Shown piece after piece: positions 1 through 64,000 of a DNA stretch of 64,000 nucleotides (within the stretch, counting starts at the first letter, position 1; the number at the start of each line of letters is the position of its first letter). The DNA is from an uncultured Dehalococcoidia bacterium (GTDB lineage Bacteria > Chloroflexota > Dehalococcoidia > Lucifugimonadales > Australimonadaceae). The notes beneath the pieces were generated by a model. The model made no database searches. It was not told the DNA's origin and saw only the letters and a list, made by a program, of their open reading frames with translations. A program made the translations under genes and the position numbers. The stretch lies in contig OY282355.1 in the NCBI GenBank assembly GCA_958295525.1, positions 1,091,504 through 1,155,503 of the forward strand. The letters are read 5' to 3'.

Positions 1-785
1 TCCTCGTCATTCCCGCCGTTTTCGCCGAGGTCGCCGCGCCGCACGACCCGATAGACGGCGACTTGCGCGCCCGCCTTCTGCCGCCCGCGTGGACGGACGG
101 CGGCGAGTGGAGCCATCCGCTCGGCACCGACCGGCTGGGGCGCGATATCCTGAGCCGGATGATCCACGGCGCGCGCACGGCGGCGCTCGTCTCGCTCGCG
201 GCGCTCGCCGTGGGGGGGACGATAGGCTCGCTGCTCGGCCTTCTCGCGGGCTATTTCGGCGGGTGGTGGGACCACGTGATTATGCGGCTGGTGGACATCA
301 ATCTCTCGCTGCCGCTGATCTTGCTCGCGCTCGTGCTCGTCGTGCTTTTCGAGCCGGGGACAGCGACGACCGTGGCCGTCGTCGCGCTTTTGCTGTGGTC
401 GCGGTACGCTCGGCAGGTGCGCGCGGAGGCTCTCACGCTCAAGGAGATGGACTTCGTGGCGCGGGCGCGCGTCGCGGGCGCGTCCAACCTCCGCATCATC
501 TTCCGCCATATCTTTCCGAACGTCGTCAACACGATCATCGTGCTGGCGACGCTGCAGGTCGGCAACGTCATTCTGCTGGAGGCGTCGCTGAGTTTCCTGG
601 GCGCGGGCATTCCGCCGCCGAACCCGGCTTGGGGCGTGATGATCGCGGAAGGCCGCGACTACATCACGACCTCGTGGTGGCTGTCGGTCATCCCTGGGCT
701 CGCCATAATGCTCACCGTGCTCTCGATGAACCTCTTCGGCGATTGGCTCCGCGACCGCCTCGACCCCAAACTGCGCCAGTTGTAG
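1..785 (+). CDS. Peptide/nickel-type ABC transporter permease (DppC/OppC class), 3' part
   Basis: Inner-membrane permease subunit of a dipeptide/oligopeptide-type importer; it would pair with a DppB-like permease and ATPases lying outside the window. The frame is open from base 3 with no start, so the 5' end is missing; about 260 residues are visible. The DppC signature [18 protein letters not shown] lies at bases 123-176 and the ATPase-contacting EAA loop, ending [17 protein letters not shown], at 471-521. Several hydrophobic membrane segments surround it and the protein ends with the family-typical LDPKLRQL. The substrate cannot be told from the sequence. Confidence 0.93.
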
Positions 786-809
786 GGAGCGAGGCCGCCC
801 CCTGCCCCC

Positions 810-833
810 GTCATTCCCGCGAAGGCGGGAATC
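810..833. repeat. Intergenic palindromic repeat copy
   Basis: One copy of the palindromic element (core TTCCCGC-N4-GCGGGAA) seen repeatedly in this window. It sits between the convergent permease and amidohydrolase genes. Confidence 0.7.
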
Positions 834-860
834 CCGCCTCCCTGCCTCCCCTCCCTCCCG

Positions 861-1946
861 CTAGGCGGGCGCGGCGTAGAGGCGGGCGGCGTTGCGCCAG
901 AGGATCGCGTCCAAGTCGTCGTCGGACAATTCGGGGTTCTCCGCCATCTCGCGCAACTCGTCGCCGCAGGTCCGCACGTTCACCTCGTGGGGGAAGTCGC
1001 TCGACCACACAAACGCCTCGCTGCCCACCGTCCGCACGGCATGCGCGAGGTCGGGCTCGTCGCCCTCGACGCCGACGTACAGCCGCCCTTCCTTGACGTT
1101 GCGCGCGATGTAGCCGCGGACGGACTCGCCGTCCTGCAAACGGACGTACTCGCCGCGCGGGTCGAGGGGCGTGAACGCTTTGTAGGAGCCGTCGGCCCGC
1201 TCCAGCGCCATCAGAAACCAGCCCACGCCGCCCTCCATAAACCCGTATCGGACATTCGGAAATTTGTCGAAAACGCCGTTGAACAGGAGCGACATAAAGC
1301 CGATGGTGATGCCGAACGGGTGCCCCATCGCGTGGATGGCCGCGAACACGTTGAGGTCGTTGAAGCCCAGGTTGGGGTAGGCGCCGCCGTGAATGGAGAG
1401 GCAGCAGCCGAGCCGGTCGGCTTCCTCGTAGACGGGCCAGTACGTCTTGGCCCCGTGGTGCTGAGGCAGCCCCGTCGCGGGGAGCATCGCGCCGCGCATG
1501 CCCAAGTCCTCGACGGCGCGCCGCAACTCGCGCACTGCGGCGTCCGGCTCCTGCATCGGGATGAGCGCGAGCCCCTGCAAGCGGGCGTCGCGGGCGAGAT
1601 ATTCCTCGGCGAGCCAGTCGTTGTACGCCCTCGTGAGGGCGATGGCCTGGTCGCGGTCGACCATCCTGCCGACGGAGAGGGCGTCCGTGGGGTAGAGCGC
1701 CGCGCCTCCGATGGAGAGTTCGTCCATAAAGCGCGCCCAGCCCGCCGCGCCGTCCGGGTTGGAGAACGACCCCTCCGGCGTGATGCTGAGCAGGCCGTGG
1801 TAGTTGTCCAGTTCGGGGATGGGGCCGATGCGGCTGACGGCGCGCGCCTCGCGCCACGCGCGCGGCATCCGTGAGACGATGCCCTCCCGGTCTTCGAAGA
1901 TGTGGCCGTCGCCGTCGTAGATGGGGCCGCTGCGCGTCCGCTCCAT
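861..1946 (-). CDS. Amidohydrolase family protein (TIM-barrel metal hydrolase)
   Basis: 361-residue member of the amidohydrolase_2 family, relatives of ACMSD and gamma-resorcylate decarboxylase that hydrolyse or decarboxylate small aromatic or carboxylic substrates. The N-terminal metal motif is DGDGH (residues 11-15), so the first His of the usual HxH is an Asp. Later metal ligands are visible in LSIHGG and in WSSDFPHE near the C-terminus. The ATG at 1946 has GGAGG eight bases upstream. It is the last gene of a leftward run with the cupin-like and PPOX genes, divergent from a Rieske oxygenase, which suggests a shared catabolic role. Substrate unknown; paralogues lie at 55,201, 56,346 and 57,367. 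Confidence 0.88.
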   Translation of the reverse strand: MERTRSGPIYDGDGHIFEDREGIVSRMPRAWREARAVSRIGPIPELDNYHGLLSITPEGSFSNPDGAAGWARFMDELSIGGAALYPTDALSVGRMVDRDQAIALTRAYNDWLAEEYLARDARLQGLALIPMQEPDAAVRELRRAVEDLGMRGAMLPATGLPQHHGAKTYWPVYEEADRLGCCLSIHGGAYPNLGFNDLNVFAAIHAMGHPFGITIGFMSLLFNGVFDKFPNVRYGFMEGGVGWFLMALERADGSYKAFTPLDPRGEYVRLQDGESVRGYIARNVKEGRLYVGVEGDEPDLAHAVRTVGSEAFVWSSDFPHEVNVRTCGDELREMAENPELSDDDLDAILWRNAARLYAAPA

Positions 1947-2001
1947 AACGAACCTCCTCCCTCGCTCGCGCCTGCGGCGCCGCGCCGGAGCCTGCCGGCG
2001 G

Positions 2002-2523
2002 TCAGTCGTACCACTGGCCGGTCACGGTTTTGCCGTCGGCGACGCCGGGGTCGACGATGGTCGTCTTGAACGGAGGGAAGAGGACGTCGACGATGATTCG
2101 GGGCGCGGGGGCGGGGCGCGTCCGCCGCTCCACAATCTCGTCCACGCGCTTGACGTGCGCCTCGAGCGCCCCGGCGATGAGCCGCGCGAATTCAGGGTTG
2201 CCCGACGCTTTGATCGCCTCTTCGTCGATCAGCCCCTCGACCGCCGCCGCGACCGGATTCGCCGGCCCGGGGACGCCGCCATGCACCTCGCCCGGCGGAT
2301 TCCAGGTCACTTCCGGGCGCATCTCGTCCGAGAAGTGAATGGAGAGTTCGCCGGACTCGTGCGAGTGGCGAATGCCGACTTCTCCGGGTATGAGCAGCAA
2401 GGCTGTGACGAGGCACTTGTCGTTTTCGACGAGCGTGTACCACTTGCGCTTGTGCGCGCCGGGAATCGTCTCGCCCCGCCAGCCCTGCAGGTCCGCCGGA
2501 AGCGTATAGGGATTGATCGCCAT
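2002..2523 (-). CDS. Cupin-like hypothetical protein
   Basis: 173-residue protein beginning MAINPYTLP. The ATG at 2523 is preferred to an upstream TTG at 2550 because GAGGAG sits just before it. The stretch PGEVGIRHSHESGELSIHF resembles the first cupin metal motif (HxH-x3-E), so a small metal-binding beta-barrel is likely; a second cupin motif is not clear. It lies between the PPOX gene upstream and the amidohydrolase downstream on the same strand, probably co-transcribed. No specific function can be assigned. Confidence 0.72.
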   Translation of the reverse strand: MAINPYTLPADLQGWRGETIPGAHKRKWYTLVENDKCLVTALLLIPGEVGIRHSHESGELSIHFSDEMRPEVTWNPPGEVHGGVPGPANPVAAAVEGLIDEEAIKASGNPEFARLIAGALEAHVKRVDEIVERRTRPAPAPRIIVDVLFPPFKTTIVDPGVADGKTVTGQWYD

Positions 2524-2596
2524 CGCATTCTCCTCGCGCTTATGCCGCAAGAGGCCCCGGCCTCCCGCGCCGCTCCCGCCCGCAAGCGGAAGCCGT

Positions 2597-3208
2597 CTAC
2601 CACAACTGATCGACCTGATTCGCCCCTTCCTCGGATGCGTCTATCTCCTCCGCGCTCATCACCTTCACCTGATCCGAGACGACCTGCCCGTAGGTGGGAT
2701 AGGAGGAGCGCTCGATCTGGGCGTCCGGATCCCACAGCCTCGAGCGGATGAACGCCCGCCCGCAGTGGAGGAACGCCTCTTTCACCGTCACGCGCAGGCC
2801 GGAGAGCGGGAGTCTGCCGTTGACGGACAGCGGCGCGAGCAATTCCGGGTCGGTGACGATCTCCGCCGTCCCGCTCACGCGCAGCGTCTCGTTCATCCCG
2901 GGAACGAAGAAGAGCAGGCCGACTTCCGGGTTGCCGACGACGTTCTGGAGCGTGTCGACTTGGTTGTTGCCGGGGCGGTCGGGGATCAGCAGCGTTCGCT
3001 CGTCGGGCGCCGCGACGAATCCGGGCGGGTCGCCTCGCGGGGAGGTGTCCATCATGCCGTCCGCTCCGACCGACGTCAGCACGCAGAACGGCGAGATGGC
3101 GATGAAGTTGCGCGAGTGCTCGTCGAGCCGGGACAACACCTTCTGATGGGCCAAGGGTTTGGGCTCCCGGTAGGCCGTCCGCAATTCAGGCATATTGGAA
3201 ATGACCAT
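2597..3208 (-). CDS. Pyridoxamine 5'-phosphate oxidase-family flavoprotein
   Basis: 203-residue split-barrel FMN-binding protein of the PPOX-like family. The core PFCVLTSVGADGMMDTSPRG, followed by RTLLIPDRPGNN and VGLLFFVPGMNETLRVSG, matches the FMN-dependent subgroup that has C-terminal residues beyond the barrel (like MSMEG_1061). The ATG at 3208 has AAGGAGG upstream. It is first in a leftward group with the cupin-like and amidohydrolase genes and is divergent from the Rieske oxygenase, from which only about 117 bases separate it. It could reduce or oxidise a product of that oxygenase, which is inference only. Confidence 0.88.
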   Translation of the reverse strand: MVISNMPELRTAYREPKPLAHQKVLSRLDEHSRNFIAISPFCVLTSVGADGMMDTSPRGDPPGFVAAPDERTLLIPDRPGNNQVDTLQNVVGNPEVGLLFFVPGMNETLRVSGTAEIVTDPELLAPLSVNGRLPLSGLRVTVKEAFLHCGRAFIRSRLWDPDAQIERSSYPTYGQVVSDQVKVMSAEEIDASEEGANQVDQLW

Positions 3209-3277
3209 CGCAACGCCTCCTTGCGCGTCCCGTCCGGTTGGAGCGCGGGAGCGCGATTCGCCGCGTATTGATGGTAC

Positions 3278-3283
3278 TATAAC
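3278..3283 (+). promoter_or_regulatory. Probable -10 box for the Rieske oxygenase gene
   Basis: TATAAC within GTACTATAACGC, 43 bases before the ATG at 3326, in the intergenic gap between divergent genes. No clear -35 box was seen. Confidence 0.45.
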
Positions 3284-3325
3284 GCATATCGCTCCGCAGG
3301 CAAGGCCGCGCAAGGAGGCGCCGTT

Positions 3326-4630
3326 ATGTTGAGCGCGTCGGACAACGAAATGCTGACCGGAGTCGGCAAGGGAACGCCGATGGGCGCCCTGATGCGCCGC
3401 TACTGGCTTCCGGTGATGCCCGTCGAGGAACTCGGCGAACCCGACTCGCCTCCGCAGCGCTTCCGCCTTCTCGGAGAAGACCTCGTGCTTTTCAGGGACT
3501 CCAACGGCGACGTCGGAGTGTTCGCGGAAGCCTGCCCCCACCGCGGCGTCTCGCTCTTTTTCGGGCGCAACGAGAACGCCGGCCTCCGCTGCGTCTACCA
3601 CGGCTGGAAGTACGACGTTTCCGGCCAGTGCGTGGATATGCCCAACGAGCCCGGCGAGAGCCAGTTCAAGCACAAGATGCGCGCCGGCGCCTACCGGGGC
3701 GCGATTCACGGCGGAGTCGTCTGGGCCTACCTCGGCGAGGGCGACCCGCCCGGCCTGCCCGAGTTCGAGTGGGCGCTCGTCCCGGAAGACCAACGCAAGT
3801 TCGCTTTGGCGCAGCGCGAATGCAACTGGATGCAGGGGCTGGAAGGCGACATAGACACGAGCCACCTCTTCTTTCTGCACGGGCGCCTCAACCCGGACGA
3901 CCCGCCTTCCGCCGGCGTGTGGCACGACGACAAGCATCCCACGCTCGACGTCATCCCCACGAAGTACGGAGTCGTCTACGGCGCGAACCGCGAGGAGCGC
4001 CACGGCCTCGCCTACTGGCGCGTCACGCAGTTCCTCTTTCCCGTGTTCACATTCTTTCCGGCCAACCCCGACGGCACGGTGCCCGGCCACATTTGGGTTC
4101 CGCTGGACGACGGCCACACGATGGTTTGGACCGTGGCGTGGCATCCGGCGGCGCCCCTTTCGGCGTCCACCGCGATGTTCGGCTTCGGCCCCGGCAACCA
4201 TCCGGCGGGCGAATTGCTGCCCGACGCCGCGGGCCCGCTCGGACGCTTCCGCCCGCGCGCCAACCGCGCCAACGACTACCTGATAGACCGCGAGATGCAG
4301 CGCGAGGTCAACTTCACCGGCATCCCCAGCGTCTTTCTGCAAGACCAGGCCGTAACGGAGAGCATGGGCGCCGTCCAAAACCGGGCGTCCGAGCACCTCG
4401 GCAGATCCGACGCGATGATCATTCAGGTGCGGCGGCGCATCTTGGACGCCGCCCGCGCGCTGCTGTACGACGACGTCACGCCGCCGTGCGTCGAAAACCC
4501 CGAGTGGTACCGCGTCCGCTCCGCCATCGGCACGCTCCCCGAGGGCGAGCCGTGGCACGAGCGGATGCGCGATTGGCTCTATGCCGAATCCGACGAGAAG
4601 CCGCCGCTCGATCTGGCCATCGTCCGCTAG
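3326..4630 (+). CDS. Rieske 2Fe-2S aromatic ring-hydroxylating oxygenase, large subunit
   Basis: 434-residue oxygenase component of the phthalate/vanillate-type Rieske family, which activates O2 at a mononuclear iron to hydroxylate or demethylate aromatic substrates. The Rieske cluster ligands are C70-x-H72 and C89-x2-H92. The mononuclear iron site is seen in GLEGDIDTSHLFFLHG. The ATG follows AAGGAGG. No ferredoxin-reductase partner is encoded nearby, so electrons must come from elsewhere. The divergent PPOX/cupin/amidohydrolase group may process the product. Substrate unknown. Confidence 0.93.
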   Translation: MLSASDNEMLTGVGKGTPMGALMRRYWLPVMPVEELGEPDSPPQRFRLLGEDLVLFRDSNGDVGVFAEACPHRGVSLFFGRNENAGLRCVYHGWKYDVSGQCVDMPNEPGESQFKHKMRAGAYRGAIHGGVVWAYLGEGDPPGLPEFEWALVPEDQRKFALAQRECNWMQGLEGDIDTSHLFFLHGRLNPDDPPSAGVWHDDKHPTLDVIPTKYGVVYGANREERHGLAYWRVTQFLFPVFTFFPANPDGTVPGHIWVPLDDGHTMVWTVAWHPAAPLSASTAMFGFGPGNHPAGELLPDAAGPLGRFRPRANRANDYLIDREMQREVNFTGIPSVFLQDQAVTESMGAVQNRASEHLGRSDAMIIQVRRRILDAARALLYDDVTPPCVENPEWYRVRSAIGTLPEGEPWHERMRDWLYAESDEKPPLDLAIVR

Positions 4631-4680
4631 GGCAGCGTTAGGGGCGCAGCGCCCCGTCTCCAAAGCGCCCCACGCGCCAC

Positions 4681-4750
4681 GTCATTCCTGCGTAGGCGGG
4701 AACCTACTGGGAGCGCCCCTATTCCCGTCGTTCCCGCGTAGGCGGGAATC
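4681..4750. repeat. Two copies of the intergenic palindromic repeat
   Basis: Copies at about 4681-4704 and 4727-4750, each with the TTCC(C/T)GCGTAGGCGGGAA core, fill most of the gap between the convergent Rieske and GT39-like genes. Confidence 0.75.
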
Positions 4751-4767
4751 TCGCCCCTCTTGCCCAG

Positions 4768-7041
4768 TCATTCCTCGAAGAGGAGAGTCGCTTCCCATAC
4801 CTCGCCCTCGCCGCGAACCCACTGCCCCGTGCGAACGCCGGCGACGGCGTAGTCCGGCAACGGAATCTGCGCGAAGCATTTCCCGTCGAACAGGATGCCG
4901 CGCAGCCGGAAATCAAAGCCTCTGGTATCGAAACCGAGGCTCCGCCGCTCCTCCGGCAGGTCGCTCAGGCGCTTCGGCTCGACGTGCAGGAAGAAGGGAA
5001 GTTCGACGTCGGACGAAACGCACGGCTCGCGCGTGTAGGTAAGCGTTCGCCGTTGCTCGTCAAGGCGCAGGTCGAACACGGCGCGAACCTCCGGCTCGCG
5101 GGACGCCGCGCGCTCGTAAGCCGTTCGGTAGACATCGGGATCCGTGAAAAGGAACGTCGATTCCCAGGGAGATACCGGATCAAAGGCTCCTGTCTGGCCT
5201 GTTCTGATCGCCGCGATGTCGTAGTCGGGCAAAGGAACAACCGCCGCGCACTTCCCGTCGAATTCATCCCCGTATTCTTGGAAATAGAAACTGATGTTGG
5301 CGCGTCCAAGGCTCCGCTCGGCTTCCGGCAAATCGCTCGTCCGCTCCGGGTAGACGAGGAGATAGAAGAGTCCTTCCGGGTCAGGGATGACGCAAGGCTC
5401 CTTGGCGTAGGTCAGCGAACGCTCGTCGCGGTTCAAGTAAAGGTCGTACTCGGAACGGGCGATTGGTTCGGAGGAGCGCGCGGCCTCATACGCGGCGGGG
5501 TAGGGATTATCCCCGGGCGTCTTCTCCGCGAGGAACGCAATCGCGTTGTTGTAGACGCTCCACGTTCCCAGCGTTTTCCCTGTGGAATTCGGACGCTCTC
5601 TGGTGAGCGAGAATCTCGCGAGGTCCGCGTTCACGATGCGCATCCTCGCTCTATCCGATTGAGGGAAACCGCCACGGGTTTTCACGATGTTGATGTCATA
5701 TTCCAGCGCCACCGGCCCTGAAGGTTGCCCCGCAAGGACCTGCTCCAGTCCCAGTTTTCCCCAAACGCCCGTTAGGTGCATTGAGTACTGCGTCTTGAGG
5801 CGTTCCGGGGTTGTCCGGTCAACCAAGAAATTGAATGAGGCGTATTGGAACGGGTGGATCAACGCCATAGCAGTCAGCGCCGCGCCTGCGCCCGCGCCCG
5901 CAGCCCCGTAGACCGCAGCCCGCAGCCGCGTTCGTGTGAGAATTGAGAGCAGCCATTTCAACCCGAACGCCGCAATCAGCGAAAACGGCGCGTAGATGAA
6001 GAACATATGCCGCAATCCGTAGATGCTGGAGTCCAGAAGGACCACCGTTGCAACCGGCAGAGCGAAACAGCCGATGAGGAGAAAGCCGAAGCGCAATCGG
6101 GTGTTCCGAACAACCTGCATCGGGCGCGCGGCGCCGCGCTGAAGCAGCGCGGCCGCGCCTATGCCGCCAAGCAGCAGCGCGAACGGCGGAGTCGTGATGG
6201 AGAACCACGTGAGGATGTAGTCCGCCGGAAGATTCGCGGAGGTGAACAACGATCCTCTGAACAGGCGGACCGGATCATAGGGGAAGCGGGCCATATGGGC
6301 GAACGACTCCGCGAACCGTCCGACAGGGTCGACCCAGAGGTGCGGCCACGTCGCGTAGAGAGCAAGCGCCGCCGCCGCCGTGAAGACGCCTGCGCTTATC
6401 AGGATGCGCTTCCGCTCCGCCCCGGTCGCGGCGAATCGGAGGTCGAATCCCCGCATAGCGAGAACCGCCGGCACGAGCATGACGCCCATAATGCGAATGT
6501 TCGTAAGGACGCCCACTGCGGCGCCAAGCAGCGCGAACGCCCACAGGTTGTCTCTTTTAAACGCCCGGTGCGTGAGGAACAACGCGATCATAAACATACT
6601 CAAGAACGGGACGTCTTTGCTGTTGAAGAACGAGTGGCCGTATATCCTCGGATGGATGAGAAACAGCAGCAGAACGGCTAGCGCAAGCGCCCCGGAGCCG
6701 AACAGCCGGCGCGCCAGCAGATACGCGAACAGCCCCCCCGCAAGGAGGAAGAGGCGCGTCATCAGGTGGCGAGTCAGGTAGATGTGGCGGCTGTCCTCCA
6801 GCCTGAACGCGCGCTCAACGAGCGTAAGCGGCCACTCGAACCCGACGCCGTACGCCCTATCGGGAAAATGCGAAAGCGCGTCGTCGGAACCCAAGACGTA
6901 ATCGAGCGTTAGACCGCCGCGAAAGCGCTCGCGGTTATCGTCGAAAGACAACCCGTAATCATCGAGAACCGCGAGGCTGGCCGCGAGGAACAACGCGAGC
7001 GCGACGAGCGCGGCCCGGTGCGGAAGCAGCGCGGCGGCCAC
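4768..7041 (-). CDS. GT39-like polytopic membrane glycosyltransferase with duplicated C-terminal domain
   Basis: About 757 residues. The N-terminal ~500 residues form many membrane segments in the style of GT-C/GT39 lipid-linked sugar transferases: an acidic pair in the first external loop (FDDN, D34-D35) and NSKD at 140-143. The C-terminus has two tandem copies (about 530-632 and 654-757) sharing LTYxxEPCV, SDLPExxRSLG, FDGKC, PLPDY and RTGQ, each with two matching cysteines (C550/C598 and C674/C722), probably an extracytoplasmic disulfide domain. The start is uncertain: the frame runs open into the repeat cluster; GTG at 7041 is the first usable codon before the first membrane segment, while a CTG at 7077 has GGAGAGG upstream. 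Confidence 0.75.
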   Translation of the reverse strand: MAAALLPHRAALVALALFLAASLAVLDDYGLSFDDNRERFRGGLTLDYVLGSDDALSHFPDRAYGVGFEWPLTLVERAFRLEDSRHIYLTRHLMTRLFLLAGGLFAYLLARRLFGSGALALAVLLLFLIHPRIYGHSFFNSKDVPFLSMFMIALFLTHRAFKRDNLWAFALLGAAVGVLTNIRIMGVMLVPAVLAMRGFDLRFAATGAERKRILISAGVFTAAAALALYATWPHLWVDPVGRFAESFAHMARFPYDPVRLFRGSLFTSANLPADYILTWFSITTPPFALLLGGIGAAALLQRGAARPMQVVRNTRLRFGFLLIGCFALPVATVVLLDSSIYGLRHMFFIYAPFSLIAAFGLKWLLSILTRTRLRAAVYGAAGAGAGAALTAMALIHPFQYASFNFLVDRTTPERLKTQYSMHLTGVWGKLGLEQVLAGQPSGPVALEYDINIVKTRGGFPQSDRARMRIVNADLARFSLTRERPNSTGKTLGTWSVYNNAIAFLAEKTPGDNPYPAAYEAARSSEPIARSEYDLYLNRDERSLTYAKEPCVIPDPEGLFYLLVYPERTSDLPEAERSLGRANISFYFQEYGDEFDGKCAAVVPLPDYDIAAIRTGQTGAFDPVSPWESTFLFTDPDVYRTAYERAASREPEVRAVFDLRLDEQRRTLTYTREPCVSSDVELPFFLHVEPKRLSDLPEERRSLGFDTRGFDFRLRGILFDGKCFAQIPLPDYAVAGVRTGQWVRGEGEVWEATLLFEE

Positions 7042-7125
7042 GGCGGATAGGCGGAAATGGCTAGCGTGCTTGCCCAGAACGTCGTCCCTCTCCGTAGATA
7101 TGCGGACGCAATCGTACCACGCAGG

Positions 7126-7360
7126 AAGGTTCCCTACGCGGGAATGACGGGGCAAGAGGGCGGGGGCTACGCGCTCCGTCGGGGGGCGAGATTCCCGCCT
7201 ACGCGGGAATGACGGGGCAAGGGGGCGAGGTTCCCGCCTACGCGGGAATGACGGGGCAAGGGGGCGAGAACGGCGCTGCGCGCTGCGCGCTGCGGACGGG
7301 GGCGAGATTCCCGCCTGCGCGGGAATGACGGATACAAGGGGACGGGAATGACGGGGCAAG
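7126..7360. repeat. Cluster of about five palindromic repeat copies
   Basis: Copies lie near 7127-7150, 7188-7216, 7227-7255, 7302-7330 and a half copy at 7342-7355. Each reads TTCCCGCCTACGCGGGAA or close to it, followed by TGACGGGGCAAGGGGGCGAG. A GC-rich filler (CTGCGCGCTGCGC) is interspersed and recurs at 7375-7395. Spacing is irregular, so this is not a CRISPR array. It separates the GT39-like gene from rnpB. Confidence 0.8.
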
Positions 7361-7406
7361 GGGGCGGGGGCGGCGCTGCGCGCTGCGCCCCGCTGCGCGA
7401 AAAATT

Positions 7407-7806
7407 GCGTCAAGAGGGCCTATAAGCCGGATTCTGTACGCGGCGCGAACGCCGCGCGGCGGCCATCTCTCTGGTCCCGCCGTCGCCGACGGGATCGTGC
7501 AGCCTACCCGGGGACTGCGGCCGGGCACCGCGCTCCGTTCCGAAGAGCGGAAACGTCCCTCTATTTGGCCTTGCTCCGAGCGGGGCTTGCCAGCATTCCG
7601 GCTTGCGCCGGAACCTGGTGCGCTCTTACCGCACCTTTTCACCCTTGCCTGCGCCCCGCGCGAACGCGAGGCCATCGGCGATCTGGTCTCTGTGGCGCTT
7701 TCCGTCGCATCGCTGCGCCTGGGCGTTACCCAGCGCTCTGCCCGGCGGAGTCCGGACTTTCCTCCCCGGCGCGAGCGCCGGAGCGGCCGCCCGGCCCTCT
7801 TGACGC
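7407..7806 (-). ncRNA. rnpB: RNase P RNA (bacterial class A)
   Basis: Catalytic RNA that matures tRNA 5' ends. On the minus strand the conserved 5' block GAGGAAAGTCCGGAC is complementary to bases around 7749-7763, and the conserved 3' block ACAGAATCCGGCTTAT to 7422-7437. The ends pair as helix P1: GCGTCAAGAGGGCC at the 5' end (7793-7806) with GGCCCTCTTGACGC at the 3' end (7407-7420). Length is near 400 nt, as expected. It lies directly downstream of the degenerate serine recombinase gene on the same strand. Exact ends are inferred from P1. Confidence 0.95.
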
Positions 7807-7825
7807 CCCCAGCATACCACGCGCT

Positions 7826-9202
7826 CTAGCGCAGCGTAACCGCCGCCTTCTTCCCCCGCAGCGCGACTTTCGAAACGAGCGTCCGCAGCAGGTCGCGCCG
7901 CGCCGCCTCCGGAAGGCCGTCCCACTCGCTCAAGAATTTCGCCGCGTTCGCCTCGGCGTCGTTCCGCGAGGCCGAGCCCGCCTCCGCCTGGGCGATTTTC
8001 TCCGCCAACTCCCGTTTCACCGCCTGCAACTGCTCCAAGCCGCCGCGCAGCCGCGCCAGCGACAAACTGCCGCTCGCGGCGCGCTGCACGCCATCTCGGA
8101 ACTGCCGGTCGAGCGACTCCATATCGGCGAGCGCCTTCGCCTTCTCCGCGTCCTCGCGCCCCGCGCCGACGTCCGCGCCCGGCCCGCGCTCGCCGCTTTC
8201 GAGGAGGCTTCGCGTCGCCCGCGCCGCCTCTTCCTCTATGTCCGCCGCTTTCACCGTCCGGTAGGCGCACTGATTGCGGTTGATGCGCGACTGGCATTGA
8301 TAGTAGCGATATTCGGCCCGCATCCGCTCGCCGTCCTTTCGCCGCCACGTTTGACGCCGCGACACGCCCATCATCCGGCGGCCGCAGTAGCCGCAGACGA
8401 GCAGCCCCGAAAGCAGAAAGACCGACGGCGGGCGCGATTCCAGCCGCTGCGCCGGCCCCCGCTCCAGCAGACGATCTTGCGCTTGCCGGAACACCGACGG
8501 CGAAACGATCGGCTCGTAACTCGACGGAATCCGCAGCCCGAACCGCCGGTACGTTCCGATGTAGGCGGGGTTCCGCAGCACGTCCCGCACGGCGACGACG
8601 CCCCACCGTCCGCCGCTCCGCGTGCGCTTCCGCCGCGCGTTCAGGCCCGCCGCCACGCTCCGCATGCTCCCGTCCGGCTCCAAGTAGCCGTTGAAAATGG
8701 ATGCGACGACCTCCGCCTCCGCCGGCACGACGTGGAACGCCCCGTCGAACGTCAGCCGGTAGCCGTAGGGGGGCTTGCCCAAGCCAAGCCCTTTCGCCGC
8801 CTTCGCCATCATTCCCGCCCGGACGCGCTCGCCGCGCTGCGCCGTCTTGTTGGAGATGCGGAGCGCATTCTGCAGCGGGTCGGGGAAGTCCCGGTCGTCG
8901 CACACGACTTGCGAGGAGAGCGCGTCCATCTCCAGCACGCGCGCCGCCTGCTCCTCCAGCCCCGCGCCCAAATGCTCCGCGCCGGGAACGACCACCAAGT
9001 ATCCGAGCCGGCTGTCCCGAATGTGGTCGGCCATCGCGCGCCATCCGGCGCGCCCGCCCTCGCCCCTCGGATCCGCGTATGTCCCGTGCGGAGTGTGCAG
9101 CCGCTCCTCGCAGTACGCCGCGAACGCCGCCTGCAATTCGGCGCGCCCGAAGCGTCCGCCCCGCGCGTTTTCGTCCACGGTGAAATAGCCCACTGCCCGC
9201 AT
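7826..9202 (-). CDS. Serine recombinase-family protein with degenerate catalytic domain and zinc ribbon
   Basis: 458 residues with the layout of a large serine recombinase: N-terminal resolvase-like domain (1-125), recombinase domain (about 140-245, with GKPPYGY and LRNPAYIGTYRR), zinc beta-ribbon (C270, C273, C303, C312) and a C-terminal helical region. The catalytic core looks dead: where active enzymes read Y-x-R-V-S, this has YFTVD, losing the Arg and the nucleophilic Ser, and the usual DRLxR motif is GAEHLG. It starts 4 bases after the zinc-ribbon gene and ends 20 bases before rnpB, so it sits in a housekeeping operon rather than a mobile element. A DNA- or RNA-binding role is possible; function unknown. 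Confidence 0.85.
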   Translation of the reverse strand: MRAVGYFTVDENARGGRFGRAELQAAFAAYCEERLHTPHGTYADPRGEGGRAGWRAMADHIRDSRLGYLVVVPGAEHLGAGLEEQAARVLEMDALSSQVVCDDRDFPDPLQNALRISNKTAQRGERVRAGMMAKAAKGLGLGKPPYGYRLTFDGAFHVVPAEAEVVASIFNGYLEPDGSMRSVAAGLNARRKRTRSGGRWGVVAVRDVLRNPAYIGTYRRFGLRIPSSYEPIVSPSVFRQAQDRLLERGPAQRLESRPPSVFLLSGLLVCGYCGRRMMGVSRRQTWRRKDGERMRAEYRYYQCQSRINRNQCAYRTVKAADIEEEAARATRSLLESGERGPGADVGAGREDAEKAKALADMESLDRQFRDGVQRAASGSLSLARLRGGLEQLQAVKRELAEKIAQAEAGSASRNDAEANAAKFLSEWDGLPEAARRDLLRTLVSKVALRGKKAAVTLR

Positions 9203-9206
9203 CGCC

Positions 9207-9905
9207 CTACTCCGGCAAGAGAATTCGCCCGCAGTTCGGGCACCGCGTCGGCGACGGGGAGGAGCGCACCTCTTGCGCCGTCCGCGACGGAACGCCCACT
9301 TTGCACGCTCCGCAGGCGCTGTTATGCATTCGCGCCACCGGCTGCGGCCGCGACTTCCGAACCTGCTCGTACAGCGCCGTTTCCGGGGGCGGCGTCCGCG
9401 CGACCAACCCGCCGCGGCGCTCGACCAGCGCCGCCGTTTCGGCGCGCAGGCGCTCCTGCTCCGCCGCGAGCGACTTCTGCTCCGCCTTCCACGACTCCTT
9501 TAATGTCTCCAACTGCTGCGCCGAGGCGTCGCGGCTGCTCCGCGCCAAGTCCAACCCCACCAGCGTCTCCAGCAGCGCCTCTTCCTGCGTCCACCGCTGA
9601 CGCTTGAGCATCTCGACGTCCGCCTGCAGATCGCGCAACTCGCGGGGATTCATAATGACCCCGGCGTAGAGTTTCGTCTCCGCCGCGTTCACTTTCTCCG
9701 TGAATCCCGCGACCGCCGCGTCCAACTCTTGCTGACGGGACAGCCCCGCGTCCACCTCCGCCTGCTCCCGCCTTAATCGCCTCGCGAGCGCGCGGAGCGC
9801 GGAATCGTCCCCGAGCAAGGCGTCGATCTCCGTGAGCCGCGCGCTTCTTGCGGCGAGATCGCCGTCCACCTCTTGCAATTCCAACAACTCGCGGGATGCG
9901 GGCAT
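9207..9905 (-). CDS. Coiled-coil protein with C4-type zinc ribbon (CT398/DUF164-like)
   Basis: 232 residues: a long charged coiled coil (about 1-185, rich in Glu, Arg, Leu and Ala) followed by a C-terminal zinc ribbon with C198-x2-C201 and C222-x2-C225 in the pattern RCPNCGRILLPE. This is the architecture of the CT398-like family, which is thought to act in nucleic-acid or trafficking complexes but has no firm enzymatic role. It is followed after 4 bases by the recombinase-like gene and then rnpB, all on the minus strand. Confidence 0.88.
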   Translation of the reverse strand: MPASRELLELQEVDGDLAARSARLTEIDALLGDDSALRALARRLRREQAEVDAGLSRQQELDAAVAGFTEKVNAAETKLYAGVIMNPRELRDLQADVEMLKRQRWTQEEALLETLVGLDLARSSRDASAQQLETLKESWKAEQKSLAAEQERLRAETAALVERRGGLVARTPPPETALYEQVRKSRPQPVARMHNSACGACKVGVPSRTAQEVRSSPSPTRCPNCGRILLPE

Positions 9906-10023
9906 CGCTCGCCTCGACGAAAACTGCCGCGATTCTACGGACGAGGCGCCTCGTCTGTATAGGAAGAATCTATGCGGGTTAGCGCGGGGCGCGGGCGTAA
10001 TGGGCGAGTGGCGCCGCCCGAAC

Positions 10024-10749
10024 CTACGCCCTGCCCTGCTCCCAGCGCCACGCGATCCCCAGCGCGCCGCCCAATGCCGCCGCCGCCGCGTCCGCCGCCG
10101 CGCGGACCCCCGGGGCGCGCCCCAGCAACGCCGCCATTGACGTCACCGGCCTGTCCGCGACGCCGCATGGGACGATGGCGCGGTATGCGCGCAGGTCGGT
10201 CGAGACGTTCAGCGCGAAGCCATGCATGGCGACTCCGCGCGCGACTTTGAGGCCAATCGCCGCGACCTTCCCGCCGTCCGTCCATACGCCGGTGAGCCCC
10301 TCCTCGCGCCAAGCCTCGACCCCGAACTCCGACAGCGCGGCGATCAGCGCCTGCTCGATGGCCGCCGCGTACCGCCTCGGCCCCCAGCCCATCGCCGCGA
10401 GCGACACGATGGGATAGCCCACGAGTTGCCCCGGCCCGTGATAGGTCGTCTGCCCGCCCCGGTCGGTCTCAACGAGCGGCGCGCCCAGTTCCTCGATCAC
10501 GTGCTCCGGCAGCGAGCGGCGCCCCGCCGTGTACACGGGCGCGTGCTCCAACAGCAACAGCGCGTCGTCAGTCTCTCCGTCGGCCCGCGCAGCCGCCAAA
10601 CTTCGCTGCAACTCCCACGCCCAAGCGTAGTCAACGCCGGCGCCCAACCAGCGCGCCGCGCCGTTTCTGAGCGCCGGGGCAGGAGCCGCGCCGGCGCTCG
10701 CTTCCTCGACATCCTGCTCCCGAAGCAGCCCCAGCGGGGAGCGCGTCAC
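10024..10749 (-). CDS. lipB: Octanoyl-[acyl-carrier protein]:protein N-octanoyltransferase (lipoate synthesis)
   Basis: Transfers octanoate from acyl-ACP to the lipoyl domains of 2-oxoacid dehydrogenases and the glycine cleavage H protein, the first step of lipoate synthesis. Signature RGGQTTYHGPGQLVGYPI and the catalytic Lys (GGKVAAIGLK, K161) and Cys (IVPCGV, C195) are present. I start at the GTG at 10749, which has GGGAG eight bases upstream and gives 241 residues; an upstream GTG at 10809 would add 20 residues without a good ribosome site. LipA is not in the window. Confidence 0.92.
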   Translation of the reverse strand: MTRSPLGLLREQDVEEASAGAAPAPALRNGAARWLGAGVDYAWAWELQRSLAAARADGETDDALLLLEHAPVYTAGRRSLPEHVIEELGAPLVETDRGGQTTYHGPGQLVGYPIVSLAAMGWGPRRYAAAIEQALIAALSEFGVEAWREEGLTGVWTDGGKVAAIGLKVARGVAMHGFALNVSTDLRAYRAIVPCGVADRPVTSMAALLGRAPGVRAAADAAAAALGGALGIAWRWEQGRA

Positions 10750-10843
10750 GCCGCCTGCTCCCGCAACGCCTGCAACTGCGCGCCGTCCGTCATAACGGAA
10801 TGCTACCACGCGGGGGTTAGGTAGGCTGCAGTCTGCGGGCTAC

Positions 10844-10889
10844 GCCGTCATTCCCCCCTGGCCCCGTCATTCCCGCGTAGGCGGGAACC
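10844..10889. repeat. Intergenic palindromic repeat copy plus a half copy
   Basis: A partial left half (GTCATTCCCCC) at about 10846-10857 and a full copy at 10866-10889, between the divergent lipB and mutS genes. Confidence 0.7.
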
Positions 10890-10972
10890 TCGCCCCATTG
10901 TCCGGGGCGCCCTGGCCCCCGCCTCCGCCGCGAATGGACGCCGCCTGCTTCCCGTTGGGGTTCGCGCGAGGC

Positions 10973-10978
10973 TAGAAT
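10973..10978 (+). promoter_or_regulatory. -10 box implying a leaderless mutS message
   Basis: TAGAAT lies eight bases before the GTG at 10986. Transcription starting about seven bases downstream of the box would begin at or next to that GTG, so the message is probably leaderless and GTG, not the TTG at 10980, is the start. Confidence 0.5.
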
Positions 10979-10985
10979 CTTGCCC

Positions 10986-13574
10986 GTGGCCAGCGCAATC
11001 CGCAAACAGTACTTGGAGATCAAGGCGCGCCATCCCGACGCGCTGCTGCTCTACCGACTCGGCGATTTCTACGAGATGTTCGACGACGACGCCCGAACGG
11101 CGGCGCGCGACTTGGAGATCGTGCTGACGCAGCGCGATATGGGGCAGGGCGAGGTCGTTCCGCTCGCGGGGATTCCCTATCACGCGCTGGACGGCTACCT
11201 GGCGAAACTCGTCCGCAAGGGGCATCGCGTCGCCATCGCCGAGCAGATCACGGAGCCCGACGGCAAGAGCATCGTCGGGCGGGAGGTCGCGCGCGTGGTG
11301 ACGCCCGGCACGGTGATCGAGCCGGGGATGCTGGAGTCCGGGGCGAACAACTATCTCGCGGCGGTCGCGGCGGGCGGCGCGCAAGCGGGAATCGCGTTCG
11401 CCGACGTCACGACGGGGGAGTTCGCGGTCACGCAGTTGCCCGCGGGGGCGGTCGCGCAGGAACTCGCCCGCCTGTCGCCCGCGGAGGTCATTCTCGCGGA
11501 GTCGGACGCATCGAGCGTTGACGCGGACTCGCCGGAGTGGAGCGTGACGCGGGCGCCCGACGCGCGGTTCGCGCCGAACGCGGCGCGGCGGCGCGTGCTC
11601 GACCATTTCGGCGCCCGCTCGCTGGACGCCTACGGCTGCGAGGGGCTCGACCTGGCGACGGCGGCGGCGGCGGTCGTGCTGGACTACCTCGGACGAACGC
11701 ATCAGGCCGTTCTGTCGCAGTTGACGGGCCTGCGGACGTACTCGACGGACGCTTATATGGCGCTCGATCCGCAGACGCGGCGGAACCTGGAACTGTTCGA
11801 GGGCGGGCGCTGGGGCGCGAAAGACCAGTCGCTGCTGAGCGCGCTCGACCTCACGGAGACGCCGATGGGCGCGCGAATGCTCCGCCGCTGGCTTGGGCAG
11901 CCGCTGCTCGATCTGGCCGCCATCGAAAGGCGGCTCGACGCGGCGTCGTGGCTGCGCGAGTCGGACGCGCGGCGGCAGCGGATTCGCGTGGAACTGCGGG
12001 AGGTGTCGGACATCGAGCGGATGATGCAGCGCGTCGGGGCCGGCGTCGCGTTTCCCCGCGAACTCGCCGGACTGCGGCGCTCGCTGGAGCGCGTCCCCGC
12101 GCTGCGGGAGATGACGTCGGACGCCGGCGCCGCGCTCGCGTGGCTGACCGACGGCCTGCGGCCTTGCGCCCCCATCGTGGAGCGCGTGCGGGAGGCCATC
12201 GTTGACGATCCGCAGGGGGAGCCGGGGCAAGGCAGGATCATCCGCGAGGGCTATTCGAGGGAGATGGACGAGGCGCGGACGGCGGCGCAGGAGGCGCGCT
12301 CTTACATCGCGGGGCTGGAGCGCAGGGAGCGCGAGAGATCCGGAATTCCAAGCCTCAAGGTCGGCTACAACAAGGTGTTCGGCTACTACATCGAGGTCTC
12401 CAACGCGCACCGCGCCCGCGTGCCGGACGACTATGTCCGGCGGCAGACGCTGGCCAACGCCGAGCGGTTCTACACGCAAGAGTTGAAAGAGCACGAGAGC
12501 CGCGCGCTTGGGGCGGGCGACCAGTTGGAGGAGTTGGAGACGGCGCTCTACCGGCGAACGCTCAAGGACGTCGCGGCGCACACGGCGGAAGCGCTGGAGA
12601 CGGCGTCCGCGCTCGCCGCGCTGGACGCGCTCCTCTCGCTCGCCGAGGCGGCGGCGCGCTACGGCTACGTCCGCCCGACGCTGGACGACGGGGAGCGAAT
12701 CGCGCTGCGCGACGCGCGCCACCCGGTCGTCGAGCGGTTCCTGCCGAGCGGGGCGTTCGTGCCGAACGACGCCGACCTCTCGACGGACGACGCGCAACTG
12801 ATCGTGCTCACGGGCCCGAATATGGCGGGAAAGTCAACGTATCTCCGGCAAACGGCGGTCGCGGTTCTGATGGCGCAGATCGGCTCGTTCGTTCCGGCTG
12901 CGGAAGCCCGCATCGGGCTGGTCGACCGCATCTTCACCCGCGTCGGCCTGCAGGACGACCTCGCGTCGGGGCAGTCCACGTTTATGGTGGAGATGGTGGA
13001 GACGGCGGCGATTCTGCATCACGCGACGCGGCGGTCGCTCGTGATCCTCGACGAGATCGGGCGCGGCACCTCGACGTTCGACGGGCTGTCCATCGCGCAG
13101 GCGGTCGCGGAGCACATCCACAACGCGCCGAACCTCGGCTGCCGCACGCTGTTCGCCACGCACTACCATGAACTGACGGCTCTGGCGGAGCGGCTTCCGC
13201 GCGCGCGGAACTGCAGCGTGGCCGTGTCGGAGCGCGACGGAGATGTCGTGTTTCTGCATCGCATCGTCCCCGGCGGAGCCGACCGGAGTTACGGCGTGCA
13301 CGTCGCGCAACTCGCGGGGCTGCCGAGGCCGCTGATCGCGCGGGCGCGGGAACTGCTGGCGGAGCACGAGGGAACGCAGCGGGAGGGGCGCGTTCGCGGG
13401 AAGCGTCCGCTGCCCGGCGCGCCGCCGCAAGGGGCGATGCCGCTTTTCGACGGCGCCCCGCCGGACGGCGGCGGCGTTCTCGCCGCGCTGCGGAGCCTCG
13501 ACTTGGACAATCTCACGCCCCGCCAAGCGCTCGACAAACTCGCGGAGTTGCGCGAGCAGGCGGGAGGCGCGTGA
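10986..13574 (+). CDS. mutS: DNA mismatch repair protein MutS
   Basis: 862-residue MutS1-type protein that recognises mismatches and, with MutL, starts mismatch repair. The mismatch-wedging motif is F28-Y-E30 in RLGDFYEMF. Connector, core and clamp domains follow. Walker A TGPNMAGKST lies near residue 610 and Walker B LVILDEIGRGTST near 685, then the helix-turn-helix dimerisation end. The start is set by the -10 box at 10973. The stop is followed one base later by the ATG of the NYN gene, so the two are co-translated. MutL is not in the window. Confidence 0.97.
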   Translation: MASAIRKQYLEIKARHPDALLLYRLGDFYEMFDDDARTAARDLEIVLTQRDMGQGEVVPLAGIPYHALDGYLAKLVRKGHRVAIAEQITEPDGKSIVGREVARVVTPGTVIEPGMLESGANNYLAAVAAGGAQAGIAFADVTTGEFAVTQLPAGAVAQELARLSPAEVILAESDASSVDADSPEWSVTRAPDARFAPNAARRRVLDHFGARSLDAYGCEGLDLATAAAAVVLDYLGRTHQAVLSQLTGLRTYSTDAYMALDPQTRRNLELFEGGRWGAKDQSLLSALDLTETPMGARMLRRWLGQPLLDLAAIERRLDAASWLRESDARRQRIRVELREVSDIERMMQRVGAGVAFPRELAGLRRSLERVPALREMTSDAGAALAWLTDGLRPCAPIVERVREAIVDDPQGEPGQGRIIREGYSREMDEARTAAQEARSYIAGLERRERERSGIPSLKVGYNKVFGYYIEVSNAHRARVPDDYVRRQTLANAERFYTQELKEHESRALGAGDQLEELETALYRRTLKDVAAHTAEALETASALAALDALLSLAEAAARYGYVRPTLDDGERIALRDARHPVVERFLPSGAFVPNDADLSTDDAQLIVLTGPNMAGKSTYLRQTAVAVLMAQIGSFVPAAEARIGLVDRIFTRVGLQDDLASGQSTFMVEMVETAAILHHATRRSLVILDEIGRGTSTFDGLSIAQAVAEHIHNAPNLGCRTLFATHYHELTALAERLPRARNCSVAVSERDGDVVFLHRIVPGGADRSYGVHVAQLAGLPRPLIARARELLAEHEGTQREGRVRGKRPLPGAPPQGAMPLFDGAPPDGGGVLAALRSLDLDNLTPRQALDKLAELREQAGGA

Positions 13575-13575
13575 G

Positions 13576-14103
13576 ATGCCGGACGAAATGCATCCTCCGG
13601 CGCAGGCGTTCGTGGACGGGAACAACGTGATGGGCTCGCGCCCTGACGGCTGGTGGCGCGACCGCCCCGCCGCGCAACTCCGCCTCGCCGCCGACGTGGG
13701 AGCCGCCGCGCAAGCGTCGGAGCGCGAGTGGACGGTCGTGTTCGACGGCGCGCCGCCAATCCCACAGCCGCCGCCCGCCTCGCCGGAGCGCGTCCGCGTG
13801 GAATACGCCGACCGCAAAGGCGCGAACGCGGCGGACGACCGCATCGTCGAACTGCTGGCCGCGCTGCCGGAGGGGACGGACGCCGTCGTCTATACGTCCG
13901 ACCGCCGTCTGCGGGAGCGGGCGGCCGCGCTCGGCGCGCGGGTCGAGGGCGCGGGCGCGCTGCTCCGCCGGACGGCGGCGGCGAACGCGGAGCGGCGCCC
14001 GAACAGGGACAGCGCCTCGTTGCATCCCAACCCCGGCGGCTCTACCATTCCCGCCGACGAACTTGCGAGCGGCGCGCCCGCATTGACGAAGGAAACGGTA
14101 TGA
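13576..14103 (+). CDS. NYN-domain (YacP-like) putative ribonuclease
   Basis: 175 residues of a PIN-like NYN fold. The first acidic residue is D14 in FVDGNNV; further acidic positions lie in FDGAPP, YADRKGANAADDRI and VYTSDRRLRERA, the usual layout of the YacP/NYN family of RNases. The last ~45 residues are low-complexity. It follows mutS by one base and its last four bases overlap the methyltransferase start (ATGA), so the three genes form an operon. Confidence 0.85.
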   Translation: MPDEMHPPAQAFVDGNNVMGSRPDGWWRDRPAAQLRLAADVGAAAQASEREWTVVFDGAPPIPQPPPASPERVRVEYADRKGANAADDRIVELLAALPEGTDAVVYTSDRRLRERAAALGARVEGAGALLRRTAAANAERRPNRDSASLHPNPGGSTIPADELASGAPALTKETV

Positions 14104-15644
14104 GCGCAATGGCGGCGCCCCACCCGCTGAACAGAAACCTCTTCATCGCGGACAACCTCTCGTTGCTCCGACGGCTCGACAACGAGAGCATTGACCTCGT
14201 GTGCATCGATCCGCCGTTCGCCAAGAAAAAGACGTGGAAGGGCGCGCTGAAGCCGCCCCTGACGAAAGCGGAGTTGGCCGACGAGCGCGCGATGCTGCGG
14301 GATTGGGGCATCCGCAACGCAGCGGATGCGGAGACGGCGGGCGTCGTTTGGCCGGACGGGGCGGACTCCACGTACAAAGACATTTGGGAGTGGGACAAGG
14401 ACGTCCACGAGGATTGGATCGCCAAGATGAACTCCGACTGGCCGGCCTTGTCCAAGGCGATAGAAGCCACCCGGTCGGCCCACGACGAGGGGCACGCGGC
14501 GTACCTTGCCTATATGTCCGTCAGGCTTATTGAGATTCACCGCATCCTGAAGCCGACGGGCAGCCTCTATCTGCACTGCGACTACGAGGTCAACTCCTAC
14601 GTCCGCATAATGCTGGATGGCATATTCGGCTGGTCCAATATACGAAATGAATTGGTTTGGTCATACCAGCGGTGGACGGGGGCGACGAACCGCTTCCAAA
14701 GAATGCACGACACGATCTACTTCTACGCGAAAGACGCCGCTAAAACGAATTTCAACCGGCTCACCGAGCCGTACAGCGAGAAGTCCCAGCACAAAGGACG
14801 GCGGCGCACTACGTTTACGCCGGAAGGCAAGATCGAGCAGACCTACACCGACGACACGACGCGCGAAAAGGCAATGCGCGACGTGTGGGAGATTTCCTAC
14901 CTCAATTCGCAAGCGCGGGAACGCGCCGGCTACCCCACGCAGAAGCCCGTCGCTCTCGCGGAGCGCATCATCAAGGCGAGCACGAACCCCGGCGACGTCG
15001 TGCTGGACTGCTTCGCAGGATGCGCTTACGTCCCCGTCGCCGCCGAACGCAACGGGCGCCAGTGGATCGCCTGCGACGTCAGCCCCCGCGCGCTCACCGT
15101 GCTGCGCCGCCAATTCGCCAAGTTCCGCTACTCCGTGAACGGCGAGGCGCAAGGCGAGAGCCCCGCGCTCATCGCCGCCGCCGACGTCACGCTGCGCTCC
15201 CCAAGCGACCTGCCGGAGCGAACCGACGAAGACCCCGTTCCCGCGCAAGACATCAAGCCTCTGCCGGAGCGCCGCTACAAAGTTCCCGCCTCGAAAATCC
15301 CCGAACCAACAATGAAAAAATTCCTGCTGGAGTCGCTCGGCTACAACTGCTGGGGCTGCGGATTCAACCCGCCTCAGAACGACGAGCGCTACTTCCAACT
15401 CGATCACCGCGAGTCGCGCTGGTCGAGCGGCTCCAACGAACTGCCGAACCGCGCCATCCTCTGCCAGCCGTGCAACTTGGAGAAGCAGCACAAGATGACG
15501 CTGCAGGAATTGCGCGACCGCAACACGACCCAGGGGCGAAACTACGGCCCGCTCGTCAACTTGGCGAAAGCCTCCGCCGCGGCCCAAGCCGAGTACGACA
15601 AGCATGTCGCGCAGTCGTACCAGTCCGCGCTTACGAAGGGCTAG
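14100..15644 (+). CDS. DNA methyltransferase (N4-C/N6-A, beta-type order) fused to an HNH domain
   Basis: 514 residues. An amino-methyltransferase motif IV, DPPF (residues 37-40), precedes the SAM-binding motif (DCFAG near 302), the order of beta-class enzymes. A central target-recognition region follows motif IV. The C-terminal ~100 residues carry an HNH-type zinc module: CWGCGFN near 416, QLDHRES, then CQPCNLEKQHKM. Methylation and cleavage may therefore be combined in one chain, or the HNH may only bind DNA. ATG overlaps the NYN gene stop; GAAGGAAA lies upstream. No separate restriction endonuclease is adjacent. Confidence 0.88.
   Translation: MSAMAAPHPLNRNLFIADNLSLLRRLDNESIDLVCIDPPFAKKKTWKGALKPPLTKAELADERAMLRDWGIRNAADAETAGVVWPDGADSTYKDIWEWDKDVHEDWIAKMNSDWPALSKAIEATRSAHDEGHAAYLAYMSVRLIEIHRILKPTGSLYLHCDYEVNSYVRIMLDGIFGWSNIRNELVWSYQRWTGATNRFQRMHDTIYFYAKDAAKTNFNRLTEPYSEKSQHKGRRRTTFTPEGKIEQTYTDDTTREKAMRDVWEISYLNSQARERAGYPTQKPVALAERIIKASTNPGDVVLDCFAGCAYVPVAAERNGRQWIACDVSPRALTVLRRQFAKFRYSVNGEAQGESPALIAAADVTLRSPSDLPERTDEDPVPAQDIKPLPERRYKVPASKIPEPTMKKFLLESLGYNCWGCGFNPPQNDERYFQLDHRESRWSSGSNELPNRAILCQPCNLEKQHKMTLQELRDRNTTQGRNYGPLVNLAKASAAAQAEYDKHVAQSYQSALTKG
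15614..15630 (+). repeat. 17-bp direct repeat, left copy
   Basis: GTCGTACCAGTCCGCGC inside the last codons of the methyltransferase gene; the same 17 bases recur at 16504-16520. The two copies flank the low-GC gene at 15689-16381. Confidence 0.8.
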
Positions 15645-15688
15645 GGTGAGGGGGAAGGGTGGGGCGTCGTCGCGGAGGCTACGTAGCC

Positions 15689-16381
15689 CTACTGCGATCC
15701 ACGCCAAACGAACCCTTGAATTTTGTGAATGTCCTCTCCGCAGAAGGGCGCGATGATGTCAGACGTGATTTGCCAAGCGTCACTGCAGAGTTCATCCGGA
15801 GCATAACTCTTCTCATATTGCTCATTGTATGGAACGGAGATTCCTTCGATGTTTGTTGGAATGAAACTCCCTTTGTGTTGCTGGCAATATAGGGACGTAT
15901 GGCGAATAATTGACAATAGGAACTCTCCGCTACTCTGCGAACTCACTTCGGAAGTAAGCCCAACGATATTGCGAAGCAACTCCATAATGGCCTCAACCGT
16001 GGCGTCTGCAGTATCTAATTCAAACCCCCCCGGAATGAAATAGGCGTAGTAATACTTCATTTCGTTGGATAGGAACCAGTAGGGCGCTATGGACGGAGGG
16101 AGACACTCGATTTCGGTCGCATTGACTCCATTAGCCTGAATTCCATATGAAGGCGATAGCCACTTGAGCCAGTCATGGACACGGCTCCGCATGTGGGTAT
16201 GCGCGACTTGGAAGACCGGTGTGGGGTTGATGAGAGGAACCAGCGGAGTCAGCGCGAACTCCACGTATCCCAAGCCACTCCGGATCTGTTCTTCGTAGAG
16301 GGACTCGTAGCGAGCGCGCCGCTCGTACACCCAAGCAGGGACGACAGCTGTCGCGTTCATCAGCATCAGTTTTATCGCCAT
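15689..16381 (-). CDS. Hypothetical protein, probably acquired
   Basis: 230 residues, family not recognised. Its AT-rich codons (many Ile, Asn, Tyr, Ser) contrast with the GC-rich neighbours. No membrane segments or signal peptide are evident; the sequence has aromatic and Cys residues spread through and a central acidic segment. ATG at 16381 has GGAGAT upstream. It lies opposite to the methyltransferase-HNH gene and is enclosed by a 17-bp direct repeat, so it looks like an insertion at the methyltransferase 3' end. It could be an accessory or defence gene, but nothing in it proves this. Confidence 0.75.
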   Translation of the reverse strand: MAIKLMLMNATAVVPAWVYERRARYESLYEEQIRSGLGYVEFALTPLVPLINPTPVFQVAHTHMRSRVHDWLKWLSPSYGIQANGVNATEIECLPPSIAPYWFLSNEMKYYYAYFIPGGFELDTADATVEAIMELLRNIVGLTSEVSSQSSGEFLLSIIRHTSLYCQQHKGSFIPTNIEGISVPYNEQYEKSYAPDELCSDAWQITSDIIAPFCGEDIHKIQGFVWRGSQ

Positions 16382-16503
16382 GTCTATCTCCTTGCCTTGG
16401 TCGTAGTCTCGCGCTCGCGGTCGGCGCCGCTCCCCTGTCGCGCAATAATAGAATATCCGTTCTGCAATGTCAACCCTCCCCCTGCGAAACGAGTGGGCAA
16501 CTC
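16382..16503. other. Short AT-richer gap upstream of the low-GC gene
   Basis: About 120 bases that include CAATAATAGAATATCC near 16441-16457, locally AT-rich, and probably hold the promoter of the leftward gene at 15689-16381. No gene was seen. Confidence 0.4.
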
Positions 16504-16520
16504 GTCGTACCAGTCCGCGC
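16504..16520 (+). repeat. 17-bp direct repeat, right copy
   Basis: GTCGTACCAGTCCGCGC, identical to 15614-15630, just downstream (3' side) of the radical SAM gene. Confidence 0.8.
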
Positions 16521-16535
16521 GTGCCGAGGGCAAGC

Positions 16536-17465
16536 CTAGAACGGAGGCTTGAAGCCGTCTTTCCCCTCTCCCAATTCCGCCCCGTCCTTCTCGAGTTTCG
16601 CTTTCAAAACGGCGTATGCCTCGTTGTAATGCGCGAGGTATCGCTCACGGAACACGGCGCGGTCGCAGTCGAGTTTTCGCGCCATAAGGTCAACGGCCTT
16701 CTCCCGGGTGGACGCCACGAATTTGCCGCGCTGGTAGTGAAACGGCTGAATGATGAACTTGCGGACGCCGGTCGCCAGCAACCTGTCGGCGAAAGCGCGC
16801 GGGTCGCTCGTCCACAGCAGCGGCGTCATCGTGACGCAGGCGGCGACGCCTTCGGCCTGCGCTTTGGCGGCTGCGCGCAGCCGCGCCTCGTTCGGCGGAC
16901 AAGACGGCTCGAATGTCCGTCGCACCTCCTCGTCGTCGGTCGTCACGGTTATATTCACCTGCGCGCATCCGCCGTTCTCCTCGATCCGGCGGAACAAGCC
17001 CCAGTCGCGCGCGACGTCGGGGCTGCGCGTTTGGACGACGAGTTTGGGTTTGTGCGGCTCGGTCAGCAACCGCGGATATTCAGGAGAGGGTTCGCCTGCG
17101 AGAATCTCCAGCAACTTGCGTGTGAGGCGCAGTTTCCGCTCGATAGGCTGGTACGGGTCGGTGACGCTGCCCATATAGATGCGCTTGCCGTCCAGCGAGC
17201 CATGCTTGCGCTTGGAGAGCAAGTCAACCGCGTTCTCCTTGACGCGAACCCATTGCCCCCAGGCGTCGCGGTTCTCTTGCGACGGACTGAAGAAAGCGGC
17301 GTAGCAGTAAGAGCATCCGAACGAGCACCCGCTGTACGGGTTCAGCGTGAAGTCGTACTCGCTCATAAAGCCGGTGGCTTTGGTGAGCACGCTGCGGGCC
17401 GGGGCGGAGGTCACCTCGGCTCCGCCGGCGCGGGAAGGAATTTGCGCGGCGAGGGCGGCGGTCAT
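16536..17465 (-). CDS. Radical SAM protein, spore photoproduct lyase-like family
   Basis: 309 residues. The 4Fe-4S/SAM motif is C47-x3-C51-x2-C54 in NPYSGCSFGCSYCYA, followed by features of the SPL-like group (GSVTDPYQPIERKLRLTR, VQTRSPDVARD, NITVTTDDEEVRRTFEP). Start ATG at 17465 is embedded in ATGA with the upstream gene's stop, so it is translated together with the methyltransferase-like protein. It cannot be called a true photoproduct lyase: many relatives lack the known function. Substrate unknown. Confidence 0.9.
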   Translation of the reverse strand: MTAALAAQIPSRAGGAEVTSAPARSVLTKATGFMSEYDFTLNPYSGCSFGCSYCYAAFFSPSQENRDAWGQWVRVKENAVDLLSKRKHGSLDGKRIYMGSVTDPYQPIERKLRLTRKLLEILAGEPSPEYPRLLTEPHKPKLVVQTRSPDVARDWGLFRRIEENGGCAQVNITVTTDDEEVRRTFEPSCPPNEARLRAAAKAQAEGVAACVTMTPLLWTSDPRAFADRLLATGVRKFIIQPFHYQRGKFVASTREKAVDLMARKLDCDRAVFRERYLAHYNEAYAVLKAKLEKDGAELGEGKDGFKPPF

Positions 17466-18469
17466 ACGTTCTTTCCTGGCCTGAGGTAAAGCCTGCATGC
17501 CGCATCCGCCCAACGCCAATAACCCGCGCCCTGCAAGGCCGCGCCGTCTCCGCGCTTCTCCAATAGCCCGAGTTCCTTTTGCAAATCTCTCCACCATTCA
17601 GACGTTCTGCGAAGCGGGTAGTCGTCTGGGATACGCACCGAATGCTCGTATTTCTGAGGAAACTCCGCCCAAAGTCTCTTATCGAATGGACCCAAGCCGC
17701 GCATAAGGCTTTTCTTGCTGTTGTGCGTCGTCATAAAAGCCGCGTCGGGGTCCGGGTTGGCGGCGAACGCCCGCGCGAGCGAATCTCGGACGTCGCTCTT
17801 GTTGTCGTCGTACAGCGCGTGGATTGCGCTAATCCAGCAATCTTCATCCTGCCGCGCTTCGGGGAACGGGGCTGACGCCCGCTCGAAGCAGTCGGCGTGA
17901 ATTCGCTCGACGGCCTCTTGCAGGCTCGCAAGAGCGGAATCGTCCTTCACGGCCAATTTGAATTCTTTCCACATCTTCCAACCGAGGGCGGGCATCGAGG
18001 GGTTATTGTCGCGTGAGGCGACGCTAATCGCGGCGACGCGCTCGCCCGCCTCGATTGCGTCCGCCGCCGCCAGCGCCGCCGCGAATTGGGTTGCGAGCGC
18101 GCCGCATCCGACGTCTATGATTCGCAGCCTTCCGCCGCCGCTCGTCGTCAGGCCGCAGGCGTTCCGGCCCAGCGCTCTGCGGTAGAGCGTCATTCGCTTG
18201 ATGACGCTGTAGACGAGGTTGATCTGCTTGGCCTGGTATTGAAGCAGGTAGAGCAAAGGCACGCACTCGCTGTGGTAGGCGGGCTGTTTGCCCGCCCGGA
18301 GTTTGAGCGTCTCGTCAATGGCGCGCTGAACCACGTCCTGCTTGGCGGAGGAGCCGAGACCGGCGGTCAGCCGCGCGAACTCGGCCTCCGCCGTCGCCGC
18401 CGTCGCCGCGTCAATGGCGTTGGCGGCGGCTTTGGCGGTCGCCGCCGCCATGCCGTTCGCGGGGTCCAT
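17462..18469 (-). CDS. Putative SAM-dependent methyltransferase-like protein paired with radical SAM enzyme
   Basis: 335 residues. An Ala-rich N-terminus and a helical segment precede a class I methyltransferase-like motif I, LRIIDVGCGALATQFA (about residues 114-129), and a possible motif IV region DEDCWISAIHALYDDN. The C-terminal third is not recognised. It overlaps the downstream radical SAM gene by four bases, so the two products probably act together, for example on a common nucleic acid or protein substrate; that is inference. The ATG at 18469 has only a weak ribosome site and could be slightly internal. Confidence 0.75.
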   Translation of the reverse strand: MDPANGMAAATAKAAANAIDAATAATAEAEFARLTAGLGSSAKQDVVQRAIDETLKLRAGKQPAYHSECVPLLYLLQYQAKQINLVYSVIKRMTLYRRALGRNACGLTTSGGGRLRIIDVGCGALATQFAAALAAADAIEAGERVAAISVASRDNNPSMPALGWKMWKEFKLAVKDDSALASLQEAVERIHADCFERASAPFPEARQDEDCWISAIHALYDDNKSDVRDSLARAFAANPDPDAAFMTTHNSKKSLMRGLGPFDKRLWAEFPQKYEHSVRIPDDYPLRRTSEWWRDLQKELGLLEKRGDGAALQGAGYWRWADAACRLYLRPGKNV

Positions 18470-18491
18470 CGCGCCGCAGGAGCCGCTGACG

Positions 18492-19772
18492 CTACGCCAC
18501 GAGCACGCCCGCCTCCGAGGGGAACTGATCGAAGATCTTGGCGTTGCCGTATTCCGCGTGGACGGGCACCTGATGGCGGAGGTCGACCAGCGCGCCGGTC
18601 TTCGCCGACTCGATGACCGCGAGCGTCGCCTCGAGCGTCGCCATCCCCCACTCGGGCGTGTGGTAGACCGGCGCGCCGTTGACGACGGCGTCGTAGAGTT
18701 CCTTGAGTTCGGCGCGGCGGTTCATCGCCCAGCCCGACGGCGGCTTGAGGTCTATCGTGTGATGGCCGTCGTTGTCGTAGATCGTGATGCCGTAGGGCGA
18801 GCGCGTGATGTCGCCGCGCTCGCACGAGACGACGACGAAGCCGGGCTCGCCGGGAACCCACGGCTCGCCGCCGGGATCGCGGTTCTGCCCCTCGCGCTTG
18901 AATATCTCGACCTCGCGCTCGCCGCCGATGCGTATCGCCTGCTTGTCCGACTCCTCGTCGCGCGTTCCGCCGATCATGCCGTCGCGGACTTTGATGCGCT
19001 CCGCCTCGTCGTAGCGCTGGCGGTCGTGGCCCCAGGGAACGAGTTGCGCGCCCATAAAGTAGCCGTGCGCGTTGTGGACAATGGTGGAGACGGCGCCGTT
19101 CTCGAACTCGAAGAGCGCGGAGTAGTAGCCGGGGATGGGGCGCTCCGGCATCCACTGGCCGACGGCGCCCCGGACGTTCTTGACGAGGCCGCCGCCCAGC
19201 AGACGGACGGTGTCGATCTGATGCGGGCCCTGCCGGTAGACGAGGCCGCCGCCCTGCGCGAGGTCGAGTTCCTCGGCGACGCGGGGGCGCAGCAGCCAGT
19301 CGGTGTAGGCCATAAAGTTGATCGCCCGCACCGCGCCCAGTTGGCCGGACTGAATGACGCTGTGCATCTTGCGGAAGGGCGGAATGAAGGAGCGCGTGTG
19401 CCCGGCGATGAGCACGTTGCCCGTGCGCTTGGCGGCGTCGCACATCGCCTGCGCCTCGTCGAGGTTCAGCGCCATCGGCTTCTCGACCACGACGTGCTTG
19501 CCGTGCTCGAGGGCGTAGACCGTCATCGGCGCGTGGAACTTGTTGGGAGTGGAGATCCAGACCGCCTCGACCTCGGGGTCGGCGCAGAGTTCCTCGATGG
19601 AGGCGTAGGCTTTGGCCTCGTAGCGCGCCTGGAAGCGCTCGCGGGTGAGCGGGTTGATGTCCGCGCCCGCGATGAGGTCTATCTCCTCCATCTGCTCGAA
19701 GGCGGGGAGCATCTCCGTGCCGCCCACGCCGATGCCCGCCATCGCCACGCCGAGAGTCCGCTTGCTGGTCAT
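18492..19772 (-). CDS. Gfo/Idh/MocA-family NAD(P)-dependent oxidoreductase
   Basis: 426 residues. N-terminal Rossmann fold with GIGVGGTEMLPAF and the family E97-K98-P99 motif (VVVEKPMALN), followed by a mixed alpha/beta substrate domain with GGGLVYRQGPHQID containing the catalytic His. Family members oxidise sugars, inositol or dihydrodiols; the length and C-terminal half resemble the 4,5-dihydroxyphthalate-type branch, which would fit the Rieske enzyme at 3326, but this link is only suggestive. ATG at 19772 has AAGGAGAAAACGT before it. Confidence 0.93.
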   Translation of the reverse strand: MTSKRTLGVAMAGIGVGGTEMLPAFEQMEEIDLIAGADINPLTRERFQARYEAKAYASIEELCADPEVEAVWISTPNKFHAPMTVYALEHGKHVVVEKPMALNLDEAQAMCDAAKRTGNVLIAGHTRSFIPPFRKMHSVIQSGQLGAVRAINFMAYTDWLLRPRVAEELDLAQGGGLVYRQGPHQIDTVRLLGGGLVKNVRGAVGQWMPERPIPGYYSALFEFENGAVSTIVHNAHGYFMGAQLVPWGHDRQRYDEAERIKVRDGMIGGTRDEESDKQAIRIGGEREVEIFKREGQNRDPGGEPWVPGEPGFVVVSCERGDITRSPYGITIYDNDGHHTIDLKPPSGWAMNRRAELKELYDAVVNGAPVYHTPEWGMATLEATLAVIESAKTGALVDLRHQVPVHAEYGNAKIFDQFPSEAGVLVA

Positions 19773-19844
19773 ACGTTTTCTCCTTACGCTGTCGTTGGGT
19801 TGGGGCGCTCGCTGGGAGCGCGGCCTGTCAATGCCCGCTGCCGA

Positions 19845-20063
19845 TTAGATGGCTTCCCATTCATCCTTGCTGATCCTCGCCTCCCGCAGGATAGTCATCA
19901 AGAGAGGGCGGGGAATCTCGCTCCTGTGGGGATTTGGCAACGGAACGCGAATGCGGCCTTTCCTCATAAATTCGTGTCGTCCTCCGGTTCGCGGTCCGGT
20001 GAATCCTGCTTGGCGCATACCGGCAATCAATTCACGGCGGGAGATAGGACCTAGGCGAGGCAT
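19845..20063 (-). CDS. hicA: HicA-type mRNA interferase toxin
   Basis: 72 residues of the double-stranded-RNA-binding-like HicA/YcfA fold: LGPISRRELIAGMRQAGF, then the catalytic His in TGGRHEFMRKG (H30), then IPRPLLMTILREARI. Such toxins cleave mRNA and are neutralised by HicB. Its ATG overlaps the hicB stop by one base (TGATG), so the antitoxin is made first and translation is coupled. Confidence 0.93.
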   Translation of the reverse strand: MPRLGPISRRELIAGMRQAGFTGPRTGGRHEFMRKGRIRVPLPNPHRSEIPRPLLMTILREARISKDEWEAI

Positions 20064-20302
20064 CAGGCGCTATGCGCCAAGTTCAAGGCTACGCCGTCCA
20101 GGTCAGGAAGGTCGTCTCCCTCGCGGAGCGCGAGAAGAAGCCAATCCTCGAACACGCTCCGCAACTCCTCACGGCAGGCATCGAGCGAATCCCCGTCCGC
20201 CCAGAGCCCTTGAAAGCCGTCAATCGTTCCGACGAACGCGCCGTCCTCCAGGGTCTCATAGCGCGCTCGGCGCATCCCCGCCTCTATGTAGTCCGTCAAC
20301 AT
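20063..20302 (-). CDS. hicB: HicB-type antitoxin, short form
   Basis: 79 residues of the partial RNase H-like HicB fold: ARYETLEDGAFVGTIDGFQG, then WADGDSLDACREELRSVFEDW. It ends without the C-terminal helix-turn-helix or ribbon-helix-helix domain found in autoregulating HicB proteins, so DNA binding by this protein is unlikely. It precedes hicA on the same strand. A palindrome copy lies about 135 bases upstream of it. Confidence 0.92.
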   Translation of the reverse strand: MLTDYIEAGMRRARYETLEDGAFVGTIDGFQGLWADGDSLDACREELRSVFEDWLLLALREGDDLPDLDGVALNLAHSA

Positions 20303-20539
20303 GCCTGTTCCTCGATTCCCGCTTGCGCCCGATTATGACACATTGGGCTCGCGGACGCGCAAGCGCCTAATGGCAGGGCCGACATGGGGCCGTTCCCCGA
20401 CGGAGAAGCTCCGCATAACTTCCCATGCCCCAGTAGGTTCCCGCTTTCGCGGGAATGACGTGGCTCTGGGGTGAGCGTGGAGCGGCGCTTCGCGCCGCCT
20501 GCCGAATTCCCCGTCTATGCGCGTTTATTGGGCGCCCTC
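20303..20539. other. Intergenic region with one palindromic repeat
   Basis: About 240 bases between hicB and a small coiled-coil gene. It contains one palindromic repeat (about 20437-20460, GTTCCCGCTTTCGCGGGAATGACG). I see no gene in the rest. Confidence 0.6.
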
Positions 20540-20797
20540 TTAGCCCCCGTAGCCGTTGAGGGTCGCCTGAATCGAGGTCAACCTGGCGGCGACGCGGCTC
20601 AGTTTTCTCTTGTTCGCGTTGACCATCCGCTGCGCCTCGCGCGCCTGCTCCTCCAAGTCCATTTCCTCGGCGGACATTCGCAGCGGCGTCCGGCCCCGCG
20701 TCAACTCGCGCACGACATCGCCCACCTCGTACACGCGCTCCCGCAAGTCGTTGGCCTCTTCCGACGAACTCATTCGCAACTTCTCCTCGACGGGCAT
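20540..20797 (-). CDS. Small coiled-coil hypothetical protein
   Basis: 85 residues, strongly charged and helical (SSEEANDLRERVYEVGDVV and MDLEEQAREAQRMVNANKR), ending LNGYGG. GAGGAAGC sits just before the ATG at 20797, which supports translation. No family recognised; it is a single gene with no obvious operon partner. Confidence 0.65.
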   Translation of the reverse strand: MPVEEKLRMSSSEEANDLRERVYEVGDVVRELTRGRTPLRMSAEEMDLEEQAREAQRMVNANKRKLSRVAARLTSIQATLNGYGG

Positions 20798-21012
20798 GCT
20801 TCCTCAACAGGCAATGAAGCCGGGCGCGGCGGCCCGCGGCGCTGACGATAGGCGGGATTATAGGAGGATGGGGACGGCTGCGTCAGCGGAGGTTGGCGCA
20901 GGGCGCTCGCGTGAAGCGAATCCGGCGAGCGTTGGGGCGCCTCGCCGATCGCGGTTGGGAATCTCCTAGTCCGGCGCGCGGCTGGGCGCAGCGATTCGCG
21001 GAGGCGGGGCGG

Positions 21013-21327
21013 TCAGCGCGCCCACCACGAATCGTCGGGGAACACGTTGGCGCACACGTGGCGCACGGGCTCCTCGGCGTAGATGTCCGCCGTGGCCTCG
21101 CGGTAGCGCAGGAAGTGAGGCGTCGCCCGGTGCGCCTCCAGCGCCGCCTCGTCCCGGTAGACCTCGAACAGGAAGAAGCGGTCGGGGTCGGCTTGGTCGC
21201 GGGCGACGGAGAACTGGAAATTGCCTTCCTCGTTCGCCGTCGTCCCCTCGCCGTCGGCCTGCGCCGCCGCGATGAAGTCGTCGGCGCGTCCGGGCTTCAC
21301 TTTCAGACTCACTACGAGAACGAGCAT
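21013..21327 (-). CDS. Antibiotic biosynthesis monooxygenase (ABM)-fold protein
   Basis: 104-residue dimeric ferredoxin-like barrel: LVLVVSLKVKPGRADDFIAA, QFSVARDQADPDRFFLFEVY, then AALEAHRATPHF. This is the YgiN/ABM layout, small enzymes acting on quinones or polyketides, or detoxifying proteins. GGAGG lies nine bases before the ATG at 21327. The gene is downstream of the EamA carrier on the same strand, about 104 bases away. Function cannot be narrowed. Confidence 0.9.
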   Translation of the reverse strand: MLVLVVSLKVKPGRADDFIAAAQADGEGTTANEEGNFQFSVARDQADPDRFFLFEVYRDEAALEAHRATPHFLRYREATADIYAEEPVRHVCANVFPDDSWWAR

Positions 21328-21431
21328 CGCTGCGCCTCCATTCGGGGCTCGCCGCCTGGCCTGCGCGAGCGGAGCGGCAGGCGAGGCGACGCCTCCGTCG
21401 CGTTGGAATCGGGGCGATTCTACTCCGTTCC

Positions 21432-22304
21432 TCAGACGCCGGTGACCGCGCTGAGGCCGATGACCGCCGCGACGGTCACGCCTGCGCCCGCCCATTGCAA
21501 GGAGCGGGGACGCTCGCGCAGGACGGCGACGGCCAGCGCGACGGTTACGACGGGGTGCGCCGCCGCGATGGGGGCGACCAGGGCGACGGGCGCGGCGTCC
21601 ACGCCGAGGTTGTAGGCGGCGTAGCCGGCCGCGTCCAGTCCCGCGGCCGCGAGCAGCAGCGTCCAGCCCCGCCGCCCGCCGGGCAAGCGGACGGCTTCGC
21701 GGCGCGAGCGGATCAGGATGAACGTTGGAATCGCTGAAAGCGCGCGCACGATGAGCACGGCCAGCATCGGCTCCGACGCCTCGGTTACGCGGTCGAGGAA
21801 CGCGAGCGCGAGCCCGAGTCCGGCCATCGCGCCGAGCCCCCACGGCAGCCCGGCGCCGGCGCCGGCGCGGGTGGTCGGCTGCGCGGAGAGCATCAGGATT
21901 CCGGCGAGAGCGCCCGCCATGAGCGCCGCCTGCCAAGCCGACACGCGCTCGCCGAAGAGCGCAACCGCCGTGACGACCGTCACGGCGAGCCATGCCGACG
22001 CTGAACTCGTTACGACGGAGACGGCGCCGCGTTGGAGTCCGGTGTAGTAGCAGAGGTAGCCCGCGCTGAGGAACCCCGCGCTCAGCGCGCCCCAGAGCGC
22101 CGCCGCTCCCCAGTCGGCGTCGAGGCCGCCTCCGGCGATCTCGGCGAGAACGAACGGGAGGGGCAGCGCGAGGCCGAGCGTTTGGATGAGGAAGGCGGCG
22201 CTGAGGCTGCCGGCGCGCAGCGAGACGGCCCGCGCAAGGTAGTCGGCGACGCCCCATGAGAGGAGTCCGGCGCCGCCCCAGAAGATGCCCTCCGCCGCGT
22301 TGAT
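21432..22304 (-). CDS. EamA/DMT-superfamily transporter (start codon unclear)
   Basis: About 290 residues with ten hydrophobic segments in two EamA halves; the second half ends VALAVAVLRERPRSLQWAGAG, typical of the family. Such proteins export amino acids or small metabolites. No ATG, GTG or TTG lies in frame between the preceding gene's stop and the first membrane segment; ATC at 22304 or 22286 is the only plausible near-cognate start. The preceding kinase-like gene ends at 22313, so translation may be coupled to it. A second EamA gene is at 29,281. Confidence 0.78.
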   Translation of the reverse strand: MNAAEGIFWGGAGLLSWGVADYLARAVSLRAGSLSAAFLIQTLGLALPLPFVLAEIAGGGLDADWGAAALWGALSAGFLSAGYLCYYTGLQRGAVSVVTSSASAWLAVTVVTAVALFGERVSAWQAALMAGALAGILMLSAQPTTRAGAGAGLPWGLGAMAGLGLALAFLDRVTEASEPMLAVLIVRALSAIPTFILIRSRREAVRLPGGRRGWTLLLAAAGLDAAGYAAYNLGVDAAPVALVAPIAAAHPVVTVALAVAVLRERPRSLQWAGAGVTVAAVIGLSAVTGV

Positions 22305-22312
22305 GGCTCCGC

Positions 22313-23032
22313 CTAGATGAGGTAGACGCCTTCGCGGAGGCGGAGGTCTTCCAGCGCGCGGATGGCGCGCGCCTGCGCGGCGAAATCCGCCGGAGAGACG
22401 TCGGCGAGGAGTCCCGCCTCGGTGAGCAGCGCGCGCAAGGCGGGAAAGAGCCGCTCCGCTGTGGGATCGACGTTGAGGAAGTCGCCCGCGAAATGGTAGG
22501 GCAGGAACTCCGGCCTGAAGTACGAAAAATTCTCGCCAAGAATTCGCCGCTCCTCGCCTTGCGCGGCGGCGCATCGCGCCTCGACGTAGGCGTCCGTGAG
22601 CGGCGGCGAGAAATCGACGTATTGCAACTTCCCGCCTTCGCCGACGAAGTTCTTGACGTGGGGGTCTATAGGCAGCCCGGCTTGGACGGCACTCCCGATG
22701 ATCGCGGCGACGCCCATAAGCGCCTCCGCTTGCTCGGGATCGCTCGGGTCCGGGGCGGCGTAGCGCTCGACGAGGTTCGGGCCGCCGTCCTCGCAGAGGT
22801 AGACGATGCCCTCGCCGTCCTCCCATTGGCCGGCTATGGAAGGCATCGGAACGCCTGCGCCGGCCAACGCCGCGCAGTAAGCGTCCATCTCGCGCATCAG
22901 TTCGGCGGGGGAGAGGGGCAGCGGCGTGTTGGGGCGTATCGTCTTTTCGACGAAGGGGGCGCCGTTGACGGTTCGCCTGCGTATGCGGGTGTTGTGGACG
23001 GAGAAGCGGTCTGCGCCGAGCATACGGGGCAT
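22313..23032 (-). CDS. Kinase-fold-like hypothetical protein
   Basis: 239 residues. An early VEKTIRP segment could supply the nucleotide-binding Lys. The stretch IVYLCEDGGPNLVERY is hinge-like, and LPIDPHVKNFVGEGGKLQYVDFSPP resembles the catalytic loop HxxN plus a metal-binding DF(S) motif of aminoglycoside phosphotransferase/choline kinase-like proteins. It is shorter than typical kinases and lacks a clear glycine-rich loop. It lies directly upstream of the EamA carrier. Either ATG (23032 or 23023) is possible. Confidence 0.7.
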   Translation of the reverse strand: MPRMLGADRFSVHNTRIRRRTVNGAPFVEKTIRPNTPLPLSPAELMREMDAYCAALAGAGVPMPSIAGQWEDGEGIVYLCEDGGPNLVERYAAPDPSDPEQAEALMGVAAIIGSAVQAGLPIDPHVKNFVGEGGKLQYVDFSPPLTDAYVEARCAAAQGEERRILGENFSYFRPEFLPYHFAGDFLNVDPTAERLFPALRALLTEAGLLADVSPADFAAQARAIRALEDLRLREGVYLI

Positions 23033-23149
23033 TGTACGCGAGCGGAGGGAACGAGGGCAGGGAGGACGGAGCCTCGCGCCGCTTACGCGGCGACGAAGCG
23101 AGCGAATGCTTCGTCGCCGAGGAGGCGCGTTCTCTTCGGCCTTTCCGCT

Positions 23150-24028
23150 CTACGCTCCCGCCCCCACCGGCTGCAACTGCGCCACGAATTTCTTGGTCGA
23201 GACGAGGTGCCGCGAGAGGCCCAGTTCCTTCGGATCCATGCCGAGCGCGAGGCCGACCACTTGCGGCACGTGCAGAATGGGCAGGTCGATCTTGCGTCCG
23301 GCGGCTTTCGCCGCGTCGCGCTGCTCGCCGTCCATCTCCAGGTGGCAGAGCGGGCACGGGACGACCATCGCGTCCGCGCCTTTGTCCACCGCCTCGCCAG
23401 TGTGCTTGGCGGTCATCGCCAGCGAGTTCTCTTCGTTGATCGTGAGTGTGGGGAATCCGCAGCACTTGCCTTTGCCGGCGATGTCCACGTTCGTTCCGCC
23501 CAGCGCCTCGGTGACCTGCTCCAGGTACGTCTTGCGCTCAGGCCGCTGAATCACGTCTATGGGGCGGCGGAGGTAGCAGCCGTAGAACGGCGAGAAGCCG
23601 AGCCCGGCGAGCGGGCGCTTCACTTTGCCGCGCACCACGTCGAGCCCGACGTCTTCGACCATCGCCCAGAGGAAGTGCTTCACGTCGGTCGTTCCGGCGT
23701 ACTCCAACCCTTCTTCGGCGAGGTGCTCGCGGTTGACGCGCTCCCGGTGCGCGGGGTCGCTCAGGCGGAGCGCGCTGCCCCCGATGACGCCCTGGCAGGT
23801 GCTGCAGATCGTGAGGAGCGGCAGCCCCATCGCCTCGGCTTTGGCGAGGGTGCGCGCGTTGATCGGGTCGGACAACTCGGCGGGGAGCACGCCTGCGCCG
23901 CTGCATCCCACGTCCTCGAGTTCCTCCAACTCCATGCCGAACTCGGCGGCGACGCGCACGAACGACTCGTAGAGTTCGGGGCAGAAGCCTTTGGAAACGC
24001 AACCGGGGTAGAAGGCGAACCGGGTCAT
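23150..24028 (-). CDS. HdrB/SdhE-like CCG-domain subunit
   Basis: 292 residues of the cysteine-rich (CCG) family found in heterodisulfide reductase subunit B, SdhE-type subunits and Campylobacter MfrE/archaeal SdhE. The second CCG set is complete (C151, C189-C190, C225-x2-C228) and would hold a noncubane or zinc site; the first is partial (C10, C42, C75-x2-C78), with the CC pair reduced to one Cys (VGCSGAG). It overlaps the sdhB-like gene by four bases and replaces the usual membrane anchors as third subunit of the trio. Confidence 0.92.
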   Translation of the reverse strand: MTRFAFYPGCVSKGFCPELYESFVRVAAEFGMELEELEDVGCSGAGVLPAELSDPINARTLAKAEAMGLPLLTICSTCQGVIGGSALRLSDPAHRERVNREHLAEEGLEYAGTTDVKHFLWAMVEDVGLDVVRGKVKRPLAGLGFSPFYGCYLRRPIDVIQRPERKTYLEQVTEALGGTNVDIAGKGKCCGFPTLTINEENSLAMTAKHTGEAVDKGADAMVVPCPLCHLEMDGEQRDAAKAAGRKIDLPILHVPQVVGLALGMDPKELGLSRHLVSTKKFVAQLQPVGAGA

Positions 24029-24990
24029 GCCTGCTTCTCCTTTCGCAGCGCCTCCGTGGAGCGGTGATAGCGCTCGAAGATCTTGCGTATCTCCCTGGCG
24101 CCGGGACGCTTGTGGTGGGGCTTGAGCGACGCCTTGCCTTTCCGCAGCGCGCGCAGCCCTGCGGGCAGCATCCGAATGCCTCCGCGCACGAGGCCGCCGT
24201 AACTCGCCAGGGCCACCGCGCGCTCGTCCAGCCAGCCGCTCTTTTCGACGGACTGCTCGAACGAGTCGTAGTGCCGCTGAGCGGACTTGTTGCCGTAGCC
24301 CGACTTCACGCCGTGCGCCACGGCGCGGTCGCGCGTCTCCATAATCAGGTGCGTCGGCTCCAACCCGAACGGGCAATGCTCCGTCGCCTCCCAGCAGTGC
24401 ACGCAGTCCCAGATGCCGTTGACTTCGCTGCCCTCGCGCAGCCGCTCGGCGGTCACGCCGTCGCGGGGGTCGAACGCGAACCGGTAGAGTTTCGTGAGCG
24501 CGGCGGGCCCGTGGAAATTGAGGTTCACGTCGATCACGGTGCAGCCCTCGTCGCAGAGGCCGCAGGTCGTGCAGCGCATCGCCTTCCGCACCGGACGCAA
24601 TTCCTCGTCGGCGACGGGGCCGTGTCCGTTCGGAACGACGCCTCTGGCGAAGACGTTGACCTTGTCCCAGAGGAACTTGCGGACGTCGTGCATCACGTCT
24701 TTCTCGACCGGCGCGTAGCGGATGGGCTGGACGGCGATCACGCCGTCCTTCTGCGTTTTGCCGACGGTTTCGAGGCAGGTCGCCTTCTGCGCGCCGTTGA
24801 CGCTGAGCGTGCAGTCGCCGCAGAAGCCGACGGAGCAGTTGCCGCGGAACGCGAGGGAGCCGTCCTGCGTCTCCCGCACGCCGACGAGGGCGTCGAACAC
24901 GGACGTTTCCGGATCGACGTCCATCTCGTATTCGGAGTAGACGGGCTTGGCTCGCGTGCCCTCGCGCTGGAACTTGAACGTGATTTGCAT
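24025..24990 (-). CDS. Succinate dehydrogenase/fumarate reductase-type iron-sulfur subunit
   Basis: 321 residues. The plant-type 2Fe-2S ligands are C52, C57, C60 and C72. Ligands for the 4Fe-4S and further cluster are C140, C143, C146, C150 and C196, C199, C206. A C-terminal extension of about 100 residues goes beyond normal SdhB. It sits between the flavoprotein and CCG-domain subunits; the three gene ends and starts are close or overlapping, so they form one complex that passes electrons from the flavin through clusters to the CCG protein. Confidence 0.93.
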   Translation of the reverse strand: MQITFKFQREGTRAKPVYSEYEMDVDPETSVFDALVGVRETQDGSLAFRGNCSVGFCGDCTLSVNGAQKATCLETVGKTQKDGVIAVQPIRYAPVEKDVMHDVRKFLWDKVNVFARGVVPNGHGPVADEELRPVRKAMRCTTCGLCDEGCTVIDVNLNFHGPAALTKLYRFAFDPRDGVTAERLREGSEVNGIWDCVHCWEATEHCPFGLEPTHLIMETRDRAVAHGVKSGYGNKSAQRHYDSFEQSVEKSGWLDERAVALASYGGLVRGGIRMLPAGLRALRKGKASLKPHHKRPGAREIRKIFERYHRSTEALRKEKQA

Positions 24991-25045
24991 CTGCGCGTTC
25001 TCCTCTTGCTCCGCCGAATCCGCGTTCCCGGCCCGTTAGGGCTCG

Positions 25046-26551
25046 TCAGGAAGCCTCGGCGGGGTGCTTCTCGACTTTCGGGCCGTCGGCGCTCATCGTA
25101 ACCCGCAGGCGCGAGGCTTGCGCCGGGTCTTGCTTCGGGTAATCCGTTCGGGTATGGACGCCCCGGCTCTCCTTGCGTTTGAGCGCGCTCGCCGCCATCG
25201 CCTCCGCCGCGTCCAGCAGCCAACCCAGTTCCATGTACTGGACGAGCCCGAAGTTGTAGTCTTTCGCGGCCGAGCCGGCGCCCAGTTGCGCGCGCTCCGC
25301 CCGCATGCTTGAGATGCGCTGCAGCGCGCTCGTCAGCCCTGCGGCACTGCGGCTCGCGCCGGCGTTCGCGTGCATCAGCGAGGCGAGTTCCTCGCGGAGC
25401 GCGGCGACCGGGGCGCCGCCGGGCCGGCTCAGCGCGGCCTCGACCGCTTCGCGCTCCTCCGCGGCCTGCGCGCCTCCGCCCGCGCCTCCGCTTGCGTTCC
25501 CGTAGGCCGCCGCGGCCGCGCCCGCGCTTTTGCCCGACGCGACCGAAACGAGGAGGAAGTTGCCGTCCAGCCCCTCCGCGCCGTGGAATCCGTTGCCCGC
25601 GCACTCGCCCGCGGCGTACAGCCCGGGGATGGACGACTCGCCTTGCGCGGTCACGTCGACTCCGCCGAGCAGCCGGTGCATCGCGGGCTGCACGGGCGCG
25701 GCATCCTGCAGCAAATCAACGCCGGACAGCGCTTTCACGCGGTGCAGCGTGTCGGGGAATCGGGACTCGATCTCGGCTTTGTCCGCGCCGTTCAGCCGGA
25801 CGCTTCCGTTCTCCATAGCCGCGCCCGCGCCGAGCAGCAGGGGCGACAGGGCGAGGCGCCTTCCTTGCAGGGTCAGGGGGCAGTACTGCGCGAACTCCAT
25901 ATCCACGAGCGCGGCGCCCGCGCGGTAGGCCAGCGCGACGCCGGAGCCGCTGCAGTGCAGCGACGCCGTGCTCGGCTCGTAGGCGCGGCGCGCTCCGCCT
26001 GCGGCGAGCACGACGGCTTTCGCGTCGAACGCTTGCACGAGGCCGGTCGCCAGTTGCAAGGCGACGACGCCCTCGCATTGGCCGTCGTTCACGACGAGCG
26101 AAACGGCGATCCATTCGTCGTAGACGGGGATGCCCGCGCCGACGGCCTGCTCGTACAGGGTCTGCGTGAGGGCGAGGCCGGTGATGTCGTTGACGTAGGC
26201 GGCGCGCGGCGCGCCGTCGGGGGAGACGCGCGCCCGGGCGATCACGGAGCCGTTGCGGTTGAACGGCGCGCCGAAACGGTCGAGTTCCACGACGAGGTTC
26301 GCGGCGTCGTAGCAGACGCTCTCCACCACGGCGGCGGGGCTGATCCCCGCGCCTTTCGCCGCCGTCTCTTGCGCGAGCGCGCGGCGGCCCTCCGCGCTCT
26401 CCGGCGCGTTGATCCCGTCTTGCACCGTCACGGAGTAACTGCGCGCGGGGTGCGATTGCGCGAGCAAGGCGGCGGACGCTCCGGCGGCTTTGGCCGCTAG
26501 AGCGGCGCGCAGCCCCGCAATCCCTCCCCCAACGACGAGCATGTCATACAT
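25046..26551 (-). CDS. SdhA/FrdA-like flavoprotein with altered active site
   Basis: 501 residues of the fumarate reductase/L-aspartate oxidase flavoprotein family: dinucleotide motif VVGGGIAGLRAAL, then the FAD-contact segment PARSYSVTVQDGINA and IPGLYAAGECAGNGFHG. Compared with FrdA, the covalent-flavin His is Tyr39, the HPT triad is CPL (224-226), the GPRD Arg region is absent and the second substrate Arg is Gly327; only His292 is kept. The FAD is therefore probably noncovalent and the substrate not succinate/fumarate, or reduced activity. It heads the operon with SdhB-like and HdrB-like subunits. ATG at 26551. Confidence 0.9.
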   Translation of the reverse strand: MYDMLVVGGGIAGLRAALAAKAAGASAALLAQSHPARSYSVTVQDGINAPESAEGRRALAQETAAKGAGISPAAVVESVCYDAANLVVELDRFGAPFNRNGSVIARARVSPDGAPRAAYVNDITGLALTQTLYEQAVGAGIPVYDEWIAVSLVVNDGQCEGVVALQLATGLVQAFDAKAVVLAAGGARRAYEPSTASLHCSGSGVALAYRAGAALVDMEFAQYCPLTLQGRRLALSPLLLGAGAAMENGSVRLNGADKAEIESRFPDTLHRVKALSGVDLLQDAAPVQPAMHRLLGGVDVTAQGESSIPGLYAAGECAGNGFHGAEGLDGNFLLVSVASGKSAGAAAAAYGNASGGAGGGAQAAEEREAVEAALSRPGGAPVAALREELASLMHANAGASRSAAGLTSALQRISSMRAERAQLGAGSAAKDYNFGLVQYMELGWLLDAAEAMAASALKRKESRGVHTRTDYPKQDPAQASRLRVTMSADGPKVEKHPAEAS

Positions 26552-26778
26552 GCGCCTTTGCCTCCCTGCGCTGATGCGCCTGCGTTATGCGCGATAGGGC
26601 GCGGCGGCGCCGTCCGGCGCGCCGCCCGCGCTTACTTTATCACGCCGCCCGCGTCGGCGGGTAGGCTTAGGCATCCTCGTCAATCGCCTGATCCATTGCG
26701 CCAGCGCCGCCGTCAACGATAGGGAAGCGCGCCGTTCGGCGCAATGGCCGTCTGTCATAGGCGTTCGCCCGATTAGGG
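26552..26778. other. Divergent intergenic region
   Basis: About 230 bases between the divergent SdhA-like and argD genes. It presumably holds the leftward promoter of the redox operon. No gene or repeat was recognised. Confidence 0.4.
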
Positions 26779-26784
26779 TAGAAT
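26779..26784 (+). promoter_or_regulatory. Probable -10 box of the arg operon
   Basis: TAGAAT, 57 bases before the argD ATG. Unlike several other boxes here it leaves room for a leader with a ribosome site (GCAGGAG). No convincing -35 was seen. Confidence 0.45.
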
Positions 26785-26841
26785 CTTCAGGCGGCGCGCC
26801 CGCCGCTAGGGAATTCGCGGAGCGGCAGGAGATCAGGATCA

Positions 26842-28041
26842 ATGACGGCAACCGACTGGATGGCCGAGGAGTCCGCCTACTATATGCATACGTTCAACCG
26901 CCAGCCCATCGTGGTGGAGCGGGGCGAGGGCGCCCGCGTCTGGGACGTGGACGGCAAGGAGTATTTGGACTTCACCGCCGGGCTCGCAGTGGCGAATCTG
27001 GGGCACGCCCATCCCGCCGTCGCGGACGCCGTGAGCGCGCAGGCGCGGACGCTCCTGCAGATGTCCAACCTCTACTACACCACGCCGCAACTGGAACTGG
27101 CGCGGCTGCTCGTGGAGAATTCCTGCATGGACAAGGCGTTCTTCGCCAACAGCGGAACGGAGGCGAATGAGGGCGCGGTGAAACTCGCCCGCAAGCACGG
27201 CAGGCTCCACCGCAACGGCGCGCAAGGAATCATCACGGCGCTCAACTCGTTCCACGGGCGGACGACGGCGATGATCGCGGCCACCGGCCAGCCCGCGTAC
27301 CAGGAGGCATGGCTTCCGCTCGCCTCCGGCTTCACGAACGTTCCTTACGACGACCTCGACGCCGTCCGCGACGCGACGACGGACGACACGTGCGCGGTGA
27401 TGGTGGAGGTTCTGCAGGGCGAGGGCGGCGTCAACGTTCCGACGGAGGGCTATCTGAAAGGGCTCCGCGAGTGGTGCGACGAGCAAGGCCTGCTGCTGAT
27501 CTTCGACGAGGTGCAGACGGGGATGGGGCGGCTCGGAACGCTCTGGGGCTACGAGCAGTCGGGCGTGGAGCCGGACGTAATGACCATCGCCAAGGGGCTG
27601 GGCAACGGCGTGCCGGTGGGCGCGTTTCTGTGCAAGGAGCGCTGCAACGTTCTGGAGCCCGGCGATCACGGCAGCACCTTCGGCGGCAACGTGCTCGCCA
27701 CCGCCGCCGCCGCCGCGACGCTGCGCTGCATGCTGGACGAGGACGTCCCGGGCAATGCGGCGCGGGTCGGAGCGTATCTGCGGTCGCGGCTCGAATCGTT
27801 CGCGGCCGAGCGCGCGCCGGTGACCGTCGGGGCGCGGGGAACCGGGCTGCTGCAGGCGCTCCTGTTCGAGGAGCCCATCGCCCGGGAGGTCGTCAGCGCG
27901 GCGAACGCGGAAGGCGTTTTGCTCAACCCCGTGCTCCCGCGCGCGATCCGCTTTATGCCGCCGCTCATCATTAGCGAGGCGGACGTGGACGAGTGCATCG
28001 AAAAATTGGACGCGGCGTTCGTCAAAGCGACCGCCGGATAA
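26842..28041 (+). CDS. argD: Acetylornithine (class III) aminotransferase
   Basis: 399 residues. Makes N-acetylornithine from N-acetylglutamate semialdehyde, with possible succinyldiaminopimelate activity. The PLP lysine is in MTIAKGLGNGVP; FDEVQTGMGRLG supplies the PLP-binding Asp; NSGTEANEGAVKLARKHG binds phosphate. The ATG follows GGAGATCAGGATCA. Function as ArgD is supported by argG 34 bases downstream on the same strand. Confidence 0.95.
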   Translation: MTATDWMAEESAYYMHTFNRQPIVVERGEGARVWDVDGKEYLDFTAGLAVANLGHAHPAVADAVSAQARTLLQMSNLYYTTPQLELARLLVENSCMDKAFFANSGTEANEGAVKLARKHGRLHRNGAQGIITALNSFHGRTTAMIAATGQPAYQEAWLPLASGFTNVPYDDLDAVRDATTDDTCAVMVEVLQGEGGVNVPTEGYLKGLREWCDEQGLLLIFDEVQTGMGRLGTLWGYEQSGVEPDVMTIAKGLGNGVPVGAFLCKERCNVLEPGDHGSTFGGNVLATAAAAATLRCMLDEDVPGNAARVGAYLRSRLESFAAERAPVTVGARGTGLLQALLFEEPIAREVVSAANAEGVLLNPVLPRAIRFMPPLIISEADVDECIEKLDAAFVKATAG

Positions 28042-28075
28042 GCGACACGCGAACGCAGCGGAGGATTGCCGCCCT

Positions 28076-29284
28076 ATGACCGATACGATCGTTCTCGCCT
28101 ACAGCGGAGGGCTGGACACCTCCGTCGCCATCCGCTGGCTTCAGGAGCGCTACGGGGCGGACGTCGCCACGCTCACGATGGACCTCGGCGGCGCGGTTGA
28201 CCTGGAGGCCGCGCGCCGCCGCGCCCTCGAGATCGGCGCCGTCCGCGCCGACGTGGTGGACGCGCGGGAGGAGTTCGTCCGCGAGTACGTCTGGCCCGCT
28301 CTGCGGGCGGGCGCGCTCTACGAGGGCGTCTATCCGCTCGCCACGGCGCTCGGCAGGCCGCTCATCGCCGAGCGGCTCGTCCGAATCGCGCAGGAAGAGG
28401 GCGCGTTCGCCATCGCGCACGGCTGCACGGGCAAAGGCAACGATCAGGTGCGGTTCGACGTGAGCGCGGCGGCGCTCGCCCCGAGCGTCAAGGTCGTCGC
28501 GCCCGCGCGCGAGTGGGGCATGACGCGCGACGACGAAATCGCCTACGCGAAAGAGCGCGGCGTCCCGATAGACCTCAACAAGCGCAGTTCCTACTCGGTG
28601 GACGAAAACCTCTGGGGGCGCAGCATCGAGGCCGGCGACTTGGAAGACCCGTGGGCGGAGCCGCCGGAAGAGGCGTTCGGCTGGACGGTTTCGGCGGACG
28701 CCGCGCCCGACGCGCCGCGCTGCGTGGAGATTCGCTTCGCGCAAGGCGTTCCCGTCGCGCTGGACGGCCAAGAGATGGACGGCCCCGCGCTGATCGAAAC
28801 CCTCAACGCGGCGGCGGGCGAGCACGGCGTGGGGCGCATAGACCACGTGGAGAACCGGCTCGTCGGCATCAAGTCGCGGGAGGTCTACGAGGCGCCCGCC
28901 GCCGTCACGCTGCATCTGGCGCGCCGCGCGCTCGAGCAGATGTGCCTCGCAAAGGAGCAGGCGCGCTTCAAGGAGCGGCTGGCGCAAGAGTACGCCGACC
29001 TCGTCTACAACGGGCTGTGGTTCACCGCGCACCGCCGCGACCTCGACGCCTACGTCGACAGCGTGACGCGGCGGGTCAGCGGCACCGTCCGCGTCCGTCT
29101 GCACAAGGGCGCGGCGACGGTGACGGGGCGCGAGAGCGCCGAGTCGCTCTACCGCCACGACCTCGCCACCTACGACGCGGGCGACGCTTTCGATCACCAA
29201 GCGTCGGCGGGGTTCATCAAGGTGTTCGGCCTGCCCGCGCGGACGCAGGCGCAAGCGCAGGGCGGGGAAGCGCAGCGGAGGTGA
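28076..29284 (+). CDS. argG: Argininosuccinate synthase
   Basis: 402 residues. Condenses citrulline with aspartate using ATP. The ATP-pyrophosphatase P-loop is at residues 7-14 (LAYSGGLDTSV); GCTGKGNDQVRF and DLNKRSSYSVDENLWGRS are further signature segments. GGAGG precedes the ATG at 28076. The stop overlaps the GTG of the next gene. argH follows only after about 7.4 kb, with other genes between. Confidence 0.97.
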   Translation: MTDTIVLAYSGGLDTSVAIRWLQERYGADVATLTMDLGGAVDLEAARRRALEIGAVRADVVDAREEFVREYVWPALRAGALYEGVYPLATALGRPLIAERLVRIAQEEGAFAIAHGCTGKGNDQVRFDVSAAALAPSVKVVAPAREWGMTRDDEIAYAKERGVPIDLNKRSSYSVDENLWGRSIEAGDLEDPWAEPPEEAFGWTVSADAAPDAPRCVEIRFAQGVPVALDGQEMDGPALIETLNAAAGEHGVGRIDHVENRLVGIKSREVYEAPAAVTLHLARRALEQMCLAKEQARFKERLAQEYADLVYNGLWFTAHRRDLDAYVDSVTRRVSGTVRVRLHKGAATVTGRESAESLYRHDLATYDAGDAFDHQASAGFIKVFGLPARTQAQAQGGEAQRR

Positions 29285-30159
29285 GCGGCGCGCTCCTCGC
29301 GCTCGCCGGGGCCGCGATGCTCGGCCTCAACACCGCCGTCGTGCGCCGGGGCGTGCTCCGCGCCTCCGCCTACAACGGCATCGTCATCTCCATTCTGCTC
29401 TCCGTGCCCGTGTTCGCGCTGCTCGCGCTCTTCTCAGGCCAGATCGCCCGCGCCGGAGAGTTCACGCGCCTCGACTACGCCGCGCTCGCCGCCGGGGGCG
29501 TTCTCAACTTCCTCGGCGGACGCTTCTCGCAGTTCCTGGCGATTCAGGCCGTGGGAGCGAACCTCACCGCGCCGATGCGCGTTCTCTCCGCGTTGTTCGG
29601 CGCGGCGCTGGGCGTGACGCTGCTCGGCGAGCAAGTCGGGCCGCTGCGGGGCGCGGGCATTGCGCTGCTCATCGCCGCGCCGCTCATCGCGTTCGCGCGT
29701 CCGCCCACCGTCAAACTCGGCGCGCTGCAAATCACGCGGGGCGTCGTCTTCGGCCTCTCCGCCGCCGTAACCTACGGCGGCTCCACGTTCCTCTTGCGCT
29801 GGACGCTCGCCGACTCCGGCCTCACGCTTTTGGGGGCGCTCGTCGCGCATGGGGCGGCGGCGCTCGTGCTCGCCGCCTCGCTCGGCCTGCCGGGGCGGGC
29901 GCGCGGCCTGCGCGAGATAGACCGCTCGGCGGCGAAACTCTTTCTCCTCGTCACGGCGATTATGACGCTGGCGCAAGTCTTCCGGTTCGCCGCGCTCGAA
30001 TCGGCGGACGCCGCGGTCGTCGCGCCGCTCACGGAGACGATGACGTTTTTCGGCCTTGCGTTCGCCTTTACGCTCAACCGCGAAACCGAATCGTTCAACC
30101 CGCTCGTGCTGCTGGGGATGGCGCTCGCCGCGGCGGGCGCGGTCGCCATAGCGCTTTGA
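29281..30159 (+). CDS. EamA/DMT-superfamily transporter
   Basis: 292 residues with ten hydrophobic segments in two EamA halves (second half begins near ITRGVVFGLSAAVTYGG). The GTG at 29281 overlaps the argG stop by four bases, with GCGGAG just upstream, so it is translated with argG. An amino acid or arginine-pathway metabolite may be its cargo, which is inference from position only. Confidence 0.87.
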   Translation: MSGALLALAGAAMLGLNTAVVRRGVLRASAYNGIVISILLSVPVFALLALFSGQIARAGEFTRLDYAALAAGGVLNFLGGRFSQFLAIQAVGANLTAPMRVLSALFGAALGVTLLGEQVGPLRGAGIALLIAAPLIAFARPPTVKLGALQITRGVVFGLSAAVTYGGSTFLLRWTLADSGLTLLGALVAHGAAALVLAASLGLPGRARGLREIDRSAAKLFLLVTAIMTLAQVFRFAALESADAAVVAPLTETMTFFGLAFAFTLNRETESFNPLVLLGMALAAAGAVAIAL

Positions 30160-30177
30160 GTGGACGCGAAAACAACA

Positions 30178-30250
30178 GGAGGGGCGCGCAATGCGTATCG
30201 GATGGATCGGCTTGGGGCGGATGGGCAGGCCAATGGCCGAGAATCTCCGC
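30178..30250 (+). pseudogene. 5' remnant of a hydroxyisobutyrate dehydrogenase-like gene
   Basis: About 70 bases matching the ribosome site and first ~20 codons of the gene at 31372, with two substitutions and one indel. The open frame reads MRIGWIGLGRMGRPMAENL, then diverges and stops at 30322 after 43 codons. It is separated from the complete copy by the DUF3800 gene, so the original gene start was left behind when the segment between was inserted, or a partial duplication occurred. Confidence 0.8.
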
Positions 30251-30290
30251 CAGAAGGCTTGCGCGAGCGCAGTGAACAAAACGCAAGGTC

Positions 30291-30320
30291 TTGACTTTTG
30301 CCTATGCATTCGCCTAGTAT
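30291..30320 (+). promoter_or_regulatory. Sigma-70-like promoter without a downstream gene on its strand
   Basis: TTGACT (30291-30296), an 18-base spacer and TAGTAT (30315-30320). It points into the 3' end of the leftward DUF3800 gene, so any product would be antisense or non-coding. Sequence downstream (30327-30390) is GC-rich and could fold. It may be a chance match. Confidence 0.35.
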
Positions 30321-30368
30321 AGGAGGCGGCGACCGGGAGCGGGCCGCTCCATCAGCGACCCCTTCGCC

Positions 30369-31199
30369 CTACGGGGCGGCTCGGCCGCCACTTTCTTGAA
30401 TCCCGTCCAAGCCCCAGCCCCCATAGGCGCGCCACATCCCATCCGTCTCTACCTGTTCCAATTGGATATCGAGACCCTTGAATAAATGCTCAGTGGCTGG
30501 GTTGGGCTTGTCAGGGTGACTAATACGGCGTCGAATGAGATACGCTGCGGCGTCAGCAAGTTGGATGCCGAACGACCGATGCGAATCCTCAAATTGCAAG
30601 GAGCCTAGGATGTGCGTGAGTTGCCGCCCTGAGAACGGGTCAATTGGCGGAACCGCAACCATGAAATTGAAGTGTCTTATCCACCTGTCTATGCTCTTGG
30701 GCGGTATAGAAGCGCGATCTCCAATGAGTATGGCGTGTTTTGAACCTGCGCTTCTCGATGCAATAAGATTCAAGTCCAAGTATAGGCGCGTCAATAGGAC
30801 GTCATCAATGGCGACGCTAGGCATCGCCTTCTGCGAGTAGAGATCAATGATGCTTGGCGCCCGCGCCTTCTCAATGTAAATCCCTGCTATAGGAAGCCGA
30901 TGGCGAACAATAACGCTGGCGATGTCGAGCAAGACTTCCAAGCGTTCCGAGAAACCCATGCCTCTGAACGCGCGCGTTCCCTGATAGATGTCCCCAGCGT
31001 GCAACTCGAAAGAACCTGAGATGAGGTACTCTCCGGTTTCGTTGGGGAAGCGCTTGGCCACCACCGAACGGCAGTCTTGTTCGACGGATCTCCATATGGC
31101 CTCATCTATGGATACAGAGCATATCCCCTGAACCCGCTGCTGCGGGTCGGAGTAGTTCTGGCCAGTGCCGCCAGTGTCGTCAAAGTACGTCAAGTACAT
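30369..31199 (-). CDS. DUF3800-family protein on an inserted segment
   Basis: 276 residues. The N-terminal YFDDTGG and the C-terminal GIQLADAAAYLIRRR match the DUF3800 family, an RNase H-like fold with conserved acidic residues, often found in mobile or defence regions. Codon use is less GC-rich than neighbours. It lies opposite to its surroundings, between a truncated and a complete copy of the same dehydrogenase gene start. ATG at 31199 has AAGGAGACGGT upstream. Confidence 0.85.
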   Translation of the reverse strand: MYLTYFDDTGGTGQNYSDPQQRVQGICSVSIDEAIWRSVEQDCRSVVAKRFPNETGEYLISGSFELHAGDIYQGTRAFRGMGFSERLEVLLDIASVIVRHRLPIAGIYIEKARAPSIIDLYSQKAMPSVAIDDVLLTRLYLDLNLIASRSAGSKHAILIGDRASIPPKSIDRWIRHFNFMVAVPPIDPFSGRQLTHILGSLQFEDSHRSFGIQLADAAAYLIRRRISHPDKPNPATEHLFKGLDIQLEQVETDGMWRAYGGWGLDGIQESGGRAAP

Positions 31200-31371
31200 A
31201 CCGTCTCCTTATGATAATGATATGATGCGACCCTAACATATAACCTCGGACCCCGCAAGGAGACTCGAACATAGGGAGTCCAACTGACGCGCCTGCCTCG
31301 CCTTGAAATCGGCCATCCGGTTGCGGAGCCGCCAACGGGGGAGAGCGCAATAATCGCAAGGAGGGCGCGCA

Positions 31372-32256
31372 ATGCGTATCGGATGGATCGGCTTGGGACG
31401 GATGGGGAGGCCAATGGCCGAGAATCTCGTTCGCAAGGGATTCGACGTCGCCGTTCAGAACCGCAGCCAGGGCAAGGTTCGGGAACTCGTTGCGATGGGC
31501 GCGGCGGCGGGCGAGTCGTTCGCGGCGATGGGCGCGGAACTCGACGCCGTGCACACCTGCCTGCCCCACACCGGCGTCGCGCGGGAAGTAATCGCCGGGC
31601 CCGGCGGCGTGCTCGAGCGCGCCCGCGAGGGGCTGATCATCGTTGACCACACCACCATCCACCCGGACGCCGCCCGCGAGTTCGCGGCGACCGCCCGCGA
31701 GCGCGGCGCGGCCTACCTCGACGCCCCCGTCTCCGGATCCGGCCCCGTCGCCGAGCGCGGCGAACTCACCATTATGTGCGGCGGCGACCCCGAGGCGTTC
31801 GCCGCCGTCCGCCCCAACCTCGAGGCGATGGGCAAGACAATTGAGTTGATGGGCGAATCGGGCTCCGGCGCGGCGGCGAAAGTCGTCAACAACGTGCTGA
31901 TGGCCGCGAACCTCGCGGTTGCGATGGAGGCGCTCATCCTCGCGTCCCAGGCCGGCCTCGACTTGGAGCGGCTCTTCGCCGTCGTCCGAACGGCCTCCGG
32001 GGCGAGCCGCGCGTGGGAGCGGAACGCCCCCCGCATCCTCAGCGGCGAGTTCGGCAAGGACGGCTCCGCGTGGCTCACGATGCACGATCAGGATACGGCG
32101 CAGGAGATGGCGGACGAGTTCGGCCTCGCCTTGCCCGTGTTCGCGGAGTCGCGCCGGTTCTGGCGCGCCGTCGTGGACGCGGGGCTCGGCGAGGAAGACC
32201 CCTCGCACGGCGTAACCGCGCTGGAGCGGCGCCTCGGCGTCTCGCTGCGCGGGTAG
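31372..32256 (+). CDS. 3-hydroxyisobutyrate dehydrogenase-like NAD(P)-dependent oxidoreductase
   Basis: 294 residues of the beta-hydroxyacid dehydrogenase family. Nucleotide motif GLGRMGRPMAENL (8-20), substrate motif DAPVSGSGPVAERGELTIM (118-136), catalytic Lys170 in GAAAKVVNNVL and the helical dimerisation domain are all present. The substrate may be hydroxyisobutyrate, tartronate semialdehyde or another hydroxyacid. AAGGAGGG lies before the ATG. It is followed by the tandem membrane genes. Confidence 0.93.
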   Translation: MRIGWIGLGRMGRPMAENLVRKGFDVAVQNRSQGKVRELVAMGAAAGESFAAMGAELDAVHTCLPHTGVAREVIAGPGGVLERAREGLIIVDHTTIHPDAAREFAATARERGAAYLDAPVSGSGPVAERGELTIMCGGDPEAFAAVRPNLEAMGKTIELMGESGSGAAAKVVNNVLMAANLAVAMEALILASQAGLDLERLFAVVRTASGASRAWERNAPRILSGEFGKDGSAWLTMHDQDTAQEMADEFGLALPVFAESRRFWRAVVDAGLGEEDPSHGVTALERRLGVSLRG

Positions 32257-32297
32257 TGTAAGATGTTCGGCGCCCCTCATACGGAGAACGCCTAACG

Positions 32298-33464
32298 ATG
32301 CCGCGCCTCATCGCAACCTACCGCTGGGAACTGCTGATCATCGTCGGTCTCGTCGGGTCGTATGCTGCTATACAGGCGGCCTTGTCCGTTTCGCTGAAGG
32401 AGTTGGCGGATGCGACGGCTGGCGTCGTCGCCCTCATGGGGCTGCGCGCAGTTCTGATGGGCGCCCTCTACTTCAGGTTGCGCCGCTTGGGATACGGCTT
32501 GGAGTTCGCGCTCCTCGCCGCCGTTCCCTTCACCGCCGGATTGGCGTCGCTAGGTTATCTCCTTGCATTTCCTGTCGAATTGCTGGGTTCCGAGAATCCA
32601 ATCTCTCTCCTTTTCCTCAGGCCTCTCATTGAGCCGTTGACGACGGCGATACTCCTATCCGTCTTGTACGGCTACGTCCGGCGCACGCAAGGCGGCTTCC
32701 TCGGACTCGTATGCGGGTTGATGCTCGCCGCCGCCGCCGCCGAATCCGCAATCGTCGCGCACGAAATTGCGCCTTCGTTCATGATCCCCAATCTCTATGT
32801 AACGGCGGCTTTTCTGTTCGGCGGCGCCTTGTATGCTTGGCGATTGCGACTCGGTTTCACGAGGCCGGTTTGGGCGGCGGCGTTCGCAGCCGTGCTCGTC
32901 CATCTCGTGTTCACCGCCGCGCTAGACAGGGCATCCCTATTCCTCTTCTTCTACAGAACCCCTGGCGCCTTCATCATCGAATTCTCAACGATGCTTCTGG
33001 CTCTGTGGTTCGCCCGCCGCGCGTCCCGGGTCAGCCTCGCTCACGCATTCTTCATCGTCGCGCTCATTTTCTCCTTCCCGTTCGTTGGTCTTTTCGAGAT
33101 TGTTGCGTTCCAAAGCGACGCCGAAACGCCGTTGCGCGTCCTCGCATCCCCAGCGGCCAGCAGGGTATTGGGTGCCCTCGGGATCAGCGCAACCCTTGCC
33201 GCCGTCTGGATGCTCAGGAACTTCGACCGCCGGGACGCGGCGTTCCGCAAGCGCGCGGCGGTGGCGCTTTTCGGAATAAGGGCGGCGTTTGGGATCGCCG
33301 GAGCCGTCATGTTCGCGGCGCGAAGCAACGTAGCGTTTGCCCTAGACGCGCGCGCGGCCGTCGTCATCATTGGTTGGGGCGCAACAATTGCCCTCGTCTA
33401 CTTCATCCGCGAGCGGCGGGCGGCCATATCTGTCCGCGATGCTGCGCCGCCCGGCGGCGCGTGA
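32298..33464 (+). CDS. Tandem multi-pass membrane protein, copy 1
   Basis: 388 residues, family not recognised, with about 12 hydrophobic segments. Arg-rich short loops lie on one side (RLRRLGYGLE, WFARRASRVSLAH, NFDRRDAAFRKRAA), predicting N- and C-termini in the cytoplasm. Loops between TM1-2, 3-4, 5-6, 7-8, 9-10 and 11-12 are on the other side and differ between the copies. No known catalytic motif, signal peptide or transporter signature was found. ATG follows GGAGAACGCCTAACG. The stop is four bases before the next conserved junction (TGAGAGAATG). Confidence 0.85.
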   Translation: MPRLIATYRWELLIIVGLVGSYAAIQAALSVSLKELADATAGVVALMGLRAVLMGALYFRLRRLGYGLEFALLAAVPFTAGLASLGYLLAFPVELLGSENPISLLFLRPLIEPLTTAILLSVLYGYVRRTQGGFLGLVCGLMLAAAAAESAIVAHEIAPSFMIPNLYVTAAFLFGGALYAWRLRLGFTRPVWAAAFAAVLVHLVFTAALDRASLFLFFYRTPGAFIIEFSTMLLALWFARRASRVSLAHAFFIVALIFSFPFVGLFEIVAFQSDAETPLRVLASPAASRVLGALGISATLAAVWMLRNFDRRDAAFRKRAAVALFGIRAAFGIAGAVMFAARSNVAFALDARAAVVIIGWGATIALVYFIRERRAAISVRDAAPPGGA

Positions 33465-33477
33465 GAGAATGCGCCCT

Positions 33478-34599
33478 ATGCTGCGCCTCATCGCAACCTA
33501 CCGCTGGGAACTGCTGATCGTCGTCGGTCTCGTCGGGACGTATGCTGCTACACGGACGGCCTTGTCCGTTTCGCGCGACCCGACGGATGCGACGGCTGGC
33601 GTCGTTGCCCTCCTGGGGCTGCGCGCAGTTCTGATGGGCGCTCTCTACCTCAGGTTGCGCCGCTTGGGGTACGGCTTGGAGTTCGCGCTTCTCGCCGCCG
33701 TTCCCTTCACCGCCGGATTAGCGTCGCTAGGTTACTTCCTTGCATTTTCTTATCTAGCCGAATGGTCTCTCTTCTTCGCCGGGCCTCTCGTCGCGCCGTT
33801 GACGACAGCGGCGCTGCTATCCGTCCTGTACGGCTACGTCCGGCGCGCGCAAGGCGGCTTCCTCGGACTCGTATGCGGGTTGATGCTCGCCGTCGCCGCC
33901 GCCGAGTCCGCAATCGTCGCGCACCAACTGGCGCCTGAGTTCGGGATCCCCAATCTCTATGTAACGGCGGCTTTTCTGTTGGGCGGCTCCTTGTATGCTT
34001 GGCGATTGCGATTCGGTTTCACGAGGCCGGTTTGGGCGGCGGCGTTCGCAGCCGTGCTCATCCATCTTGTGGTCGCCGCCGCGCTAGACAGGCCATCCGC
34101 ATTCTTCGTCCACAGCAGCCCCGGCTCCTTCTTCATCACCGAATTCTTGACGATGCTTCTCGTTCTGTGGTTCGCCCGCCGCGCATCCCGGATCAGCCTC
34201 GCTCATGCGTTCTTCATCGTCGCGCTCGTCATCTCCTTCCCCTTCGCTCGTCTTTTCGAGTTGGTTGCGTTCCTCGCATCCGCAGCGGCCAGCGGAGCGT
34301 CATCTGCCCTCTGGATCAGCGAAACCCTTGCCGCCGTCTGGATGCTCGGGAACTTCGACCACCGGGGCGCGGCGTTCCGCAAGCGCGCGGCGGCGGCGCT
34401 TTTCGGAATAAAGGCGGCGTTTGTGATCGCCGAAATCGTCATTCTCGCGGTGCGAAGCAACGGGGCGTTTGCCCAAGACGCGCCGCTCGAGGCCCTCGTC
34501 ATCGTTGGTTGGGGCGCAACGATCGCCCTCGTCTACCTCCTCCGCGACCGGCGGCCCGCCATATCTGTCCGCGATGCTGCGCCGCCCGGCGGCGCGTGA
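33478..34599 (+). CDS. Tandem multi-pass membrane protein, copy 2
   Basis: 373 residues, close paralogue of copy 1 with identical start RLIATYRWELLI and end ISVRDAAPPGGA. It is about 15 residues shorter, mainly in the external loops 3-4 and 9-10. The start at 33478 is taken to match the homologous Met of copy 1; an ATG at 33469 would add three residues. The junction from copy 1 (GGCGGCGCGTGAGAGAATGCGCC) is repeated at the next boundary. Confidence 0.85.
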   Translation: MLRLIATYRWELLIVVGLVGTYAATRTALSVSRDPTDATAGVVALLGLRAVLMGALYLRLRRLGYGLEFALLAAVPFTAGLASLGYFLAFSYLAEWSLFFAGPLVAPLTTAALLSVLYGYVRRAQGGFLGLVCGLMLAVAAAESAIVAHQLAPEFGIPNLYVTAAFLLGGSLYAWRLRFGFTRPVWAAAFAAVLIHLVVAAALDRPSAFFVHSSPGSFFITEFLTMLLVLWFARRASRISLAHAFFIVALVISFPFARLFELVAFLASAAASGASSALWISETLAAVWMLGNFDHRGAAFRKRAAAALFGIKAAFVIAEIVILAVRSNGAFAQDAPLEALVIVGWGATIALVYLLRDRRPAISVRDAAPPGGA

Positions 34600-34612
34600 G
34601 AGAATGCGCCTG

Positions 34613-35779
34613 ATGCTGCGCCTCATCGCAACCTACCGCTGGGAACTGCTGATCGTCGTCGGTCTCGTCGGGACGTATGCTGCTACACGGACGGTCTTGT
34701 CCGTTTCGGGCGTTCCGACGGATGCGACGGCTGGCGTCGTCGCCCTCCTGGGGCTGCGCGCAGTTCTGATGGGCGCCCTCTACTTCAGGTTGCGCCGCTT
34801 GGGATACGGCTTGGAGTTCGCGCTTCTCGCCGCCGTTCCCTTCACCGCCGGATTGGCGTCGCTAGGTTACTTCCTTGCATTTCCTTATCTAGCCGAATTG
34901 CTGGGTTTCGAGTATACCTTCTTTGCCGCGCGTCTCATTGAGCCGTTGACGACGGCGATACTTCTATCCGTCCTGTACGGCTACGTCCGGCGCGCGCAAG
35001 GCGGCTTCCTCGGACTCGTATGCGGGTTGATGCTCGCCGCCGCCGCCGCCGAGTCCGCAATCGTCGCGCACCAACTTGCGCCTCAGTTCAGTATCCCCAA
35101 TCTCTACGTGACGGCGGCTTTTCTGGTGAGCGGCTCCTTGTATGCTTGGCGATTGCGCCTCGGTTTCACGAGGCCGGTTTGGGTTGCGGTGTTCGCAGCC
35201 GTGCTCATCCATCTTGTGTTCACCGCCGCGCTAGACAGGCCATCCCTATTCATCTTCTTCGACAGAATCCCCGGCTTCTTCTTCATCAGCGAATGCTTGA
35301 CGATGCTTCTCGCTCTGTGGTTCGCCCGCCGCGCGTCCCGGGTCAGCCTCGCTCACGCATTCTTCATCGTCGCGCTCGTCATCTCCTTCCCGTTCGCTCG
35401 TCTTTTCGAGCCGGTTGCGTTCCAAAGCGACGCCGAAACGCCGTTGCGCGTCCTCGCATTCGCAGCGACCATCGGAGCATTGCATGCCCTCTCCATCAGC
35501 GCAACCCTTGCCGCCGTCTGGATGCTCGGGAACTTCGACCGGCGGGGCGCGGCGTTCCGCAAGCGCGCGGCGGCGGCGCTTTTCGGAATAAGGGCGGCGG
35601 TTGGGATCGCTGGAGCCGTCATTCTCGCGGCGCGAAGCAACGGGGCGTTTGCCCAAGACGCGCCGCTCGAGGCCGCCGTCATCGTTGGGTGGGGCGCAAC
35701 GGTCGCCCTCGTCTACTTCGTCCGCGACCGGCGGGCGGCCATATCTGTCCGCGATGCTGCGCCGCCCGGCGGCGCGTGA
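34613..35779 (+). CDS. Tandem multi-pass membrane protein, copy 3
   Basis: 388 residues, close paralogue of copies 1 and 2 with the same predicted 12-segment topology. Cytoplasmic-side loops are almost identical to copy 1, while external loops differ (for example AELLGFEYTFFAARLIEP against VELLGSENPISLLFLRP in copy 1). The same 23-base junction precedes and follows it. Start ATG at 34613 aligns with copy 1. Confidence 0.85.
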   Translation: MLRLIATYRWELLIVVGLVGTYAATRTVLSVSGVPTDATAGVVALLGLRAVLMGALYFRLRRLGYGLEFALLAAVPFTAGLASLGYFLAFPYLAELLGFEYTFFAARLIEPLTTAILLSVLYGYVRRAQGGFLGLVCGLMLAAAAAESAIVAHQLAPQFSIPNLYVTAAFLVSGSLYAWRLRLGFTRPVWVAVFAAVLIHLVFTAALDRPSLFIFFDRIPGFFFISECLTMLLALWFARRASRVSLAHAFFIVALVISFPFARLFEPVAFQSDAETPLRVLAFAATIGALHALSISATLAAVWMLGNFDRRGAAFRKRAAAALFGIRAAVGIAGAVILAARSNGAFAQDAPLEAAVIVGWGATVALVYFVRDRRAAISVRDAAPPGGA

Positions 35780-35792
35780 GAGAATGCGCCTG

Positions 35793-36671
35793 ATGCCGCG
35801 CCTCATCGCAACCTACCGCTGGGAGTTGTGGCTGCTGGCGGGCATTCCCGCCATCGCGCAGGCGACGCGAATTCTGACGGGCGTCTTGGCCTTTGGCGTT
35901 TTCCGCTTCAGCGATTCGAACGCGTCCTTTTACGTTGCGGACATTGGAGCCACGGTCTCCGTCATTCTTCTCTTGGCGCTCTCCTATCCGCGCGTCCGGG
36001 GCTTGGGGCGCGAATTCCTCGCTCTCCTCTGGGGCTACCTGATAGCGGCGGAGGTCTTGGCGGCGGCCGTTCAGAGCGTTGCGTTCCTAGTGGATTTCGC
36101 TTCTTCCGGAGACGAATCTTCGGCGTTCCTCTCCACCGGCGAAAGGCTTCTCGTTTACCTAGCGGCTGCGCCCATAGAAATCGGCGTCCTGCTCTGGTTC
36201 GGGCGCCAGGCGTCGCGGCTCAGCCTGCCTCATGCATTTTTCCTCGTCGCCTTCGCATCGTTCGCCGCGCCCCTGGGCTCGCGCGGGAGCCCGGATGCCG
36301 CGCTCGCGTTGGCGCTCGTGTTGGCGGCGGGAGCCGTCATCGTCGTATTTCTTGCGCTCGCCAAGGCGTGGCTGCTTGGGAACTTCGACCGGCGAGACGC
36401 CGTGTTCCGGAGAAACGCAGTCGCAGCGCTAGTCGCCGCGGTATTACTGAGCGGCTGGGCGCGGTCCGTCATCGCCTTGCTGCTGAGCGGCGGGGACGAC
36501 TCGGCGCTGCAAGCGTATGCGCCTTTCGCCGGATTGATCACGGGAGGCATAGCCTTCGTCTACCAAGCCGGGGCCGAACTCGCGCTGCTCCTCGTGTATT
36601 TCGCCCTCGTCTACTTCTTCCGCGACCGGCGGGCGGCCATCGTTCCCCCGCAAGAGGTTCGCGTACAATAG
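35793..36671 (+). CDS. Tandem multi-pass membrane protein, copy 4 (diverged, short)
   Basis: 292 residues. The first 12 residues (MPRLIATYRWEL) equal copy 1, and the later segments GRQASRLSLPHAFFLVAF and LLGNFDRRDAVFRRNA and YFFRDRRAAI are homologous to the others, but the middle is different and shorter, with about eight to nine membrane segments. The nucleotide junction before it is the same as for copies 2 and 3. It ends eight bases before argH, so the array and argH are probably co-transcribed. Confidence 0.82.
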   Translation: MPRLIATYRWELWLLAGIPAIAQATRILTGVLAFGVFRFSDSNASFYVADIGATVSVILLLALSYPRVRGLGREFLALLWGYLIAAEVLAAAVQSVAFLVDFASSGDESSAFLSTGERLLVYLAAAPIEIGVLLWFGRQASRLSLPHAFFLVAFASFAAPLGSRGSPDAALALALVLAAGAVIVVFLALAKAWLLGNFDRRDAVFRRNAVAALVAAVLLSGWARSVIALLLSGGDDSALQAYAPFAGLITGGIAFVYQAGAELALLLVYFALVYFFRDRRAAIVPPQEVRVQ

Positions 36672-36678
36672 ACGCGCA

Positions 36679-38046
36679 ATGACCGGCTACGCCACCCATC
36701 ACTTCGAGGCGGCCTCGCGCTACACCGTCTCCGTGGGCTACGACCGCCGCCTCTACGCCTACGACCTCGCGGGCTCCGCAGTCCATGCGCGGATGCTCGC
36801 GCGTCAAGGGATCATCCCGCAGGCCGACGCCGACGCCATCGCGCGCGGGCTGGAGGACGTCCGCCGCGAGATCGAAGACGGCTCGTTTCCCTGGCGCGAG
36901 GAGCACGAAGACCTGCATATGAACATAGAGGCGCGCCTGCGCGAACTGATCGGCGAGCCCGCCGCGCGCCTCCACACCGCCCGCTCCCGCAACGATCAGG
37001 TGGCCACGGCCACCCGCCTCTATGTCCGCGACGCGGCGGACCGCGCCGTCCGCTCGCTGCGGGCGCTGCAAGGCGCGCTGCTCGCCCTCGCGGAGCGCGA
37101 ACAGGGCGCGATAATGCCGGGCTACACGCATCTGCAGCGCGCTCAGCCTGTGCCTTTCGCCCACCACCTGCTCGCCTACTTCGAAATGTTCGACCGCGAC
37201 GCCGCCCGCTTCGCCGACGCCCGCAAGCGCGTCAACGTCCTGCCCCTCGGATCGGGCGCGCTCGCCGGCGTTCCCTACCCCATCGACCGCGAGTGGGCGG
37301 CGCGCGAACTCGGCTTCGACGCCCTGACCGCCAACTCGATGGACGCGGTGTCCGACCGCGACTACGCCGTCGAATATCTCGCCGCCGCCGCCGCCGCGAT
37401 GATGCACTGCTCCCGCCTCGCCGAGGAGATCGTGCTCTGGTCGTCGCAGGAATTCGGCTTCATCCAACTTGGACGCCAGTGGGTGACGGGCTCGTCCATA
37501 ATGCCGCAGAAGCGCAACCCGGACTTCGCGGAGATTGCGCGCGGCAAGACGGGGCGCGTCTACGGCAGCCTGATCGGCCTGCTCACGACGCTCAAGGGAT
37601 TGCCCCTCGCGTACAACCGCGACTTGCAAGAGGACAAGGAGGGGCTCTTCGACGCCGTCGACACGCTGGAGGCGACGCTGGAGGCGATGCGCGGAATGCT
37701 CGGCGGCTGCGCGGTGAACGCGGAGCGTATGCGCGAGGCAGCGGAGGACAGCGCGCTGCTGGCGACCGACCTCGCCGACTACCTCGTCGGCAAGGGCGCG
37801 CCGTTCCGCGAGGCGCACGCGGCGGTGAGCGCGCTCTGCGAAATCGCGGCGGAGCGCGGCGTCCCCCTCATGGCGTTGCCGCTGGAGGAGATGCGCGCCC
37901 TGCGCCCCGAGTTCGACGAGGACGCGCGGCGCATCACCGCCGAGGCGAGCGCCGCCGCCCGAGACGTTCCCGGCGGCGCGGCGCCCGTCCGCGTCCGCGA
38001 GGCGCTCGCCCAGGCGAAGGCGCGGCTGGAGGCCGCCGGTGGCTGA
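36679..38046 (+). CDS. argH: Argininosuccinate lyase
   Basis: 455 residues of the fumarase/aspartase superfamily; releases fumarate and arginine. The family signature GSSIMPQKRNPDFAEIARGK holds the catalytic serine loop; HTARSRNDQVAT and GYTHLQRAQPVPFAHH contain the substrate-binding residues. Its start lies 7 bases after the membrane array and its stop overlaps the rpe GTG. Confidence 0.97.
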   Translation: MTGYATHHFEAASRYTVSVGYDRRLYAYDLAGSAVHARMLARQGIIPQADADAIARGLEDVRREIEDGSFPWREEHEDLHMNIEARLRELIGEPAARLHTARSRNDQVATATRLYVRDAADRAVRSLRALQGALLALAEREQGAIMPGYTHLQRAQPVPFAHHLLAYFEMFDRDAARFADARKRVNVLPLGSGALAGVPYPIDREWAARELGFDALTANSMDAVSDRDYAVEYLAAAAAAMMHCSRLAEEIVLWSSQEFGFIQLGRQWVTGSSIMPQKRNPDFAEIARGKTGRVYGSLIGLLTTLKGLPLAYNRDLQEDKEGLFDAVDTLEATLEAMRGMLGGCAVNAERMREAAEDSALLATDLADYLVGKGAPFREAHAAVSALCEIAAERGVPLMALPLEEMRALRPEFDEDARRITAEASAAARDVPGGAAPVRVREALAQAKARLEAAGG

Positions 38047-38716
38047 GGCGCGCCGCGTCAAGATCGCCCCGTCCATCCTCTCGGCGGACTTCGCGCGCCT
38101 CGGCGAGGTCGTCCGCGAGACGGAGCAGGCGGGCGCCGACTACATCCACGTGGACGTGATGGACGGGCGCTTCGTGCCGAACCTCACCATCGGCCCCATC
38201 GTCGTGGACGCCGTCCGCGCCCACACGAGCCTCCCGCTCGACGTTCACCTGATGGTCGTGGAGGCGGAGCGCCTCATCCCCGATTTCGTTTCGGCGGGGG
38301 CGGACAGGATCACCGTGCATCAGGAAGCGGCGCCGCATCTCCATCGCGCCGTTCATCAGATCAAGGAACTGGGCGCGTCAGCGGGCGCCGCGATCAATCC
38401 CGCCACGCCGGACGCCGCGCTCGCCGAAATTCTGCCCGACCTCGACCTCGCGCTCGTGATGTCCGTCAACCCCGGCTTCGGCGGCCAGCAATTCATCCAA
38501 AGCGCGCTGCCCAAGATCGATCGGCTGCGCGCCGCCATCGACCGGCTCGGCCTCGCCGTGGAGTTGGAGGTGGACGGCGGCGTCAAGCCGGAGAACGCGG
38601 GGCGCGTTGCGGGCGCGGGCGCGAGCGTCATCGTCGCGGGCTCCGCCGTCTACAACGACCGCGTGAGCGTCGCCGAAGCCGTCGCCGCCCTCCGCGCCGC
38701 GGCGGACGCAGGCTAA
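38039..38716 (+). CDS. rpe: Ribulose-phosphate 3-epimerase
   Basis: 225-residue TIM barrel interconverting ribulose 5-phosphate and xylulose 5-phosphate. Metal ligands and catalytic acids appear in IAPSILSADFARLGE, HVDVMDGRFVPN, VHLMV, VMSVNPGFGGQ and EVDGGVKPEN. The GTG at 38039 overlaps the argH end by eight bases. Its own last four bases overlap the end of the convergent deacetylase gene. Confidence 0.97.
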   Translation: MAEARRVKIAPSILSADFARLGEVVRETEQAGADYIHVDVMDGRFVPNLTIGPIVVDAVRAHTSLPLDVHLMVVEAERLIPDFVSAGADRITVHQEAAPHLHRAVHQIKELGASAGAAINPATPDAALAEILPDLDLALVMSVNPGFGGQQFIQSALPKIDRLRAAIDRLGLAVELEVDGGVKPENAGRVAGAGASVIVAGSAVYNDRVSVAEAVAALRAAADAG

Positions 38717-39591
38717 TCGTCCGCCGCGCCCGTCTGCTCGCGGCTCCAGCGGCAAATATCGGACGCCGTCATCGGAATCGCCCCCGGCGTGTTTTTGATC
38801 AACTCCAGAATCTTGACGAAGTAAGGAAAGCGGTGCGGTTGCCCCATCACGAACGGGTGCAGGCCAACCGCCATGACCCGGGCCGTCTCCGGGTCGTCGC
38901 CGATGAGCGTGTCCAAGTGGTCCTCCACGCGGTCGAGGAGCGCCCGCCCAGGCTGGCCTTGCCGCACGTAGACGCCGATGTCGTTCAGTTCGTTGGAGTA
39001 CGGAATGGAGAGCAGCCTGCCGTTGGCGACGTTCAATTCGTAGGGTTGGTCGTCGTTCACCCAGTCCAGCACGAACTCGACGCCCTCGTCCACCAGCAAC
39101 TCCGGGGTGTCGGCGGTCTCGGCGAGCGCGGGGCCCAGCCATCCCTTCGGACGCGAGCCGGTGAACGCTTCGATGGCGTCCAGCGCGCGGCGTATCGCGG
39201 CGCGCTCGTCATCCTCGGCGGGCAGCGGGCGCTGGTGGTAGCCGTGCCCCACGACGTCCCATCCCGCGTCCACGGCCGCGCGCGCGACTTGCGGATAGGA
39301 ATCGCAGACGGAACCGTTGAGCGCCATCGTCACCGGCATGTCCATCCGGCGGCAGGCGGCGAGCATCCGCCAGAACCCAACGCGCAGGCCGTACTCGAAC
39401 CACGAGAAGTTCGGCACGTCCGGCAGGCGCTCGCGGCCCGGCGGCTGCGGGTTCAGCGGACGCCCGACGAACTGGTCGAACTCGTTCTGCTCCACGTTCA
39501 TCACCAGCATCGCCGCCACGCGCGCGCCGCGCGGCAACTCCAGACGGGGCCGCTGCGTGATGGGGATGAAATCCGCTCTCGGGTTGCCCAT
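38713..39591 (-). CDS. Polysaccharide deacetylase-family protein (PuuE-like)
   Basis: 292 residues of the NodB-like fold in the allantoinase/peptidoglycan-deacetylase-like branch. VVGHGYHQRPLP holds a His metal pair; RPKGWLGPALAETADTPELL and VMAVGLHPFVMGQPHR are typical late motifs. The canonical first Asp pair is weak in this branch. Possible substrates are allantoin-like amides or acetylated sugars. Upstream ATG at 39591 without a clear ribosome site; convergent with rpe. Confidence 0.87.
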   Translation of the reverse strand: MGNPRADFIPITQRPRLELPRGARVAAMLVMNVEQNEFDQFVGRPLNPQPPGRERLPDVPNFSWFEYGLRVGFWRMLAACRRMDMPVTMALNGSVCDSYPQVARAAVDAGWDVVGHGYHQRPLPAEDDERAAIRRALDAIEAFTGSRPKGWLGPALAETADTPELLVDEGVEFVLDWVNDDQPYELNVANGRLLSIPYSNELNDIGVYVRQGQPGRALLDRVEDHLDTLIGDDPETARVMAVGLHPFVMGQPHRFPYFVKILELIKNTPGAIPMTASDICRWSREQTGAADD

Positions 39592-39807
39592 TCAATGGCT
39601 CCTCGCCGCCCGGGGGGCGTCCGTTCCTGCGCGTGAATCGTAGCGGGCGGCGGCGGAACGGGCAAGGGTTCGAAGCCGCGCGCGCTTTGCAGGAAATTGC
39701 AAAAATCGCCCGCCGAGAGAGGCAATCTGAGCGCAATCCCCGCTTTGCGCGGGCAAATGAGGCGGCGCGGGGTTGCGAATCCCGCCCGCTAAGCGCACCA
39801 TTAGGAT
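39592..39807. other. Divergent intergenic region
   Basis: About 215 bases between the deacetylase and PAC2 genes. No gene was seen. TAGGAT immediately precedes the PAC2 ATG and could be a late -10 box; this is uncertain. Confidence 0.35.
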
Positions 39808-40710
39808 ATGCGAATCGGCGAATTCGAAATCAAAGAGCCGCTGCCCGCCCTCCGCGAACCCCACGTCATCGCGTCCCTCACGCCGTGGATAGACGCAGGG
39901 AGCGTCGGCTCGCTCAGCATCGAGCGCCTCGAGCGCTATATGCGCGCCGACGACCTCGGCGGGCTCGTCACCCCGGGGAAGCACTTCGACTTCACTCGCT
40001 ACCGCCCCGTCGTCTATATGGAGGATGGCGCCCGCAAAATGCGGATCCCCAACGCCGACGTGCGCTGGGCCGTCGGCCAGGGGCGCCACGACTTCATCTT
40101 CCTCCATATGCTGGAGCCCCACGCCAACGCCGAGGAGTACGTCGACTCCGTCGTCGAGGTCATCGCTCAGCTCGGCGTCAAACGCTTCTGCCGCATCGGC
40201 GCAATGTACGACGCCGTGCCCCACACGCGCCCCCTCCTCCTGATGGGCACCCTCAACGGCGAGCCGCTCGACGGCGTGCCCGGCATCGACGGCAACCGCC
40301 GCCGCCCTTACCAAGGCCCCACCTCCATAATGAACCTCGTCGGCGACCGGCTCAGCGAGCGCGGCGTCGAGAATATGATGCTGATGTGCCGCCTCCCCCA
40401 CTACGTGGAACTCGAGGCGGACTTCGCAGGCCGCGCCAAGATGCTGCAAGCCCTCTGCGAAATCTACGCCTTCCCCAGCGAGTACGCCGCCAGCCGCCGC
40501 GACACGCAGCAATACGCCCGCGTCACCGCCGAAATGCAGCGCAACCCGCAAGTCAAGTCGCTCGTGGAGCGCCTCGAGTCCGAATACGACCGGCGGAGTT
40601 CCCGCCGCGCCGCGTCCCGCCCCGAGCCCAAAGACCTCCCGCCCCTCCCCCCTTCCGTCGAAGAGTTCCTCGGCAAACTCACCGGCCCCAGCGACGAAGA
40701 GAGCGCCTAG
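39808..40710 (+). CDS. PAC2-family protein
   Basis: 300 residues resembling proteasome-assembly-chaperone-2-like proteins (DUF75) of bacteria and archaea: an N-terminal LREPHVIASLTPWIDAGSVG followed by the Rossmann-like core, and a charged, Pro-rich C-terminal tail (PPLPPSVEEFLGKL). Role in bacteria is not established. The start of the MFS gene lies five bases after its stop, so the two are likely co-transcribed. Confidence 0.88.
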   Translation: MRIGEFEIKEPLPALREPHVIASLTPWIDAGSVGSLSIERLERYMRADDLGGLVTPGKHFDFTRYRPVVYMEDGARKMRIPNADVRWAVGQGRHDFIFLHMLEPHANAEEYVDSVVEVIAQLGVKRFCRIGAMYDAVPHTRPLLLMGTLNGEPLDGVPGIDGNRRRPYQGPTSIMNLVGDRLSERGVENMMLMCRLPHYVELEADFAGRAKMLQALCEIYAFPSEYAASRRDTQQYARVTAEMQRNPQVKSLVERLESEYDRRSSRRAASRPEPKDLPPLPPSVEEFLGKLTGPSDEESA

Positions 40711-40714
40711 TTTC

Positions 40715-41980
40715 GTGGCGCAACCGCCCGGAACCGGCGGACGCCGCTTCCCCCGCCCCTTCTACGGATGGATCATCGTCGCCGCGCTTGGCTTCGCCGG
40801 CGGCGTCAGCACGTTTATGGGCATCGGCAACTTCGGCATCTTCGTCGCGCCGATGAGCGAGGACTTGGGCGTCGGCAACAGCGCTTTCGGATGGGCGCTC
40901 TCCGCCAGGCTGCTCGGCTTCGCCGTCTCCGGCCCTCTCATCGGACGGCTGATCGACCAACGGGGCTCCCGCGTCCCCCTCGCCGTCGCAGGCGTTCTCT
41001 TCGGCGGAAGCGCGGCGGCGATGAGCCTCGTCGACGCCGGATGGCAAATGATCGGCCTCACGCTCTTCGCCGGGCTCTCCGGCTTCTGGGGCAGCAGCAC
41101 CCTCTACCTCACCATCCCCATCGCCAAGTGGTTCATCCGCAAACGCGGACGCGCGATGTCGCTCTTCTTCCCCGGCGTCCCCTTCGGCATCGGCGTCGCA
41201 AGCCCGCTCACGCAACTCCTCGTCGACGCCGTCGGCTGGCGCGCCTCTTGGGTCGTGCTCGGCGCCGCAGGCGGGCTCACGATCGCCGCGCTCTCCCTCA
41301 TTCTCATTCGCAACCGCCCCGAAGACATTGGCCTCCTCCCTGACGGCGACTCCGGCCCAACCGGCTCCGCAGGCAGGCCGCAGCGCCCGCCGGAACGCTC
41401 ATGGACCGTCCGCGAGGCGATGCGGACAGGGACGTTCTGGCGCGTCAGCGCCGCCTATGGGCTGCTCATGGCCGCGATGGGAACCATCGGCGTCTTCTGG
41501 GTCGCCTTCCTGCTCTCGCTCGGCGTCGCCCCCGGAATCGCCGCCGTCGCCTTCTCCACGCAAGCCTTCACGCAGGTCGCCGCCGCAATGGCCGTCGGCC
41601 CTTGGATAGACCGCCTGCAGCCCCGCTACGTCGCGATGGCCGGATTCTCGTGCGTCGCAGCCGCGATGATCGTCGCCGCGGGCGCAAGCGCCGCATGGCA
41701 CGGATTCGCGGGCGCCGTCCTCGCCGGACTCGGACTCGGCATGGGAATGCTGATGCAAACGCACATCTGGCCCGCCTACTACGGACGCGACCACATCGGC
41801 GCGGTGCGCGGCGCGGCGACTCCGCTCACGCTCCTGATGACCGGACTCGGCGCGCCTGCGCTCGGAATGCTCTTCGACTACGCCGGATTCAGCGCCGGAT
41901 GGCTCGCCGCCGCAGGCGGCCTCGCCGTCGGCCTCGTCCTCCTCGCCCTCTCCCCGAAACCGCAACCCTCGCGCCCTTAG
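40715..41980 (+). CDS. MFS transporter, carboxylate/OFA-like
   Basis: 421 residues with twelve membrane segments. FYGWIIVAALGFAGGVSTF at the start and the central loop NRPEDIGLLPDGDSG mark the subgroup related to monocarboxylate/oxalate-formate carriers; a paralogue with the same two features is at 61,951. The GTG at 40715 follows the PAC2 stop closely. Substrate probably an organic acid, by family only. Confidence 0.9.
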   Translation: MAQPPGTGGRRFPRPFYGWIIVAALGFAGGVSTFMGIGNFGIFVAPMSEDLGVGNSAFGWALSARLLGFAVSGPLIGRLIDQRGSRVPLAVAGVLFGGSAAAMSLVDAGWQMIGLTLFAGLSGFWGSSTLYLTIPIAKWFIRKRGRAMSLFFPGVPFGIGVASPLTQLLVDAVGWRASWVVLGAAGGLTIAALSLILIRNRPEDIGLLPDGDSGPTGSAGRPQRPPERSWTVREAMRTGTFWRVSAAYGLLMAAMGTIGVFWVAFLLSLGVAPGIAAVAFSTQAFTQVAAAMAVGPWIDRLQPRYVAMAGFSCVAAAMIVAAGASAAWHGFAGAVLAGLGLGMGMLMQTHIWPAYYGRDHIGAVRGAATPLTLLMTGLGAPALGMLFDYAGFSAGWLAAAGGLAVGLVLLALSPKPQPSRP

Positions 41981-42223
41981 CCTGCCCCCGTTTTTCCCGC
42001 GCTCTCTGCCCCGTCGTTCCTGCCCCCCCTATCGTCATTCCCGCGCAGGCGGGATCCAGTCGGCGCGCAGCGCCCCCCCATGTCCCGTCGTTCCCGCGCA
42101 GGCGGGAATCTCGCCCGCTGACGCGGACGGCACAGCGCATCGTATAGAGGCGGCCTTGCGCCCCCCGGCTGCTTCCCTGTGTATTGACAAGCGCGCCGGC
42201 TGCCGCGCGGCGGGCGAAAGCGG
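41981..42223. repeat. Intergenic region with two palindromic repeats
   Basis: Copies lie at 42034-42057 and 42087-42110. A TTGACA at 42184 has no -10 box at the proper distance. No gene was seen in the rest. Confidence 0.65.
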
Positions 42224-42229
42224 TAGAAT
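42224..42229 (+). promoter_or_regulatory. -10 box implying a leaderless cupin gene
   Basis: TAGAAT eight bases before the GTG at 42238. This supports GTG 42238 as the start rather than an upstream TTG, and a message without a leader. Confidence 0.5.
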
Positions 42230-42237
42230 TGGCCGTC

Positions 42238-42588
42238 GTGCGAGCAGGCGAGACCATAGAGAAGCCGTGGGGCAGCGAGTTCATCGTTGACCTCTGCGGC
42301 GCCTATTGCATCAAGCATTTGCGCGTGCGGCGCGGCCACCGCCTCAGCCTGCAGTATCACGAGCGCAAGCGCGAGACGCTGATGCTGCTGAGCGGCGAGG
42401 CGTCGCTCACGCTCTCCGGCGACGGCGGCCCGGCGAACATTCCGATGGCGCCCGGCGCCCCCTACGTCATCGAGCCGGGCGTGATACACCGCATCGCAGG
42501 CGTCTCCGAGGAAGACGCCGTCATCCTGGAGGTCAGCACGACGGAGTTGGACGACGTCGTGCGCCTGCAGGACGACTACGGGCGCTGA
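42238..42588 (+). CDS. Cupin protein, mannose-6-phosphate isomerase type II-like
   Basis: 116 residues of a single cupin barrel. KPWGSEFIVD, then SLQYHERKRETLMLLSGEA (metal-ligand His and Glu in the first motif) and APYVIEPGVIHRIAG (second motif His) match the C-terminal domain of bifunctional mannose-1-phosphate guanylyltransferase/isomerase proteins. It stands alone, so the substrate could be another sugar phosphate or none. Confidence 0.87.
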   Translation: MRAGETIEKPWGSEFIVDLCGAYCIKHLRVRRGHRLSLQYHERKRETLMLLSGEASLTLSGDGGPANIPMAPGAPYVIEPGVIHRIAGVSEEDAVILEVSTTELDDVVRLQDDYGR

Positions 42589-42632
42589 GTTCACCGTCCG
42601 GATTCGCAGGATGCGGCGCAACCCCGCGTTTC

Positions 42633-42672
42633 TTGATCTTGGACGAGGCAAGTTGATCTTGGATGAGGCGAA
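42633..42672 (+). repeat. 20-bp tandem repeat, two units
   Basis: TTGATCTTGGACGAGGCAAG is followed directly by TTGATCTTGGATGAGGCGAA and a partial third unit (TTGATG), in the gap between the cupin gene and a convergent MaoC-like gene. Function not evident. Confidence 0.7.
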
Positions 42673-42710
42673 TTGATGCCCGCAGCGCGGCGCCCCGTCC
42701 GGTCAAGTCG

Positions 42711-43136
42711 CTACGAGCGGGATGGGAGCGCGACGACGGCCTCGCCGGTGGTTGTGCGGACGCCGGCGCCGTTCTCGATCCAAATTTCGCAGCGCGCCGT
42801 TCCCGCCGCCTCGTCCTTCTCCTTAACGACGCCCCGGCAGGCGAGCGTATCGCCCGGAACGTCCATCTCGCGGTAGCGGACGGAGAGCGAGAGCAGCCGT
42901 CCCTCCGGGCCCGCCCAGTCGGTCATCAACTGGCCGAGGAAGGCGCTCTTCAGCGCGCCGTGCAGGATGACGCCCGGGAGTCCTTGCGCGTTGGCGAAAT
43001 CCTTGTCGTAGTGGATCTCGTAGAAGTCGCCCGACGCGCCGGCGTACATCGCGAGTTGCCGCGTCGTGGGCCGCTTCGTCAGCGTCGGAATCTCCGCGCC
43101 GACGGCCATGTCGTCAATGGAGGTCTGATCGCTCAT
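42711..43136 (-). CDS. MaoC-family dehydratase
   Basis: 141 residues of a hot-dog fold hydratase. The catalytic Asp/His motif appears in YAGASGDFYEIHYDKDFAN, followed by VILHGALKSAFLGQ. Such (R)-specific enoyl-CoA hydratases act on acyl-CoA or mesaconyl-type substrates. It overlaps the upstream HTD-type gene by four bases; both probably assemble into one heterodimeric hydratase. Confidence 0.92.
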   Translation of the reverse strand: MSDQTSIDDMAVGAEIPTLTKRPTTRQLAMYAGASGDFYEIHYDKDFANAQGLPGVILHGALKSAFLGQLMTDWAGPEGRLLSLSVRYREMDVPGDTLACRGVVKEKDEAAGTARCEIWIENGAGVRTTTGEAVVALPSRS

Positions 43137-43552
43137 AAGGCGGGCATCCTAATCACCGTATTGCGCTGCGTCGCGGCGAGTTCCCCGCGCTGGTTCGTGT
43201 AGCGCGTCAGGTAAGTTGCGATGAGCATCGGCCCCATCCGCCCCTCGCGCTCGACGAGCGACTCCATTTGCGTGACGAACGTAATCACGTCGCCCGGCCG
43301 CGCGGGCTCGCCGTAGGTCCACTCGCTGCCGCCGTCCAGGGCGCGGGGCGCGGTCTCGGCGTCGGGCAACGGCGGAATGGCGCGCCCGACGCTTCGCAGG
43401 AACGTGGGCGGCGCGACGTCCGGGTACGCGGGGTTGGCGTCGCCGATGGCGGCGGCGAACCGCTCGACCGCGCCCCGCTCGACGAGGGCGGACTGCGGCT
43501 CGCCGTCCTTCCCGACGGCGGCCTCCATTGCGGGCGTGAGAATCGAAGCCAT
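43133..43552 (-). CDS. MaoC-like N-terminal (HTD) dehydratase subunit
   Basis: 139 residues matching the N-terminal half of MaoC-type hydratases (FAS1-like): RFAAAIGDANPAYPDVAPPT, then EWTYGEPARPGDVITF. The catalytic motif is less canonical than in its partner, as usual for the HTD subunit of heterodimeric hydratases. It starts the two-gene operon and lies divergent to the pyr operon. Confidence 0.9.
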   Translation of the reverse strand: MASILTPAMEAAVGKDGEPQSALVERGAVERFAAAIGDANPAYPDVAPPTFLRSVGRAIPPLPDAETAPRALDGGSEWTYGEPARPGDVITFVTQMESLVEREGRMGPMLIATYLTRYTNQRGELAATQRNTVIRMPAL

Positions 43553-43757
43553 CGCGTTTCCTTACCTCGTCTCTTTAGGCGCGTGCCGCGCGAAGCGCAG
43601 GCTATTGCGGCGCAGGAGGAATGTCAACGCGCGGGCGCGCGTTCAATACATAAGAGACAACGGGAACGAGGCGGCGCCCAGAGGTCGGACCCCGCGCCGC
43701 TTCGTTCCCGCGCATCTTGCTATGCCCACCCCGCTTGCGGCGCGGCGCGCGGCGCGG

Positions 43758-43763
43758 TATAGT
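43758..43763 (+). promoter_or_regulatory. -10 box of the pyr operon
   Basis: TATAGT in GCGGTATAGTGAGATGCG, about 145 bases before the pyrR start, leaving room for the leader described next. Confidence 0.55.
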
Positions 43764-43765
43764 GA

Positions 43766-45479
<1,714 letters not shown>

Positions 45480-45483
<4 letters not shown>

Positions 45484-46820
45484 GCGCGGCGATATGCATA
45501 CGCGGCGCGCGCGTCATAGACCCGGCCTCCGGCGAGGACTCGGTCCGCGACCTGTTCATCAGGGACGGGCTGATCGCCGGCGCGCCGGAGACGCCGCCCG
45601 ACGGCGCCGTCACGCTGGAGGGCGCAGGGCTCGTCGCGTCCCCCGGGTTCATTGATCTGCACGCCCACCTGCGGGAGCCCGGGTTCGAGGACAAGGAGTC
45701 TATCGAGACCGGAACGGCGGCGGCGGCGGCGGGAGGCTTCACCACGGTCTGCGCGATGCCGAACACGTCGCCCGCTATAGATTCCGCCGCGGTGGTCGAG
45801 TTCATCGCGCGGCGCGCGCGGGAGGCGGGGCCCGTCCGCGTGCTGGCGTTCGGCGCGGTCTCCAAAGGCCGCGCCGGTTTGGAACTGACGGATATGGAGG
45901 AACTGGCGCGGGCGGGAGTCGTGGGGTTCACCGACGACGGCAGCCCCGTGGCGACGGGGCGGCTTATGCAGGCGGCGCTCTTGTACGCCGGAGAACTCGG
46001 CTTGCCGGTGATGGACCACTGCGAGGACCACTCCATCACGGCGGGGCTGGGGATAAACGAGGGGCCGACCGCCTCGCGGCTCGGGCTCGCGGGGTATCCG
46101 TCGGCGGGCGAGGAGTCCATCATCGCACGGGACATCGCGCTGCTCAGCCTCGTCGGGGGGCGCTTTCACGCGGCGCACGTGAGCACGGCGGGCGGCGTGG
46201 AGATGATTCGCGCCGCCAAACGCCGCGGGCTCGCCGTTACGGCGGAGGTCACGCCGCATCACCTCACGATGACCGACGAATGGGCGCTGGGAGCGGGAGC
46301 GGCCACCGCAGGAGTCGCCGCGCCGCTGACCGCCGCCGCCTACGACGCGCGCGCGAAAGTGAGCCCGCCCTTGCGCTCCGCCGCCGACCGCGACGCGCTC
46401 GCGGAGGGCCTGCGCGACGGAACGCTGGACGCCGTGGCGACGGACCACGCGCCGCATACGTTCGGCGACAAAGCGGTTCCGTTCGACGAGGCCGCGGTTG
46501 GCCTATCGGGGCTGGAGACGGCGTTCGGGTCGCTGATGAGCCTCGTTCGCGTCGGCGCGCTGGACCTGCCGGCGCTCATTGCGCGGCTCACGGTCGGGCC
46601 CGCGTCCGTGCTGGGAGAGCGGTTCGCGGGGCTTGCCTCGCTGGCTGTAGGGTCGCCCGCCGACGTCGTTCTGTTCGACCCCGACGAGCGCTGGGAAGTG
46701 GACGCGAGCCGTTTCGCGTCGAAAGGGAAGAACACGCCGCTGGACGGCTTGACGCTACAGGGAAGAGTGAAGGCGACGATAGCCGGAGGCGAGATTGCGT
46801 TCGGAGGGCCTGCGCGATGA
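45480..46820 (+). CDS. pyrC: Dihydroorotase (class I)
   Basis: 446-residue amidohydrolase converting carbamoyl-aspartate to dihydroorotate. Metal ligands lie in DLHAHLREPGFED, the loop GFTTVCAMPNTSP, DHCEDHSITAG, HAAHVSTA and ATDHAPHTFGDK. The GTG at 45480 overlaps the pyrB stop. Its last four bases overlap carA. Confidence 0.97.
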
Positions 46821-47878
46821 CGGCGGCCTATCTCGCGCTGAGCGACGGAACGGTGTACGAAGGAGCCGCGTTTGGAGCGGAGGCTCCGGCGTTCGGAGAA
46901 GTCGTTTTCAACACCAGCATGATGGGCTATCAGGAAATGCTGACCGATCCGTCCTACGCAGGGCAAATCCTCGTGCCGACGTATCCGATGCAGGGGAACT
47001 ACGGCGTCAACGCGACGGACGCGGAGTCGGCGGGAATCAAGGTCGCGGCGTTCGTCGTGCGGGAGCATTCGGTTACCCCGAGCCACTACGACGCGGCGTG
47101 GACGCTGGACGAGCATCTCGCGGACGAGGGCGTCCCCGGGATATGGGGAGTGGACACGCGGGCGATTACCCGGCGCATCCGTTCGCGCGGCGTGATGATG
47201 GGCGCGCTGACCACCGGCGACCCCCAAGCCGCGCTGCGGGAGTTGGCCGCGCGTCCGGCCTACGACGCGGTGAACTTCGTGGAGCGCGTGACGGCGGACG
47301 CGCCTTACGTGTGGAGCGCGGAGGGCGGCAAGCGCATCGCCGTGGTGGATTGCGGCGTGAAGCGCAACATCCTGCGGCTGCTGGCGCGGCGCGGCTGCCA
47401 AGTCCGCGTCTATCCGGCTGCTGCGGCGGCGGACGAAGTGCTCCGCGGCGCGCCCGACGGCGTCGTGTTCTCCCCGGGGCCCGGCGACCCGGCCCACAAC
47501 GCGCCGACGGTGGAGACGGCGCGGCGAATCATCGAGCGCGCGCCGACGATGGGAATCTGCCTGGGGCATCAGATCATCGCGCGCGCGCTGGGGGCGCGAA
47601 CGTACAAACTGAAGTTCGGGCACCGCGGCGGGAATCATCCCGTGCAGGAACTCGCGACGGGGCGCGTGTCCATCACGGCGCAGAACCACGGATTCGCCGT
47701 GTCCGACGACGGCCTGCCGGGCGCGCTGGAGGTTACGCACCGCAATCTGAACGACGGAACGATAGAAGGGCTGCGGCATAGGAGCGCGCCCGTGCTGACG
47801 ATTCAGCACCACTCCGAAGCGTCGCCCGGCCCGCTGGACAACGAGTTCCTCTTCGACAAGTTCTTGGAGATGCTGTGA
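46817..47878 (+). CDS. carA: Carbamoyl phosphate synthase, small (glutaminase) subunit
   Basis: 353 residues. N-terminal domain (GEVVFNTSMMGYQEMLTDPS) plus class I glutamine amidotransferase with the nucleophile Cys in MGICLGHQIIA and the His/Glu pair in TIQHHSEASPGP. Supplies ammonia to CarB. carB, which normally follows, is not present downstream in this window; a repeat and a leftward operon follow instead. Confidence 0.96.
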   Translation: MTAAYLALSDGTVYEGAAFGAEAPAFGEVVFNTSMMGYQEMLTDPSYAGQILVPTYPMQGNYGVNATDAESAGIKVAAFVVREHSVTPSHYDAAWTLDEHLADEGVPGIWGVDTRAITRRIRSRGVMMGALTTGDPQAALRELAARPAYDAVNFVERVTADAPYVWSAEGGKRIAVVDCGVKRNILRLLARRGCQVRVYPAAAAADEVLRGAPDGVVFSPGPGDPAHNAPTVETARRIIERAPTMGICLGHQIIARALGARTYKLKFGHRGGNHPVQELATGRVSITAQNHGFAVSDDGLPGALEVTHRNLNDGTIEGLRHRSAPVLTIQHHSEASPGPLDNEFLFDKFLEML

Positions 47879-47899
47879 CCCCCCTCCTCCCCCGCCCCC

Positions 47900-47923
47900 G
47901 TCGTTCCCGCGTAGGCGGGAACC
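47900..47923. repeat. Intergenic palindromic repeat copy
   Basis: GTCGTTCCCGCGTAGGCGGGAACC between carA and the convergent defence-like operon. Confidence 0.75.
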
Positions 47924-47950
47924 TTGCCCCCATCGGACACGCCCCCGTTG

Positions 47951-48697
47951 CTACTCCAACCCAACGGGCTGGAAACGGTCAAACTCCGAGGGCAACAGCG
48001 GCAGCAACTGCTCCGCAGTCATTCCGTAGACGTCATAGGTCATAGACAACTGGTTCAGCACCTCTATCAGCCGGGGGAGGCTGCCCGCAGGAGCGCTTGC
48101 TCTGCTCGTCCCGAGCGCGCCGCGCCGCAGGCTGCCCGCTGACCTGTCGGCGTAGAGCATATGCATAAGGCGGACAAGGTCTCTTGACCGAAAGATCTCA
48201 GGGGAATTGACGATCCTGAGGGTGAACTGCCCCATAGAGTTGGCCGGTTCGTTCAACAGCAGCCAAGCGTCCTCTCCCCATTGCGTCCAAACGTCGTAGG
48301 CCATCAGCAAGCGGTGATGCGAACGGCTGCGGGAATCATGCGGCTGCGGGTCTATCAAGTACGCCGCCTCAGGGTATTCGCCCGTCCTGCGCGTCGCCTC
48401 TTGCGTCATCCGCTCGAGGTAGAATATCCCCAACCACGACCAGAGGTAGGGCATTGTCGCGATGCCGGGCCCCAGCGGTTCCAGTTGCGCGGCGAGATAC
48501 TGGCCTGCCTCGCGCCTGTTGGCGAAAGCGCGCTCCTCGACGTGCACATCCGGCTCCACGGGATGCGAGTACGTGTGATCAGTAAGCAACCCGCTCGGAA
48601 GCGGCATCCACCTGCCGGCGCGTAGCCCCGTTAGGTAGTTCCGCGCTATCTGCATCCCATCCGGCGTGAATTCGCAGACTTCGACCTGCTCGCTCAT
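47951..48697 (-). CDS. Hypothetical protein, third gene of the GHKL operon
   Basis: 248 residues, family not recognised. No membrane segment; the middle is aromatic and histidine-rich (DSRSRSHHRLLMAYDVWTQW) and a helical C-terminal part follows. The ATG at 48697 has GAGGG eight bases upstream; an alternative ATG at 48703 overlaps the preceding stop (TGATG), which shows translational coupling. It always has to be read with the two genes upstream, and is likely a subunit or effector of the same system. Confidence 0.78.
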   Translation of the reverse strand: MSEQVEVCEFTPDGMQIARNYLTGLRAGRWMPLPSGLLTDHTYSHPVEPDVHVEERAFANRREAGQYLAAQLEPLGPGIATMPYLWSWLGIFYLERMTQEATRRTGEYPEAAYLIDPQPHDSRSRSHHRLLMAYDVWTQWGEDAWLLLNEPANSMGQFTLRIVNSPEIFRSRDLVRLMHMLYADRSAGSLRRGALGTSRASAPAGSLPRLIEVLNQLSMTYDVYGMTAEQLLPLLPSEFDRFQPVGLE

Positions 48698-48702
48698 AAC
48701 CA

Positions 48703-49443
48703 TCACCCTCGTGCAGCCTCGTAGGCGTCGCTGGCGCGGAATCGTTTCTGCGTGAACGCCGCCACGGCCGCGTCTATCCATGTCATTCGGGCGGCGTGGC
48801 CGCCGTCATCGGATAGCAAGGGTTCGTCGTGGAATGAGCGCACGAACGCCAGCCATTCGCCCCAATCGCCTCCATCGTCTTCCACGTCCGCGTCCTCAGT
48901 GATGAGCGCCCGAATCAGAACTGCGCGCAGCGCTTCGGGAAACACCAGCCCGCGAAACGCGCCATCGTTTAGCGCCGCGCTCTCAATCCCGCGCACGTTG
49001 CGGTTGAGCAGCAGCGTCGGATTGCCGTCGCCGAACTCCAGCCGCCAGACTTCTTTCCCCAGAGCGTCGCTCTGCTTCAGTCGGATCAACGCTCCGTGTC
49101 GCTCTTCCTTGCGCGGCCTAATACGGTTCGCCATCGCCAGCAACGCGCCCGACCCGTCCGCCGCCACTACTTTCACACGGAACGAGGGGTTGTCCGGCAT
49201 ATTGACGAGGCGACGGTCCAGAGGAGGCGCTAGCGCGCCCACCACGCCCCACGGAAAGCGCATCGCCATCCGTCCGCGGTAAGCCTCGATTGTGACGGGC
49301 GCGTCGGCTGGCAGCCCCATCCCATCGAAATTGAGCGTCGCATTGAACGAGGACGACTCGCCGTCAGTCGCCTCGGCAACCTCGAGCTCAACGCGCTCCT
49401 GCTCAATGCGCTTCCGCTCCGTGAAGTTAAACCGACGGATCAT
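48703..49443 (-). CDS. Hypothetical protein, second gene of the GHKL operon
   Basis: 246 residues, family not recognised. The N-terminus is strongly charged (TERKRIEQERVELEVAEA), the middle is beta-rich (RMAMRFPWGVVGALAPPLDR, then SFRVKVVAADG), and the C-terminus is acidic and aromatic. No catalytic motif was identified. The ATG at 49443 has GGAAGGA upstream and lies 17 bases inside the end of the GHKL gene. It probably binds the ATPase or the third protein. Confidence 0.78.
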   Translation of the reverse strand: MIRRFNFTERKRIEQERVELEVAEATDGESSSFNATLNFDGMGLPADAPVTIEAYRGRMAMRFPWGVVGALAPPLDRRLVNMPDNPSFRVKVVAADGSGALLAMANRIRPRKEERHGALIRLKQSDALGKEVWRLEFGDGNPTLLLNRNVRGIESAALNDGAFRGLVFPEALRAVLIRALITEDADVEDDGGDWGEWLAFVRSFHDEPLLSDDGGHAARMTWIDAAVAAFTQKRFRASDAYEAARG

Positions 49444-51421
49444 CGCCCGATCCTTCCTCTTGCGCCGTATCGGCAAGCCGCTCCACTCGCACGATCAGAT
49501 CCCGATGCTTGTCAAATCCGCGCACGGCTAATGAGAACCGCTCCGGCTCGTCGACCTCCAAGAGGAGTTCGTTGCCGCCGCCCCCGGGGATCGCCTGACA
49601 GCCTTCGGCGCGGACATCGAGCGCGTCTGCGCCGTGCAAGCGGAAATCGTGCGGGCTATAACCATTCATAGGGTTGCCGCGAGGCGCTTCATACGCTGCC
49701 CTGAGCCGGACGCGCCGCGGCGGAGCGGAGACGCCGGAGACGAACCGCACGCGAAATCCCGTTCCCGTCTGGTGGATGTCAAAATCCGGGTGGGAGGGCG
49801 GCGGAACCGGATGCACCGGCTTAACGGCGGGCTTGCCTTCTCTTCCTCTGCGCCGCGCCGCGCCATGGCCGCCTGCAGGGAAAATGTCGGCGAGCGCGTC
49901 CTGTTGCAACTCCACCGGCGCGGCGTCCCAGATGGACAGCAGGTTATCCGCCGTTTTGCGAACCTCGGTAATCCGATTCCGAGCCGACACCCAGCGTTTC
50001 GCCACTCGTTCGCTTTGGGGATACCACGTCGTATGCGCGGGAGGCTCCGAGTCCCGCAGCAACGCAGCCAACGGCTCTGATTCGTCGACCACAAGGAGCG
50101 TCCGCGCCTTGTGTCGTCTGATGAAATCCATATCCGTTATGGAAAGCGCGCCGCGCACGTAGAAATCGTGCCCCTGCGTCAGCGAGCCGTCGTGCTGGAC
50201 ATAGAGGCGGAAACTCGTCGCCTCCTTGCGACCCGTTCCCTTCCGTTCCACGCTCATCCTAACGCGGAACGCCAGCGTTTCCCCTCTATCATACCGGGAG
50301 CGCAGCCCAGCGAGCATCGCGTGATGCTCATAAAACGCGACATTCCGGGGCGGCGCGTTCAGTTCAATGTGCCCGCGCTCAGGAAGCGTAGCCGCTTCGC
50401 GGCACATATCGAAAAGCCGCAGATAACTGCCCATGCTCCGCTCCCCGTTGTCTTCCAACGTGAGATGGGTTAGGACGTCGTCAATCGTGTCCGCCGTCAC
50501 TCTGGCGGCGTCGCCGCCGCCGTCGTCAACGGTCACTTCCAGCCCGCCCGCGATGATGGGATAGAAATAATTGTGAACGACCGCCGCGAGAATTTGCTGC
50601 CTGTCTATTGGAGGGTCTCCGTCCACGCGGGGGAAGGGAATGATCACTGACAAACCCGGCTCTTCCAGGAACCGCAGGCCGAAGTCTTCGGCGCACTGCT
50701 CGATGAATGGCCGGTGCGCGGGGTTGGACAAGGAAAGAGGCAGTTTCAAACCGTGCTCGCCCTCTTCTCCGAAATACCCGTATGGGTCATATCGCCGCCC
50801 GTCAACGTTGTGCTTTGTCAGCACCGCCTGCCCCATCAACAGCGTCTCGCCGTCTGAACGGCGTCGAGTGACTGCGATGTACGCGCTCAGGCGCGAGGCG
50901 TCCGGGAACACCCATTTGCCCAAGCCCCATGAGCCGCCGTCGAGATCAGACTTGCCGGAACGCCCTACGTTGCGGAAGAACCAGTAGAAGTGGTTGTTGT
51001 CCGCAGGCTCTCCGTCGGAATCGTCAAATTGACGCCAGTCTCCTTCCAATCCAACCGTGCCCGCGTCTTCGATCACCAAGTACGGCATCCCGCTGTTGCC
51101 AAGTCCTCGCAGAGCCACTTGCCGACGGAAGTCATCGCTCGGGTCGAGCCCCGTTAGCAGATGTTCCTCCAACCCCTCGACGTATGCGGATGCGCTGAAC
51201 GTATCCAGCGGAGAGTGAACACCCTCCAGCGAGAAGCGCATGCGAACGGGCTCGCCGAGACTTCCGTCCGCCCGCGATAGGGCTGCGTCCAGCGAGTTCT
51301 GCACTGCCTCGCGGACGAGCCGCTCGTTGATCGTCTCAGTGGCGAACAGCTCCCGTTCCATCGGGTCGTGGTTGATCTCCCCGGGCGCCATCGGACGGAA
51401 ATGCCAGAGTGCTTCGGCCAT
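49427..51421 (-). CDS. Large GHKL-type ATPase (HATPase fold), first gene of a three-gene operon
   Basis: 664 residues. The ATP-lid fold is visible: N-box LVREAVQNSLDA (E38, N42, D45), G1-box VIEDAGT (D119, G121), G2-box DGGSWGLGKWVF (162-172). A middle domain follows and a C-terminal Pro-rich linker (PVKPVHPVPPPSHPD style) joins a final beta-rich domain. This is not MutL, HSP90, gyrase or a sensor kinase: no phosphoacceptor domain or toprim is present. ATG at 51421 follows AGAGGAACCTACG. GHKL ATPases with unknown operon mates are common in antiphage islands; here it is divergent from a NYN nuclease. Confidence 0.85.
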   Translation of the reverse strand: MAEALWHFRPMAPGEINHDPMERELFATETINERLVREAVQNSLDAALSRADGSLGEPVRMRFSLEGVHSPLDTFSASAYVEGLEEHLLTGLDPSDDFRRQVALRGLGNSGMPYLVIEDAGTVGLEGDWRQFDDSDGEPADNNHFYWFFRNVGRSGKSDLDGGSWGLGKWVFPDASRLSAYIAVTRRRSDGETLLMGQAVLTKHNVDGRRYDPYGYFGEEGEHGLKLPLSLSNPAHRPFIEQCAEDFGLRFLEEPGLSVIIPFPRVDGDPPIDRQQILAAVVHNYFYPIIAGGLEVTVDDGGGDAARVTADTIDDVLTHLTLEDNGERSMGSYLRLFDMCREAATLPERGHIELNAPPRNVAFYEHHAMLAGLRSRYDRGETLAFRVRMSVERKGTGRKEATSFRLYVQHDGSLTQGHDFYVRGALSITDMDFIRRHKARTLLVVDESEPLAALLRDSEPPAHTTWYPQSERVAKRWVSARNRITEVRKTADNLLSIWDAAPVELQQDALADIFPAGGHGAARRRGREGKPAVKPVHPVPPPSHPDFDIHQTGTGFRVRFVSGVSAPPRRVRLRAAYEAPRGNPMNGYSPHDFRLHGADALDVRAEGCQAIPGGGGNELLLEVDEPERFSLAVRGFDKHRDLIVRVERLADTAQEEGSGDDPSV

Positions 51422-51450
51422 CGTAGGTTCCTCTGAGGGCAGGTCGCGGG

Positions 51451-51456
51451 ATAATA
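51451..51456 (-). promoter_or_regulatory. Probable -10 box of the GHKL operon
   Basis: On the minus strand TATTAT, about 30 bases before the ATG at 51421, in the gap shared with the NYN gene. Confidence 0.4.
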
Positions 51457-51634
51457 ACACGTCACGCCGTATCTGTCCATCGCGCCCTCCCCGCCCTCCC
51501 CGACTGCCCCTAGCGGCGCCCCCCTCTCCCCCAACGCGCTATACTCGCGGGCAGGCGATTTCTTGGGGGCGAGGGGGTTCGATGGGGCTGAGCGAGGGTC
51601 AGCGTGAGGCGGGGCGGCGCGCTCCGCCAAACGC
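51457..51634. other. Gap between divergent defence-like genes
   Basis: About 180 bases without a recognised gene. GC-rich, with a TATACT at about 51539-51544 that could be another -10 box on the plus strand. Confidence 0.35.
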
Positions 51635-51663
51635 TTGACAACGGAGTTGCGCGTAGGTAGTAT
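51635..51663 (+). promoter_or_regulatory. Strong sigma-70-like promoter of the NYN gene
   Basis: TTGACA (51635-51640), a 17-base spacer and TAGTAT (51658-51663). The best-formed promoter seen in the window. Transcription would begin near 51670 and give a leader of about 110 bases before the NYN ATG at 51779. Confidence 0.65.
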
Positions 51664-51721
51664 GAAATGCACATCCGCCCCTTGGCAGTACGTCACGCTC
51701 CCGGCGATTGCGTCGGCGATC

Positions 51722-51769
51722 ATGAGCGAGGCCGACCCCATGGGGCTTTTTTCTTTGCCGACGCGCTAG
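51722..51769 (+). CDS. Possible 15-codon leader ORF before the NYN gene
   Basis: ATG at 51722 reads MSEADPMGLFSLPTR and stops with TAG at 51767-51769; that TAG overlaps the GAGG ribosome site of the NYN gene, whose ATG is at 51779 in the same frame. A T6 run (CTT TTT TCT) lies inside. It could be a regulatory leader peptide, an extension joined by stop read-through, or chance. Confidence 0.35.
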   Translation: MSEADPMGLFSLPTR

Positions 51770-51778
51770 GAGGCGGCG

Positions 51779-52492
51779 ATGCCCAGGGCGGCGATTTTGA
51801 TAGATGGAGGCTACCTCCTCAAACGTCTGCCGCGGGTTCGCCCCGATGTGAACGTTATGGAGGCGATGGGCGTAGTCCAGGCTATTGAGCGGCTCGTGCA
51901 CAGCCACCTGCGCCAGTTGAACCAAATTCACCAAGCCGCCAATCTGTGGAGTCTCCTCTACCGCTGCTTCTATTACGACGCGGTTCCCTACGCCAACAGG
52001 TTACATCGGCCGGTGAGCGGGGCAGCGGTTGACTACGCGAAGTCGGACATTGCGTATTTCCGCAGCCGCCTGTTCGCAGCCATTCGGAAGCAACCGAACT
52101 TTGCCTTACGGCTAGGGGAAGTTAGAAAGCCGAGCGACAGGTCGTGGGTTCTAAAACCCGAAGCGCAGAAACTTCTCCTCAACGGCGGCAAAGGCGTAGA
52201 TGATCTCAAGGACGCTGACTTCACGCCCGACTTGCGGCAGAAGGGCGTTGATATGCGGATTGGGCTGGACATCGCCGCGATCACCTTGAAGAAGCAAGCC
52301 GACACGATCATTCTCGTGTCCGGCGACAGCGATTTCGTGCCCGCCGCCAAACTCGCCAGACGCGAGGGCGTCACCTTCATTCTCGACCCGCTGTGGCGGG
52401 GCGTCTCCCCGGATCTGCTCGAGCACATCGACCGGCTCGCCAGCGGATTCTACAACCCCAATTCCAAAGACAAACCGGATGGCGATGGCTAG
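51779..52492 (+). CDS. LabA-like NYN-domain protein (putative nuclease)
   Basis: 237 residues of the DUF88/LabA branch of PIN-like NYN proteins. The acidic site is D9 (ILIDGGYLL), D158 and D164 (QKGVDMRIGLDI), and D183/D185 (LVSGDSDFVP), as expected for a metal-dependent RNase. GAGG lies before the ATG. It is divergent from the GHKL operon and could be its effector or an independent defence gene; no data here decide between them. Confidence 0.9.
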   Translation: MPRAAILIDGGYLLKRLPRVRPDVNVMEAMGVVQAIERLVHSHLRQLNQIHQAANLWSLLYRCFYYDAVPYANRLHRPVSGAAVDYAKSDIAYFRSRLFAAIRKQPNFALRLGEVRKPSDRSWVLKPEAQKLLLNGGKGVDDLKDADFTPDLRQKGVDMRIGLDIAAITLKKQADTIILVSGDSDFVPAAKLARREGVTFILDPLWRGVSPDLLEHIDRLASGFYNPNSKDKPDGDG

Positions 52493-52505
52493 GCCGCCGC
52501 ATCCG

Positions 52506-52528
52506 GCGTCCCGCCTGCGCGGGAACGG
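52506..52528. repeat. Intergenic palindromic repeat copy
   Basis: GCGTCCCGCCTGCGCGGGAACGG between the NYN and CoA-transferase genes. Confidence 0.65.
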
Positions 52529-52546
52529 CGAGCGCGAGGCGGGGCG

Positions 52547-53749
52547 ATGACCGCGCCGCTTGCGGACGCGCGCGTTCTGGAGTTGACGTCGGTGCTCGGC
52601 GGGCCGCTGGCCGCGCGGCTGCTCGCCGACCTGGGCGCGGACGTCATCAAGATCGAGCAGCCCGGAGCCGGCGACGCCTCGCGCAAACTGGGGCCGTACT
52701 TCCTGGGCGGCGAGAGCGCGTACTTCCTGGGGTTCAACCGCAACAAGCGGAGCGTCGCGCTCGACTTGCGGTCGGACGCGGGGCGCGAGGCGTTCTACAC
52801 GCTCGCGGCGAAATCGGACGTCGTGTTGGACAACTTCCGCCCCGGCGTGCTGGAGCGCTTGCGGATAGACCACGAGACGCTGCGGAAGATCAACCCGTCC
52901 ATCATATCGGCGTCGCTCTCCGGCTTCGGGCAAGACGGGCCTTACGCGCGGCGGCCCGCGTTCGACGGCGTCGTGCAGGCGCTCGGCGGGGCGATGAGCG
53001 TCACCGGCAACCCGGGCGACGATCCGGTGTATATGGGGTTTCCGATGGGCGACGTCGGCGGCGGCTGGGGACTCGCGTTCGGAACGCTGGCGGCGCTGCA
53101 CGAGCGGTCGCGCACGGGCGAAGGGAAGCGCGTGGACGTGAGCATGCTGGATATGCAAGTGTCGTTTCAGGCGCACTTGGGCGCGTTCTACTTGGCGTCG
53201 GGCGAGACGCCGCAGCCGATAGGCTCCGGCCATCCGAGCAACATTCCGGCCAAAGCGTTCCGAACCCAGGACGGGCGCTGGGCGCAGATTCATTGCAGCA
53301 CGGAGCCGTTCTGGTTCAAGACGGCGGAGATGATGGCCGCCGTGATTCCCGGGATGGAGCGGCTGCCGGACGATCCGCGGTTCAAGACGGCGGAGGGGCG
53401 GATGGCGCATCGCGGAGAGTTGGAGGCGATCTTGGCGGAGGCCGTTCTCGCCAAGACGCAGGAGGAGTGGAGCGCGTTGTTCGTCGAGTGGGACGTGCCG
53501 GGCGCGCCGATCAACGACATCGCGGCGGTGTACGAAGATCCGCAGGTGCGGCATAGGCGCATGGTCACGGAAATAGACCATCCGACGGCGGGGCGGTTCC
53601 GCGCGTCGGGCAATCCGATCAAGATGGGGCAGGAGGAGCGGTTCGCGCCTCCGCCGACGCTGGGAGAGCACACGCGCGAGGTGCTGCGGGAGGTGGCGGG
53701 ATACTCGGACGCGATGGTGGACGCGCTGGAAGCGGCGCAGGCGGGCTAG
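52547..53749 (+). CDS. CaiB/BaiF-family CoA-transferase
   Basis: 400 residues of the class III CoA-transferase family. LELTSVLGGPLAARLLADLG, then DVIKIEQPGAGD, and the region with the catalytic Asp (VDVSMLDMQVSFQAHLGAF) are typical, as is GAPINDIAAVYEDPQV near the end. Moves CoA between carboxylic acids; the acceptor cannot be assigned. An MFS gene follows ten bases after its stop, suggesting uptake and activation of the same acid. Confidence 0.94.
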   Translation: MTAPLADARVLELTSVLGGPLAARLLADLGADVIKIEQPGAGDASRKLGPYFLGGESAYFLGFNRNKRSVALDLRSDAGREAFYTLAAKSDVVLDNFRPGVLERLRIDHETLRKINPSIISASLSGFGQDGPYARRPAFDGVVQALGGAMSVTGNPGDDPVYMGFPMGDVGGGWGLAFGTLAALHERSRTGEGKRVDVSMLDMQVSFQAHLGAFYLASGETPQPIGSGHPSNIPAKAFRTQDGRWAQIHCSTEPFWFKTAEMMAAVIPGMERLPDDPRFKTAEGRMAHRGELEAILAEAVLAKTQEEWSALFVEWDVPGAPINDIAAVYEDPQVRHRRMVTEIDHPTAGRFRASGNPIKMGQEERFAPPPTLGEHTREVLREVAGYSDAMVDALEAAQAG

Positions 53750-53759
53750 GGCCGCCGGA

Positions 53760-55094
53760 ATGAGCCGGGAGGACGCCGCAGCGGACGTGTCGCGCTTGGC
53801 CGCGCCCATCGTCGTCATCTTCTTTATGTGGGGCTTCGGCACGGGAGCGCTGTGGGTGGCGCGCCCGCTCTTCGTGGACTCGCTGGGCGGATCGCTCTTC
53901 CAGATCGGCCTCGTCTCGTCGTTCAGCGCGATGCCGCGCCTCCTCTCCGGCCCGGTGACGGGCCTGCTGTCCGACCGCTGGGGAAGGCGTCCGATGCTGA
54001 TCCTCGGCGCGGCGGCGCACGGAGCCATCCTCGTGGCGCAGTTCTTCAGCGGCGGCTACGTCCAGTTCGCGCTGCTGGAGTTGCTGGCGGGCGTGGGCAT
54101 CGCGTTTTGGACGGTGAGTTCGGGGATTCTCATCGCCGACCTCACGAAAGTCGCCAATCGGGGGCGCGGCGTGGGGCTGCGGGACACGGCGATGCGGCTT
54201 GGGATGCTCGGGGGGCCGCTCGTCGGCGGGCTCATCGCGGCGCAGTTCGAGTTGCGCTGGGTGTTCATTTTCATCGCGTCCACGAAGATTCCCGCCATCT
54301 TCGTCGTATTGTTCATCATCCCGGAGACGCGGCCGCGGCCGGCGCCCCGCCCCGCTCCAGCCCACGGGGCGGCAGGCGAGATTCCCGCCTACGCGGTCAG
54401 GACAGGCTCCGGCGGGAGCGGGCGCGAGTCCGCGCAAACGGGCGCGGCGGAGGCGGGCGGAGGCGCTCCGCGAACGGCGAAGGGCGAAAGAGGGCGGGCG
54501 TTCGGGATTCCGTGGGGGATGTTCCGGAGCAAGGAGTTCGGCGCGCTGGCGGTCGCCACATTCTCGTTCGGAATGATCGGGCTTGGGCCGGGGATATTCC
54601 GCACGTACTACCCCATTCACGCGCAGGACACGCTGATGCTCGCGCCGGACGTGATCGGGAACCTCGTGGCGGCGGGCGGCGTCCTGACGATGCTGACGGC
54701 GATGCCGACGGGAATGGCGGTCGACCGTTTCGGAAGGCGGGGCCCGCTCGTGGCGGGTTTGCTGCTGCTCGGCGCCGCCGTCTATCTGCTGGGCGCGTCG
54801 GAGGCGTTCGTCGCCGTCGCCGTGGCGGTCGGCGTCTTTGCGGCGGCGGAGGGGATGAACACGAACACGCTGCAGACCTACGCGATGGACCTCGCGCCTG
54901 CGGACAGGCGGGGCGTGTTCTTGAGCGCGTTTCACGTAGCGATGAACTTGGGGATGATGACGGGGCCGCTCGTTGCGGGATTGCTCGCGGGACGACTGGG
55001 CTTGCCGACGACGCTGCTCGTCTTCGCGGGGCTGGTCGCGGGCGCGGCGCTGCTGTTCGCGCTCACGGCGCGGGAGACGCTGCGTCGGGAGTGA
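53760..55094 (+). CDS. MFS transporter
   Basis: 444 residues with twelve membrane segments. The central cytoplasmic loop is enlarged and holds GEIPAYAVRTGSGGSG, which is the translation of a palindromic repeat copy (54377-54400) inserted in frame, followed by a charged, Gly/Arg-rich stretch. The rest is normal MFS, with DRWGRRPMLI (loop 2-3) and DRFGRRGPLV (loop 8-9). Likely co-transcribed with the CoA-transferase. Confidence 0.9.
   Translation: MSREDAAADVSRLAAPIVVIFFMWGFGTGALWVARPLFVDSLGGSLFQIGLVSSFSAMPRLLSGPVTGLLSDRWGRRPMLILGAAAHGAILVAQFFSGGYVQFALLELLAGVGIAFWTVSSGILIADLTKVANRGRGVGLRDTAMRLGMLGGPLVGGLIAAQFELRWVFIFIASTKIPAIFVVLFIIPETRPRPAPRPAPAHGAAGEIPAYAVRTGSGGSGRESAQTGAAEAGGGAPRTAKGERGRAFGIPWGMFRSKEFGALAVATFSFGMIGLGPGIFRTYYPIHAQDTLMLAPDVIGNLVAAGGVLTMLTAMPTGMAVDRFGRRGPLVAGLLLLGAAVYLLGASEAFVAVAVAVGVFAAAEGMNTNTLQTYAMDLAPADRRGVFLSAFHVAMNLGMMTGPLVAGLLAGRLGLPTTLLVFAGLVAGAALLFALTARETLRRE
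54377..54400. repeat. Palindromic repeat copy inside an MFS gene
   Basis: GCGAGATTCCCGCCTACGCGG matches the intergenic copies at 7188 and 7302 up to the centre of the palindrome, then differs. It codes for part of the enlarged central loop. Confidence 0.7.
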
Positions 55095-55162
55095 GCGGCG
55101 GGAGGCTTGGAACAACCGACCGCCAAGCGCCCGTCTGTCCCGCGCCGGACGAAACGCTGTGA

Positions 55163-55168
55163 TAGCAT
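55163..55168 (+). promoter_or_regulatory. Possible -10 box of the amidohydrolase gene
   Basis: TAGCAT in GTGATAGCATCCCGG, 33 bases before the ATG at 55201, which itself follows AGGAGGAGC. No -35 box was convincing. Confidence 0.3.
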
Positions 55169-55200
55169 CCCGGTTAGCCGGACGGCGCAGGAGGAGCGAT

Positions 55201-56268
55201 ATGGCGAACGCTGCGGTTAGGCTTATGGACTCCGACGGCCACCTCATCGAGTCGAACGCCGAGTTGGGCGCCTATGTGGACGACTCCATCAAGGCCGTCG
55301 CCACCGGGCAAGTCCCCGCGCAGGACGGCCCCTTCCCCACGCTCGACGGCATCCACAACTTCTTCAAGGGCAAGGGCGGAAGTTTCGGCGGCCCCCGCCA
55401 AATGGCCAGCGAGGAGCGCGCGGGCTCCGGCGAGGACTGGTCCGTCTTCCTCGATAAGACCGGCATCGAGCGCACCGTCATCTTCCCCACGCGCGGCCTC
55501 GCCGTCGGCTTCATCCAAACGCCGGAGTACGCCTCCCGCCTCTGCCGCGCCTACAACGACTACGTGTTCGACCGCTACCGCAAAGTGGACGAGCGCATCC
55601 ATCCCGTCGGCCTCATTCCGATGCAGAGCCCGCAGGAGGCCGTCGCCGAACTGCGCCGCGTCGTCCGCGATCTGGGAATGCCCGGCGCGATGCTTCCGAC
55701 CACCGGCCTCCCGCTCACGCTCGCCCACGAGTACTACTGGCCGGTCTACGAGGAAGCCGCCTCGCTCGGGTGCGTCCTCGCCTTGCACGGCGGCTCCAAC
55801 CGGGGCATCGGCATAGACACCTTCACCGACTTCGTCGGCTCCCACATTCTCCATCACCCCGTGCCGCTAATGTACGCCCTCGTCTCTTTCGTCTATCAGG
55901 GCGTGTTGGACAGGTTCCCCGGCCTCAAACTCGCCTTCCTCGAGGGCGGCCCCGGCTGGCTCGTTCCCGTGCTCGACCGCGCCATCCGCGACGACGAATT
56001 CTTCGGCAAAGTCGCGGAGCGTCCGTTCGACGAATACCTCACGAGCGGCGACGTGCTCATCGGCTGCGAGGGCAACGACGTCAGCCTTCCCTACGTCGCG
56101 TCGCGCATCGGCATCGAGCCCTTCGCCTACTCCTCCGACTACCCGCACGAGGTTGACCTCGCCGCCGCGATGCACGAGATAGACGAGACGCTCGAATCCG
56201 AAACGCTCAGCGAAGCGCAGAAGCGCGCCGTCCTCTACGACAACGCCAAGCGTTTCTACGGCTTCTAA
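55201..56268 (+). CDS. Amidohydrolase family protein
   Basis: 355 residues of the amidohydrolase_2 family. LMDSDGHLIESN holds the DxDxH variant of the metal motif, ALHGGSNRG a metal His, and YSSDYPHEVD the catalytic Asp. It is closest in style to the gene at 861. Followed by a second amidohydrolase (56,346) on the same strand, so both may act in one pathway. Substrate unknown. Confidence 0.88.
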   Translation: MANAAVRLMDSDGHLIESNAELGAYVDDSIKAVATGQVPAQDGPFPTLDGIHNFFKGKGGSFGGPRQMASEERAGSGEDWSVFLDKTGIERTVIFPTRGLAVGFIQTPEYASRLCRAYNDYVFDRYRKVDERIHPVGLIPMQSPQEAVAELRRVVRDLGMPGAMLPTTGLPLTLAHEYYWPVYEEAASLGCVLALHGGSNRGIGIDTFTDFVGSHILHHPVPLMYALVSFVYQGVLDRFPGLKLAFLEGGPGWLVPVLDRAIRDDEFFGKVAERPFDEYLTSGDVLIGCEGNDVSLPYVASRIGIEPFAYSSDYPHEVDLAAAMHEIDETLESETLSEAQKRAVLYDNAKRFYGF

Positions 56269-56288
56269 CGGGCGGCGCCTGCGTAGCG

Positions 56289-56294
56289 TATACT
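56289..56294 (+). promoter_or_regulatory. Probable -10 box of the second amidohydrolase
   Basis: TATACT, 51 bases before the GTG at 56346, which has ACGGAGG upstream. Confidence 0.4.
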
Positions 56295-56345
56295 CTCCGC
56301 CGCGCGGCGCGCCGCCCCGACGCGGCCGGCCCGAACGGAGGCTCC

Positions 56346-57359
56346 GTGAAGATAGACGTCTTCAACCACATCCTGCCCAAGCCCTACTTCGACAAGATGA
56401 CCGAGATGAGCGCGGAGGGCGCCTATATGATGAAGCGCGTCTCCGCCATCCCGATGCTCTACGACGTCGAGGCCCGCTTCGAGAAGATCAACCAGTTCGG
56501 CGAGGACTACAAGCAGGTCTTCTCCCTCAACCTCCCGCCCATCGAGGTCGTCGCCGGCCCCGAGGACAGCCCCGAACTCGCCCAGATCGCCAACGACGGC
56601 ATGGCCGAAGTCGCCGCCAAGCATCCCGACCGCTTCCCCGGCTTCGTCGCCGCCCTCCCGATGAACAACGTGGAGGCTGCCCTCGCCGAGACCGACCGCG
56701 CCGTCAACGAACTCGGCGCGAAGGGCATTCAGATATTCAGCAACGTCAACGGACGCCCCCTCGACGACCCCGAACTCGCGCCGATCTTCGACAAGATGGC
56801 CGAGCACGACCTCCCGATATGGCTGCACCCCACGCGCTCCGCCGAGTTCCCCGACTACGCGACCGAAGACCGCTCTTGGTACGATATGTGGTGGGCGTTC
56901 GGCTGGCCCTACGAGACCAGCGTGGCGATGGGGCGCATCGTTATGTCCGGCCTCTTCGACAAGCATCCGGACATCAAGATCATCGCGCACCACCTCGGCG
57001 GAATGGTTCCCTACTTCGAGGGGCGCGTCGGCCCCGGGCTCGACCAGTTGGGCCGCCGAAGCGACGACCCCCACGAGGCCGGAACCCTCGCCCGCCTCGC
57101 CAAGCGCCCCTACGACTACTTCCGTATGTTCTACGCCGACACCGCCACCTTCGGCTCCGTCCCCGCCACTGAGTGCGGCCTCGCCTTCTTCGGCGCCGAC
57201 CGCGTCCTCTTCGCGTCCGACGCCCCCTTCGACCCGGAGAAAGGCTCAGGCTACATACGCTCCACCCTCGCCGCGATGGACGGCGTCACCGCCTCCATAG
57301 AGGACAAGCAGAAGATCTACGAAGGCAACGCCCGCCGCCTGCTGAAGTTGGACGGGTAG
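56346..57359 (+). CDS. Amidohydrolase family protein (decarboxylase-like)
   Basis: 337 residues related to gamma-resorcylate decarboxylase/ACMSD. MKIDVFNHILPKPY shows DxFxH rather than HxH; IWLHPTRS holds a metal His; IIAHHLGGMVPYF and LFASDAPFDPEKG supply the later His and Asp ligands. This pattern resembles aromatic acid decarboxylases more than the other paralogues do. GTG start. Confidence 0.9.
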   Translation: MKIDVFNHILPKPYFDKMTEMSAEGAYMMKRVSAIPMLYDVEARFEKINQFGEDYKQVFSLNLPPIEVVAGPEDSPELAQIANDGMAEVAAKHPDRFPGFVAALPMNNVEAALAETDRAVNELGAKGIQIFSNVNGRPLDDPELAPIFDKMAEHDLPIWLHPTRSAEFPDYATEDRSWYDMWWAFGWPYETSVAMGRIVMSGLFDKHPDIKIIAHHLGGMVPYFEGRVGPGLDQLGRRSDDPHEAGTLARLAKRPYDYFRMFYADTATFGSVPATECGLAFFGADRVLFASDAPFDPEKGSGYIRSTLAAMDGVTASIEDKQKIYEGNARRLLKLDG

Positions 57360-57366
57360 CCCCGCC

Positions 57367-58476
57367 CTACCCCAGCCCGTAGTACCGCGCCGGGTTGTCG
57401 GCCAAAATCTTCCGCACGACGCGCGGGTCGAGGTCGTCGCGCCGCTCCATCACGCCCACCATTCCGTTGTCCCTCGACTGATCCTGGTGCCCGTAGTCCG
57501 ACCCCATAATGATGTTGTCCTCGCCGATGGCGCCGATCAGGTACGGAATGTCCTCGTCCGTTTCGGCGGCGACGTAGAGGCGGTAGTCGCGGAACAGGCT
57601 CGGCCCGAAGTCCATCGCGGCGTCCGGGTTGCCGCGCGAGTTCGTCCGCGTCGAGCGCCGCAGGTGATGCACGACGTAAGGAACCCACGACGCCGACGCC
57701 TCGATGAATCCGAAGCGCAGCCCGGGGAAGCGCTCCGGCACCTTGTGCGCCACCAAGTCGCGGAACGCGAACAGCGGCAGCGACCGCACGTGCGGCAGGT
57801 TGTGCGACACCGAGCGGTCGAACACCTGCAGCATCCCCGGCGACCCGCCTCCCGTGTGGACGCTGATCGCCATATCCAGCCGCTCAGCCGCCGCGTACAC
57901 GGGGAAGAAGTACGACTCCGCAAGGGAGCGGTCGCCTTCCACGCCACGGAAGAAGACGCCCACCGCGCCGTTCTCCCGCGCTATCTCGATCTCCCGAAGC
58001 GACGCCTCGATGTCGCGCAACGGCGGCGCGACGACCCAGCGCAGGCGGTCGCCCGCCACGCGCCAAGCGTTCGCCATATAGCGGTTGTAACTGCGGCAAA
58101 TCGCCGTCTCCAACTCCACGTCGTCGGTGATGTAGGCCAGCAGCACGGTGGGGAACACGACTTCCGCGTCCACGCCCCGCTTGTCCATATCCTCCACGCG
58201 GGCGGCGGGATCCGTGATGTACCGCACCTCCTTGCGGATGTCCGCGCGCTTCTCCTCCGACTCCGAGCCGCCCACCGCGACCGCGTAACTCCCCTTCCCG
58301 TGGCGTTTCGGCACCGCGTTCCCGTTGATCATCCAAACGTAATCGCGGGCGCCGTCCGCCTCCGGCGGCGCGACCGAGGCCAGCAGCGGCCTGCGGTCGT
58401 ACAGCGCGGGATCGAAGTGCTCCCATACGCCGGGGTGCTCAATGATGTGCGTGTCCGCGTCCACGATGCCTGGCAT
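57367..58476 (-). CDS. Amidohydrolase family protein
   Basis: 369 residues. Metal motif VDADTHIIEHP near residue 5, VHTGGGSPG, FIEASASWVP and MGSDYGHQDQS are the family positions. Longer than the other three because of a segment after residue 60 with MINGNAVPK. It converges with the gene at 56,346; the palindromic gap is only seven bases. AGGAGGACGGC precedes the ATG. Confidence 0.88.
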   Translation of the reverse strand: MPGIVDADTHIIEHPGVWEHFDPALYDRRPLLASVAPPEADGARDYVWMINGNAVPKRHGKGSYAVAVGGSESEEKRADIRKEVRYITDPAARVEDMDKRGVDAEVVFPTVLLAYITDDVELETAICRSYNRYMANAWRVAGDRLRWVVAPPLRDIEASLREIEIARENGAVGVFFRGVEGDRSLAESYFFPVYAAAERLDMAISVHTGGGSPGMLQVFDRSVSHNLPHVRSLPLFAFRDLVAHKVPERFPGLRFGFIEASASWVPYVVHHLRRSTRTNSRGNPDAAMDFGPSLFRDYRLYVAAETDEDIPYLIGAIGEDNIIMGSDYGHQDQSRDNGMVGVMERRDDLDPRVVRKILADNPARYYGLG

Positions 58477-58513
58477 TGCCGTCCTCCTGCGCGCTCCTGC
58501 GCCGTCCGCCGCG

Positions 58514-58519
58514 AGTATA
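58514..58519 (-). promoter_or_regulatory. -10 box for the leftward amidohydrolase
   Basis: On the minus strand TATACT, 38 bases before the ATG at 58476. Confidence 0.45.
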
Positions 58520-58546
58520 CGCCTCCCGCCGCCATCCGCGCCGCGT

Positions 58547-58552
58547 TATACT
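58547..58552 (+). promoter_or_regulatory. -10 box for cfa
   Basis: TATACT, 43 bases before the ATG at 58596. Together with the box at 58514 it gives a short divergent promoter region. Confidence 0.45.
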
Positions 58553-58595
58553 CTTGCGCCGATGCGCCGCAAGCGCAAGGAGCGTTGCGACCCGT

Positions 58596-59717
58596 ATGGC
58601 GAATGCGAAGTTCAGAGAGCAGGCCGAGCGCCTTTTGGCGCGCGCCGAAGTGACGGTGAACGGGCAGGCCCCGTGGGACATTCAGGCGCACGACGAGCGG
58701 GTCTTCGCCCGCGTGTTCGCGGAAGGCTCCATCGGCCTCGGCGAATCGTATATGGACGGCTGGTGGGACGCCGCCCAGTTGGACGAGACGATGGCCCGCA
58801 TCCTCGGCGCGGGCGTCCAGCATCTCCTGCCCCGCAACCTCGGCGCCGCCAAACTCGCCCTCGCCGCCCGCTGGACGAACCGCCAGAACAAGAAGCGCGC
58901 GTGGGTCGTCGGCGATCAGCACTACAACCTCGGCAACGACCTCTTCGCCGCCACCTTCGACTCCCGGCTCACCGGCAGTTGCGGCTACTGGAAGGACGCC
59001 CAAGACCTCGACGCCGCGCAGGACGCGAAACTCGACCTCATCTGCCGAAAGATCGGCCTCCGCGCCGGGCAGTCCGTATTCGACATCGGCTGCGGATGGG
59101 GCGCGTTTATGGGCTTCGCCGCCGAGAAATACGGCGCGTCCTGCGAGGGCGTCACGATCTCCGAGGAGCAGGTCAAGCACATCCGCGAACGCTACGCCGG
59201 CCTGCCCGTGACCGGCCATCTGAAGGACTACCGCGACGCGCGGGGAACGTTCGACCACGTCGTCTCGATGGGCATGTTCGAGCACGTCGGCCCCCGCAAC
59301 TACCCCGCCTACTTCGCAACGGCGGAGCGCCTTCTGAAAGACGGCGGACTCTTCCTTTTGCACACCATCGGCGCGAACAAGTCCATCAACGCCATAGACC
59401 CGTGGATGGACAAGTACATCTTCGTCAACGGCGCGCTCCCTTCCGTCGCTCAGATCGGGCGCGCCGTCGAAGGCCGATTCATCGTGGAGGATTGGCACAA
59501 CTTCGGCCCCGACTACGACAAGACGCTCGTGGCGTGGCGCAACAAGTTCGAATCCAACTGGCCTTCGCTCAAAGAGAAGTACGGCGAGCGCTTCCGCCGA
59601 ATGTGGAATTTCTACCTGCTCTCCTGCGCCGGCGGCTTCCGCTCCCGCAACATCCAACTCTGGCAGGTCGTCCTCTCCAAGCGGGGCGTCCCCGGCGGCT
59701 ACGCCGCCGTGCGCTGA
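58596..59717 (+). CDS. cfa: Cyclopropane-fatty-acyl-phospholipid synthase
   Basis: 373 residues. SAM-binding motif VFDIGCGWGAFMGFAAEKYG; MGMFEHVGPRNYPAYF and the catalytic-site segments GLGESYMDGWWD and LTGSCGYWKD match the CFA family, which methylenates unsaturated acyl chains in membrane lipids. A longer frame exists upstream, but ATG at 58596 with AAGGAG in front and the -10 box at 58547 fits best. Confidence 0.94.
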   Translation: MANAKFREQAERLLARAEVTVNGQAPWDIQAHDERVFARVFAEGSIGLGESYMDGWWDAAQLDETMARILGAGVQHLLPRNLGAAKLALAARWTNRQNKKRAWVVGDQHYNLGNDLFAATFDSRLTGSCGYWKDAQDLDAAQDAKLDLICRKIGLRAGQSVFDIGCGWGAFMGFAAEKYGASCEGVTISEEQVKHIRERYAGLPVTGHLKDYRDARGTFDHVVSMGMFEHVGPRNYPAYFATAERLLKDGGLFLLHTIGANKSINAIDPWMDKYIFVNGALPSVAQIGRAVEGRFIVEDWHNFGPDYDKTLVAWRNKFESNWPSLKEKYGERFRRMWNFYLLSCAGGFRSRNIQLWQVVLSKRGVPGGYAAVR

Positions 59718-59767
59718 GGCGCGGCGTTGTAATAGGCCTCTTCTAAAGCGCCTCGCCCCGCGCCTGC

Positions 59768-59773
59768 TAGAAT
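59768..59773 (+). promoter_or_regulatory. -10 box implying a leaderless message
   Basis: TAGAAT runs directly into the ATG at 59772, so the usable start is the ATG at 59781, about where transcription would begin. Confidence 0.5.
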
Positions 59774-59780
59774 GGCGGGA

Positions 59781-61658
59781 ATGGCGATTTCTATCGAGCA
59801 ACGCTTGGCGCGCGGGCCTCTTCTCTGCGACGGCGCGACCGGCACGCAACTCTACGCTCTCGGCGTCACCGGCGCTCCGCTGGAGGCGGCGAACGTTTCG
59901 CGGCCCGACGCCGTGCGCGCAGTGCATCTGGGCTACCTCAGGGCGGGCGCGGAACTCATCGAGACCAACACGTTCGGCGCGAACGCGGCGCGGCTGGGCG
60001 CCCGCGGCATGGCCGGCCGAGTCGAGGAGTTGAACCGCGCGGGCGTCGCGCTGGCGCGGGAGGCCGCGAGGCTGCACGGGCAGCGAGTCTGGGTCGCCGG
60101 CGCGATGGGGCCCCTGGGCGACGGCGCCGACGCCGGACTCCTCGGCCCGGGCGAGGCGCGCAACCTGTTCGCCGAGCAGGCCGACGCGCTCGCCAACGCC
60201 GGCGCCGACCTCATCCTGCTCGAGACGTTCGCCTCGCTCGCGCAGTTGCGGCTCGCAATAGACGCCGCGCGCTCCGTCTGCGGCTTGCCCGTGATCGCGC
60301 AACTCACTTTCACGAGCGAGGGGCTGACGCCCGACGGCGATTCCCCGGAAGACGCCGCCGCCGGCCTCGACGGGCAGGGGCTGCTCGCGGCGGGCGCGAA
60401 CTGCAGCGTCGGCCCCGACCTCCTGCGAAGCGTCGTCGAGCGCATGGCGCCGTTGTCCGGCCTCCCCCTCATCGTCCAGCCCAACGCCGGCCTGCCCGCC
60501 TACGTGAACGGACGGCTGGAGTACGCGGCCTCGCCGGAGTACTTCGGCGAGGCGATGAGGGAAATCGTCAGGGCGGGCGCGTCGGCGGTCGGCGGTTGCT
60601 GCGGCACGACGCCGGAGCACGTCGAGGCGGCGCGCGGCGCGCTGCGGGGCGCGCGAACAACCCGTCCGCGCCCCGCCTCCTCGCCCCGGAAGGCGGAAGG
60701 GGCAACGCCCGGAGCGCCGGAGTCCCCGATCCGCGCCGAGGCCGTCCCCGCGCCCCCAACGGGGCTTGCGGAGCGCATCGCGCGCGGCGATTTCGTCGTC
60801 ACCGTGGAGGTCTCGCCGCCGCTCGGATTCGACTTCGGCGAGACGATGGAGAAATTGCGCGCCGCCCTGGGTCACGCGCACGCCGTCAACGTCGCGGACT
60901 CGCCCCGCGCGCAGGGGCGCATGAGCGCGCTCGCCGCAGCCAGCCTCGCGCAGTCGCGGATGGGCGTCGAAACCGTGCTCCACGTCGCCGTCCGCCACCG
61001 CAACCTCCTCGCGCTGCACTCCGATCTGCTCGGCGCGCACGCGCTCGGACTCCGCAACGTCTTCACCGTGATGGGCGACGTTCCGCTCACCGGCGACTAT
61101 CCGCAGGCGACGCCGGTGGCCGACATAACCGCGTCCGGCCTCATCCGGCTGATGGCGCGGTTCAACGAGGGCGTCGGCGCGAACGGCAAAGACTTGGACC
61201 AGCCGACGTCGTTCTTCATCGGCGCGGCGCTCAACTTCAACGCGCCGAACCCCGACGCCGAGTTGCGCGCGCTGGAGCGCAAGGTTCGCGCCGGAGCGCA
61301 CTTCCTCCTCACCCAGCCCGTCTCCTCGCCGGAGCCCGTCGAGCGGATGCGGTCGCTGCTGGGCGGCTTCCCCTTGCCCGTCGTGATGGGCGCGCTGCCG
61401 TTCCGCAGCGTCCGCCACGCGCGCTATCTGCATAACGAAGTGCCCGGCATCGTCGCGCCGCCCGACGTCATCGAGCGCCTCGAGCGCGCAGGCGACGGCG
61501 CCGCCGAGGAGGGGACGGCCATCGTCCGCGAGTTGCTGTCGGCGCTCGCGGGACAAATCGCGGGCGCGTACTTCATCCCGCCCTTCGGCAGATTCAGCGT
61601 CGTCGCCGAAACGATGGACGGCCTCGCCCTTCCGGGCCTGCGCTCGCCGGAGGCGTAG
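59781..61658 (+). CDS. Bifunctional homocysteine S-methyltransferase / 5,10-methylenetetrahydrofolate reductase
   Basis: About 625 residues. N-terminal homocysteine-methyltransferase barrel: LLCDGATGTQLYALG and zinc ligands in NCSVGP and GGCCGTTPEH (a Cys and a Cys pair). After a Pro-rich linker (about 295-330) comes a MetF-type barrel: VTVEVSPP, NVADSPRAQGRMSALA, NVFTVMGDVPLTGDYP and FLLTQPVSS. Matches the YitJ-like fusion, which makes methyl-THF and methionine in one chain. Cobalamin domains of MetH are absent. Confidence 0.94.
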   Translation: MAISIEQRLARGPLLCDGATGTQLYALGVTGAPLEAANVSRPDAVRAVHLGYLRAGAELIETNTFGANAARLGARGMAGRVEELNRAGVALAREAARLHGQRVWVAGAMGPLGDGADAGLLGPGEARNLFAEQADALANAGADLILLETFASLAQLRLAIDAARSVCGLPVIAQLTFTSEGLTPDGDSPEDAAAGLDGQGLLAAGANCSVGPDLLRSVVERMAPLSGLPLIVQPNAGLPAYVNGRLEYAASPEYFGEAMREIVRAGASAVGGCCGTTPEHVEAARGALRGARTTRPRPASSPRKAEGATPGAPESPIRAEAVPAPPTGLAERIARGDFVVTVEVSPPLGFDFGETMEKLRAALGHAHAVNVADSPRAQGRMSALAAASLAQSRMGVETVLHVAVRHRNLLALHSDLLGAHALGLRNVFTVMGDVPLTGDYPQATPVADITASGLIRLMARFNEGVGANGKDLDQPTSFFIGAALNFNAPNPDAELRALERKVRAGAHFLLTQPVSSPEPVERMRSLLGGFPLPVVMGALPFRSVRHARYLHNEVPGIVAPPDVIERLERAGDGAAEEGTAIVRELLSALAGQIAGAYFIPPFGRFSVVAETMDGLALPGLRSPEA

Positions 61659-61711
61659 GGAGCGCGGCGCGGCGCAGAGGCGCGTCTGTCCGTGAGCGCA
61701 GGAGAGTGGGA

Positions 61712-61717
61712 TATACT
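61712..61717 (+). promoter_or_regulatory. -10 box of the tRNA-Ala gene
   Basis: TATACT, 13 bases before the tRNA start. Confidence 0.5.
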
Positions 61718-61729
61718 GAGCGGGAGCGC

Positions 61730-61805
61730 GGGGCCGTAGCTCAGTCGGGAGAGCGCCTGCTTTGCAAGCAGGAAGTCAGGGGTTCGAGTCCCCTCGGCTC
61801 CACCA
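61730..61805 (+). tRNA. tRNA-Ala (anticodon TGC)
   Basis: 76 nt with encoded CCA. Acceptor GGGGCCG pairs with CGGCTCC (one G-T); D-arm GCTC/GAGC; anticodon stem CCTGC/GCAGG with loop TTTGCAA, anticodon TGC; T-arm AGGGG-TTCGAGT-CCCCT. It stands alone between the fused methyltransferase gene and an MFS gene. Confidence 0.97.
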
Positions 61806-61865
61806 CTTTGCGAACCCTAATGCTCTAATCAACCGCCGCGCGCCTCACGAGGGAAAGCGTCAAAC

Positions 61866-61892
61866 GAGATTTCCCGCCTGCGCGGGAACGGC
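61866..61892. repeat. Intergenic palindromic repeat copy
   Basis: GAGATTTCCCGCCTGCGCGG and following GAACGGCG, between the tRNA and an MFS gene. Confidence 0.7.
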
Positions 61893-61935
61893 GTACCGGG
61901 GACGGGATAGCGATAGGCTACGCAAGTCGCCGTGA

Positions 61936-61941
61936 GACAAT
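61936..61941 (+). promoter_or_regulatory. Possible -10 box implying a leaderless MFS gene
   Basis: GACAAT, nine bases before the ATG at 61951. No ribosome site is seen. Confidence 0.35.
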
Positions 61942-61950
61942 GACCTTCCT

Positions 61951-63228
61951 ATGAGCAGGCCATTGTCGTTCCGGCGCGGCGGACGCGCTCCGCTCTTCTA
62001 CGGATGGCGGATCGTCGCCGTCTCCTTCCTGTCGCTCTTTATTCACGGCGCAGCGACCAGTTACCTCTTCGGGCTCCTCGTCGTTCCGATGGAGCGCGAC
62101 CTCGGATGGAGCCGCGCGACGCTCGTCGGCGCGCTGACGCTGGCGACGTTCGTGACCGCCGGGCTGGGGATGCTGATTGGACCGATGTTCGACCGGCGCG
62201 GCGCGCGGGCGGGAATGACGCTGAGCGCGCTGCTGGGCGGCGCATGCCTCATTCTGCTGGCGTTCGCCTCGACGCCGTGGCAGTACTACGCCTTGCTGGG
62301 AGTCGGCGTCGGCGCGGCGCGGACAGGGCTCGAGAATCTGGGGCCGCGCACGGCCATCGCAAACTGGTTCACGCGGCGGCGCGCGGCGGCGTTCGCCTGG
62401 TCGAGCGGCGGGCGCGCCGTGTTCGGCTTCACGATGGTTCCGCTCTTCGCCATCCTCGTCGACCAAACGTCGTGGCGGGCCGGATGGGGCGTTCTAGGGG
62501 CGGCCGAGGCGCTCATTCTCGCGCCGCTGGCATGGCTGATCATCCGGCGCAGGCCGGAAGACCACGGGCTGCTGCCCGACGGCGACCCGCCCGCCGCGTC
62601 CGCTCCGGCTGCGGCGCGGGCAGGCGCCCCCCCCGAATCAGAAACGCAGTGGACGCGCGGAGAGGCGCTGCGGACGCGGACGCTCTGGCTCATCGTGCTT
62701 GGCCTCGTGCTCACGGGCTTTCCGGCGACGGGCATCATCGCCAATATGGTCCCCTATTTCGTGGACGAGGGGCTTTCGCTGGGGTTCGCGTCGGGCGCGT
62801 TCGCGTTCTTCGGATTCGGCGCGATGTTCGGGCGTCCGTTCTGGGGCTACGTCGCGGGGCGCTTCGGCGTGCACGTGGGGCTGACGCTCTACGGATTCGG
62901 CTACGCGCTGGTCATCGCGCTGTACGCGCTCGCAGACTCGCAGTGGACGCTCTTCGCCGCCGCGTGGCCGGTGGGGCTGGTCGTCGGCGGAGCGCAGCAA
63001 CTGCAGTCGCAGGCGTGGCCGGACTACTACGGGCGCAGGCACGTCGGCGCGATCACCGGGCTGACGATCCTGCTGGTGACGCCTGCGATGGCGGCGGGGC
63101 CGCTCGTGATGGCGGCGGCGTTCGAGGCCGCGGGGAGTTACGGGCCCGTGCTGAGCGTCTACGCGGCGGGGTCGTTCCTAGCGGGCTTCTGCTTCCTGCT
63201 GGCGAAGCGTCCGCGCAAGCGCGGGTGA
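61951..63228 (+). CDS. MFS transporter, carboxylate/OFA-like
   Basis: 425 residues, twelve membrane segments, paralogue of the protein at 40,715: both start with a cytoplasmic tail then FYGW(I/R)IVA and both have RPED(H/I)GLLPDGD in the central loop. SQAWPDYYGRRHVGAITG, near the ninth to tenth segments, matches HIWPAYYGRDHIGAVRG of the paralogue. Organic acid transport is likely by family. Confidence 0.9.
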   Translation: MSRPLSFRRGGRAPLFYGWRIVAVSFLSLFIHGAATSYLFGLLVVPMERDLGWSRATLVGALTLATFVTAGLGMLIGPMFDRRGARAGMTLSALLGGACLILLAFASTPWQYYALLGVGVGAARTGLENLGPRTAIANWFTRRRAAAFAWSSGGRAVFGFTMVPLFAILVDQTSWRAGWGVLGAAEALILAPLAWLIIRRRPEDHGLLPDGDPPAASAPAAARAGAPPESETQWTRGEALRTRTLWLIVLGLVLTGFPATGIIANMVPYFVDEGLSLGFASGAFAFFGFGAMFGRPFWGYVAGRFGVHVGLTLYGFGYALVIALYALADSQWTLFAAAWPVGLVVGGAQQLQSQAWPDYYGRRHVGAITGLTILLVTPAMAAGPLVMAAAFEAAGSYGPVLSVYAAGSFLAGFCFLLAKRPRKRG

Positions 63229-63345
63229 AGGGGAGGCGGAGAATCTCGTATTGACGTCAGGAGAGGCGGAATTCCGTGCGCGAATGACACGGAGGCCCGG
63301 CGCTGAATAATTCACTGACCGCCCTAATCAAGCCGCCCGCGCCCG
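63229..63345. other. Short intergenic gap
   Basis: About 117 bases between convergent genes. No repeat or gene was seen. Confidence 0.4.
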
Positions 63346-64000
63346 TCACGCGCGCCCGCGACGGACGAACCATTCGACGGCTTCCTCGAACGCTTGGCGG
63401 ACGGGCGTTTGCGGCAATCCGAGTTCACGGACGCTGCGGCTTGGGTCAACCCACATTCGTTTGGAGGCCATGCGCGCCGCCTCCGGGGGAATGGGGGGCG
63501 GACGGCGGAGCGCGGCGGCGACGGCGGCGCTTGCGCGGGAGGCCGCGAGCGCCGCGGCGTAGGGAACGCGGACGCGGGGCGCGGGCACGCCGGAAGCGGC
63601 GGAGAGCATTTGGAACGCCTCGGCGAGCGTGAGGTTGCCGTCGCTGTTTCCGAGGAGATAGCGCGCTCCGGGGGCGCCGCGCTCCAACGCCAGCAAGTGC
63701 CCTTCCGCGACGTCGCGCGCGTGGACGAAGTTGAGGCCGGTGTCCACGTAGGCCGGCAGCCTGCGGCGCAGGAAGTCGAGCACGATTTTGCCCGTGGGCG
63801 TGGGCTTCTCGTCGCCGGGGCCGATGGGAGCGGTCGGGCAGACGGTGACGATGGGCGCGCCCTGCGCCGCCATTCGCCGGACGACGCGCTCGGCCTCGAA
63901 TTTGGAGCGTTTGTAGGGGCCGTGCATCGCGCCGGGCCCGGCGAGGTCGGCCTCGGTGGGCAAGCGGTCGTCGAAGAAGGCCGCGCCGCCGACGGTGCCG
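63346..64000 (-). CDS. HpnA-like NAD-dependent epimerase/reductase, C-terminal part
   Basis: The frame runs off the right edge with no start, so the N-terminal nucleotide-binding part is missing; about 217 residues are visible. Y-x3-K is in GPYKRSKFEAERVV; VCPTAPIGPGDEKPTPTGKI and NFVHARDVAEGHLLALERG match the extended SDR branch of the hopanoid-associated sugar epimerase HpnA. No other hopanoid gene is seen here, so the assignment rests on these segments alone. Confidence 0.85.
   Translation of the reverse strand, partial: GTVGGAAFFDDRLPTEADLAGPGAMHGPYKRSKFEAERVVRRMAAQGAPIVTVCPTAPIGPGDEKPTPTGKIVLDFLRRRLPAYVDTGLNFVHARDVAEGHLLALERGAPGARYLLGNSDGNLTLAEAFQMLSAASGVPAPRVRVPYAAALAASRASAAVAAALRRPPPIPPEAARMASKRMWVDPSRSVRELGLPQTPVRQAFEEAVEWFVRRGRA

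Follow-up and report, generated by a model that had tools for sequence, protein, structure and literature searches.

Large serine recombinases (LSRs) such as the A118/LI integrase, the SPbeta integrase, phiC31 and Bxb1 are built in one order: a resolvase fold, a recombinase domain and a zinc ribbon with a coiled coil. Active members carry Ser10 together with Arg8, Arg68 and Arg71, and reside on mobile elements with attachment sites. The XisF and CcrA/B/C families, LSR equivalogs in NCBIfam, are working recombinases, and serine recombinases recruited by their hosts are usually described as still recombining. Base reading in the LI integrase falls to the recognition helix and to the hairpin of the zinc ribbon, through Tyr207, Asn208, Asp287, Thr288, Tyr295 and Tyr297 (PMC3783163). 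Exapted prokaryotic mobile-element genes, which hosts have taken over and pass on vertically, are reviewed in PMC8987985; in the portion of that paper available to us the recruited recombinases rearrange DNA, and the word "inactive" is absent from it.

The LSR encoded in the window (the whole stretch of 64,000 nucleotides analysed here) has the same domain order, but differs from the A118/LI, SPbeta, phiC31 and Bxb1 proteins in lacking the catalytic residues and in having an acidic N-domain (Table 1). Its family, unlike the known LSRs, occupies one conserved chromosomal locus, with DNA-reading residues that are frozen over a class of bacteria. Homology to XisF and CcrA/B/C is detectable over the DNA-binding part (36-47 bits against cut-offs of 375-900). 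We consider it probable that the protein is an ancient, exapted, recombination-dead integrase that now belongs to the host and binds double-stranded DNA in a sequence-specific manner. A literature search that reached few of the subscription journals returned no catalytically dead LSR of class-wide occurrence.

Table 1. Positions of the recombinase gene, its domains, the adjoining features and the repeat copies in the window.
Feature	Position	Strand	Remarks
Catalytically dead large serine recombinase, 458 aa	7826-9202	-	intact ORF; stop codon 7826-7828
Resolvase-fold N-domain, residues 1-105, active site lost, net charge -5	8888-9202	-	alignment, structure
Recombinase domain (HTH-like, DNA-binding), residues 125-255	8438-8830	-	near-invariant R181, R206, N188, W200, N211
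Zinc-ribbon domain, residues 256-330; Cys270, 273, 303, 312	8213-8437	-	
Coiled-coil motif and C-terminal tail, residues 331-458, helices 343-376 and 382-408	7829-8212	-	predicted
CdsZ-like gene (coiled-coil hairpin and C4 zinc ribbon)	9207-9905	-	4 bases upstream of recombinase
RNase P RNA gene rnpB	7407-7802	-	Rfam RF00010, 268.6 bits; 23 bases downstream of recombinase
-10-like TATGCT, possible rnpB promoter	7811-7816	-	by eye; between recombinase stop codon and rnpB
ATTCCCGCNNNNGCGGGAAT copies, 20 bases each	813, 4684, 4730, 7191, 7230, 7307		
ATTCCCGCNNNNGCGGGAAT copies, 20 bases each	10869, 20437, 42037, 42090, 47903, 61870		

The gene order on the minus strand is cdsZ - recombinase - rnpB. 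A lipoyl ligase-type gene (10024-10809) is located upstream. The preliminary description gave the gap to the zinc-ribbon gene exactly and that to the RNase P RNA gene as 20 bases, which is 3 bases too short. The protein matches PF07508 (Recombinase, E 7e-17) and PF13408 (zinc ribbon, E 7.8e-13), in agreement with the earlier statement that both domains are retained, and has no match to PF00239 at E<=0.001. It is the sole PF07508 protein of the window's genome, across which PF00239 likewise gave no match. The protein of the upstream neighbour scores above the cut-offs of PF24481 and PF02591, but reaches only 26.3 bits with the CdsZ equivalog NF047363 (cut-off 275 bits), and is for this reason named no more than CdsZ-like; the two genes are probably co-transcribed. 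Its coiled-coil hairpin and C4 zinc ribbon are those of the CdsZ/FlgZ family (CT398, HP0958, MSMEG_4306/Rv2229c). According to one account of this family (PMC5947703), HP0958 and CT398 bind RpoN and secretion-apparatus proteins, the role of the mycobacterial member is unsettled, and the tuberculosis homologue of the M. smegmatis relative is reported to be essential. A DNA methylase gene (N6_N4_Mtase, E 3.7e-44) is found on the plus strand at 13653-15644, a few genes beyond the recombinase. The strand opposite to the recombinase gene contains a 680-aa open frame (7565-9607), most likely a GC-rich shadow frame. Farther along the window, a tRNA-Gly of 89 bases (36977-37065) was called by ARAGORN; the Rfam scan at the gathering threshold did not call it, and it is possibly spurious.

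The catalytic columns were assigned by alignment to LSRs bearing the motif. In the window protein R8 is replaced by T, S10 by D (codon 9173-9175), D67 by E, R68 by H and R71 by A, and R45 is kept; the four residues of an active LSR (8, 10, 68 and 71) therefore read T/D/H/A. Three or four of these residues are kept in 0/136 orthologues (none in 60, one in 65 and two in 11), a set in which the N-end is unreadable in the extracted sequences of L024, L055 and L062 and some other loci are cut off at contig ends. The loss of catalytic residues noted earlier for the one protein is thus found in 136/136 orthologues. The S10 column is occupied by D, G, T, A, L, P, K and others, with no consistent substitute nucleophile. 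All four residues are present in 43 of 44 control LSRs, the 44th (L301) being gapped at S10. Among 20 further LSR genes of the class, 17 show Y-x-R-x-S and an 18th a doubtful word only. As read from these alignments, an LSR of the class lost its cutting chemistry long ago and its DNA-reading surfaces are almost unchanged.

The AlphaFold model of the recombinase, built from 50 orthologues, has a mean pLDDT of 91.3. Residues 1-108 of the model superpose on the catalytic domain of TP901-1 (3bvp) with an rmsd of 1.9 Å over 100 residues (Z 14.5), by which the resolvase fold is recovered and the register confirmed. Together with the motif alignment, this superposition indicates a resolvase fold without its chemistry and excludes a misread frame; active residues in another register, which the preliminary description had named as a possible objection, are not found. 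Among solved structures the model is matched best by serine integrases, 9y66_C (Z 19.1, rmsd 12.4 Å across the whole multi-domain chain) and 4kis_B (Z 15.0), and the coiled coil that LSRs carry within the zinc domain is represented by the two long predicted helices. PF07508 and PF13408 are matched at E<=0.01 in 50/50 orthologues and PF00239 in 24/50, the window's own protein not among the latter.

The class to which we refer is the Dehalococcoidia/SAR202-type Chloroflexota, judged from the titles of named relatives. In the nearest set of genomes, which includes the window's own, strong matches (E<=1.1e-42) are present in 41/59; this value is used instead of the 47/59 obtained at E<=0.001, since the matches beyond the 41 are weak, some of them to other LSRs. 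At E<=1e-25 the protein is matched in 127/245 genomes of the class (88/156 of the better-quality ones), and is thus not confined to this genome, the other objection foreseen. About half of the sampled class shows no strong match, and in those genomes the recombinase is not indispensable. Among 301 genomes drawn from the phylum 13 have a match, 10 of them class members; of the three outside the class, two hold LSRs with the R-x-S motif (L063/L066; L064) and the third a frame broken by a stop (L065). The best 80 matches in named genomes carry titles of Chloroflexota groups (Dehalococcoidia, SAR202 and others) in 79 cases, and that of "Bacterium HR29" in one. The 136 orthologues are a subset of the matches from the nearest-set and class searches; several near relatives within families were omitted, as were L063-L066 (outside the class) and G007 (contig edge).

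The 136 orthologues cluster together in the tree, next to two sister LSRs from the class: L299, which bears GYFRVST and DRFGR, and L301, which bears DRFGR and has an unreadable N-end. Control LSRs that were truncated or near duplicates (L269, L277, L279-L282, L284) were omitted, and the second tree was built without L309 and L318. The support is 1.0 for the orthologues with the two sisters and 0.50 for the dead clade alone; a single inactivation is the likely origin of the dead clade, and this stays short of proof because of the latter value. Three orthologues of family f46 (L126, L128, L132) are located away from cdsZ and rnpB; their N-domain is strongly diverged in the first two and missing in L132, which suggests that it can be shed.

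The recombinase gene is under purifying selection, and the N-domain is restrained too: in 15 pairs from six congeneric genes dN/dS is 0.11-0.35 for the whole gene and 0.10-0.52 for the N-domain. The distances between recombinases track those of cdsZ (Mantel rho 0.67; 58 loci, taken as every other one of those with cdsZ; the largest value in 500 permutations is 0.25). The median pairwise identities of the orthologues are 27% for the N-domain, 47% for the recombinase domain and 51% for the zinc domain, against 33%, 31% and 26%, respectively, in 26 control LSRs, and the ratio of N-domain to recombinase domain identity is 0.56 versus 1.23. In these comparisons the constraint is inverted: the catalytic domain drifts and the DNA-reading parts are held. 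The median net charge of the N-domain is -4 in the orthologues and +1 in the controls, and that of the recombinase domain +11 versus +6. All four zinc cysteines are kept in 125/136 orthologues, with at least one missing in 11/136. In the case of the coiled coil the identity (20%) is hardly above that of the controls (18%), which lends no support to a bridging function.

The residues fixed in the orthologues only are R181, R206, M277, V280, W286, Y300, Q302, S305, R306, N308, T316 and E323. The conservation of R181 is 0.99 versus 0.23 in the controls, of R206 0.94 versus 0.15, of Y300 0.99 versus 0.35 and of N308 0.95 versus 0.27. Other invariant residues (G147, Y148, W200, N211, Y214, G216) are general LSR features. 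The putative base-reading hairpin of the zinc-ribbon domain carries R282, W286 and Y298-Y300; R282 is among the putative DNA-reading positions that are fixed here and variable in active LSRs, and W286 is situated in a hairpin insert missing in 25/26 controls. Counted from the hairpin cysteine, Y298 corresponds to Tyr297 of the LI integrase, a base contact, and W286 falls near Asp287/Thr288 (LI contacts from PMC3783163). An acidic, drifting N-domain with a frozen reading surface would fit a protein that recognises one sequence without contact between N-domain and crossover site. The nucleic-acid binding put forward in the preliminary description is thereby supported indirectly, through the fixed putative DNA-reading residues and the intact predicted LSR fold. 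Domestication, also put forward there, has good support in the class-wide inheritance at one locus, the purifying selection and the loss of catalysis in every orthologue.

The cdsZ-like gene precedes the recombinase gene on the same strand in 116/136 loci, mostly within ~10 bases, and in 79/80 of the best named loci the two are adjacent. Downstream, rnpB occurs within the examined flank in 92/136 loci, on the same strand in 90/92 (it is opposite in L057 and L122). Both neighbours are present in 81/136 loci and neither in 9/136, counts in which some flanks end at contig ends; with both neighbours at 81 loci, the arrangement is more than chance. Synteny in related genomes is therefore seen, and the fixed chromosomal place behind cdsZ speaks for a location outside mobile elements, an active LSR being expected on an element with attachment sites. 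The earlier wording "fixed beside rnpB" holds for the 92 loci, but the linkage to the cdsZ-like gene is tighter. A frame of ~450 bases often found between the recombinase gene and rnpB is RNase HI (rnhA; two confirmed), and in the window's genome an RNase_H match is located elsewhere, outside the recombinase locus. In seven loci (L119, L133-L135, L137, L139, L140) rnpB follows at 10-68 bases and no cdsZ match is found upstream; either the rnpB link outlasts the cdsZ link or cdsZ is too diverged there. Among 26 genomes without a strong recombinase match, class A rnpB is present in 21 and a Zn_ribbon_9 match in 20. In stretches from 15 of these gene-less genomes rnpB comes after cdsZ in the same orientation, with no recombinase between them and with rnhA in four; some gene-less versions have the two genes 55-234 bases apart. 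The cluster is thus independent of the recombinase and probably older, and the position beside rnpB probably reflects inheritance of the neighbourhood and no link to RNase P. Words similar to the -10-like TATGCT are seen by eye at the same place in most compared loci, and rnpB seems to have its own -10.

A binding partner in RNA, with the protein acting in RNase P RNA maturation or in the control of rnpB, is unlikely in our estimate. The frequent same-strand position of rnpB speaks for it, as do the intervening RNase HI genes, which make the cluster rich in RNA-related functions, and the loci in which rnpB is close by without a cdsZ match. On the other hand, the neighbourhood exists in the 15 genomes without the recombinase, rnpB appears to own its -10, nine orthologues lie away from both neighbours, and the conserved residues map onto the parts of the LI integrase that read duplex DNA (PMC3783163). 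The gap to same-strand rnpB is -3 to 128 bases in 45 loci (hand count), which makes the rnpB promoter border on or extend into the 3' end of the recombinase gene, and one could regard the gene as a mere promoter carrier or cluster passenger with an idle protein. This is highly improbable given a dN/dS well below 1, near-invariant residues far from the 3' end, loci in which rnhA or other sequence separates the two genes, and the gene-less versions of the cluster.

A dead integrase could also serve in defence, by occupying an attachment site and so hiding it from the phages that integrate there. Descent from LSRs and the retained DNA-reading surface agree with such a role, but it would be expected to entail turnover and patchy gain and not a specificity frozen over the class, and no close relative is found on viral contigs (30 matches, the best 35% over part of the protein); we regard it as very unlikely. 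Hardest of all to credit is a recombination that persists through unusual residues or an active partner subunit. Two of the four catalytic residues are kept in 11/136 orthologues and motif-bearing LSRs coexist in the class, but no replacement nucleophile is consistent in the S10 column, and the window's genome offers neither a PF00239 partner nor a PF07508 protein other than the recombinase itself.

For the exapted DNA-binding protein that we favour, the following course can be proposed. A phage-type LSR would have ceased to recombine by an early stage of the radiation of much of the class, or already before it. Its resolvase-fold N-domain and long helix may now serve as a dimerisation scaffold only, with the recombinase domain and zinc-ribbon hairpin clamping a symmetric site of ~40-50 bp whose sequence would be common to the whole class. 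The coiled coils may tie two such DNA complexes together, so that sites would be marked or bridged without cutting. By analogy we infer the dimerisation via the N-domain and long helix, the coiled-coil bridging and the CdsZ partnership, the last also from the gene order: the recombinase is encoded directly behind cdsZ, which makes CdsZ the likeliest partner. The persistence of the gene away from both neighbours in nine loci argues for a product acting in trans. The full picture of a class-owned site-marking and bridging dimer, reading one 40-50 bp sequence, using the old synapsis coiled coils and the CdsZ partner, and joining distant sites, is doubtful, though possible. If bridging were true, integrase synapsis without cutting would have become a chromosome-organising or regulatory device. 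In contrast to the usual recruitment, the chemistry would have been discarded and the DNA-reading half alone kept, in much of a bacterial class. If the favoured reading is right, this is an LSR specificity fixed by nature, with one target expected to be shared by more than 100 orthologues, and the comparison of frozen with freely evolving members allows a direct test of how LSRs read sequence. Little is known of gene regulation in these mostly uncultured Chloroflexota, to which the protein would add a DNA-binding factor specific to the lineage.

The search for a target site returned only sigma70-like promoter words among the k-mers of 112 cdsZ upstream regions (up to 200 bases each). Shared dyads (80 named loci and part of the window, up to 12.5 kb) were located in coding or rnpB sequence in the cases inspected, and silent-site constraint in the recombinase gene or cdsZ showed no place common to five groups. 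The perfect 16-base palindrome GACGAGGCGCCTCGTC (9940-9955), just upstream of the cdsZ-like gene, was rejected as compatible with chance (18/100 shuffles), and has no counterpart upstream of cdsZ in the genus mates compared. The palindromic repeat ATTCCCGCNNNNGCGGGAAT was also rejected as target, as most of the gene-bearing genomes tested lack it and a gene-less genome of the same order (G029) has 530 copies. It is REP-like and very unevenly spread, absent from 25/36 genomes tested, with 649 exact copies in the window's genome and 68 in a congener. In the window itself it has 12 matches with up to 2 mismatches, versus 0.06 expected.

Follow-up and report, generated by a model that had tools for sequence, protein, structure and literature searches.

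In bacteria, tandem arrays of paralogous, fast-evolving genes for surface or immunity proteins form a general class, and variable copy number combined with fast-changing loops on one face is often seen in proteins engaged in biological conflict. Transporters, for their part, commonly contain 8, 10 or 12 transmembrane (TM) helices and commonly grow by duplication of helix pairs. Here we describe a small nameless gene family encoding multi-pass membrane proteins, which evolves much faster than its neighbours and is found in an abundant, mostly uncultured marine clade. No description of it was found in the literature on SAR202 and sponge genomes or on tandem membrane genes.

Judging from its relatives, the source genome probably belongs to a SAR202-clade Chloroflexota of a genus that occurs in sponges. 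MPMJ01000007 (SAR202 cluster bacterium bin16) and JAPPHT010000081 (Chloroflexota bacterium isolate RHO1_bin_8) are loci of this genus; bin16 was obtained from the sponge Aplysina aerophoba and is listed under the SAR202 clade (PMC5649159). G-numbers and L-numbers below denote the genomes and the loci compared in the analysis, G001-G005 being of the same genus as the source, and the window is the whole stretch of 64,000 nucleotides that was analysed. A first, sequence-only reading of it had described a four-gene array, and four plus-strand open reading frames are indeed found at 32298-36671, where they occupy the space between a dehydrogenase gene and argH, all in the same direction:

29278-30159: EamA-family transporter gene in the same gene cluster (Pfam EamA, 2.8e-15)
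31372-32256, plus strand: NAD-binding 3-hydroxyisobutyrate-dehydrogenase-like gene, upstream flank (Pfam NAD_binding_2 and NAD_binding_11)
32298-33464, plus strand: copy 1, long form, 388 aa, 12 predicted TM helices
33462-33480, plus strand: junction of copies 1 and 2 (TGA stop, 13 nt, ATG), read directly
33478-34599, plus strand: copy 2, long form, 373 aa
34597-34615, plus strand: the junction again, copies 2 and 3
34613-35779, plus strand: copy 3, long form, 388 aa
34616-34804, plus strand: first N-terminal two-helix unit of copy 3, residues 2-64 (short-form TM1-TM2 profile, iE 1.9e-7)
34814-34996, plus strand: second N-terminal two-helix unit of copy 3, residues 68-128, internal duplication (iE 2.3e-6)
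35777-35795, plus strand: the junction again, copies 3 and 4
35793-36671, plus strand: copy 4, short form, 292 aa, 8 predicted TM helices
35792-35824, plus strand: 5' end of copy 4, about 32-33 nt identical to copy 1
36601-36640, plus strand: 3' tract of copy 4, 40 nt, 97.5% identical to copy 3
36679-38046, plus strand: argH (argininosuccinate lyase), downstream flank

The start points are 1180, 1135 and 1180 bases apart, in agreement with the spacing of about 1135-1180 given earlier, and the junction said to be common to all boundaries is shared by the three internal ones (3/3, TGA-GAGAATGCGCC(CT or TG)-ATG) but not by the boundary before copy 1, which differs. An in-frame ATG within the GAGAATGCGCC junction offers an alternative start. 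An assembly error is unlikely, because the copies are not identical, the source genome is one 2.51-Mb contig, and the site contains more than one member in a sister species too. In the source genome the family was found at this site alone. The opposite strand carries a DUF3800 gene (30369-31199, minus strand) between the EamA gene and the dehydrogenase gene, which looks like an insertion in the source genome because G002, G004 and G005 have no gene called in that slot. At the other flank, GTACAATAGACGCG (36663-36681 here) stands directly before the argH ATG in 5/5 species (also L018, L020, L021, L074) and is kept with or without the array. It is a possible -10 element (TACAAT), and since only a very short distance separates this conserved stretch from the start, argH may be transcribed from a leaderless promoter of its own; the TAG stop codon of copy 4 falls within the putative element. 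A sigma-70 promoter scan gave a result no better than chance, and an Rfam search gave no match.

The count of copies in related genomes that the sequence-only reading had proposed was made for five species belonging to the genus. Between the dehydrogenase gene and argH lie 4 members in the source genome, 2 in G002 (a long form and then a short one, the same order as in the source genome), 1 each in G003 and G005, and 0 in G004, whose two flanking genes are about 25 bases apart; G001, in which argH is cut by the contig end, lies outside the count. Among G002-G005 the flanks are highly similar (argH 93-95% identical, dehydrogenase 92-95%, dS 0.24-0.40 for the pairs measured), whereas the short-form site members are 35-48% identical, with dS of 0.93-1.51. 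Because this dS exceeds the flank values by a factor of about three to five, the site members are not simple vertical copies, and turnover at a fixed site, either by the sorting of older paralogues or by gene replacement, is well supported. G002 and G003 also have a second site of the family in common, close to a luciferase-like gene (L070:4055-5164 and L072:258-1289), and the pair located there looks like true orthologues, with a dS of 0.36 against 0.31 for that neighbour and a dN/dS of 0.54 against 0.08. Considering both the dS excess at the argH site and the dN/dS of this second pair, it is well supported that the family turns over and also evolves fast in protein sequence.

The array had been described as lying inside the arg region, but a link to arginine metabolism is rejected, given that the G004 site is empty and that members elsewhere adjoin unrelated genes; the array does not appear to be part of arginine synthesis, the argH interval probably being only its site. 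Members away from argH are solitary genes with differing neighbours, none of them shared between sites, including what we take from the translations to be ffh, a gyrase subunit and ATP-synthase genes. Carriage as cargo of a mobile element or phage is likewise rejected, with no match in PHROGs, no homologue in phage, plasmid or viral contigs, and no flanking repeats seen at the array site by eye.

The sequence-only reading could not place the family, and the profile searches since run agree, as no library names it. No member has a convincing match in Pfam, NCBIfam, PHROGs, PADLOC or PDB sequences; more specifically, none of 14 members matches Pfam EamA or, at E 0.01, the PADLOC anti-phage models. 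A first GTDB contig scan returned no named homologues, and a three-sequence homology query matched only two already known sister loci. Members were defined by the motif series YRWE ... RVRR ... FxRxASRxSxxH ... YLVRVR, 8 TM helices and a full-length profile match. The 14-member profile matches copies 1-4 with E of 1e-77 to 1e-84, partly by construction, the copies being among its 14 rows, and independent matches were obtained in G172, G313 and G248. Of 250 genomes from the order, 11 contain matches, and a sample of 393 from the class added one more; among 400 from the phylum there was a single additional match, in G691, which is an ABC permease and a false positive. The family thus defined appears rare and lineage-restricted, its members coming almost all from one order. 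G248, of the same order, carries its own tandem pair of distant members (L071:3140-5249; 48% mutual identity, dN/dS 0.51).

In several Chloroflexota, the gene after that of a PadR regulator encodes a protein whose N-terminal domain, LYRxLLxxYPxxFRxxYGxxM, is conserved (L073:4134-5556; L087-L101), a region at which Pfam has no named domain. The protein from G057 (L073:4516-5556; PadR gene directly before it, Pfam E 9.3e-14) combines this domain with a membrane part matching the family at an hhalign probability of 95.6, a single case that hints at a possible stress- or compound-responsive role.

The basic form of the protein has 260-300 aa and 8 predicted TM helices, with ends and alternate loops that are Arg-rich in the common form according to the predicted topology. 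These loops are read as cytoplasmic because of the positive-inside rule, here an assumption, and the alternation of conserved and variable loops is independent of the inner or outer assignment. The conserved motifs open with YRWE; RVRR follows helix 2, FARxASRxSLxHAFF follows helix 4, WLLGNF...FRRR follows helix 6, and YLVRVR closes the sequence. Across the 14 short-form members, 24/59 inner-loop columns reach 70% identity, against 0/67 in the outer loops. AF2 models, built from alignments of window sequences plus two further loci only, are of low confidence (pLDDT 55 and pTM 0.40 with 7 sequences; pLDDT 45 for a second model), so that no fold is claimed, and the Foldseek matches of the low-confidence model (best E-value 0.42) are noise.

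Copies 1-3 are of the long form, with about 12 TM helices, in which the N-terminal two-helix unit is duplicated within the gene. Besides the two units of copy 3 listed above, the short-form TM1-TM2 profile matches the second unit in copies 1 (0.0028) and 2 (2e-4), and it matches the long-form gene of G002 twice in tandem (4.6e-8 and 3.9e-8). One further helix pair in copies 1-3 is without proven origin; a third internal repeat, at about helices 6-7, seemed similar by eye and was discarded as not significant with the profile. The long-form gene arose first and was then triplicated into copies 1-3.

How the four copies relate to one another is somewhat different from what was first proposed. Recent tandem duplication holds for copies 1-3, a triplication with a dS of about 0.1 (0.09-0.11 pairwise), but not for copy 4, which is older and of a different lineage with shared ends. 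Describing copies 1-3 as near-identical outside short patches is somewhat too strong at 79-86% amino-acid identity, although gaps and changes do cluster in defined loops. That copy 4 shares only the ends is correct for the DNA, which is near-identical only over the first ~33 nt and the 40-nt 3' stretch, with two inner tracts 77-85% identical to copies 1-3 and no tract outside the ends above 85%; it is not correct for the protein, which is homologous to copy 1 along its entire length at 37% identity. Exchange or crossing-over at the shared ends is the simplest reading. The nearest relative of copy 4 is a gene of another genus (G172, 42% identity, against 33-38% for same-genus site members), a grouping found in a family tree with long branches.

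Within copies 1-3, recent change lies in patches, as had been noted, and is concentrated in loops. On a star tree, amino-acid to silent changes number 55:9 in the outer loops, about 18:13 in the inner loops and about 45:20 in the helices, and the outer loops differ from the inner ones (P=0.003) and from the helices (P=0.02) in this comparison of three sequences under a predicted topology. Polymorphic sites are mildly clustered (79 runs vs 91 expected, P=0.017), which is consistent with some gene conversion.

The reading that we tentatively favour is one of stand-alone membrane proteins whose outer face diversifies as part of a role in conflict or protection. The sequences show that, on the basic 8 TM form, the N-terminal two-helix unit can duplicate inside the gene, and that whole genes are duplicated, lost or replaced at one genome site, a birth and death with exchange at shared ends. 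The proteins would be located in the cytoplasmic membrane, their inner face constant and their outer one variable, the latter diversified by interaction with something that is itself changing, and the likeliest role would be protection or recognition in conflict with membrane-acting toxins, phages or host compounds. The evolutionary part of this explanation is well supported; the function is what we infer from it. In its favour count the copy numbers at the site, the dS excess, the dN/dS of the second-site pair of G002 and G003, the outer-loop changes, the split in loop conservation, the lack of a conserved polar residue deep in a helix, the duplicated unit and the lack of shared neighbours; against it count the lack of a known relative, the origin of the outer-loop excess in three sequences with predicted topology, and an overall dN/dS near 1, which could also reflect relaxed constraint. 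It also counts against this reading that no toxin, phage or defence gene accompanies the family and that the PADLOC and PHROGs scans gave no match. A more specific version, in which the array is a variable outer-face recognition or immunity system of sponge-associated bacteria built by nested duplication, of helix pairs within genes and of genes within the array, and by fixed-site replacement, is rather doubtful.

The main rival, somewhat unlikely in our estimate, is that the genes form a new family of transporters or exporters for small molecules, with copies that are amplified for dosage and diverge in the substrates they handle. Helix number and helix-pair duplication are as commonly seen in transporters, and the cluster also contains the EamA-family gene, but a transport path is expected to be more conserved than one set of loops. 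Within the helices of the 14 short-form members the only strictly conserved polar residue is His147 (G005 protein), at the inner end of helix 5, S157 is conserved in half of them, no conserved polar residue lies deep in a helix, and matches in Pfam, NCBIfam and PDB sequences are lacking. It is unlikely that the genes are weakly constrained, nearly dispensable and drifting, with tandem copies that come and go by unequal crossing-over. The dN/dS of 0.9-1.1 among copies 1-3 would fit such drift, as would the sister species without site members; nevertheless the reading frame is open in every family member at the site, the inner motifs persist between genera whose proteins are about 30% identical overall, and pN/pS among copies 1-3 is 0.44-0.69 in the inner loops against 1.8-2.3 in the outer ones. 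Part of the pattern may be due to weak constraint, which does not account for the loop contrast. A membrane sensor signalling to a cytoplasmic partner through the conserved inner loops is very improbable. Conservation on one face only and the very distant G057 relative, with its PadR gene and extra N-terminal domain, speak for it; the lack of an output domain on any genus member read and of any recurrent neighbour speaks against it.

The series of 0, 1, 1, 2 and 4 copies at one site is a natural experiment, and the constant and variable faces point to where interaction should be sought. If true, the conflict reading would expose an unknown antagonism in sponge microbiomes.

Compared with known systems, the array proteins resemble EamA/DMT transporters (PF00892) in having multiple TM helices and in having grown by helix-unit duplication, but it is the neighbouring gene, and no family member, that matches EamA. 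The PadR-adjacent proteins of Chloroflexota are linked to the family by the membrane part of the G057 protein, whereas the array genes have neither the N-terminal domain nor an adjoining PadR gene. Compared with arrays of surface or immunity genes, this one encodes proteins of 8-12 TM helices without a secretion signal, a toxin or partner gene or a recognised domain, but it is like them in its variable copy number at one site, in its shared ends and divergent middles, and in the concentration of changes in segments predicted to be exposed.
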